From positions 1 through 31,562 of IMG/VR virus record IMGVR_UViG_3300042923_001200: DNA of 31,562 nt; one strand, given 5' to 3'. The notes below the pieces were generated by a model. That model was not told the origin of the DNA. It saw only the letters and a program-made list of their open reading frames with translations, and did no database searches. Within the stretch, counting starts at the first letter, position 1. The number at the start of each line of letters is the position of its first letter. This document shows positions 1 through 31,562 of this stretch, in pieces. The translations under genes were made by a program, and so were the position numbers. The DNA comes from a virus.

Positions 1-52
1 CTGTTTTCACGCAAAAAATCCGTTTATAAAATTTTTAAAAGGAGGAATTTAT

Positions 53-244
53 ATGCCAAAGTTAAATGCATTTACAGAACGAGGAATAATATATTTTCAA
101 GCAACCAATCTTGAAGAATTCAAGACATTGATAGCGCAAGCAGAAAAACAAGCTCAGCAGCTTAATGAAACGGTTGCTGGGCTTGTTAACTTTAAGTTCC
201 AGTTTAAATTTACAGAACAAAATGAAAATATTGAGTCTACTTAA
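53..244 (+). CDS. Small protein of unknown function
   Basis: Encodes 63 residues and follows a strong ribosome site (AAAGGAGG, about 7 bases before the ATG). The product is rich in Gln, Glu and Lys. Residues 20-45 look like one amphipathic helix, with no membrane segment, Cys pair or catalytic motif. It is the last rightward gene before the antisense DUF4145 gene, and the two 3' ends overlap by 8 bp. I do not recognise the family. The good ribosome site and the position at the end of an apparent early operon argue that it is real. Confidence 0.6.
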   Translation: MPKLNAFTERGIIYFQATNLEEFKTLIAQAEKQAQQLNETVAGLVNFKFQFKFTEQNENIEST

Positions 245-944
245 TAGGCTCAATTGTAGCAGCTTCTTCAGTTTCTAATATCATAGATATCCAATGAACA
301 GTCAATCTTATCAATTTTTTTAAGTCGTCAATATCCTTATCAGTAAATTTTTGGATGTAGTGTGTTTGATCGTTTCCTAACCAGACCGCTCTTGAAGCGG
401 CAGTTTTTAATTGAGAGTTATCGATAAAATTATTAACACAAGCGCCAAGTTGTGATTTAACAATGGAGTCTCTTTTATCTGCGTTTTGCATTATCAAAAA
501 ATCCTTTATTAAAAATTCTAGGGCCTTACGATACCCTATGCCTGCAATTTCATCTAAGCCGTAAGCTTCTGCATTTAACGCCTGATTATATATTTTCACA
601 AAATTTGGCGAGGCCCCTTCTATTAACTCATCAAAATCTTTTGCTACAAATGTTTGAGGCGCTAGAATAGAGAGAATTCCTCCACCAAAACTTTTATTTC
701 CAGTTCCACTAGTGAGCAATACTTTGTCATATTTAGCAATGAAAGGATTATTGCAAGCTTTACATAAATACATGAATGCTATGTTAAATCTATCTGGCCT
801 AGGTATGTTGAGCTCATAAGCATATGAATAAAGCTGGACCGGCTTAATAGCGTGTCTACACATTGGACATTCTGCAACTTCGTCTACTGTATATGAGTAA
901 CTAATGCTACCAAACAATACCATAGTTACAAATTTCAAAATCAT
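237..944 (-). CDS. Zinc-ribbon DUF4145 domain protein (antisense accessory gene)
   Basis: About 235 residues, transcribed against all surrounding genes. Two CxxC pairs (Cys26/Cys29 and Cys61/Cys64) form a probable zinc ribbon. Residues about 105-215 match the DUF4145 helical domain, including the stretch around GLDEIAGIGYRKALEFLIKD and a conserved WLGNDQTHY segment. DUF4145 is common in stand-alone proteins and as a module of restriction or other defence proteins; its biochemical role is unknown. The first codon could be GTG at 947 or ATG at 944. ATG is preferred because AGGAAGG lies a suitable distance upstream. The N-terminus is mildly hydrophobic but precedes the ribbon, so I do not call a signal peptide. 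It has its own promoter, which is typical of cargo expressed in the lysogen. Confidence 0.8.
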   Translation of the reverse strand: MILKFVTMVLFGSISYSYTVDEVAECPMCRHAIKPVQLYSYAYELNIPRPDRFNIAFMYLCKACNNPFIAKYDKVLLTSGTGNKSFGGGILSILAPQTFVAKDFDELIEGASPNFVKIYNQALNAEAYGLDEIAGIGYRKALEFLIKDFLIMQNADKRDSIVKSQLGACVNNFIDNSQLKTAASRAVWLGNDQTHYIQKFTDKDIDDLKKLIRLTVHWISMILETEEAATIEPIK

Positions 945-962
945 CACCCCCCTTCCTATAAA

Positions 963-991
963 ATTTTACCACAAAGGGCACATACTTACAA
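963..991 (-). promoter_or_regulatory. Sigma-A-type promoter of the DUF4145 gene
   Basis: On the minus strand, TTGTAA (-35, bases 991-986) and TAAAAT (-10, bases 968-963) are separated by exactly 17 bp. The promoter lies directly before the DUF4145 start. Its -35 box adjoins the ribosome site of the small terminase gene on the other strand. Confidence 0.5.
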
Positions 992-1007
992 AGGAGGTGC
1001 AGGCTCT

Positions 1008-1520
1008 ATGCCAAGAAATGCTCAGCCCATAGAAGTTATCAAGGGTAATGGCAGAAGCCATCACCTTACAAAGGCGGAAATTGAGAGGCGAAAAGCTGCT
1101 GAAATTAAAATAAAAAATAAGAATTTTAAAGTAAGTGATTTAGTGATGCTGGATCCAAGAGCTCTTGAGGAATTTAAGAAATTGAAGAAATTATATAAGG
1201 ACCTTGAATTTGTAGGAGCCTTGGATGAACACATAATAAATCAATACTGCTTAGCAGTTAGTGAATTGGATGATTTAATCTTTGCTCTAAATTTTGCCAG
1301 ACAACAGATGCGATATGGGAGCATAGAGAATCAAAAACTTGGACTCAGTTCATTTATGGAGATCGATGTTGAGATAAGAATGAAACGTCAAGAAATTTTG
1401 AGGCTATCCGATAGGCTATATCTCAATCCTGTAGCAAGAACTAAGAATGTACCAAAGAAACCTGCAGAGGAACCACCGAAGAATAAGTTTAGTAAGTTTG
1501 TAGGTGGTGCTAGTGGATAG
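1008..1520 (+). CDS. terS: Phage terminase small subunit, P27 family
   Basis: 170 residues, preceded by AAAGGAGG. The protein recognises the packaging site and brings viral DNA to the large subunit. It has the P27-type pattern: a basic N-terminus with a PIEVIKGNGRSHHLTKAEIE-like opening, a helical middle that starts around the LDPRALEEFKKLKKLY segment, and a basic C-terminus. It starts the late operon and overlaps the large-subunit gene by a few codons. No HNH nuclease gene lies directly upstream, unlike many cos-type Firmicute phages. Assignment rests on sequence character plus position. Confidence 0.88.
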   Translation: MPRNAQPIEVIKGNGRSHHLTKAEIERRKAAEIKIKNKNFKVSDLVMLDPRALEEFKKLKKLYKDLEFVGALDEHIINQYCLAVSELDDLIFALNFARQQMRYGSIENQKLGLSSFMEIDVEIRMKRQEILRLSDRLYLNPVARTKNVPKKPAEEPPKNKFSKFVGGASG

Positions 1521-3252
1521 AATAGATAGGGCTACCAAGTATGCTATTGATGTTGTTGAAGGACGAGAGGTTGCTGGTAAACTTGTTATATTAGCATGCC
1601 AAAGACATTTAGATGATCTTGAAAGAGCAAAACTTGCTCCTTATAAATATGAATTTGATATTGAAAAGTCTCTGCGAATAATTGATTATGCAGAGACTTT
1701 GTTTATTGCTGAAGGTGAAGAGAAAGTCCAGCTTAAACTTTATCCGTTCCAGGACTTTATCTTAGGATCCTTGAACGGTTGGGTTGAGAAGGGAAGCGGT
1801 TACCGCAGATTTAGAACTTCATATATTCAACTTGGAAGGCAGAATGGTAAATCCTTTCTCAATGGTATACTAGGAACTTACTATGGTAACTTTGATGGAT
1901 ATAATTATGGCCAGATTTACTGTACTGCTACAAAAGCAGATCAAGCCAAAATTGTATATAACGAAATGGTCAAATTCATAAATTCTGATGTTGATCTGAA
2001 AGAATTATTTAAGGTCCAGGAGTATAAGAGTACCATCGAATGCCTTATTACTAACTCAGTAATAAAAGCACTAGGAAGAGATACAAAGTCCATCGATGGT
2101 TTTAGACCTTTACTTGGTATAGTTGATGAATATCACGCTCACAAGGATAATCAGATGTACAAGCTCCTTGAGGGTGGTATTAAGAAGATGAAGCAAGCAC
2201 TCATTTCTGTTATAACCACTGCAGGCTTTGACCTTAACGGACCCTGCTATGAGTTATATGAATTTTGTTGTAATTTGCTTAAAGGTGTATTCAGTAATGA
2301 AACCCAGTTCGTGTATATAGCTCAGATGAATGAGGAGGATGATATCTGGTATCCTCAGAACTGGATTAAAGCAAATCCAACTTTAGCTTTTGATAGCGCA
2401 GCCCTTGAAAATCTTATTCCTATCGCGGATACTGCAAAAGCAATGGGCGGTTCTACGTTAAGAGATTTCATGACTAAACAACTTAATATTTGGGTGCAAC
2501 TTACTGACAACCAGTATATGAAAAATTTTGATACTTGGAAAGCTTGTGCTTGTGATTTTAATCTTGAGGATTTTATAAAATTTTATGATTATCGAAAGTG
2601 TTGGGTAGGTCTTGACCTTTCCTCTGGAGGAGACCTTACAAGCTTGGCTTTAATTATTCCGTATAGTGTTGATGGAGTGAGAAAGTATTATATACACTCT
2701 CATAGCTTTATACCTAAAAATCGAATGGATGAGCATATTAAGACAGATAATGCCCCTTATGATATGTGGCACAAAGAAGGTCTTTTGACTCGTACGGAAA
2801 CACTAGGGGGGATAAAGACAGATTATAAATATATCATTTCTTACCTTAAGGACATAATCAAAAAAAATAACCTTGAGGTAGCCATGATATGTTATGATCC
2901 GCACAATGCAGATGCTTTTCTGTCAGATCTTGAGGAACTAGGTTATGATACTATGATGGTCGTACAATCTGCGAAGAACCTTAATGATGCTACTCAAGAC
3001 TTTAGGCTCGAAACTGAAGCAGGGAATATAAGCTATTACAAAGGTAATAAGCTGCTTACCTGGTCCATAGCCAATGCGAAAACTGTTAGTAATAGCTTTG
3101 GTGAAATTAAGATTGATAAAGACTTAAGGTTTAAGAGAATTGACCCAGTGGATGCCGTAATAGATGCTTATAAACATGCTATGAAAGCTGAATCAAATTA
3201 TAATGCTAACAAATATGCTACTGATGATTTCTTAAGCAAATTATGGGGGTAA
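1513..3252 (+). CDS. terL: Phage terminase large subunit (Terminase_1 family)
   Basis: About 579 residues, a full-length packaging motor. It has an N-terminal ATPase with a Walker A-like segment LGRQNGKS (near residue 110) and Walker B LLGIVDEYH (near 205). The C-terminal RNase H-like nuclease has acidic residues in VGLDLSSGGD, ICYDPHNAD and DAVIDAYKHAMK. It pumps DNA into the prohead through the portal and cuts concatemers. The GTG at 1513 is chosen because AGGTGG lies 5 bases before it; an in-frame GTG at 1504 has no better site. Either start overlaps terS, so the genes are probably translationally coupled. This family is usually found in cos-type phages. Confidence 0.95.
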   Translation: MDRIDRATKYAIDVVEGREVAGKLVILACQRHLDDLERAKLAPYKYEFDIEKSLRIIDYAETLFIAEGEEKVQLKLYPFQDFILGSLNGWVEKGSGYRRFRTSYIQLGRQNGKSFLNGILGTYYGNFDGYNYGQIYCTATKADQAKIVYNEMVKFINSDVDLKELFKVQEYKSTIECLITNSVIKALGRDTKSIDGFRPLLGIVDEYHAHKDNQMYKLLEGGIKKMKQALISVITTAGFDLNGPCYELYEFCCNLLKGVFSNETQFVYIAQMNEEDDIWYPQNWIKANPTLAFDSAALENLIPIADTAKAMGGSTLRDFMTKQLNIWVQLTDNQYMKNFDTWKACACDFNLEDFIKFYDYRKCWVGLDLSSGGDLTSLALIIPYSVDGVRKYYIHSHSFIPKNRMDEHIKTDNAPYDMWHKEGLLTRTETLGGIKTDYKYIISYLKDIIKKNNLEVAMICYDPHNADAFLSDLEELGYDTMMVVQSAKNLNDATQDFRLETEAGNISYYKGNKLLTWSIANAKTVSNSFGEIKIDKDLRFKRIDPVDAVIDAYKHAMKAESNYNANKYATDDFLSKLWG

Positions 3253-3255
3253 AAA

Positions 3256-3423
3256 ATGAAATTTATAATTAAATACATTGAGGATATCCTCATATTATGT
3301 GGTTTGGCAGTAATAGTTGCAACCACTTTTTTATTGTCTACAATAGCTGGGTTATATATTTTAGGTGTTGTTTTACTAGGGTTAGGAATTTATTTCGCAA
3401 AGAATCCTCCAGAAAGGGGGTGA
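3256..3423 (+). CDS. Small two-helix membrane protein between terL and portal (DUF1056-like)
   Basis: 55 residues, beginning three bases after the terL stop and ending just before the portal gene. Two hydrophobic segments are visible (about residues 10-28 and 30-48), separated by a Ser-Thr turn, with a short polar tail ending NPPERG. A protein of this size and topology (DUF1056) sits at this place in several Firmicute siphophages; its job is unknown. Family naming is inference from topology and position. Confidence 0.65.
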   Translation: MKFIIKYIEDILILCGLAVIVATTFLLSTIAGLYILGVVLLGLGIYFAKNPPERG

Positions 3424-3430
3424 AAATTAA

Positions 3431-4693
3431 ATGTTATTTAGAAATTCATCACAAAAAATTAAGAATGCTGCACTTACTACCGGAGACTGGTCCAGTGATT
3501 TTGACACTTTAATGGGCTATTTAGGTATAACACCAGATGACTTGCAGCTTACTGGCAAGAATGCGTTAAAAGAAGTTGTTGTATACACTTGTATAAAGAT
3601 TTTAAGTGAAACGGTTAGTAAGTTACCGCTTAAAATTTATCAGGATAGTGATGGAATAAAGAAAGCTACAAAACATTATCTATATCCATTCTTCAAGTTG
3701 AGGCCTAACCCATTTATGAGTGCTTCAGACTTCTGGAAGTGCATTGAGACTTTATTAAACATCTATGGTAATTCGTATGCTTGGATTGACTTTATTACCG
3801 TTGGGAGGAATGCCGGTAAAATACAAGGCTTTTATCCATTAGATCCTGCAAAAATGGCTATATGGATTGACGATGTAGGGCTATTGAGTAGAAAGAACAG
3901 TATTTGGTATGTGTACACTGATAATGTTGGTAGTCAACATAAGTTGAAAAGTACAGATTTGCTACATTTCAAAGGGCTTACTACTGATGGCTTAACCGGT
4001 ATAAGCCCTATTAATATGCTTAAAAATAGCATAGAAAACAGTGCTTCCGCGAGCAAATTCCTGAATAATAGCTTTAAAAATGGCATGCAAACATCAGGAA
4101 TAATAAATTATGTAGGTGATTTGAGTCCGGCGGCTGAAACAAAATTCAGAGAAAAATTTGAACAAATGAGTTCAGGACTTAAAAACGCAAATAGGATAAG
4201 TTTATTGCCTATAGGCTATCAATATCAATCACTTGCTCTTAAGCTCACAGATGCGCAGTTTCTGGAAAATACAAAGCTTACTGCACAACAGCTAAGTGCT
4301 GCATATGGAGTAAAACTTCATCAGATCAATGAGTTACAAAAATCTTCTTATGCTTCAACTTCAGAGGCTAACAGAGAATTTTATACCGATACTCTTATGG
4401 CTAAGCTAACTATGTATGAACAAGAACTAACCTATAAATGTTTTTTGAATAGCGAAATACAAAATGGTTTTTATTCAAAATTTAATGCAGATGTAATCAT
4501 GAGAGGGGATCCAAAAGCAAGGTATGACTCTTATGCGATAGCAATCCAAAATGGACTTAAAACACCTAATGAAGTTAGAGCTTTGGAAGAAGATCCACCT
4601 CAAGATGGCGGTGATCAGCTTATAGTAAATGGAAATTACATCCCTCTAACGAGAGTCGGGGATGCATATAATTCGAAAGGAGGTGGCGATTAA
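3431..4693 (+). CDS. HK97-family portal protein
   Basis: 420 residues, typical for the family. The portal forms the twelve-part ring at one capsid vertex, through which terminase loads DNA and to which the neck attaches. The N-terminal half carries the ALKEVVVYTCIKILSETVSK region with SKLPLKIYQ, then NPFMSASDFWKCIETLLNIYGN. The centre has LLHFKGLTTDGLTGISPI and the C-terminal stem region has LSAAYGVKLHQINEL. It starts at ATG after AAAGGGGGTG. Its neighbours are terL and the protease, the standard HK97 head order. Confidence 0.95.
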   Translation: MLFRNSSQKIKNAALTTGDWSSDFDTLMGYLGITPDDLQLTGKNALKEVVVYTCIKILSETVSKLPLKIYQDSDGIKKATKHYLYPFFKLRPNPFMSASDFWKCIETLLNIYGNSYAWIDFITVGRNAGKIQGFYPLDPAKMAIWIDDVGLLSRKNSIWYVYTDNVGSQHKLKSTDLLHFKGLTTDGLTGISPINMLKNSIENSASASKFLNNSFKNGMQTSGIINYVGDLSPAAETKFREKFEQMSSGLKNANRISLLPIGYQYQSLALKLTDAQFLENTKLTAQQLSAAYGVKLHQINELQKSSYASTSEANREFYTDTLMAKLTMYEQELTYKCFLNSEIQNGFYSKFNADVIMRGDPKARYDSYAIAIQNGLKTPNEVRALEEDPPQDGGDQLIVNGNYIPLTRVGDAYNSKGGGD

Positions 4694-4695
4694 CA

Positions 4696-5460
4696 ATGTC
4701 TAAGTTTTGGAATTTTATTAAAAATGCAGCTTCAGGGACTACACCGGAATCTGTAGAGCTAAGAATTGATGGAGATATTATAAGTGACGATGATGCCTGG
4801 ATCTATGAATGGTTTGGGATAGCAGCTACTTCTCCAAATGCTTTTAAAGACGAATTGAGCCAGTACAAAGGTAAAGACATTACCGTATGGATTGACAGCT
4901 ACGGTGGTGATGTGTTTGCAGCTGCCGGTATTTATAATGCACTAAAAGAACATAATGGCAAAGTCACCGTAAAGATTGACGGCAAAGCTATGAGCGCTGC
5001 AAGCGTAATTGCTATGGCTGGCGATGAAATACTTATGTCTCCAGTATCAGTAATGATGATTCATAACCCGCTTAGCGCGGTACAAGGATATGCAGCAGAT
5101 ATGAGAAAACAAGCTGATGTACTAGATGAAGTAAAAAAATCGATAATGAATGCTTATCAGCTGAAAACCAAGAAGTCTAGCAATCAGATTAGCGCAATGA
5201 TGGATGATGAAAGTTATATGTCTGCAAATTCTGCAGTAAAGCAAGGCTTTGCTGATGGCATTCTATATCAAGACAATGCTGATGATCCTAAAAATGTAAT
5301 GAACTTTTCTTTTGATAGATTTGCAATTCAAAACAGTGCAAGTGTGGCAGCCAAAAGGTATTTTGACTTTGAAAATGCACATAAGCCTAAGCCAGCAAAG
5401 GATGAAAAAGAAAATGATGAATTATTAAAAGCTAAATTGGCTTTAGAGATAGAACTCTAA
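4696..5460 (+). CDS. ClpP-type head maturation protease
   Basis: 254 residues with the ClpP/crotonase fold found in many phage prohead proteases. It cleaves the scaffold-like N-terminus of the capsid protein during head maturation. Expected elements are visible: an IDSYGGDVFAAAGIYNAL segment, nucleophile Ser100 in KAMSAASVIAMAGDE, and His123 in SVMMIHNP. The Lys- and Glu-rich C-terminal tail (from about residue 225) is probably flexible. It follows the portal by two bases and precedes the capsid gene, the canonical order. Confidence 0.93.
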   Translation: MSKFWNFIKNAASGTTPESVELRIDGDIISDDDAWIYEWFGIAATSPNAFKDELSQYKGKDITVWIDSYGGDVFAAAGIYNALKEHNGKVTVKIDGKAMSAASVIAMAGDEILMSPVSVMMIHNPLSAVQGYAADMRKQADVLDEVKKSIMNAYQLKTKKSSNQISAMMDDESYMSANSAVKQGFADGILYQDNADDPKNVMNFSFDRFAIQNSASVAAKRYFDFENAHKPKPAKDEKENDELLKAKLALEIEL

Positions 5461-5500
5461 GGCTTTTTTAATATCTAAATTTGAAAGTGAGGTAAAATAT

Positions 5501-6670
5501 ATGTCTAAGGAATTAAGAGAATTACTAAACAGGCTAAATAACTTACAGGATCAAGCTTCTGAACTTATGAACAAAGAAGGTGTAACGTCTAGTGAAATCA
5601 AGGCTAAAACAGAAGAAATTAAGTCTGTAAAAGCAATGGTTGAAGCACAGAAAATAATCGATGAAGGTAGAGAATTTGACCCAAATGGTATTGAGCTCTC
5701 AGGCACAGCAGCAAAAGAACAAAAGAAAGAAAAAGAAGATACTAAAAATAAGTATCAGACAGCCTTTTTAAATTCTTTTAGGGGAAAACCAACTAATGAG
5801 GATATAAAAATTATTAATGCTCTCGCACCCGGTGCGCCTGCTGATGGCGGACTTTTGCTACCAAGTGATATTCAAACATCTATTAACCAATACAAGAGAT
5901 CACTTCCGCAGCTTGAAAGTTTAATTAATATCATACCAGTCAACAGGGCAAGTGGTAGCAGGGTATTTGAAAAACTTGCCACAATGGTACCATTGCAAAA
6001 TATTACCGATTTAAATGCTGACTTACCTGATATGGGTAATCCACAGTTTGAGAATGTAACCTATGCGATAAAAGATTATGCAGGATATATGCCAGTACCA
6101 AATGATTTGCTAGATGATACAGATCAGAACCTTATAGATTATTTAACTGCATGGATAGGTAGAAAATCAGTAGTTACAAGAAATAGCTTAATACTTACTT
6201 TAATTAGCACTTTAGCCAAGGTAACATTCGCTGATTGGAAGGCAATTAAAAAGGCTATAAATATAACTCTTGACCCTATGTTAGCAACTGGAGCATCGGT
6301 AGTGACAAATCAAGACGGATACCAATACCTTGATACGTTGGTTGATTCTCAAGGCAAGCCTTTATTGCAGCCAGATTTGGCTAATCCCGGCGGAGTAAGG
6401 TTCTCAGGTAAACCTATTGTTACTGTACCTAATACAGTGCTAGCAACTACTGGAACTACAACTAAGATGGCGCCCATGATAGTTGGCAATCTCCCTGAAC
6501 TCGTAACTATGTTTGAAAGAAAAGGGCACCAAGTTGCTTCAACTAATGTTGGCGGAACCGCATTCCAAAAAAATAGAACTGAAATCAGAGTAATTGAAAG
6601 AGAGGATACCAAACTCATAGATAGCTCTGCAGCAGTTTATGGTGAGATTGATGTTACAGCTGTAATTTAA
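5501..6670 (+). CDS. Major capsid protein, HK97 fold
   Basis: 389 residues. The first 90 or so are highly charged and helical (a coiled-coil scaffold or delta domain), followed by a conserved body beginning near AFLNSFRGKP and APGAPADGGLLLPSDIQTSI. Phage capsid proteins with this layout are usually trimmed by the adjacent protease; the cut should fall near residue 90-115, but the exact bond cannot be read here. The C-terminal part contains PIVTVPNTVL and the closing GEIDVTAVI. A stable hairpin follows the stop, consistent with a highly expressed gene. Confidence 0.94.
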   Translation: MSKELRELLNRLNNLQDQASELMNKEGVTSSEIKAKTEEIKSVKAMVEAQKIIDEGREFDPNGIELSGTAAKEQKKEKEDTKNKYQTAFLNSFRGKPTNEDIKIINALAPGAPADGGLLLPSDIQTSINQYKRSLPQLESLINIIPVNRASGSRVFEKLATMVPLQNITDLNADLPDMGNPQFENVTYAIKDYAGYMPVPNDLLDDTDQNLIDYLTAWIGRKSVVTRNSLILTLISTLAKVTFADWKAIKKAINITLDPMLATGASVVTNQDGYQYLDTLVDSQGKPLLQPDLANPGGVRFSGKPIVTVPNTVLATTGTTTKMAPMIVGNLPELVTMFERKGHQVASTNVGGTAFQKNRTEIRVIEREDTKLIDSSAAVYGEIDVTAVI

Positions 6671-6675
6671 TGATC

Positions 6676-6695
6676 GAGGGGTTGCACCCCTCTTT
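6676..6695 (+). terminator. Hairpin after capsid gene
   Basis: GAGGGGT (6676-6682) pairs perfectly with ACCCCTC (6686-6692) around a TGC loop, followed by TTT and a pyrimidine-rich stretch. The operon continues, so this is more likely a partial terminator or an mRNA 3'-end stabiliser than a full stop. Confidence 0.55.
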
Positions 6696-6715
6696 CTCTT
6701 TAAGGAGGGGGTAAA

Positions 6716-6991
6716 GTGAATGTAGAGGAAATAAAATCCTTTTTGAGGATAGACGGTACTGAAGAAGATGCATTAGTAACGGCGCTACAACTTGGCGCAG
6801 AAGAGTATCTAGACAATGCTGGCGTTATTAAAGACTACACAAAAGAGTTATACAAGCTCGCAGTTAAACTGCTCGTTGGCCATTGGTATGAGCACCGAGA
6901 GATCGTAGGTAAGTCTGATAAACTTGCTTTTTCTCTTGATAGTATAATATTGCAGCTTAAATATACCCAAGTAGAGGTGACAGCAACATGA
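6716..6991 (+). CDS. Head-tail connector protein, gp6-like
   Basis: 91 residues, starting at GTG after AAGGAGGGGG. The protein is helical, opening with NVEEIKSFLRIDGTEEDALVTALQLGAEEYL, the typical start of the gp6-like connector (Phage_connect_1) family. These proteins form the adaptor ring below the portal. Its stop overlaps the next ATG (ATGA), so the two genes are coupled. Confidence 0.85.
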   Translation: MNVEEIKSFLRIDGTEEDALVTALQLGAEEYLDNAGVIKDYTKELYKLAVKLLVGHWYEHREIVGKSDKLAFSLDSIILQLKYTQVEVTAT

Positions 6992-7314
6992 ATCCAGGAG
7001 AATTAAGGCACCGGATAAGGATACTGAAAAGCGTTACCGTTACCAATGATAATGGTTTTGAGGAACCTTCATACCAAGAAGTATGTAATCCTTGGGCAAA
7101 AGCAAACAGTCTCTTTGGTAAAGAATACTATGCAGCGGCAGCAGTACAAGCTCAAAATACAGTTGAATTTACTATAAGATATCGTACTGATTTAACCCGG
7201 GAGATGATAATTGAGTTTCAGGGTAAACAGTACAACGTTACTGATATTGATGATAAGTTTTTTCTACATCAATACCTTGTTATAAAGGCTTTAGAGGTAC
7301 CTAACAATGGATAA
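6988..7314 (+). CDS. Head closure (head-tail joining) protein
   Basis: 108 residues, mostly beta. It has the family opening MNPGELRHRIRI and a later WAKANSLFGKEYYAAAAVQ segment, as in the Phage_H_T_join/SPP1 gp16-like group. It seals the DNA exit channel below the connector until injection. It is translationally coupled to both neighbours: ATGA with the upstream gene and an 8-bp overlap with the next. Confidence 0.87.
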   Translation: MNPGELRHRIRILKSVTVTNDNGFEEPSYQEVCNPWAKANSLFGKEYYAAAAVQAQNTVEFTIRYRTDLTREMIIEFQGKQYNVTDIDDKFFLHQYLVIKALEVPNNG

Positions 7315-7660
7315 CGGTATAGAAATAGATGGATTTGACGGACTCGAAGAGCTATTGCAGGATATGACTGTAACGGAACAGGATGAGAAAAGGGCCATGA
7401 AAAAGGCATTATCTCCGATAACTGATGAAGTTACTAAGAATGCCCCTTCAAAAAGTGGAAGATTAAAAAAATCAATAAAAACCAGCGTTAAAGTAGAAGA
7501 TTTTGCTGTTGTTGGGCGAGTAAGAATAAATAGTTTCTATGGATGCTTTCAGGAGTTTGGAACATCACAACAAAAAGCGAACATTGGCTTTTTTGAAAGG
7601 TCCGTTAATAAATCTTCCGGGGAGTCTATAAATATTCTTGCTAAAGAGCTCTTAAAGTAG
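7307..7660 (+). CDS. HK97 gp10-like neck/minor tail protein
   Basis: 117 residues. It contains the signature ITDEVTKNAPSKSGRLKKSIKT followed by YGCFQEFGTSQQKAN and F-x-R near the C-terminus, typical of the HK97 gp10 family in the neck region. It overlaps the head-closure gene by 8 bp, so expression is coupled. Confidence 0.87.
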   Translation: MDNGIEIDGFDGLEELLQDMTVTEQDEKRAMKKALSPITDEVTKNAPSKSGRLKKSIKTSVKVEDFAVVGRVRINSFYGCFQEFGTSQQKANIGFFERSVNKSSGESINILAKELLK

Positions 7661-8023
7661 GTGATCAATATAAATATAAAAGCTTTTTTAAGGACGATAC
7701 TAACGGATCCAGAGATTATAAACTTGACAGGTGATAAGAAAGTTCATTTTCTTCATGCTATATCTCCAGTAGCTCCTTATGTGGAATATGAAATATTCGA
7801 TGAGGATGGAGCTTTGTGGGCAGAAGGAGAAGAGATTTCAACAAACTATTATGTACAAGTTGATATTTTCTCTAAAGGCGATTATTCAATACTAGAAAAT
7901 AAAATAAAAGAAAAAATGTTAAGTGCAGACTTTGAAAGGGATATGGCTGCTGATTTATACGAACCGGCACCGATTGATCTTTATCACAAAGCAATGCGCT
8001 TTAATTATACCGAAGGAGGTTAA
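7661..8023 (+). CDS. Tail terminator/completion-like protein
   Basis: 120 residues, starting with GTG immediately after the preceding stop. Composition and position (after the gp10-like protein, before the major tail protein) fit the tail terminator group, which caps the tail tube and joins it to the neck. Supporting signs are the aromatic beta segment PYVEYEIFDEDGALWAEGEE and NYYVQVDIFSKGDYS. The functional name rests mainly on gene order. Confidence 0.65.
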   Translation: MININIKAFLRTILTDPEIINLTGDKKVHFLHAISPVAPYVEYEIFDEDGALWAEGEEISTNYYVQVDIFSKGDYSILENKIKEKMLSADFERDMAADLYEPAPIDLYHKAMRFNYTEGG

Positions 8024-8027
8024 AAAC

Positions 8028-8909
8028 ATGGCACGTGTTAATATAGACAGACTATTTCTCGCGTTAATAACTAAGGATGAAATAGGTACCGACAATTTGA
8101 CTTTTGGAACACCTGAATATATTCCGAGTATTCGAGAATTTAATGCAAAGGTAACAAGCACAACTGAAAAACTATATGCAGAAGGTAAGGTGTGGGACCA
8201 AGACACTACTCTTGAAGGTGTTGAAATTGACTTTGATTTAGCGGATTTCACCAATGACCAGTATGCCAAGTATCTTGGACATCATTTAGCAGTAAATGGC
8301 GGTGTATACACTCAGGAGGACGATAGTGCACCATATGTTGCTGTTCTTTATGAAGCTACTAAATCAGGAGGTAAAAAGACATATAGAGCTTATTACAAAG
8401 GTAAGCTCAAAGAACCAGATGATAATGTTAAACAAAAAGAAGGGAAGACGGATTTTCAGACCAATAAAGTTACTGCTACCTTCCAGTCATTAAAATCAAA
8501 CGGTATGTGGAAGTACCAAGTGGATGAAGATGATCCAAATGCGCCAGCTGACTTGGCAACAAGCTTCTTTGATAGTGTAATAATTCCTGGTGCAGATACT
8601 GTCGCACCGACGGTTACAAGTGTTCCGTTAGATTCTGCTACGGGTGTATCAAGCTCAGCTGATGTAGTATTCACATTTAGTAAAGCAATTCAAGCTTCAA
8701 CTATTAATGATAACAATATATTATTGATGATGGCAGATGGAACAGCAGTTGTATCAACATTAAGCGTTAATGACGCAAAAACGGTTGTTACATTACATCC
8801 AACAACAATATTATCAGCAGGTTCTTATTTTGCGATAGTTACTAAAAATGTTAAGAGTGCAAGTGGAGTCCCATTAGCTGTTAATGCAGTTGTAAATTTC
8901 ACAGTATAG
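8028..8909 (+). CDS. Major tail protein with C-terminal bacterial Ig-like domain
   Basis: 293 residues, starting at ATG 8028 after AAGGAGG; a longer open frame from 7923 is ignored. Residues 1-185 are a phi13-type major tail tube protein, opening ARVNIDRLFLALITKDEIGT and containing the FQTNKVTATFQSLKSNGMW segment. After a linker, about residues 195-293 form a Big_5/SbsA-like Ig domain, beginning DTVAPTVTSVPLDSATGVSS and including FSKAIQASTI and the closing strand AVVNFTV. The tube subunit assembles around the tape measure. The Ig domain should project outside and may bind cell-surface polymers; it is not needed for the tube fold. Confidence 0.9.
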   Translation: MARVNIDRLFLALITKDEIGTDNLTFGTPEYIPSIREFNAKVTSTTEKLYAEGKVWDQDTTLEGVEIDFDLADFTNDQYAKYLGHHLAVNGGVYTQEDDSAPYVAVLYEATKSGGKKTYRAYYKGKLKEPDDNVKQKEGKTDFQTNKVTATFQSLKSNGMWKYQVDEDDPNAPADLATSFFDSVIIPGADTVAPTVTSVPLDSATGVSSSADVVFTFSKAIQASTINDNNILLMMADGTAVVSTLSVNDAKTVVTLHPTTILSAGSYFAIVTKNVKSASGVPLAVNAVVNFTV

Positions 8910-8912
8910 AAT

Positions 8913-8936
8913 GAGGGCTGAAATGCCCTCTATTTT
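8913..8936 (+). terminator. Hairpin after major tail protein gene
   Basis: GAGGGC (8913-8918) pairs with GCCCTC (8925-8930) around TGAAAT, followed by TATTTT. It is the second hairpin placed just after a high-copy structural gene and probably acts as a partial terminator or RNA-stability element inside the late operon. Confidence 0.6.
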
Positions 8937-8952
8937 CTAGGAGGTAATGGTA

Positions 8953-9306
8953 ATGAATGTTCACGTAAAAGAATATAAGCTTAATATAAACAATCAGGAA
9001 TATACTTTTGCTTTAAATATGCTATCTGCTATTAAAGTTGAAGAGAAATACGGAAGCTTTGCCGAGGTATTTAATGGCTTGCTTAATGGCAATAAATTTT
9101 ATCAAAATGCCTTCAAGATGCTGTCCTGTAGCTGTAAAGAAAAAGAATGGGAGTATCAAGAACTTGCAGAAGCCTTCTCCATTAACTTTGGAGCTTTAAA
9201 AAAGCTTGATGAAATGGTACAAGATATGTATACAGGATTTGAAGCTTTCAAGGAGCCTGGAGAGAGTAATGGAAAAAACGAGGAGACCAGTCAAGGTATG
9301 AAATAG
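8953..9306 (+). CDS. Tail assembly chaperone, short (G-type) product
   Basis: 117 residues. ATG 8953 is preferred over 8947 because AGGAGG then lies about 8 bases upstream. The product is a small helical protein (LNMLSAIKVEEKYGSFAEVF) between the major tail protein and the tape measure, the fixed position of the G/GT chaperones. These wrap the tape measure during tail assembly and are absent from the finished particle. Translation in this frame stops at TAG 9304-9306; a fraction should shift at 9273-9279 to make the longer product. Confidence 0.85.
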   Translation: MNVHVKEYKLNINNQEYTFALNMLSAIKVEEKYGSFAEVFNGLLNGNKFYQNAFKMLSCSCKEKEWEYQELAEAFSINFGALKKLDEMVQDMYTGFEAFKEPGESNGKNEETSQGMK

Positions 9307-9482
9307 ACTTTGACTGGCTATTTTATTTAGCAAAAACCCAGCTTAATATGTCTAGATCGGAGTATTACGAGAGCTCTCCCAGAGAGATTAAAAGTATTAT
9401 GAAAATTCATGATGAGGTAAATGGAACGTCTAATAATGAAGACAACAAGGTTTATTCTGTTGACCAGGTGCCCTTCCTATAG
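8953..9482 (+). CDS. Tail assembly chaperone, long (GT-type) -1 frameshift product
   Basis: Ribosomes that slip back one base at A_AAA_AAC (9273-9279) continue in the -1 frame from CGA 9279 to TAG 9480-9482, adding about 67 residues. The added part contains IDFDWLFYLAKTQLNMS, the usual opening of the T domain of Firmicute siphophages, and SPREIKSIM. The downstream frame has no ribosome site and no early start codon, so fusion is the sensible reading. The T domain recruits major tail subunits to the chaperone-coated tape measure. Confidence 0.85.
9273..9279 (+). promoter_or_regulatory. Programmed -1 ribosomal frameshift site A_AAA_AAC
   Basis: In the zero frame the codons are GGA AAA AAC, giving the canonical heptamer A_AAA_AAC ten codons before the zero-frame stop. 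The -1 frame is open from here to 9482 and encodes the expected T domain. I did not find a convincing downstream stem-loop by eye. Confidence 0.85.
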
Positions 9483-9497
9483 CGAGGAGGTGAGATA

Positions 9498-12400
9498 GTG
9501 GCAGGAGATGTAGAAAAGCGTATAACGGCTAAAATGGTGCTTGATAGTAGTGGATTCAATAATTCTTTAAAGGGCATAAATCAACAATTACAAGTATCAC
9601 AAACCGAATTAAAAGCAAGTAGTGCTCAAGTCGGAGTATTTGGTACAACCCAGGATAAATTGAAGACAGCCTCTGTTGGATTGAGCAAACAAATAGATTT
9701 ACAAAGCCAAAAGGTAGGTTTATGGAAAGACAGTGTAGCTAAAAGTACAGAAAAAATGTACGACAATATTAAAGCTCGAGATGAGCTTAAGCAAAAGTTG
9801 CAGGATCTGGGAGTCACCCATCAGAAAATTATAGCTCAATATGGTAAAGAAAGTGAAGAAGCAAGACAATCAAGGCAGGATCTTAAAGCCATGGGTGATG
9901 AATATAAGTCACATGGAGCTAAAATAGAAAGTTCTGCAAAACAGATTAATTATTATACTATACAAGCAAATAAAGCTGATGAGGGTCTCGCAAAGTTGCA
10001 GGGGGAGCTAAAAAGGACTAATGCCGAACTTGCAACAAATGAAAATAAATGGATTCAGGCTGGCAAAGGTATGGAAGTTGCTTCAGATAAAATGAAAAAG
10101 TCAGGTGAAAAAATATCCACCATTGGTCAGAAACTTTCTATTGGAGTGACCTTACCGATTATCGGTATAGGCGTAGCCGCAACCAAGATGGCTATGGATG
10201 CAGTAGAAAGTGAAAATTTATTTGATGTATCTATGGGTAATATGGCTGAATCTGCTAGGCAATGGTCAAATGATGTAAGTAAATCCCTTGGGTTAAATGC
10301 ATATGAAGTAAGAAAGAGTGTAGGTACCTTTAATGTAATGTTTTCTTCCATGGGTCAAACAGAAGATGCAGCATTAAAGATGTCTGAAGGGTTAACACAG
10401 CTTTCCTATGACATGGCTTCCTTCTACAACCTTAAGCCCGAGGAGGCTTTTGATAAACTAAAATCCGGTATCAGCGGAGAAGCAGAACCTTTAAAAGCTC
10501 TTGGTATATTGATAAATGATACCACTGTGGAACAATACGCGCTAGCAAATGGCATAGCAAAAACTACAGTTAACATGGCACAATCTAAGAAGGCTGCTAT
10601 CGATGTTGAGAAGGCACAAAGAGAATATAACAAGGCTGTAAAGGAACATGGCCAGAACAGCATAGAAGCGCGAGAAAAGAAAGCTCAGCTTGAACTGCAG
10701 GAACAGAATTACCAAAAAACATTAAAAGGTTCAAAGGTTGCTCTAACCGATACAGAAAAGGTGCAAGCTCGATATGCTCTAATCATGGACAGAACCAAAA
10801 CAGCTCAAGGAGATCTTGCAAGGACAATGGATTCACCTACAAATAAAATCCGTATTCAAACCGAGCAGATAAAACAGCAAGCCATTGAACTCGGCACAAA
10901 GCTTCTTCCTCTTGTAGATAAGGGCTTAAATGTGATAAAACCGATAGTTGACTGGTTCGCCAACCTTAACGATAAGCAAAAAGAAATGATAATAAAGCTT
11001 GCATTAGTATCGGCAGCCGCGGGTCCTGTTTTAAGTGTTGGAGGAAAACTTGTAAGCACCACAGGCTCTTTAGTAGGAACTGTTGGTAAGTTAAGTACAG
11101 CACTTGGAGGTGCATCTATTGCTGCCAAAGGTGTAGGTGTTGCAGGTGCTGCCGCAGGAACCGGTATGGCGGGTTTAGGAACAGCTCTTGGTGGAGCTGC
11201 TTTAGCTGCGGCTCCTTATGTGCTAGTTGCAGGTGCCGTAGCATTAGCTGGATATGGTATATATAAAGGCTTAACAACGGAAGTGATTCCATCAGTAGAT
11301 CTCTTTAAGGACAAGTTTACCGAAACAACAGAGACTATGGATGCTTACGGTAACAAAATCCAAGTGGCGCAAATAAAGACGGTGAATTTCTCAGAGTCTA
11401 CCAAAAAAGCTGTTGGTAACTACATGAAAATGAGTGATGAGATGGAGAAAACCCTCACTGATATGTATATTAATTCGGTTTATATCACCGATAAAAATAC
11501 TAAGGAAATCACAGCTAAATATAAAGAGATGGGAAATCAAATCAAAGCCGGAACCCAGAAAAAATACGATGAGACCTACGGAATAATGAAGACTTTCTAT
11601 GCTAACTCAAAAGCTTTAACAGAGCAAGAGGAAAATAGATCTCTCGAGAGTTTAAAATTAAATAATGATATAGAGAAGAAAAGTGTGGATGCTTATGTTA
11701 AGGAAATTAACTCGATTCTTCAAAAGGCGAGTGATGAAAGAAGAAAATTAACCTTGGATGAACAACAGCAGATTAATGGTATTCAAGAAAAAATGAAAGT
11801 AGATGCTGTTAAAAAGCTATCCGATACCGAACTTGAGAGCAAAGTGATTTTGGAAAGACTTAAGAGTTATGGTACGCGTGTTACGGCTGAACAAGCAGCG
11901 GGTATTATTAAGAATGCTAATGATACTAGAGATAAGGCTGTTTCAGCTGCTAATCAGCAATATGATAAAACAGTTTCAACTATAGTTAAAATGAGGGATG
12001 AAAGTCATTCGATAACCTCTGAGCAGGCTGACAAGCTTATCAAGGAAGCTACTCGACAAAGAGATGAAAGTATTAATAAAGCTCAAGAGCTCCGAGAAGG
12101 AGTGGTTGATAAGTTAAGGAAAATGAACCCCGAGGTAGTAGAACAGGTTAACCTTGTGACGGGTAAAATCAAAACTGCTTGGGATAAGATTAAGGACTGG
12201 TGGAATAATTTGTGGTTTGAGCCTAAAAAGCTAGACGCTTCTGCCAATGTTAAAGTCAATTCACAATATACTAATACTTATGTGGAAGGTCTGGCAGAGG
12301 CATACGGTTATAAGATACCAAAAAATGCATCAGGAACAAATTCATTTACCGGAGGACTTACAACCTTACATGAGAAAGGATACGAAGTATATGATCTACC

Positions 12401-12581
12401 TCGTGGAACTAGGATTTATAACCATGAGGCTTCCGAAGATATGGTGAGAAAAGCTGCAGAAGCTATTGTAGGCAATTCTTCAAAAAAAGTTGAACAAAAT
12501 TTTTATGGTAACCTCATAGTACAGGATAAAAACAACAAGGATGCAACTTTAAACCAGCTCACATTCTTAGCTGAGTATTAG
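9498..12581 (+). CDS. Tail tape measure protein
   Basis: 1027 residues, the longest gene, starting at GTG after GAGGAGG. It sets tail length and helps DNA pass into the cell. The N-terminal part (to about 210) is long coiled coil. Hydrophobic segments follow: ISTIGQKLSIGVTLPIIGIG, and a Gly/Ala-rich block at about 495-590. Long charged helices occupy about 640-930. The C-terminus has the phage tape-measure ending with TLHEKGYEVYDLPRGTRIYNHEAS and an ASGTNSFTGG loop before it. At the usual rule of about 0.15 nm per residue, the tail would be about 150 nm (inference). No lysozyme or peptidase module is visible. Confidence 0.94.
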   Translation: MAGDVEKRITAKMVLDSSGFNNSLKGINQQLQVSQTELKASSAQVGVFGTTQDKLKTASVGLSKQIDLQSQKVGLWKDSVAKSTEKMYDNIKARDELKQKLQDLGVTHQKIIAQYGKESEEARQSRQDLKAMGDEYKSHGAKIESSAKQINYYTIQANKADEGLAKLQGELKRTNAELATNENKWIQAGKGMEVASDKMKKSGEKISTIGQKLSIGVTLPIIGIGVAATKMAMDAVESENLFDVSMGNMAESARQWSNDVSKSLGLNAYEVRKSVGTFNVMFSSMGQTEDAALKMSEGLTQLSYDMASFYNLKPEEAFDKLKSGISGEAEPLKALGILINDTTVEQYALANGIAKTTVNMAQSKKAAIDVEKAQREYNKAVKEHGQNSIEAREKKAQLELQEQNYQKTLKGSKVALTDTEKVQARYALIMDRTKTAQGDLARTMDSPTNKIRIQTEQIKQQAIELGTKLLPLVDKGLNVIKPIVDWFANLNDKQKEMIIKLALVSAAAGPVLSVGGKLVSTTGSLVGTVGKLSTALGGASIAAKGVGVAGAAAGTGMAGLGTALGGAALAAAPYVLVAGAVALAGYGIYKGLTTEVIPSVDLFKDKFTETTETMDAYGNKIQVAQIKTVNFSESTKKAVGNYMKMSDEMEKTLTDMYINSVYITDKNTKEITAKYKEMGNQIKAGTQKKYDETYGIMKTFYANSKALTEQEENRSLESLKLNNDIEKKSVDAYVKEINSILQKASDERRKLTLDEQQQINGIQEKMKVDAVKKLSDTELESKVILERLKSYGTRVTAEQAAGIIKNANDTRDKAVSAANQQYDKTVSTIVKMRDESHSITSEQADKLIKEATRQRDESINKAQELREGVVDKLRKMNPEVVEQVNLVTGKIKTAWDKIKDWWNNLWFEPKKLDASANVKVNSQYTNTYVEGLAEAYGYKIPKNASGTNSFTGGLTTLHEKGYEVYDLPRGTRIYNHEASEDMVRKAAEAIVGNSSKKVEQNFYGNLIVQDKNNKDATLNQLTFLAEY

Positions 12582-12593
12582 GAGGTGGATATT

Positions 12594-13376
12594 ATGAAAG
12601 TTGTGGATTTAAAATTAGATGACTTCAGCCTTATGAGCCCGGGATATAGTTTCACCGTTGAAGGTTTGTTTGATCTATACAAAAATATAATTACAAATGC
12701 TATCGCATCAGATGGAGAAAGTTATTATAAATCTATGATAAACAGTAAAAACATTGTATTAAATGGTTTGATATTTAATAAAGATATCAGCCCATTACGG
12801 GATGTGCTTAAGGAAAATAAGATTAAGAAATTCGCAGTAGTTACATTAGAAGGGAAACTAATCTGGAATGTAGAGGTATCGAACTTTATCAAATTAAGTA
12901 ATAGTAAAAGAGCTAGCATCCTACTTAAAGCCAGTGATCCTCATTATTATAGCGGTGAGACAAAAAGAATTTTGTTAGGAGCGGTATCGAACAGCTCTTT
13001 AGTATATCCGATAACCTACCCGATATCTTACGGCAGCATTACAGGATCAGAAGGTATAGTAGCAAACCAAGGCAATACAGTAGCTTATCCAGTCATTTCT
13101 ATAGTAGGCACCTGCAGCAACATAACGGTAACTAACCAAACTACAGGTGAAAGTATGAGTGTATCCGTAGCTTTAAATGATGCAACAGATACACTTGTTA
13201 TAGATAACCGACCTGATACACGAGGCATATATCTTAATGGTGCTAAGAGGATGGATCTGAAGCAAGGGCATTGGATAAAATGCCTTCCAGGGGATAATAC
13301 CTTTACATTTCAAAGGGACTCTCTGCAGAGCGATAAAAAACACTGTACTGTTGAATTGCAATCGAGGTGGATATAA
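12594..13376 (+). CDS. Distal tail protein (Dit-like)
   Basis: About 260 residues. ATG 12594 is chosen because GGAGG lies 8 bases upstream; an in-frame GTG at 12585 overlaps that site. The position directly after the tape measure is that of Dit, the hexameric hub linking tail tube to tail tip. The N-terminal half resembles Dit proteins (VLKENKIKKFAVVTLEGKLIWNV, SILLKASDPHYY). The C-terminal half has beta-rich galectin-like character (YPVISIVGTCSNITVTN, LKQGHWIKCLPGDNTFTF). Its TAA overlaps the next ATG. Confidence 0.85.
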   Translation: MKVVDLKLDDFSLMSPGYSFTVEGLFDLYKNIITNAIASDGESYYKSMINSKNIVLNGLIFNKDISPLRDVLKENKIKKFAVVTLEGKLIWNVEVSNFIKLSNSKRASILLKASDPHYYSGETKRILLGAVSNSSLVYPITYPISYGSITGSEGIVANQGNTVAYPVISIVGTCSNITVTNQTTGESMSVSVALNDATDTLVIDNRPDTRGIYLNGAKRMDLKQGHWIKCLPGDNTFTFQRDSLQSDKKHCTVELQSRWI

Positions 13377-14413
13377 TGCGATACCTCAAGATATTTGATA
13401 GATTTCACAATATTATAGACGAGATAACCGAATATTCGGGGTTAAAATACACCTGGACTCTTAATGGTTTAGGTAAATGCCAATTTGATGTACCCTTAGA
13501 AAGTCAAAAATGCACTCCAGAGAACTTTAATTTTTTAAATCATATAGAGATATGGGATGAAACGAATAATAAATGTTGCTGGGGAGGTGTATTGGTAGAC
13601 AGGAACTTCCAAACACCTAAGCTATCAATATCTTGCTTTGGATACCTTTTCCTGCTTAAGCAAAGGAGATTCAGGGCAAAAACTTATCCAGAGCTTACTT
13701 ATGCAGCTCTGTTTCAACAAATGATCGCCGATACTAACATAATTTCACCAACAGGTGTAACTATCGGAAATATACAAGCTGGCTCTTTGAAAACGCAGCG
13801 TAAAGTTGAGGACAAAGACTACTTACTAGATATGATTCAGGAATATATTAACGACTGCAATAATGATATTGAAGTGGATAATAATAGGCTGTTTAATTTC
13901 TATCTAAGGAAGGGAAAGGATAAATCGTTCTATACCCTTGAATATGGTGGAGATGCTGATAATATTCTGACAGATCCTGGGCTAAGCCAAAGTGTACAAA
14001 ACCTAGCAAACTCAATATACAGTGAGTCAGACAACGATGTTACGGTATTAACTTCACTTGGTCAGGATACAACGTCAATCAATCTTTATGGCTTAGTAGA
14101 AGGCTCCTATAGTGCCAATAGCGGCATTGTTAATCAGAGTACTCTTGATAACTATGTGCAGGGAGAATTGCAAAGAAGAGCTTATGCTACAAATGCTGTA
14201 AGCCTTAACGCAAAAGATAGCAGCCTTTGCCCTTTTGAGGATATAGAGGTTGGTGATAGTATAACCGTATCCTTAAAACCTTATTGGGAATATAAAGAGC
14301 TCCTAAGAGTTTTGGAAATGACCCACAATGAGGAAGCTGGTGAAAGAGATATTGTAGTAGGACAAACCCTATACAGACCACAGCCACCTAAAATTAAACT
14401 ATATAGAAAGTAG
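13376..14413 (+). CDS. Tail tip/hub protein, ReqiPepy6 Gp37-like family
   Basis: 345 residues, starting at ATG 13376 within TAATG, so it is coupled to the distal tail gene. It opens MRYLKIFDRFHNIIDEITEY and contains YTWTLNGLGKCQFDVPLES, FNFLNHIEIWDE and WGGVLVDR, the usual N-terminal pattern of the Gp37-like tail hub proteins of Firmicute siphophages (structurally like gp27/Tal N-domains). It closes the tail tube and anchors the receptor-binding proteins. It is short compared with Tal proteins that carry a peptidase, and no endopeptidase domain is visible. Confidence 0.82.
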   Translation: MRYLKIFDRFHNIIDEITEYSGLKYTWTLNGLGKCQFDVPLESQKCTPENFNFLNHIEIWDETNNKCCWGGVLVDRNFQTPKLSISCFGYLFLLKQRRFRAKTYPELTYAALFQQMIADTNIISPTGVTIGNIQAGSLKTQRKVEDKDYLLDMIQEYINDCNNDIEVDNNRLFNFYLRKGKDKSFYTLEYGGDADNILTDPGLSQSVQNLANSIYSESDNDVTVLTSLGQDTTSINLYGLVEGSYSANSGIVNQSTLDNYVQGELQRRAYATNAVSLNAKDSSLCPFEDIEVGDSITVSLKPYWEYKELLRVLEMTHNEEAGERDIVVGQTLYRPQPPKIKLYRK

Positions 14414-14421
14414 GTGATTTG

Positions 14422-15237
14422 ATGATAAAGACTAATTATTTTGATGGAACTGGATATACTGCAGCTGACGATGTTGCTCCTTGGGCATCGCTTTTAACCG
14501 GTGGAGTATTCGATATCTCTTCAGGTGCCTTTCAAACCAACGCACATTCTCCTGCCAATCTTAGTGTGGATGTGCAACCAGGAGCAGCGATAAAAAATGG
14601 CTATTACATTAAATCGGATGCCGTAGAAAATGTACCCATAATTGCAAATACAAGCGGATATAACAGAATAGACATTATTGTCTTAGATGTAGATGAGATA
14701 AATAAAGTTACTACTATAAAAACTGTACAAGGCACACCTTCAAGCTCCCCAACAGCTCCGTTACCTGCGTCAAATCAATTAAAGATAGCTGAAGTTTCAG
14801 TAGGTAACAATGTAAGTGTAATAAACACGGGTAATATAACAGATAAGCGAGTAAATGTAGATATCCTTGGTTCGTCCTTGGCTGGTAAAATCGATAAAAA
14901 TGAGAGCGCTATTTTTAGCGTTTCCGGTGGAACTCTTACATTACTGAATGGATGGACAGACTCTTCATCAAACCCACGTTTTTATAAAGATAGTCTAGGT
15001 ATTATTCATTGTAGAGGTAGAATCAGCGGAGGAACCATGACAGCCGGCACTATTCTTTTTAATTCCCCGGTTGGCTATAGACCTACATCAACTATTTATA
15101 TGTATGGGGTAACCTATGCTAGCGGAACCGACCAAGCAGTACAGTTATTACAAATGGATGCTAATGGTAACCTAAGTTTAACTTATGCTTCAAAAACAAT
15201 TGTTGTATTTGATTTTAGCTTCAAGCCTGGATATTAG
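14422..15237 (+). CDS. Probable receptor-binding/baseplate protein
   Basis: 271 residues; ATG 14422 follows AGGTGAT. The N-terminal 150 residues resemble the baseplate-attachment part of phage tail proteins (NYFDGTGYTAADDVAPWASL, SVDVQPGAAIKNGYYI, YNRIDIIVLDVD). The C-terminal 90 residues look like a beta-sandwich head: NPRFYKDSLGIIHCRGRI, FNSPVGYRP and a final aromatic strand FDFSFKPGY. Proteins of this build bind the host surface and fix host range. No collagen-like repeats or depolymerase motifs are visible. Confidence 0.78.
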   Translation: MIKTNYFDGTGYTAADDVAPWASLLTGGVFDISSGAFQTNAHSPANLSVDVQPGAAIKNGYYIKSDAVENVPIIANTSGYNRIDIIVLDVDEINKVTTIKTVQGTPSSSPTAPLPASNQLKIAEVSVGNNVSVINTGNITDKRVNVDILGSSLAGKIDKNESAIFSVSGGTLTLLNGWTDSSSNPRFYKDSLGIIHCRGRISGGTMTAGTILFNSPVGYRPTSTIYMYGVTYASGTDQAVQLLQMDANGNLSLTYASKTIVVFDFSFKPGY

Positions 15238-15248
15238 GAGGTTAATGC

Positions 15249-15437
15249 ATGGATCAATTAGAAACTGAATACGGACCATTTACAAACAATGAGGTTACAG
15301 GTAAAACAGCTGAAGAAGTTTATAATGAATGGCTGTTAAATAAAGATAAGCCTCTTGAACCTACAGAGGTTGAATTACTACAAGAACAAATTGCAATAAT
15401 GCAAGGTGCTCTTGATTTCATAATAATGAATTATTAG
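15249..15437 (+). CDS. Small tail-end protein of unknown function
   Basis: 62 residues behind TTAGGAGG. An acidic N-terminus (QLETEYGPFTNNEVTGKTAEEVYNEWLL) is followed by a C-terminal helix with heptad spacing (VELLQEQIAIMQGALDFIIM). Such short proteins often follow the receptor-binding protein in Firmicute phages and may aid its trimerisation or incorporation. That role is inferred from place only. Confidence 0.7.
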   Translation: MDQLETEYGPFTNNEVTGKTAEEVYNEWLLNKDKPLEPTEVELLQEQIAIMQGALDFIIMNY

Positions 15438-15462
15438 AAAGGATGGAAAGGAGATGAATGAA

Positions 15463-15612
15463 ATGGCTTTATACTTAGCTCAGGGAATCGAAGAAGGAAG
15501 ACTTGATTATAAAACTGTATTTACTAATCCAAAGCTAGCTTCTTTAAAGGATCCTGTTGATGCAATGCTTATAGCTGATGGGTTCCAAAACAAAATAGTT
15601 CCTTTAGTTTAA
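15463..15612 (+). CDS. Small tail-region protein, XkdX-like position
   Basis: 49 residues from ATG 15463 (AAAGGAG lies 9-10 bases before it); an in-frame ATG at 15454 is too close to that site. The sequence MALYLAQGIEEGRLDYKTVF with KDPVDAMLIADGF has the build of the tiny proteins found between tail fibre and holin genes in Firmicute phages. Function unknown. Confidence 0.65.
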   Translation: MALYLAQGIEEGRLDYKTVFTNPKLASLKDPVDAMLIADGFQNKIVPLV

Positions 15613-15619
15613 TATCTGA

Positions 15620-15660
15620 GGGCAAAGTATAGGACTGTAATAGGTCTTTTTATTTTGCCC
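15620..15660 (+). terminator. Stem-loop between tail and lysis genes
   Basis: An outer stem GGGCAAA (15620-15626) pairs with TTTGCCC (15654-15660) and encloses a smaller GGAC/GTCT stem followed by TTTTTATTTT. It could stop or reduce transcription before the holin gene. Confidence 0.5.
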
Positions 15661-15689
15661 TTAATTTAATGAAAGAAAGAGGTAAAAAC

Positions 15690-16103
15690 ATGAAAAAGGA
15701 AACTCTTAACACTATCGTTGCTCTGATCGGCACCTGGTGTACATACATCTTTGGAGCCTGGGACACAGCTCTCGCAGTATTAATACTCTTTATGGCCATG
15801 GACTACATTACGGGGCTTATGGGTGGAATAATTAATAAGACCTTAAGCAGCTCTATTGGCTTCCGTGGAATATTCCGTAAAGCTACTATATTAATAGTGC
15901 TCATTGTAGCAGTATCTTTGGACAGGCTATTAAACTCAGGCAACTGGGTTTTTAGGACTTTAGTTTGCTATTTTTATATCGCGAATGAGGGAATATCACT
16001 AGTAGAGAATGCTGCTAAGATTGGACTACCAATACCGCCAAAGTTGCTGGATATATTAGCTCAGCTGAAAAACAAAGGTGGCACTGAAGAAAATAAAGAA
16101 TAA
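15690..16103 (+). CDS. Phage holin (toxin secretion/phage lysis holin family)
   Basis: 137 residues. ATG 15690 is chosen because AAAGAGG lies 7 bases upstream; a start at 15669 would include that site. Hydrophobic segments are at about residues 5-22, 25-45 and 65-85. The DYITGLMGGIINKTLSSSIG segment after the second helix is the hallmark of the holin_4 family. The C-terminus is charged. It makes the membrane lesions that release the endolysin encoded next. Confidence 0.92.
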   Translation: MKKETLNTIVALIGTWCTYIFGAWDTALAVLILFMAMDYITGLMGGIINKTLSSSIGFRGIFRKATILIVLIVAVSLDRLLNSGNWVFRTLVCYFYIANEGISLVENAAKIGLPIPPKLLDILAQLKNKGGTEENKE

Positions 16104-16128
16104 ATTATAATAGTGGGAGGTAAATATA

Positions 16129-16812
16129 ATGGCAGATAATAAAGGCTTAGTTGAGTTTGCGAAAGTAGCACTTATAGGAGGATGGGGATACGTATGGGGC
16201 ACCTTTGGCAGGATGTTGACGGAAGATCAGCTTAAGCAAAAAATATCACAATATCCGGATGGCGTCGGCAACTATGAAGGCTTCATAAGAAAGACTTGGA
16301 TGGGTAAAAAGACTGTAGACTGTGTAGGACTTATAAAGTCGTATTACTGGACCAAAGACGGTAAAGTAACATATGATGCCGATACGGATGTAAGTGCTGA
16401 TGGTATGTATAGTAAAGCTGGAGAAAAAGGCACCATAAGTACTATCCCTGAGATACCTGGATTGTGTGTATGGCATAAAGGCCACATAGGGATTTACATC
16501 GGTAACGGACAAGTCATAGAAGCAAAGGGTACTAAGTACGGTGTTGTACAGACAGCCTTAAAGGGCAGTTCTTGGACTCATTGGCTAAAGTGTCCTTTTA
16601 TCGACTATATAGAAACAAATAACGATGATCTAAATAATAAAATAGATAAGGTGGTAGATGGTATGAAGGTAATAGATATACAGAAGTTTTTGAATAAGGT
16701 AGGAGTAACATCGGACGATGGCAAGGTACTTAAGGAAGACAACTCTAGAGGACCAAAGACAAACGAAGCAATAGCAAATGCAAAAGAAATATTAAAAGAG
16801 ATATTAAGATAA
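16129..16812 (+). CDS. Endolysin with NlpC/P60-type peptidase domain
   Basis: 227 residues behind GGGAGG. The N-terminal 155 residues are a cysteine peptidase domain: GGWGYVWGTFG, catalytic Cys65 in KTVDCVGLIKSYYW, and catalytic His119 in HKGHIGIYIGNGQVIEA. It should cut peptide stems of peptidoglycan. Residues about 178-227 (MKVIDIQKFLNKVGV to the end) resemble part of a peptidoglycan-binding repeat and end abruptly, so this wall-binding module may be shortened. No signal peptide is present, which fits holin-dependent release. Confidence 0.9.
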   Translation: MADNKGLVEFAKVALIGGWGYVWGTFGRMLTEDQLKQKISQYPDGVGNYEGFIRKTWMGKKTVDCVGLIKSYYWTKDGKVTYDADTDVSADGMYSKAGEKGTISTIPEIPGLCVWHKGHIGIYIGNGQVIEAKGTKYGVVQTALKGSSWTHWLKCPFIDYIETNNDDLNNKIDKVVDGMKVIDIQKFLNKVGVTSDDGKVLKEDNSRGPKTNEAIANAKEILKEILR

Positions 16813-16819
16813 GCATCAA

Positions 16820-16851
16820 GGTACTCCTTCGGGGGTACCTTTTATTTTTTT
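16820..16851 (+). terminator. Strong intrinsic terminator of the late operon
   Basis: GGTACTCC (16820-16827) pairs with GGGGTACC (16832-16839) around a TTCG loop, followed by TTTTATTTTTTT. It closes the structural/lysis operon and separates it from the accessory genes. Confidence 0.9.
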
Positions 16852-16925
16852 GTAAAAAATAAGGAGGATTTACGGCTATAATGTAGAATAAATATTTAAA
16901 AATGGTAAATAAGGGAGGAATTTGA

Positions 16926-18050
16926 TTGAGCTTTACTATTGAAAAAGAAGATATTGCAACTTTACGTCAAATAGGGATTGATGTATTGCCAGAGGACAGA
17001 AATTATTGGTTCATAAGGACCCAAAAAGGTACATATTATGAAGACTTTATAAATGAAGGTTTTATAGGTATAGAATGGGATGCAATTAGTGATAAAGATT
17101 ATATTATAACTAACGATGAATCAGCTCTAAAAGCAGATGTAATAAAGTTTTACCCGGATAATGATCGACCAGGTTATGTAGCTGCACAAATTAAAAAATT
17201 TGCACAAGGATTAAAGAAAGGTGACATTGTATTAATACCAAGTGAAGGTTCTAAATGGATATCATTTGGTGAAATTGCAGACGATCAGATGTACATATAT
17301 GAGGAAGATGAAGAAGACTATCAAAGAATGATAGATGTTTTTTTTGCGGAGTTAGACAGTAAGGAAGAAAAAGCAATATTAAGGAAACGCAGGAGTGTTA
17401 ATTGGATAAAGCATGTTAAAAGAACGGATTTAGATCCATATCTATATAGCATTATATACTCGCATAACACTATAGTTGATGCTAATACATACAGTCTTTT
17501 TATTGATAGAATGCTATCTGCGTTTTATATTAAAGGTGATAGCGCGTATTTTACATATAAAGTTAATAAAAAAAGAAATATCCCTTATGGGGATTTGTTA
17601 AGACTTCTAAACAATAATAATAAAATTATTGATTTTATAAATAAATACTCGGAAAGTATTCAAATAAATCCTGACGATATAATTATTAAAATAAATGTTC
17701 AGTCAAAAGGACCTATACAACTACAAGGCGCAATTACATTTGTGCTAGTATTCGGTTTAATAGCTGGTTGTATCTTTGGCACTGAAATGAATTTTGAATA
17801 TGCAGGTTTTAAATTTGGTTTCAAGACCGCTGGGCTATGTAACCTAATAACTACAATAGACCAAGTTCTCAGTAAAGATGATATGAAAGAAGATGAATTA
17901 AAAAAGTTAATTCAAGAATTAAAATCAGACAAAGAAAAACTAGATTTAGTATTACCTGAGGTAAGAACCGAACTAGCTAATAAACAATTAGAAGAGATAA
18001 AGGGATCATCTGTTTCAGATAAGGTAGAAGAAGCAGGGAGAATAAAATAA
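16926..18050 (+). CDS. Candidate defence protein: PUA/EVE-like N-terminus plus membrane segment
   Basis: 374 residues from TTG 16926, behind AGGGAGGA. Residues 26-125 resemble the EVE/PUA-like module at the N-terminus of some restriction-type proteins: NYWFIRTQKGTYYEDFINEG, FIGIEWDAI, then AAQIKKFAQGLKKGDIVLIP and FGEI. Such modules read modified bases or nucleotides. The middle (130-260) is helical and basic. Residues about 266-284 form one strong hydrophobic segment (ITFVLVFGLIAGCIFG). The last 70 residues are charged coiled coil. A sensor joined to a membrane effector would fit abortive infection, but this is inference. The gene sits in the usual cargo slot between lysis genes and attachment site. 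A TATAAT box lies at 16877-16882, without a good -35. Confidence 0.75.
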   Translation: MSFTIEKEDIATLRQIGIDVLPEDRNYWFIRTQKGTYYEDFINEGFIGIEWDAISDKDYIITNDESALKADVIKFYPDNDRPGYVAAQIKKFAQGLKKGDIVLIPSEGSKWISFGEIADDQMYIYEEDEEDYQRMIDVFFAELDSKEEKAILRKRRSVNWIKHVKRTDLDPYLYSIIYSHNTIVDANTYSLFIDRMLSAFYIKGDSAYFTYKVNKKRNIPYGDLLRLLNNNNKIIDFINKYSESIQINPDDIIIKINVQSKGPIQLQGAITFVLVFGLIAGCIFGTEMNFEYAGFKFGFKTAGLCNLITTIDQVLSKDDMKEDELKKLIQELKSDKEKLDLVLPEVRTELANKQLEEIKGSSVSDKVEEAGRIK

Positions 18051-18073
18051 AAGAGCCAATTTATGGCTCTTTT
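18049..18073. terminator. Bidirectional terminator between convergent cargo genes
   Basis: AAAAGAGCC (18049-18057) pairs perfectly with GGCTCTTTT (18065-18073) around AATTTAT. A-rich and T-rich flanks on the two sides allow termination for both the rightward 374-residue gene and the leftward membrane-protein gene. Confidence 0.85.
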
Positions 18074-18095
18074 ATTTTATAATTTATAAATAGGT

Positions 18096-18308
18096 TTAAA
18101 AATCGATAAATGTAAAAATTAATATTAAACTGCCCAAAATGCTTACAAAATCGTCTAGATACAATACTTTTATAAATGTTTTATTATTAAAGGAGAATAG
18201 TTTACACACAGTAAGTTTTAGTATGAAATAAAAAACACTAAACAGTATAGCAAAAGAAGCTATTAACTTAAGTGTATTAAACATAGTTATAGCAAATTGA
18301 TTATTCAT
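18096..18308 (-). CDS. Small two-helix membrane protein
   Basis: 70 residues. ATG is preceded by AAAAGGAGATGA, and a good promoter lies just upstream, so the gene is credible despite its size. Hydrophobic helices span about residues 10-32 and 50-68, joined by a short basic loop (NNKTFIKVLYLDD). No Cys or known motif is seen. It points toward the 374-residue cargo gene and shares its terminator. Small membrane proteins in this prophage slot are often superinfection-exclusion or membrane-active toxin proteins; neither role is shown here. Confidence 0.65.
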   Translation of the reverse strand: MNNQFAITMFNTLKLIASFAILFSVFYFILKLTVCKLFSFNNKTFIKVLYLDDFVSILGSLILIFTFIDF

Positions 18309-18331
18309 ACTAACTCATCTCCTTTTACTTT

Positions 18332-18359
18332 ATTATAATATTGTTTTTATACATTACAA
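18332..18359 (-). promoter_or_regulatory. Promoter of the small membrane protein gene
   Basis: On the minus strand, TTGTAA (18359-18354) and TATAAT (18337-18332) are separated by 16 bp. The ribosome site AAGGAG follows about 10 bases downstream of the -10 box. Confidence 0.6.
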
Positions 18360-18632
18360 TAGCTTTTTTATTAATATTTTACGATTTTATTTTGCTTGTA
18401 TAGTAAATTCTATCTGATATTTCCATGTAATTAATATCAATCAATATAGTTATAAGCAAAAGCCCCAGACGAATTCCAGAGCTCTTGCCTTTAAATGTTC
18501 AAAAATATAAATAATGGGGGAACATTATATTATTATTTACACTAAAAGGATTTTTAAACACTCTATATTTATTAGAAAAAGAAGGAATATGAGCTTTTAT
18601 GTCAAATATACTAAATGTATAAAAAAGAGGGG
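18360..18632. other. AT-rich intergenic stretch without a gene
   Basis: About 270 bases between two divergent cargo genes. I see no open frame with a ribosome site. Around 18459-18492 there is an imperfect inverted repeat (AAAGCCCCAGA facing CCAGAGCTCTT) that could be a decayed terminator. A weak TATAAA near 18619 may serve the lipoprotein gene. The region is clearly more AT-rich than the structural genes. Confidence 0.5.
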
Positions 18633-18644
18633 GTGGAATTTATC

Positions 18645-19472
18645 TTGAAACGTTGGATATATGTATTATTATCATTACTCGTAGTCGGATTATTAACTGG
18701 TTGCGCAAGTAGCAATGCTGCAGCTCCAAAACAAGAAAGCAGCAGTACTAAAGAAAATTCAAGCTTATTGAGCAAAACCGAGATGGATCAGGTGTACACG
18801 GATCCTAATAAATTTAAAGGCAGGACAATTGAATTAAATGCAAAGATATTTGCAGATGTGGAGAGGGACGATAAAGGGACTTACTTTCAAGCTTTTGCAG
18901 ATCCTGAGAACTCTTCAAAAAACACTATTGTGCGTATTGCAGATTCAAAGCTTGACATTAAGCAAGGTGATATAGTGCATATAGTGGGTAAAATTGATAA
19001 AAAGTTTGAAGGCCAGAACCTTATGGGTGGTGATGTTACTGCTCCTGTTGTAACTGCTTCTAAAGTTGAGAAGACAGATTATGCTGCAGCTTTCATGCCA
19101 GCTATTAATACAATCGAAGTAAATAAAGAAATAAATCAAAATGGTTACAAGATCAAGCTTAAGAAAATTGAAATAGCTGAAGCGGAGACTAGAGCTTACA
19201 TCTCTATAACTAATGATACTAAAGATAAAATTAACTTTTACCTGTATGAATCTAAAATCGTACAAGATAGTAAACAAATAAAACAAGAAACAAATTATAA
19301 GGCTGAGTACCCAGACATGCAAACTGATTTGTTGCCTGGTGTTAAAGAGGATGGTATCATATCCTTTAAGCCCATGAATCCAAAAGGCAAAGCTAAGGTA
19401 AGTTTTGAAGGATCCAGTGACAATTATGATATCGATATAAAACCTTTTGTTTTTGATATAGATATTAAATAG
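18645..19472 (+). CDS. Lipoprotein with OB-fold-like and DUF4352-like regions
   Basis: About 275 residues from TTG 18645, which lies about 9 bases after GAGGGGGTGG. The signal peptide KRWIYVLLSLLVVGLLTGC ends in a lipobox with lipidated Cys20, then a Ser-rich linker, so the protein should be anchored outside the membrane. Residues about 50-145 resemble a tRNA_anti/OB-like domain (VYTDPNKFKGRTIELNAKIF, DIKQGDIVHIVGKID). The C-terminal part resembles DUF4352 domains. Prophage lipoproteins of Gram-positive bacteria can block DNA injection by related phages (Ltp is the model), so superinfection exclusion is a fair guess, not a demonstrated role. Confidence 0.8.
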   Translation: MKRWIYVLLSLLVVGLLTGCASSNAAAPKQESSSTKENSSLLSKTEMDQVYTDPNKFKGRTIELNAKIFADVERDDKGTYFQAFADPENSSKNTIVRIADSKLDIKQGDIVHIVGKIDKKFEGQNLMGGDVTAPVVTASKVEKTDYAAAFMPAINTIEVNKEINQNGYKIKLKKIEIAEAETRAYISITNDTKDKINFYLYESKIVQDSKQIKQETNYKAEYPDMQTDLLPGVKEDGIISFKPMNPKGKAKVSFEGSSDNYDIDIKPFVFDIDIK

Positions 19473-19481
19473 CTATAAAGC

Positions 19482-19507
19482 ACCGGTTAACCCCGGTGTT
19501 ATTTTTT
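19482..19507 (+). terminator. Terminator after the lipoprotein gene
   Basis: CACCGG (19482-19487) pairs with CCGGTG (19494-19499) around TTAACC, followed by TTATTTTTT. The opposite strand lacks a comparable T run. The leftward regulator gene ends inside this hairpin. Confidence 0.8.
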
Positions 19508-19705
19508 ATATTTTCTAAATTCAACTAGGTCAAAAGGACATACATCTAAAGCTCTTGCTATTTTAAAAAGTAGAGTGAGAGTTATGTCATATTTACCATT
19601 TTCAACTTCACTTAAGAAACTTTGACTTATACCAACCTTTTGGGCTAACTGTGTTTGTGTTATGCCATTTCTTCTTCTAAATCTCTTTATCCTTAGTGAA
19701 AACAT
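19499..19705 (-). CDS. Xre-family HTH regulator
   Basis: About 68 residues. The start at 19705 is chosen because GGAGG lies 5 bases upstream; a longer frame to 19798 would run through its own promoter. The protein is a single HTH_3 domain: SLRIKRFRRRNGITQTQLAQ, VGISQSFLSEVENGKYDI, LLFKIARALDVCPFDLV. It has no dimer or protease-sensing domain. It diverges from the ribbon-helix-helix gene, and its likely operator lies in the space between them. Confidence 0.85.
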   Translation of the reverse strand: MFSLRIKRFRRRNGITQTQLAQKVGISQSFLSEVENGKYDITLTLLFKIARALDVCPFDLVEFRKYKK

Positions 19706-19723
19706 GCGAGCCTCCATACCCGA

Positions 19724-19752
19724 ATTATAAAAGTTTGATATGTAAAAATCAA
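19724..19752 (-). promoter_or_regulatory. Promoter of the Xre regulator
   Basis: On the minus strand, TTGATT (19752-19747) and TATAAT (19729-19724) are separated by exactly 17 bp, just upstream of the GGAGG of the gene. Confidence 0.7.
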
Positions 19753-19788
19753 TGGCAAGTAATGTCACTAGACATAAGGTTATGTTAC

Positions 19789-19817
19789 TTGTTTGCAAAT
19801 TGCATACATTTTATAAT
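19789..19817 (+). promoter_or_regulatory. Promoter of the RHH gene with embedded operator candidate
   Basis: TTGTTT (19789-19794) and TATAAT (19812-19817) have a 17-bp spacer. An inverted repeat GTTTGCAA-A-TTGCATAC (19791-19807, 7 of 8 bases symmetric) fills the spacer. This is a good place for a repressor such as the divergent Xre protein or the RHH protein itself. Confidence 0.65.
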
Positions 19818-19838
19818 TTAAAGGGGTGAGGTGAATTT

Positions 19839-19994
19839 ATGCTCGTACATAGAGAAAGAATAAGCAACTCAATAGATAAAGAATTGTATAGAAGACTTAA
19901 AAAATTATCAGAAGATACCCGGGTACCTATAAGCAAGTACCTGGATGAAGCTATAGAGGACCTTTTAAAAAAACACTCTCAACAAAAGAAGTAG
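19839..19994 (+). CDS. Ribbon-helix-helix DNA-binding protein
   Basis: 51 residues behind GGTGAGGTGA. The sequence fits the RHH_1/CopG fold: the strand ERISNSIDKELYRRLKKLSE, then the turn TRVPISKYLDEAIEDLL. These act as dimers, usually as repressors. No toxin gene follows it, so an antitoxin role is not supported. The position beside the attachment site and opposite an Xre gene suggests control of cargo or integration genes. Confidence 0.85.
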   Translation: MLVHRERISNSIDKELYRRLKKLSEDTRVPISKYLDEAIEDLLKKHSQQKK

Positions 19995-20039
19995 ATTATG
20001 TAACTTTTTGTAATACTCTTACATAGTAAATGTCGAAAA

Positions 20040-20056
20040 TATCGGGGCACCCGATA
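20040..20056. promoter_or_regulatory. Perfect inverted repeat upstream of the coiled-coil gene
   Basis: TATCGGG-GCA-CCCGATA (7-bp perfect arms, 3-base centre). It lacks a T run, so it is not a terminator. A TATAAT box lies at 20068-20073 without a recognisable -35; the repeat occupies that place, as an activator or repressor site would. Confidence 0.5.
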
Positions 20057-20111
20057 CAATCCTGTTTTATAATCAGTATATACATATTAAATAACAGGGG
20101 GCGTATTGAGG

Positions 20112-20246
20112 ATGTATGATAATGAGAGTGAACAAGACCAAAAATTAAAGCGCGAAAATGACCAGCTTAGAAATGAAAACAAAATACTCCGAGAACTTAT
20201 TACCAATATTAAAATTGTTGTTATGAAAAAACTTAATAAGGAATGA
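20112..20246 (+). CDS. Short coiled-coil protein
   Basis: 44 residues from ATG 20112 (an in-frame TTG at 20106 is also possible); AGGGGG lies about 10 bases upstream. The whole protein is one charged helix (QKLKRENDQLRNENKILREL), like a leucine zipper, with no DNA-binding domain. A strong terminator follows directly, supporting a real single-gene transcript. Function unknown; it might dimerise with another regulator. Confidence 0.6.
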   Translation: MYDNESEQDQKLKRENDQLRNENKILRELITNIKIVVMKKLNKE

Positions 20247-20249
20247 AAG

Positions 20250-20276
20250 AAACCCCCAAATGTGCTTGGGGGTTTT
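20250..20276 (+). terminator. Strong terminator before the attachment site
   Basis: AAACCCCCAA (20250-20259) pairs with TTGGGGGTTT (20266-20275) around ATGTGC, followed by T. It insulates the attachment region from cargo transcription. Confidence 0.88.
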
Positions 20277-20279
20277 AAT

Positions 20280-20586
20280 CTGTCCTCTAACTGTCCTGGA
20301 ATCGTAGTTTTAAGTATTTGATATTCCTTTATATTCTAGTAATAAATAACAAGAATGGCTACAATGCACATGTTATAGAAATATAATAAATCATATTCAG
20401 CTCAAATAGAGGTCTGCAAAACCTCTACCCCCAGTTCAAATCTGGGTGGCGCCTCCAAAGAGTAAACCCTTGGAAACACTCAGTTCCAAGGGTTTATATT
20501 TAACTAAAAACTTAACATCTAAAATGGTCTATCTGTCCTGTATCTGTCCTATCCGCGAAGTAGGACAGATGAATAACTTAGGACAG
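20280..20586. repeat. Six CTGTCCT arm-type repeats around the attachment core
   Basis: Copies of CTGTCCT on the plus strand lie at 20280-20286, 20291-20297, 20533-20539 and 20544-20550. Inverted copies (AGGACAG) lie at 20562-20568 and 20580-20586. Two are on the cargo side and four on the integrase side of the core, the arrangement of arm-binding sites for the N-terminal domain of tyrosine integrases. Confidence 0.85.
20464..20495 (+). terminator. Phage-carried terminator for the rebuilt tRNA-Cys gene
   Basis: AAACCCTTGGAA (20464-20475) pairs perfectly over 12 bp with TTCCAAGGGTTT (20484-20495). It starts seven bases after the tRNA CCA end. After integration this segment would lie directly behind the restored tRNA-Cys gene and end its transcript. 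Confidence 0.8.
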
Positions 20587-20591
20587 AAAGA

Positions 20592-21791
20592 TTATTTAAC
20601 CTGATTGACTGCTGTGCTGAAAAGCTCGGCAGTCGATTTTTTTATGTCTTCATTTACATGGATGTAAATATCATCTGTGGTCGATACTCTGCTATGGCGA
20701 AGCCTTTTGGATATTTCTTGACTTCTGGCGCCATTTGAATACAATATTGTGGCATGAGTATGTCTCAGACCATGGAAGGTTATCTTCTTACAACCTAGAG
20801 CTTTAACAGCACTTGTAAAAGCTTTTGTAACGTAAAGTGGACGAAGAGGACGACAATCATCCCAAGAGCATACATAGGTAAATTTATTCTCATTTTTTTT
20901 AGTGGCATCTTTTATGTTTACTACTTTACTAACCTTATCAATACCGGATAGAGCAACTTGTCTTCTATACTCTTCTTCTAGAACTTTAGTTAAATCAGAC
21001 GTTAAAGCCACGCTGGCTTTACTGGCTTCTGTCTTTGGATCTTCTAGGGCTAGCTTCTTTTCTTTCTGTACCATGTTATTATTTACTTCAAGATATCCTT
21101 CCTTTAAGTGCACATCTTGCCAGCGCAAGGCACATATCTCACCTTCTCTTAAGCCTGTATGATATGCGATAAATGCTGGAAGATAAATCTTTTTATCTCT
21201 CACAGCTTCTAAGAATGCTGTAGCTTCTTCTATGGACCAATAACTTATAGTTCTGTTATCATCTTCGGGAGATGTAGCATAGGCAGCTGGGTTCTTAGCT
21301 ATCATATCCCAAGCAACTGCTTTATCAAGCGCTTGATGCAAAACTTTATGGGTTTTTAATATCGTTCCGTCCATGTACCTTCTTTTCTTATTGCCATTTT
21401 TTAAAATCCTCATTTCTTTCTTCAAATCAGAGTAAAATCGCTCAATTATAGGGGCTTTTATTTTCTCTAGGGGTAAATGTCCTAATTGCTTCTTTATACA
21501 ACCACATAATGTCTTATAACGCTTCTGCGTTTGATATGCAGTGTTAGTTATGACATAGGTATCGAACCAATAATCCAAGTACTCAGAGAGTTTCATAGAA
21601 CCTTTTAAATCTAGTTCACCAGTCTTGTAAGAAGTTAAAATCCCTGCTTCCCAGAGCTTTGCTTCTTTTAAGGTTTTCTTACTTAATGGTTCAAATAACT
21701 TTGTCTTACGTATCTTCTTATTAGTAAGAGGGTCTTTTCCTAGATATACCTCGACATAATAACCTTTTTCCGTTTCTCTTATAGCCATCAT
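20592..21791 (-). CDS. int: Tyrosine-family phage integrase
   Basis: 399 residues from ATG 21791 (AAGGAGG lies 5 bases upstream); the open frame extends to 21932 but that part overlaps the next gene and has no start signal. An N-terminal AP2-like arm-binding domain (residues 1-60) is followed by a core-binding SAM-like domain (65-165). The catalytic domain has Arg215 in HTGLREGEICALRW, His340 and Arg343 in FHGLRHTHAT, His366, and nucleophile Tyr376 in DDIYIHV. It catalyses recombination between the adjacent attP and a host tRNA-Cys gene. The gene is complete, so integration ability is likely intact. Confidence 0.96.
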   Translation of the reverse strand: MMAIRETEKGYYVEVYLGKDPLTNKKIRKTKLFEPLSKKTLKEAKLWEAGILTSYKTGELDLKGSMKLSEYLDYWFDTYVITNTAYQTQKRYKTLCGCIKKQLGHLPLEKIKAPIIERFYSDLKKEMRILKNGNKKRRYMDGTILKTHKVLHQALDKAVAWDMIAKNPAAYATSPEDDNRTISYWSIEEATAFLEAVRDKKIYLPAFIAYHTGLREGEICALRWQDVHLKEGYLEVNNNMVQKEKKLALEDPKTEASKASVALTSDLTKVLEEEYRRQVALSGIDKVSKVVNIKDATKKNENKFTYVCSWDDCRPLRPLYVTKAFTSAVKALGCKKITFHGLRHTHATILYSNGARSQEISKRLRHSRVSTTDDIYIHVNEDIKKSTAELFSTAVNQVK

Positions 21792-21846
21792 TATCACCTC
21801 CTTTCCATACAATAGAATGCATGTTCTTTTATTTTGGCGCAAAAAA

Positions 21847-22233
21847 TTACCAGGCTGCTCTAACGATTTCAATGAGTTTATTTGGATCGTTTTTAGTGCA
21901 GCTCTTGGTGAATTTATTGGCTTCATCTTCAAAGATTTTTATATCGCCTTCTTTACCTAGGTGCGAGTATATATGCTTAGCTTCATGCCACAATGTTTTA
22001 AGTTGAGCTTCTTGTGATAGTGAGCTATTTATTATCATTAAACATTTTCCGTTACATCCAATATAGGTAAGCCCGTGAAGCGTTGATAATTCTGTAAAAA
22101 CTATTCTTACTGAGGAGTCTTCTTCTAATCTTCTCATATATTGACCAACATCAATTAATTCTTCCTTAGTCAAACCCAATCCCCCTTTATGCACATAACC
22201 ATAGAAAGTCTTATTGGCTGCTTTCTTTTTCAA
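21847..22233 (-). CDS. ImmA/IrrE-family metallopeptidase
   Basis: Up to 128 residues. The zinc site HEAKH lies at about residues 82-86, with a downstream Glu in FEDEANKF. ImmA-type proteases cleave a paired Xre repressor to induce the element, and the paired repressor gene lies directly upstream, overlapping by 23 bp. The longest start is TTG 22233, which has no clear ribosome site. An internal TTG at 22173, behind AAAGGGGG, is an alternative that keeps the whole active site. Substrate pairing with the upstream repressor is inferred from the gene order. Confidence 0.9.
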   Translation of the reverse strand: MKKKAANKTFYGYVHKGGLGLTKEELIDVGQYMRRLEEDSSVRIVFTELSTLHGLTYIGCNGKCLMIINSSLSQEAQLKTLWHEAKHIYSHLGKEGDIKIFEDEANKFTKSCTKNDPNKLIEIVRAAW

Positions 22234-22567
22234 AGATTCTTATTATATCAAGTACTTTTTTGGCATCCTCGGGGGACAGATCCTTAACTTTCTTAAAAAG
22301 GATTCTATTTTCTTCTGACATATTATTTAAAAAGTCTTCTTCTGTTTCACCTGAATCATGAACTATTGGATCTCCGTCAAAAAAATCATCAACTCTCACA
22401 TTAAGGGCGGCAGCTATCTTTGATAGTGTATTAGCATTTGGTGAAGTTTTCTTCCCACTTAATATCTCATGTAAAGTGGATTGACCTATACCAGCCTCTT
22501 TTGCAAGCCTGTATTTAGTCCAATCTTTTAAATTCATATAATGTTCAATCTTTTTCCTGTTAAACAT
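22211..22567 (-). CDS. CI-like phage repressor (Xre family)
   Basis: 118 residues behind GGAGGGCGGTT. The N-terminal HTH_3 domain is clear: KDWTKYRLAKEAGIGQSTLHEILSG and TLSKIAAALNVRVDDFF. The C-terminal part is acidic, then helical (EENRILFKKVKDLSPEDAKKVLDIIRIFE), a layout common in Firmicute phage repressors that lack the LexA-type self-cleaving domain. It should silence the rightward early promoter through the TATTTCGC sites and is probably inactivated with help from the adjacent ImmA-like protease. Confidence 0.92.
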   Translation of the reverse strand: MFNRKKIEHYMNLKDWTKYRLAKEAGIGQSTLHEILSGKKTSPNANTLSKIAAALNVRVDDFFDGDPIVHDSGETEEDFLNNMSEENRILFKKVKDLSPEDAKKVLDIIRIFEKESSQ

Positions 22568-22585
22568 AACCGCCCTCCAAATAAC

Positions 22586-22717
22586 TATTTCGCTATAACT
22601 AAATAATATAGAATATATTTCGCAAAGTCAAGGTATTTCGCGAAATAATAAGCTTGTACGATATAAATTACTTAAATAGTGCAATTTAGCGAAATAGTGA
22701 CATTGAAAGTATTTCGC
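22586..22717. promoter_or_regulatory. Repressor operator array with TATTTCGC half-sites
   Basis: The 8-mer TATTTCGC occurs at 22586-22593, 22616-22623, 22634-22641 and 22710-22717, and inverted (GCGAAATA) at 22640-22647 and 22689-22696. Positions 22634-22647 form a perfect 14-bp palindrome. A weaker copy (AATTCGCT) is at 22748-22754. Sites lie within or beside both divergent promoters, as expected for a lysis/lysogeny switch. Confidence 0.85.
22603..22631 (-). promoter_or_regulatory. Leftward repressor promoter
   Basis: On the minus strand, TTGACT (22631-22626) and TATTAT (22608-22603) are separated by 17 bp. An operator half-site (22616-22623) lies within the spacer, allowing autoregulation. 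Confidence 0.8.
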
Positions 22718-22731
22718 TTTAACGATAATAT
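22703..22731 (+). promoter_or_regulatory. Rightward early promoter
   Basis: TTGAAA (22703-22708) and TAATAT (22726-22731) have a 17-bp spacer that contains the operator half-site TATTTCGC at 22710-22717. It would transcribe the Cro-like gene and the early operon when the repressor is lost. Confidence 0.75.
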
Positions 22732-22781
22732 TTAATCACGACATATAATTCGCTAAAAAGAAATAGTGAGGAGGTGAAAGC

Positions 22782-22976
22782 TTGACTATAGGTGACAGGA
22801 TAAGAGAAATTGCAGAACGTAAGTCTATCAGTATGTATCGAGTAGCTGAGGAGGGAAAAGTTTCTAACGCATACTTAAGCGATTTGATAAACAATAAGCG
22901 ATTAAATCCATCCATTAGTATTCTTAGAAAAATTGCGAAAGGGTTAGATGTACCATTAAAAGACTTAGTGAACTAA
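22782..22976 (+). CDS. Cro-like Xre regulator
   Basis: 64 residues from TTG behind AGGAGGTGAAAGC. It is a single HTH_3 domain (ERKSISMYRVAEEGKVSNAY, LSDLINNKRLNPSISILRKI, then LDVPLKDLV). It is divergent from the CI-like gene and first in the early operon, the usual place of Cro, which shuts off repressor synthesis in the lytic cycle. Confidence 0.9.
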   Translation: MTIGDRIREIAERKSISMYRVAEEGKVSNAYLSDLINNKRLNPSISILRKIAKGLDVPLKDLVN

Positions 22977-22988
22977 AGGAGGACAAGC

Positions 22989-23309
22989 ATGGAAATCAAT
23001 ACAAAAGCGATAATTGCAATTCAGTGCTACACCATAAAGGAAGTAGCAGAAATGTTCAAGTCTTGTACAAAAACGATTAAGGCTGAATTCGAGCGTGGTA
23101 AATTAGGTGGTTTTTATCTCGGCAATGAGCTCAGATTTAGACAGGAGCACATTGATGAATATACTAAAACAATTCAAGACGGAAAATCAGTTAGGGAAAG
23201 AGCACTAGAAGAGCTGGTGAGTAAACTTAGTAAAGAGAATACCGAATTAAGAGTCTTAATTAATAGAATCGAAGCAGTGACATTTGAAGCTTCGGCTAGA
23301 AAATATTAG
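22989..23309 (+). CDS. Excisionase-like HTH_17 protein
   Basis: 106 residues behind AAAGGAGGACAAG. Residues 12-60 form a MerR/excisionase-type winged helix: YTIKEVAEMFKSCTKTIKAE and LGGFYLGNELRFRQEHIDEY. The C-terminal half is a coiled coil (LEELVSKLSKENTELRVLINRIEA), which classical excisionases lack, so a dimeric early regulator is also possible. Located two genes from the integrase on the opposite strand. Confidence 0.75.
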   Translation: MEINTKAIIAIQCYTIKEVAEMFKSCTKTIKAEFERGKLGGFYLGNELRFRQEHIDEYTKTIQDGKSVRERALEELVSKLSKENTELRVLINRIEAVTFEASARKY

Positions 23310-23331
23310 TGAACGGAAAGGAGTACAAGCA

Positions 23332-24129
23332 GTGAAAGAAATTCAAATTTTTAAAAACGAACAACTTATACCAATCAGAGAAGGTGAAACCGGTGAGGTG
23401 ATATTAAATGCTAGAAATCTACATGAGTTTTTGAAGGTTCAGCAAGACTTCTCCCATTGGATAAAAAATCAACTAGAAGCTATAGGTTCAGAAGAAGGAA
23501 AAACGCATACGTCTTTAAAGACGAGTGCAAATAATGGTGGTGGTATTAAGATTGAATACATTCTAACAATGGATGCTGCAAAAGAAATCTGTATGATATC
23601 TGGAGTAGCTCCAAGAACCAATGAAGAAACCAAGAGATTGAGCAAACAAGCCCGTCAATATTTTCTCCAGGTAGAGAAAGCCTGGAACAGCCCAGAAATG
23701 ATTATGAAGAGAGCTTTAGAGTTTGCAAGCAAAAATGTTGAAAGATTAAAGCTCGAAAATGCAGAGAGAGCAAGACAGCTTGAAGAACAGAAACCGAAAG
23801 TTATATTTGCGGATAGTGTACAAGCTTCAAAGACATCAATCTTAGTCGGTGACTTGGCGAAAATTATTAAGCAGAATGGCCACGAAATAGGTGGAGTTAG
23901 GTTGTTTGCTTGGTTAAGAGAGAATGGCTATTTAATCAAAAGAAAAGGTACTGACTACAATATGCCAACGCAGAAAGCTATGGAACTAGGATTATTTGAA
24001 ATCAAGGAAACATCTATAAGCCACGCTGATGGGCATATTAGTATATCCAAGACACCTAAGGTTACCGGTAAGGGGCAAGTTTATTTCATAAATAAGTTCG
24101 TCAATTTAAAGAAAGTAGACAAGCAGTAA
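23332..24129 (+). CDS. ant: Phage antirepressor (AntA/AntB plus KilAC domains)
   Basis: 265 residues from GTG 23332 (AAAGGAG 8 bases upstream); an earlier in-frame ATG lies inside the preceding gene. Residues about 20-125 match the AntA/AntB domain: VILNARNLHEFLKVQQDFSH, EYILTMDAAKEICMISG, TKRLSKQARQYFLQVEKAW. A charged helical linker follows, then a KilAC domain (about 155-260) with LVGDLAKIIKQNGHEIG and LFAWLRENGYLI. Antirepressors of this type oppose CI-like proteins or control early gene use. Confidence 0.93.
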   Translation: MKEIQIFKNEQLIPIREGETGEVILNARNLHEFLKVQQDFSHWIKNQLEAIGSEEGKTHTSLKTSANNGGGIKIEYILTMDAAKEICMISGVAPRTNEETKRLSKQARQYFLQVEKAWNSPEMIMKRALEFASKNVERLKLENAERARQLEEQKPKVIFADSVQASKTSILVGDLAKIIKQNGHEIGGVRLFAWLRENGYLIKRKGTDYNMPTQKAMELGLFEIKETSISHADGHISISKTPKVTGKGQVYFINKFVNLKKVDKQ

Positions 24130-24146
24130 CGAAAGGAGGACAAGTT

Positions 24147-24248
24147 ATGAACATAAAAATTCTTCTTGCCTATGTTAAGACCTGTAAAAACATGAACATA
24201 GAACCAACTGTTGGCGGTCTTAAAAATTTCAAGTGGCATCACTTTTAG
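24147..24248 (+). CDS. Very small unknown protein
   Basis: 33 residues, ATG preceded by GAAAGGAGGACAAGTT, one of the best ribosome sites in the window. The product is basic (MNIKILLAYVKTCKNMNIEP) with no recognised motif. It lies in the early operon between the antirepressor and another small gene. The ribosome site is the main evidence. Confidence 0.5.
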   Translation: MNIKILLAYVKTCKNMNIEPTVGGLKNFKWHHF

Positions 24249-24273
24249 GGTGATGGATCCGCGAAGGGAGGTG

Positions 24274-24423
24274 ATGAATTTGCAGGATGAGTTAAGCGAG
24301 AAATATGAAATAGCTGATGTTCTTTCAGTAGATGTTGTTGAATTATTATTACGACAAGTCGGGGTTGTCCATGTGGTTACGGACGGAATATATGTGCAGA
24401 TTGACCAGGAGATATATAAATAA
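24274..24423 (+). CDS. Small unknown early protein
   Basis: About 49 residues. The ribosome site AAGGGAGGTGATG fits TTG 24280 best by spacing; ATG 24274 is the in-frame alternative, and a longer frame from 24211 overlaps the preceding gene. The product is acidic and alternates helix and strand (SVDVVELLLRQVGVVHVVTD, then GIYVQIDQEIYK). No family is recognised. Confidence 0.55.
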   Translation: MNLQDELSEKYEIADVLSVDVVELLLRQVGVVHVVTDGIYVQIDQEIYK

Positions 24424-24442
24424 AGAAGGAGTGTATAAAAAA

Positions 24443-24706
24443 ATGGCAAAAAAAGAGTTGAAAATTAGTAGTGGAATTTGTTTAGTAAGTAATTCTAGTT
24501 ATTCAGGGCTTTCATTAAACGGCAAAGAGCTTAAAGTGATAATCGAAGAAAATCTACCCAGCATGGGAGAATACGAAAAGTACGTTGGGGAGTTAAGACT
24601 TGAGCTTAGCCTTATTATACCTGAAAGAGAAGAACTCCAGGTGGAACGAAACTACCAGAATGAAGTACCAGTAAAAGATGAAGTGGAGGAAAATATTAAT
24701 GAGTGA
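24443..24706 (+). CDS. Small unknown early protein
   Basis: 87 residues from ATG 24443, with AAGGAG about 12 bases upstream; the longer upstream frame overlaps the previous gene in another frame. The N-terminus is basic (MAKKELKISSGICLVSNSS) and the C-terminus strongly acidic. It overlaps the Gam-like gene by 8 bp, so the two are probably co-translated. Function not recognised. Confidence 0.6.
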   Translation: MAKKELKISSGICLVSNSSYSGLSLNGKELKVIIEENLPSMGEYEKYVGELRLELSLIIPEREELQVERNYQNEVPVKDEVEENINE

Positions 24707-25208
24707 ATTAGCAAGAGAATATGTACCACAAGCTATCAATAATGACATTGAAGCAGATGCTTTGGTGGAGCAGATTCGTGATATGGAGATTGAATACAAT
24801 CGCATAGAGCTTATCGGGAAGAATAAAATCCAGTCTATAGAGGATGACCTAAAAAGGCGCAGAGAGCAGCTGGACAAGCAAAGATTCTATATAAAAGCAC
24901 AGCTGAGAGCCTACTTTATGACCATTACCCCAAAAGCAACCAAGACTCAAGCAAAGTACAAGCTCCTATCTGGTGAGTTAGTAATGAAAAAGGGTACTGA
25001 TCAGATAATCAAGGATGATGAAAAGCTCTTGGAATGGGTCGGTAAAAATGCTCCTGAATACGTGAAAATAAAGGAATCGGTTGATTGGGCAGGTCTGAAA
25101 CCTAAGGTAAAAATCCACAATGATGCAGTAATTGATGAGAATGGACAAATTGTTGAAGGCCTTGGTGTAATTAAAAAGCCTGAAGAGTTTATTGTAAAGA
25201 TTGATTAG
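24699..25208 (+). CDS. Host-nuclease inhibitor Gam-like protein
   Basis: 169 residues from ATG 24699 (GGAGG upstream). The N-terminal two thirds are a long charged coiled coil (QIRDMEIEYNRIELIGKNKI, DDLKRRREQLDKQRFYIKAQ). The C-terminal part has KYKLLSGELVMKKGTDQI, DDEKLLEWVGKNAPEYVKIK and SVDWAGLKPKVKI, the pattern of Mu Gam-related phage proteins. These bind double-stranded DNA ends and block host nucleases. Siphovirus Gp157-type proteins look similar at this length. The place directly before the ERF gene supports Gam. Confidence 0.78.
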   Translation: MSELAREYVPQAINNDIEADALVEQIRDMEIEYNRIELIGKNKIQSIEDDLKRRREQLDKQRFYIKAQLRAYFMTITPKATKTQAKYKLLSGELVMKKGTDQIIKDDEKLLEWVGKNAPEYVKIKESVDWAGLKPKVKIHNDAVIDENGQIVEGLGVIKKPEEFIVKID

Positions 25209-25219
25209 GAGGAAAAGTG

Positions 25220-25888
25220 ATGGCAGAAACAAAAAAAATGAACCTGCTGCAGAAGATTAATGCAGTAATGAAGGATGTTGAGTATCTTTCAAAAGATGAC
25301 AAGGTTGAGTTTGGATCCACAAAGTATAAGGCAGTTTCAGAAGAGAAGGTTACATCAGCGGTAAGAAAAAGCATGGCCAACCATGGGTTAGTAATTTTTC
25401 CAGTAGAACAGGCGCATAGCAAAGAAGGCAACCTGACAACTGTAAACGTAAAATACAAGCTCGCGGATATAGATACAGATCAATTTGAAATCATAGTAAG
25501 TTCTGGAACCGGTGTGGACACTCAAGATAAAGGTGTAGGAAAAGCTATGACATACGCTTTCAAATATGCGCTACTTAGGACATTTGCAATCCCCACTGGC
25601 GAGGATCCGGACAAGATAAGCTCTGCAGAATGGGATGAGAAGCTTAAAGATAAAGGAAACAAAGACCAGGCTCCAGGTAAGGGTGCCCAAACAACAGGTG
25701 ATTACATAACGGAAGCCCAAAGAAAACGACTCTTTGCTTTAGCTGGGAGGAATGGAACTGAGATCGTAAAACAAGCACTCTTAAAGAAAGGAATAACTAA
25801 CTCTGAGAAAGCTTTGAAGTCTGATTATGACTCAATATGTGCAGAAATCAGTGAAGAAGTCAGAAAGAAAGAGATGACAAATGTGTAA
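25220..25888 (+). CDS. erf: ERF-family single-strand annealing protein
   Basis: 222 residues from ATG 25220 (AGGAGG 7 bases upstream). The ERF core is clear: LLQKINAVMKDVEYLSKD at the start, then YKAVSEEKVTSAVRKSMANHGLVIFP and GTGVDTQDKGVGKAMTYAFKYALLRTFAIPTGEDPD, the signature of the family. The C-terminal part after GDYITEAQRKRLFALAGRNG is a helical domain found in many phage recombinases. It anneals complementary single strands for recombination and genome circularisation, working with SSB. Confidence 0.94.
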   Translation: MAETKKMNLLQKINAVMKDVEYLSKDDKVEFGSTKYKAVSEEKVTSAVRKSMANHGLVIFPVEQAHSKEGNLTTVNVKYKLADIDTDQFEIIVSSGTGVDTQDKGVGKAMTYAFKYALLRTFAIPTGEDPDKISSAEWDEKLKDKGNKDQAPGKGAQTTGDYITEAQRKRLFALAGRNGTEIVKQALLKKGITNSEKALKSDYDSICAEISEEVRKKEMTNV

Positions 25889-25929
25889 CAACAAAAAGGC
25901 ACCCTCCCCAGGATGCGCTTTTGAAAACC

Positions 25930-25955
25930 GGTAGGGGCTCAGACCAGCTCCTACC
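25930..25955 (+). other. Stem-loop in the gap after the ERF gene
   Basis: GGTAGGGGCT (25930-25939) pairs with AGCTCCTACC (25946-25955), 9 of 10 bases, around CAGACC. No T run follows, so it is not a standard terminator. A second weaker hairpin (GCACCCT/AGGATGC) precedes it at about 25901-25918. The 116-base gap between ERF and the next gene has no open frame. Confidence 0.5.
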
Positions 25956-26004
25956 ACCCATATTATACCATGATGTTATTTGAAAATAAAGGAGTGTACC
26001 AAAA

Positions 26005-26244
26005 GTGGTGAACCAGGACGTTGTTAAATATGCTGCCAGAGCGGTAGTGAGATACCTGGATGGAAATCTCGATGAGTACAAAAGATTAACAGACATGGCC
26101 ATGAGCTTTCATACCAAAGAGCCGGAGTTAATGGACTGCAGATATAAAGTAAATGGACAGTGGGTAAAGGCAAAAATAAACTGGAATACCGGTGAGATAT
26201 TCGATATGTCCGGAGGACTTGTTAGAAAGGGGTTGAGGGCATGA
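26005..26244 (+). CDS. Small unknown early protein
   Basis: 79 residues from GTG 26005 (a second GTG follows at 26008), with AAAGGAG about 10 bases upstream. The N-terminal half is helical and the C-terminal half looks like a small beta unit (CRYKVNGQWVKAKINWNTGE). Its stop overlaps the next ATG (ATGA). Family not recognised. Confidence 0.65.
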   Translation: MVNQDVVKYAARAVVRYLDGNLDEYKRLTDMAMSFHTKEPELMDCRYKVNGQWVKAKINWNTGEIFDMSGGLVRKGLRA

Positions 26245-26435
26245 TAGTAGTCTATGTGATAGCAGCAACTATTGTGGCTATATTTATAGCCGTGCTCATG
26301 GCTTGTATGCAGATATCGGGGGAGCTTAGCAGAGAAGAAGAAAAACGCAGTATGTGTGACAATAACTGCTATGACTGTGATGCCTGGGATTGGTGCTTTA
26401 TGTCAGACCAGAAGGAGGACAAACATGGGAAATGA
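26241..26435 (+). CDS. Small membrane protein with Cys cluster
   Basis: 64 residues, coupled to the upstream gene by ATGA. One N-terminal membrane helix (VVYVIAATIVAIFIAVLMAC) is followed by a charged segment and a cluster CDNNCYDCDAWDWC that could bind metal or form disulfides. The family is unknown; a membrane-bound early protein with a metal-like site is unusual enough to note. Confidence 0.65.
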   Translation: MIVVYVIAATIVAIFIAVLMACMQISGELSREEEKRSMCDNNCYDCDAWDWCFMSDQKEDKHGK

Positions 26436-26619
26436 TGCAGTATCGGTTGTTGATATAAAAGCGGCTAAACAAAAGATAAAGGTATATAAGGAGGCTTTAG
26501 AGGAGGTTTTAATAAATCTTCGCAGTATTGAGATTCCGAACGAAGCTGACTCTTATATAGATGACAGTATTAATATAATAACCAGTGTCTTAGCAAAAGG
26601 AGAGGATAAATTTGAATAA
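26425..26619 (+). CDS. Small helical early protein
   Basis: 64 residues from ATG 26425 behind GAAGGAGGACAAAC; a longer frame from 26356 lies inside the previous gene. It is predominantly helical (AAKQKIKVYKEALEEVLINL). It overlaps the SSB gene by 8 bp, so the two are translationally coupled. Function unknown. Confidence 0.65.
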   Translation: MGNDAVSVVDIKAAKQKIKVYKEALEEVLINLRSIEIPNEADSYIDDSINIITSVLAKGEDKFE

Positions 26620-27034
26620 GGTCGTTTTGATAGGCAGATTAACAAAGGATCCTGACCTGAAGTTTGCTGCAGGTTCAGGCAAAGCAGTTACGAGGTTCAC
26701 TTTAGCAGTTAACAGAGACTTCAAAAAAGATGGACAGCAGGAGGCTGATTTTATAAACTGTGTAGCCTTTGATAAGAGAGCTGAAGCAATAGCAAATTAT
26801 CTCACGAAGGGCCGCCTAGTTGCCGTTACTGGAAGGATCCAGACTGGTAGCTACGACAAGGATGGAGTTAAACATTACACTACGGATATTATGGTGGATG
26901 GGTTTGAGTTCCTTGAGAAAAAGCAAGATAGTACTAGCAACGCCGGGAGCTCGGCAAGACAAGCCAATGGTAATGATAGCGGAAAAGATGATTATATAGG
27001 TGAGCCAATTTATGGAGATGATATACCATTTTAG
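26612..27034 (+). CDS. ssb: Single-stranded DNA-binding protein
   Basis: 140 residues from TTG. The N-terminal OB fold is typical: NKVVLIGRLTKDPDLKF, AVTRFTLAVNRDFK, ADFINCVAFDKRAEAIANYL, and GRLVAVTGRIQTGSYDKDG. A polar linker leads to an acidic tip ending GDDIPF, the partner-binding tail. It coats single strands in phage replication and recombination with ERF. Confidence 0.96.
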   Translation: MNKVVLIGRLTKDPDLKFAAGSGKAVTRFTLAVNRDFKKDGQQEADFINCVAFDKRAEAIANYLTKGRLVAVTGRIQTGSYDKDGVKHYTTDIMVDGFEFLEKKQDSTSNAGSSARQANGNDSGKDDYIGEPIYGDDIPF

Positions 27035-27055
27035 TAAAAATGAAAGGAGAAAATT

Positions 27056-27586
27056 ATGCCAGATAGGAAACTTATCAATAAAGAGGATTTATACAAGTTC
27101 TTCGATGAAAGAGCAAATCAGTTGAAAGAGAAAACTCTTAAAGAGGCTATGGCCGCTTTTGATATGGCTGAATCAACAACCGAAACATATTACTACCAGT
27201 GGAAGAGGCAGTACTGCCACATGTCCAGTAAAAACAGCAAAACATCAAAGAAGAAAAGAGAACTTAAGGCTTCAGTAACATTGTTCGACAAGCAAATAAT
27301 TCCAGAACTTAACGCAGAAGCTGAAGAAACAATAGAGAAAACTTCTAAGGTTGTTGCACAATTAGAAGCTGCACCGGTGGGGCAAAATGAGAATTGCATC
27401 AGTGAAGCTGTTATAACTCAAAAGATTAATATTCAACCAATTTCAGCAAAAGGTGAGATTGGTAACTATATGATAGGAACTCATTATGCCACTCTTAAAG
27501 GTTTCCAAACACCAATTAAGTTAACGGAAGAATTTTTGGCAGAGTGTAGAGCAGTGATGGAGATGCAGCAGAAAATATTCAAATAG
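27056..27586 (+). CDS. Early protein with HTH-like N-terminus, unknown function
   Basis: 176 residues. Residues 20-55 resemble a helix-turn-helix (TLKEAMAAFDMAESTTETYYYQW). A basic Ser/Lys linker follows (SSKNSKTSKKKRELKA), then an acidic helical middle. A separate C-terminal block (MIGTHYATLKGFQTPIKLTE) may be its own domain. It might be a DNA-binding early regulator or replication accessory protein; I cannot assign a family. A stem-loop follows the stop. Confidence 0.6.
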   Translation: MPDRKLINKEDLYKFFDERANQLKEKTLKEAMAAFDMAESTTETYYYQWKRQYCHMSSKNSKTSKKKRELKASVTLFDKQIIPELNAEAEETIEKTSKVVAQLEAAPVGQNENCISEAVITQKINIQPISAKGEIGNYMIGTHYATLKGFQTPIKLTEEFLAECRAVMEMQQKIFK

Positions 27587-27590
27587 TGTA

Positions 27591-27608
27591 AGGGCCCTTC
27601 GGGGTCCT
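27591..27608 (+). terminator. GC-rich stem-loop, possible attenuator
   Basis: AGGGCCC (27591-27597) pairs with GGGTCCT (27602-27608; one G-T pair) around TTCG. Only a weak CCTTAAT tail follows, so termination would be partial. It lies 20 bases before the next gene. Confidence 0.5.
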
Positions 27609-27628
27609 CCTTAATCGGAGGTGTAAAA

Positions 27629-27934
27629 ATGAATAGAAAACAACGGAGGAACGTTGAGAAGAAGGTCAGGACGAAAATGACTGATAGCCAGTACCTTGAA
27701 TACAAAGTCTGGGTACTCGAAGAGACAATAAACATTGAGATAGAACGAAGAGTAAAGCTTATATGGGATGGGATAATTAATGACATTATGGTGTCTATGA
27801 AAGAGCACCGGATTAGTGAAGAACGCATCGGGAAGATAGTAAGTAGAGTTGTCGAACTAGGTCAGGATAGAGACATTAGCAACGCAAGAGATGGAGGTAA
27901 GAGTAATGTTATCAAAGAGAAAAGTGTGTTTTGA
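27629..27934 (+). CDS. Unknown early protein
   Basis: 101 residues behind ATCGGAGG. It is strongly charged and helical, with a basic N-terminus (MNRKQRRNVEKKVRTKM) and a central segment LEETINIEIERRVKLIWDGI, suggesting nucleic-acid or protein binding. It overlaps the next gene. No family recognised. Confidence 0.6.
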   Translation: MNRKQRRNVEKKVRTKMTDSQYLEYKVWVLEETINIEIERRVKLIWDGIINDIMVSMKEHRISEERIGKIVSRVVELGQDRDISNARDGGKSNVIKEKSVF

Positions 27935-28229
27935 AAATTTAATTGCTCTTTACATCTCAATAGAAAGGGAGTGTCCTCCGGAAGTTGCCTTCAAATGGCT
28001 AGACCGTTACTTAGGAGACAATAAAGGACGTCATGAAAACAAGCCCCGTTTCCCTTGGAGTAAAGATGATGTTGAGGACATAGTTGCCCTAAGATCATCA
28101 GGAGTCTCATGGGATGATATCGGCGAAATGTACGGAGCTAAATCGGCATTAAATATGATATCTCAAGCAAGGCGGTTGTCGATTGAGTTTGATATACCTT
28201 ATCAAATTAGGAGGTTAGAAAAAGTATGA
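27906..28229 (+). CDS. Early protein with sigma-like HTH segment
   Basis: 107 residues from ATG 27906 (GGAGG 8 bases upstream). Residues about 50-90 look like a homeodomain-type helix-turn-helix: WSKDDVEDIVALRSSGVSWD, DIGEMYGAKSALNMI. It may regulate transcription, perhaps of the late operon, since no ArpU/RinA-type gene is visible in this window. That role is inference. Its TGA overlaps the next ATG. Confidence 0.6.
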   Translation: MLSKRKVCFENLIALYISIERECPPEVAFKWLDRYLGDNKGRHENKPRFPWSKDDVEDIVALRSSGVSWDDIGEMYGAKSALNMISQARRLSIEFDIPYQIRRLEKV

Positions 28230-28756
28230 AAAGAGGGTACCTTAACAGGGATGAAAGTAACCAACTCATGGTCATTATGGCTGCTGTACAGCTGATAAAC
28301 GGAGAGAGAAATCTAGAAGGCAAGGCTCAAAAGCCTATGTGGGAAGATTGGACAAACCGCGGCATGATGGATAAGGAACAGGCAAAATGGCTCAAGACTG
28401 CTAACACGTATCTTAATAAATTCATTGTAGAAAAGCTTAAGGATCTTGATAAAGAAGAACAGGTAAAAATACTTAAGAAGATTCAGAAGTTTGATTTCAA
28501 GTTGGTTGATGACTATACCCTGCAAAAGCTCTTCAGGGATATGTCTGACAAAATGAAGTTTATGACTATGCAGCGTGAGGATGGCTATAAATGGACAGAA
28601 GAAATCATGTCAGCTAACTGCAAAAACTGTACCAAAGACCGTCAAGGTTGTGAGCTCCATAAAATCTTTGAAGACAACATTATACCAGAGAGCAGTTGGG
28701 ATCTACCGAATTGTGAATACTCTTACTTTCCTCCGGAGGTGAAGAAAAATGCCTAG
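28226..28756 (+). CDS. DUF5651-like phage protein with Cys/His cluster
   Basis: 176 residues, coupled upstream by ATGA and overlapping the next gene. The N-terminal two thirds are helical. The C-terminal part holds a likely zinc site: CKNCTKDRQGCELHKI, then CEYSYFPPE. This layout resembles DUF5651 proteins of Firmicute phages, whose function is not known. Confidence 0.6.
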   Translation: MKRGYLNRDESNQLMVIMAAVQLINGERNLEGKAQKPMWEDWTNRGMMDKEQAKWLKTANTYLNKFIVEKLKDLDKEEQVKILKKIQKFDFKLVDDYTLQKLFRDMSDKMKFMTMQREDGYKWTEEIMSANCKNCTKDRQGCELHKIFEDNIIPESSWDLPNCEYSYFPPEVKKNA

Positions 28757-28934
28757 AAATGTGGAAGATAGCCGGTTACTTGCAAATATCATTATAACGG
28801 CAATCCAAAAGCTCTGTGAGAAATTCAATATGTCCTTAGGTGTGTCCGGAGGGAAGTTAATCATTATTGACCATGAAGTTAATAAGAGCTACAAGCTAGT
28901 AATTGGAGGAGCTGCGCATGAAAATAAAAATTAA
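28749..28934 (+). CDS. Small unknown protein
   Basis: 61 residues; the start overlaps the previous gene by 8 bp, and CCGGAGG lies upstream. A helical N-terminal half (RLLANIIITAIQKLCEKFNM) is followed by a beta-like part (SGGKLIIIDHEVNKSYKLVI). It overlaps the next start. No family recognised. Confidence 0.55.
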   Translation: MPRNVEDSRLLANIIITAIQKLCEKFNMSLGVSGGKLIIIDHEVNKSYKLVIGGAAHENKN

Positions 28935-29079
28935 GAATCGTATTGCTCAAATGTTTTGCAAACATGACTTTCAAAACTTTGAAACACCTATAGATAGTAA
29001 AGCAAATCCTTTTGGGTTTGTAGCCCTAAATGATAACGGTATATGGGTTTGCGTTAAGTGTGGTAAAAAACTGAAGTAA
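28918..29079 (+). CDS. Small zinc-finger-like protein
   Basis: 53 residues, ATG behind TTGGAGGAGC. It has an N-terminal C-x-H (FCKHDFQ) and a C-terminal VCVKCGKKLK, so four candidate zinc ligands lie in a compact protein. Such proteins are frequent in Firmicute phage early regions; function unknown. Confidence 0.6.
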   Translation: MKIKIKNRIAQMFCKHDFQNFETPIDSKANPFGFVALNDNGIWVCVKCGKKLK

Positions 29080-29110
29080 TTTAGAATATGAGAGAAAGGA
29101 AAGTGAGTTT

Positions 29111-29263
29111 ATGGAGAATATAAAGTGTGATTTATGTGACAAAGAAATGCCTTATACAGATAAAATCACAATGGTAAATAAAATAAATAAAAATATTATA
29201 GATATTTGCGAAGAATGTTTTAACTATTTCTTTGGTAAATCAAATCAACGGATTAAGAAGTAA
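29111..29263 (+). CDS. Small treble-clef-like Cys protein
   Basis: 50 residues behind AAAGGAAAGTGAG. Two CxxC pairs (KCDLCDKEM and DICEECFNYF) surround a short strand-rich middle, predicting one bound zinc. The C-terminus is basic. Function unknown. Confidence 0.6.
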   Translation: MENIKCDLCDKEMPYTDKITMVNKINKNIIDICEECFNYFFGKSNQRIKK

Positions 29264-29298
29264 TCGCTTTATATTACGAATTTGGAGAGGTGAAAGCC

Positions 29299-29478
29299 TT
29301 GGAATATAAACTAAGCTATATAGAAAAGTCTACCGGAAAGAGAATTGTAAAGTACTTTGAAGCTAAAAGTGATAAAGCAGCATTAAAGTATACTTATAAG
29401 TTCTTTGAAAAGATAAGTGGACAATATGAGGATCCATGGCTTTCTGAAGCCGAAGAAGAACAATTAAGTTTTATTTAA
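29299..29478 (+). CDS. Small unknown protein upstream of the methyltransferase
   Basis: 59 residues from TTG 29299, with GGAGAGGTGA upstream; GTG 29290 lies inside that site. The opening YKLSYIEKSTGKRIVKYFEA suggests two strands and a helix; the tail is acidic. It ends ten bases before the palindromic leader of the methyltransferase gene. Confidence 0.6.
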   Translation: MEYKLSYIEKSTGKRIVKYFEAKSDKAALKYTYKFFEKISGQYEDPWLSEAEEEQLSFI

Positions 29479-29483
29479 AAATT

Positions 29484-29513
29484 AGGTGTGCGCACACCTC
29501 CAGACGTGGAGGT
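29484..29513 (+). promoter_or_regulatory. Two overlapping hairpins masking the methyltransferase ribosome site
   Basis: Hairpin 1 is a perfect 16-bp palindrome AGGTGTGCGCACACCT (29484-29499). Hairpin 2 pairs ACCTCCA (29496-29502) with TGGAGGT (29507-29513), which contains the GGAGG ribosome site. They share bases 29496-29499, so full forms exclude each other. The palindrome could instead be a protein operator. Confidence 0.6.
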
Positions 29514-29517
29514 TGAA

Positions 29518-31062
29518 ATGAAACAGTTAAAAATATTTGATGAAATCATAGTTGATAACTTCGCCGGTGGCGGTGGAGCCAGTACCGGTATAGAGTTAGC
29601 AATAGGACATAGCGTGGATATAGCGATTAACCATGACCCAGCAGCAATAGCAATGCATAAAGCAAACCACCCCGAGACAGAACACTTTTGTGAAAATGTG
29701 TGGGAAGTTAATCCTGTTAAAGCAGTAAAGGGGAGACCAGTAGGACTAGCGTGGTTTTCGCCAGACTGTAAGCACTTTAGCAAAGCAAAAGGTGGTAAAC
29801 CCGTAGAAAAGAAAATCCGAGGCTTAGCATGGATTGTACTTAAATGGGCAGCACTAGTTAGACCTAGGGTGATAATGCTAGAGAATGTAGAAGAATTTCA
29901 AACATGGGGTCCTTTAAATAGACGAAGACACCCTATAAAGAGTAAAAAAGGACAAACGTACTGGAAGTGGAGAGGACAGCTTGAAGCCTTAGGTTATGAA
30001 ATTGATTCAAGGGAACTAGTTGCAGCTGATTACGGAGCTCCAACAAAGAGGAAAAGATTCTTTATGGTTGCCCGATGTGATGGAATTCCTATAGTGTGGC
30101 CGAAACCGACGCATGGTGATAGAAATAGTGAAGAAGTTATAAAAGGATTATTAAAACCTTATGTACCAGCTGCTGAAATTATTGATTGGGATATTCCTTG
30201 TAAGAGCATATTTGGAAGGAAGAAGCCACTTGCAGAAAATACTATGAAAAGAATTGCTAGAGGATTACAAAAGTTTGTCGTTGATAACCCAGAGCCATTC
30301 ATAATGCAGATAGGACATACAGGGTTCACGAAAGATAGAAATAAATCAATTAATGAACCATTATCTACAATTGTATCTAAAGCAGAACATTGTTTAATTA
30401 CCCCAACTCTTATTCAATATCATTCAGAGACAACAAAAGATGGAGTAAGAGGACAATCGATACAAGAACCAATAATGACTTTAGATAGCTCTCCAAGATA
30501 TGGCTTAGTAAGTGCTTTTATCAGTAAATATTATGATGGAACCTATAAAGGTGCAGGCAGTAAGTGCGATGAGCCACTCCATACAGTCACAGGTAAAGAT
30601 CATAACGCATTAGTAACTGCCCATATCATTCAGATGAATAACAATATGATTGGTACAGATATGAGAGAACCTCTAAACACAATAGTGGCAGGACCAGGAC
30701 ATATAGGCGAAGTAAGAGCTTTCTTAATTAAATACTATGGACAAGGGATAGGGCAGGATATCAAAGATCCATTAGATACAGTTGTCAGTAAAGATAGATT
30801 CGGATTGGTTACAGTTGCTGGTATTGAATATCAAATCATTGATATTGGACTAAGGATGTTGGAACCACATGAGTTATTCGCTGCTCAGGGGTTCCCCAGC
30901 AATTACATAATAGACCATGACGATACTGGCAAGCCATATCCCAAGACAGCACAAGTAGCACGTTGCGGAAATGCGGTACCGCCACCATTTGCTGAAGCAT
31001 TAGTAAGGGCAAACCTTCCAGAGCTGTGCGAAGGCAATGGTAAGTTTAGAGAAGTAGGTTAA
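29518..31062 (+). CDS. C5-cytosine DNA methyltransferase with repeated central region
   Basis: 514 residues from ATG 29518; the frame is open from 29488, but the ribosome site GGAGG fits 29518. Motif I is VDNFAGGGGASTGIE. Motif IV is AWFSPDCKHFSKAKGGKP, with catalytic Cys84 after Asp where most families have Pro. Motif VI is LENVEEF, motif VIII is KRKRFFMVAR, motif IX-X is QGFPSNYI and RCGNAVPPP. It transfers a methyl group from SAM to cytosine C5; the target site cannot be read. Between VIII and IX, about residues 265-440 hold five copies of an EPLxTVxxKD-like unit. No restriction enzyme gene is adjacent, so it is probably an orphan protecting phage DNA. Confidence 0.95.
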   Translation: MKQLKIFDEIIVDNFAGGGGASTGIELAIGHSVDIAINHDPAAIAMHKANHPETEHFCENVWEVNPVKAVKGRPVGLAWFSPDCKHFSKAKGGKPVEKKIRGLAWIVLKWAALVRPRVIMLENVEEFQTWGPLNRRRHPIKSKKGQTYWKWRGQLEALGYEIDSRELVAADYGAPTKRKRFFMVARCDGIPIVWPKPTHGDRNSEEVIKGLLKPYVPAAEIIDWDIPCKSIFGRKKPLAENTMKRIARGLQKFVVDNPEPFIMQIGHTGFTKDRNKSINEPLSTIVSKAEHCLITPTLIQYHSETTKDGVRGQSIQEPIMTLDSSPRYGLVSAFISKYYDGTYKGAGSKCDEPLHTVTGKDHNALVTAHIIQMNNNMIGTDMREPLNTIVAGPGHIGEVRAFLIKYYGQGIGQDIKDPLDTVVSKDRFGLVTVAGIEYQIIDIGLRMLEPHELFAAQGFPSNYIIDHDDTGKPYPKTAQVARCGNAVPPPFAEALVRANLPELCEGNGKFREVG

Positions 31063-31097
31063 TGAATAATCTGAGGAAATTGCGAAGGAGTGAGATT

Positions 31098-31262
31098 ATG
31101 CAGGAAAGAATATATAGGTGTTGTAACAATTGTCTATACAAGGATGATAGTTTTTATGGGTGTAGTAAAGCCAATGTATGTTATAGCGGGTTTAGTGCTT
31201 ATTCTCCAAATGTTGAAACGAGAAAGAGCCTTGAAGAACTTGCAGAAGAAAGAGATTCGTAA
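31098..31262 (+). CDS. Small Cys-rich protein
   Basis: 54 residues from ATG 31098 with AAGGAGTGAG 5-6 bases upstream; a start at 31062 would couple it to the methyltransferase stop (TAATG) but has no ribosome site. CCNNC followed by C and C (RCCNNCLYKDDSFYGCSKAN, then VCYSG) suggests a metal-binding knuckle. Function unknown. Confidence 0.6.
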   Translation: MQERIYRCCNNCLYKDDSFYGCSKANVCYSGFSAYSPNVETRKSLEELAEERDS

Positions 31263-31315
31263 TTCAATGCTAGGCCGCCATGTGAGGATAAGTCGAATTA
31301 TAAGGGGGTAAATAT

Positions 31316-31465
31316 GTGTACTGGCTAATATATTATCATGCTGGTAAATTGGAAGGTTACAGAGCCAAACAATTTGTAGAATATGAAGAAGTTGAAATTT
31401 GGGTAAAAGAAATGGGAAATAAAATTAAGGTAATAGATTTAGCTGAAAGCTTAGACAAAGATTAA
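31316..31465 (+). CDS. Small unknown protein
   Basis: 49 residues from GTG 31316 behind AAGGGGGT. Opening MYWLIYYHAGKLEGYRAKQF, then an acidic helix and IKVIDLAESLD. It is compact, with no known motif. The ribosome site and intact frame are the evidence. Confidence 0.55.
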   Translation: MYWLIYYHAGKLEGYRAKQFVEYEEVEIWVKEMGNKIKVIDLAESLDKD

Positions 31466-31505
31466 TTCGTCTTTCAAGACTATTGCGAAGGAAGTGAAGG
31501 TACAA

Positions 31506-31562
31506 ATGTTAATTTGCAGATATGATAAAGATGCTAATCCTAATTCATGTGCAGGTTGCCAG
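31506..31562 (+). CDS. Partial Cys-containing gene cut by the window edge
   Basis: ATG 31506 follows GAAGGAAGTGAAGG and the frame is open to the last base. The 19 visible residues (MLICRYDKDANPNSCAGCQ) contain three Cys including a CxxC pair, like the other small zinc-type proteins nearby. The remainder lies outside. Confidence 0.45.
   Translation, partial: MLICRYDKDANPNSCAGCQ

What the first reader, a model, noticed from the sequence alone, without database searches (positions are those of the whole stretch)
20280..20587. Intact attP inside the window: free or permuted genome, or tandem prophage joint
A 50-bp tRNA-Cys 3' fragment is flanked on one side by phage cargo genes and on the other by the integrase gene, with arm-type repeats on both sides. 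In a single integrated prophage these two sides would be about a genome apart. So the molecule is circular, a permuted phage genome, or has two copies in tandem at tRNA-Cys.
Basis: partly seen in the sequence, partly recalled or inferred. Interest (0 to 1): 0.65.

Follow-up and report, generated by a model that had tools for sequence, protein, structure and literature searches.

The report
Ordinary tRNA-Cys attP of temperate phage
The segment is the normal attachment site that a temperate bacterial virus uses to insert itself into its host's cysteine-tRNA gene; it lies in mid-contig because the contig reads like a phage-particle genome, which is what one expects of such a phage.

Summary
Bases 20408-20458 are the 3' part of a tRNA-Cys gene (anticodon arm to CCA) with no 5' half before it. 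Phage genes lie on both sides: lysis and cargo genes on the left, a tyrosine integrase on the right. Six copies of CTGTCCT flank it, two on one side and four on the other. Two prophages whose integrases are about 70% and 63% identical lie next to intact tRNA-Cys genes in the expected orientation. One of them carries the same AGGACAG repeats in the same place. So this is an attP for tRNA-Cys.

The window's first base falls inside a conserved block between HNH endonuclease and terminase genes (the cos position), and the gene order matches Geobacillus virus E2, Paenibacillus phage Fern and Fusobacterium phage phiHugo. The right end stops before the HNH gene, so the contig is incomplete. A tandem prophage or replicating circle cannot be excluded from one sequence, but nothing calls for them. 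This is a new member of a well-known kind.

The parts
20408..20458 (+). attP core: tRNA-Cys(GCA) 3' part, anticodon arm to encoded CCA
20280..20297 (+). P-arm sites: two CTGTCCT 11 bases apart
20533..20550 (+). P'-arm sites: two CTGTCCT 11 bases apart
20562..20568 (-). P'-arm site CTGTCCT, inverted; AGGACAGATGAA also in L036
20580..20586 (-). P'-arm site CTGTCCT, inverted
20462..20497 (.). strong hairpin directly after the tRNA 3' end, probable terminator of the rebuilt tRNA gene and of the converging integrase gene; the same position has a hairpin in L003 and L036
20250..20275 (.). terminator-like hairpin closing the cargo side
20592..21791 (-). tyrosine integrase, 3' end facing attP
1..40 (.). 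left end of contig, inside the conserved HNH-cos-TerS block (probable cos end)
1008..3252 (+). terminase small and large subunit genes (HK97-like TerL)

Best explanation
The segment is the attP of a temperate tailed phage of a low-G+C bacterium, probably a Firmicute. On infection the linear phage DNA circularises through its cohesive ends. The integrase binds the CTGTCCT arm sites through its N-terminal domain and the core through its catalytic half, and recombines the core with the host tRNA-Cys gene. Because attP carries the tRNA from the anticodon arm to CCA, the host gene is rebuilt, with a phage hairpin just behind it that probably terminates it. The joint is intact in this contig because the contig is most of a linear cos virion genome in virion gene order: cos, terminase, head, tail, lysis, attP, int and repressor, early genes, and then HNH, which is missing here. 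Shown: core, arm repeats, integrase, gene order, left end in the cos-like block. Inferred: strand exchange, arm binding, termination, cos cleavage.
For: Core and absence of a 5' half. A chimera of the L003 tRNA 5' half with the window core is read by ARAGORN as tRNA-Cys(gca), while the window alone gives none. Prophages L003 (integrase 70%) and L036 (63%) abut intact tRNA-Cys genes with the integrase on the tRNA's 3' side. L036 has AGGACAG twice in its P' arm, 2 of only 3 copies in 6.5 kb. Six arm sites in about 310 bases, beyond chance. Catalytic-type residues (R219, H344, R347, H370, Y380) are invariant among three integrases. Base 1 lies in the conserved block between HNH and TerS. Same layout in the linear phage genomes Fern (9-base 3' cos, PMC6070908), E2 and phiHugo.
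Against: The cos cut was not shown with reads; it is placed by homology only. The right end is not at cos. No close relative of the window was found, and the exact host attB was not found. The P' arm of the 70%-identical integrase in L003 does not carry the CTGTCCT motif.
Confidence: 0.83

Rival explanations
1. The contig derives from excised, replicating circular or concatemeric phage DNA inside cells rather than from packaged linear DNA; attP is intact for the same reason.
For: Same joint expected; the record does not reach cos at its right end.
Against: An assembly of circular DNA would pass through the cos position; here the left end falls within a few bases of it. No end overlap.
Confidence: 0.1
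2. Tandem double prophage at tRNA-Cys: the joint between two integrated copies has the sequence of attP.
For: The joint sequence would be identical, so the sequence alone cannot exclude it.
Against: No host DNA and no attL or attR in the record; contig starts at the cos-like block, which a prophage array would not favour.
Confidence: 0.04
3. Assembly artefact: an integrated prophage whose attL and attR were merged through the shared 51-base core.
For: The core would be repeated at both ends of a prophage and is short.
Against: Assemblers usually break at such a repeat; contig has virion order with an end at the cos-like block and no host flank.
Confidence: 0.03

Closest known systems
Prophage in IMGVR_UViG_2654587701_000002 (L036)
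   Same: integrase 63% identical, beside an intact tRNA-Cys gene; AGGACAG arm repeats and a hairpin directly after the tRNA
   Different: integrated (attL side seen only); tRNA sequence differs; other shared genes at 40-56%
Prophage in IMGVR_UViG_3300038313_000158 (L003)
   Same: integrase about 70% identical, beside an intact tRNA-Cys gene; hairpin directly after the tRNA
   Different: no CTGTCCT motif in its P' arm; integrated
Paenibacillus phage Fern, Geobacillus virus E2, Fusobacterium phage phiHugo
   Same: linear phage genomes with terminase first and a minus-strand integrase in the middle; a repressor gene follows it in Fern and E2; HNH annotated last in Fern
   Different: attachment sites not examined here; proteins only distantly related (TerL 50% or less)

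Membership tests
tRNA-gene attP of a tyrosine integrase | core matching the 3' part of a tRNA gene, without the 5' part | tested here: met
tRNA-gene attP of a tyrosine integrase | adjacent tyrosine integrase with catalytic residues and arm-binding domain | tested here: met
tRNA-gene attP of a tyrosine integrase | arm-type repeats on both sides of the core | tested here: met
   motif shared with L036. Binding itself not tested
tRNA-gene attP of a tyrosine integrase | related elements integrated at the same tRNA gene | tested here: met
   L003 and L036
tRNA-gene attP of a tyrosine integrase | the phage's own host attB known | tested here: inconclusive
   exact 48-base search in species-representative genomes gave none
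HK97-like cos phage (HNH + TerS + TerL) | HK97-like TerL with TerS beside it | tested here: met
HK97-like cos phage (HNH + TerS + TerL) | genome end in the conserved block between HNH and TerS | tested here: met
   left end only
HK97-like cos phage (HNH + TerS + TerL) | HNH gene at the right end | tested here: inconclusive
   none found in the window with the L004 and L005 HNH proteins; the right end of the genome is missing
HK97-like cos phage (HNH + TerS + TerL) | cohesive single-stranded overhang | not testable with these tools
   needs reads or run-off sequencing
Circular or terminally redundant record | sequence repeated at both ends | tested here: not met
   no end overlap

The most novel reading that the evidence does not exclude
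The record derives from a tandem double prophage at tRNA-Cys, with the second copy joined at attP.
Probability: 0.04. Interest if true: 0.25.

Novelty: new member of a known kind. Interest (0 to 1): 0.12.

Why it matters
It gives a clean attP and integrase pair with mapped arm repeats for an uncultured temperate phage, and predicts its attB (a tRNA-Cys whose acceptor 5' strand should be close to GGCGCCA), which could help to name the host. It does not change what is known about phage integration.

Tried and rejected
An exact search for the core in species genomes and in viral contigs found nothing. The integrase in species genomes found nothing. Nucleotide relatives of the region in named phages: none. 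Circle closure by end overlap: none. Contigs that would continue the window's right end towards HNH and cos, sought through the methylase, gave methylase relatives in other phages only. Rfam gave only a sub-threshold tRNA match at the core and unrelated chance matches. No attR copy of the core was found in the records of L003 or L036.

Full report
Observation. Window 20408-20458 reads AGAGGTCTGCAAAACCTCTACCCCCAGTTCAAATCTGGGTGGCGCCTCCAA, which is tRNA-Cys(GCA) from the anticodon arm to CCA. No full tRNA is found in the window. The 27 bases before the core match tRNA-Cys 5' halves at only 5 positions, and shuffled windows never come near the observed 46/51 match to a tRNA-Cys 3' half. Six CTGTCCT sites flank the core at 20280-20297 and 20533-20586: two pairs with copies 11 bases apart, plus two inverted copies. 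The window holds only three other copies, and the cluster exceeds all shuffles. The integrase follows on the minus strand, its 3' end towards the core.

Independent support. Two other contigs carry integrases about 70% and 63% identical next to intact tRNA-Cys genes, with the integrase on the 3' side of the tRNA as the attP predicts. The second prophage, L036, has AGGACAG repeats between its integrase and the tRNA. In all three sequences a strong hairpin directly follows the tRNA 3' end, so the phage probably brings its own terminator for the rebuilt tRNA gene (inference). Joining the L003 tRNA 5' half to the window core gives a sequence that ARAGORN reads as tRNA-Cys.

What molecule. The record is a virus record of 31,562 bases, without end overlap. 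Its first base aligns with L005 base 1806. This lies in a block (GGTAGGGGG ... GACCGC..GCCCC / CTGTTTT.CGCG) found between the HNH gene and TerS in L004, L005 and the prophages L006-L024 and L026, and recognisable by eye at the end of Geobacillus phage PK3.5. Cos phages of this type have their cohesive ends at this position. In Paenibacillus larvae phages the 3' overhang CGACTGCCC stands just before base 1 and TerS starts about 50 bases on (PMC6070908; Fern's record ends in CGACTGCCC). HK97 gp74, an HNH protein, promotes cos cleavage (PMC9410871). The gene order terminase, head, tail, lysis, attP region, int, repressor, early genes is that of the linear phage genomes E2, Fern and phiHugo. The right end stops in an open frame before any HNH gene, so the record is incomplete; from L004 and L005 at least about 0.8 kb is missing (an estimate).

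Verdict. The conclusion that the molecule must be circular, permuted or tandem is too narrow: a plain linear cos virion genome explains it with less. Tandem prophage and replicating circle stay possible at low probability and need reads to decide. The finding is ordinary phage anatomy, correctly spotted.

Noticed in passing
22583-22767: Cluster of TATTTCGC / GCGAAATA repeats between the minus-strand HTH repressor gene and the first plus-strand early gene; looks like repressor operators.
   Followed up: partly
29488-31062: C5 cytosine DNA methylase gene, about 80% identical to methylases in viral contigs that share little else with the window.
   Followed up: partly
21850-22233: Minus-strand gene between integrase and repressor with an HExxH-like stretch, perhaps an ImmA/IrrE-type peptidase; no Pfam match; a 56% relative sits in the same place in L036.
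   Followed up: no
L006:8123-8806: Prophage-borne ORF that resembles a manganese catalase or spore-coat CotJC-like protein, directly before the HNH-cos-TerS block (identity recalled, not searched).
   Followed up: no
19499-19705 and 19838-19993: Small minus-strand HTH regulator and a short ribbon-helix-helix-like plus-strand ORF next to attP on the cargo side; possible accessory or excision regulators.
   Followed up: no
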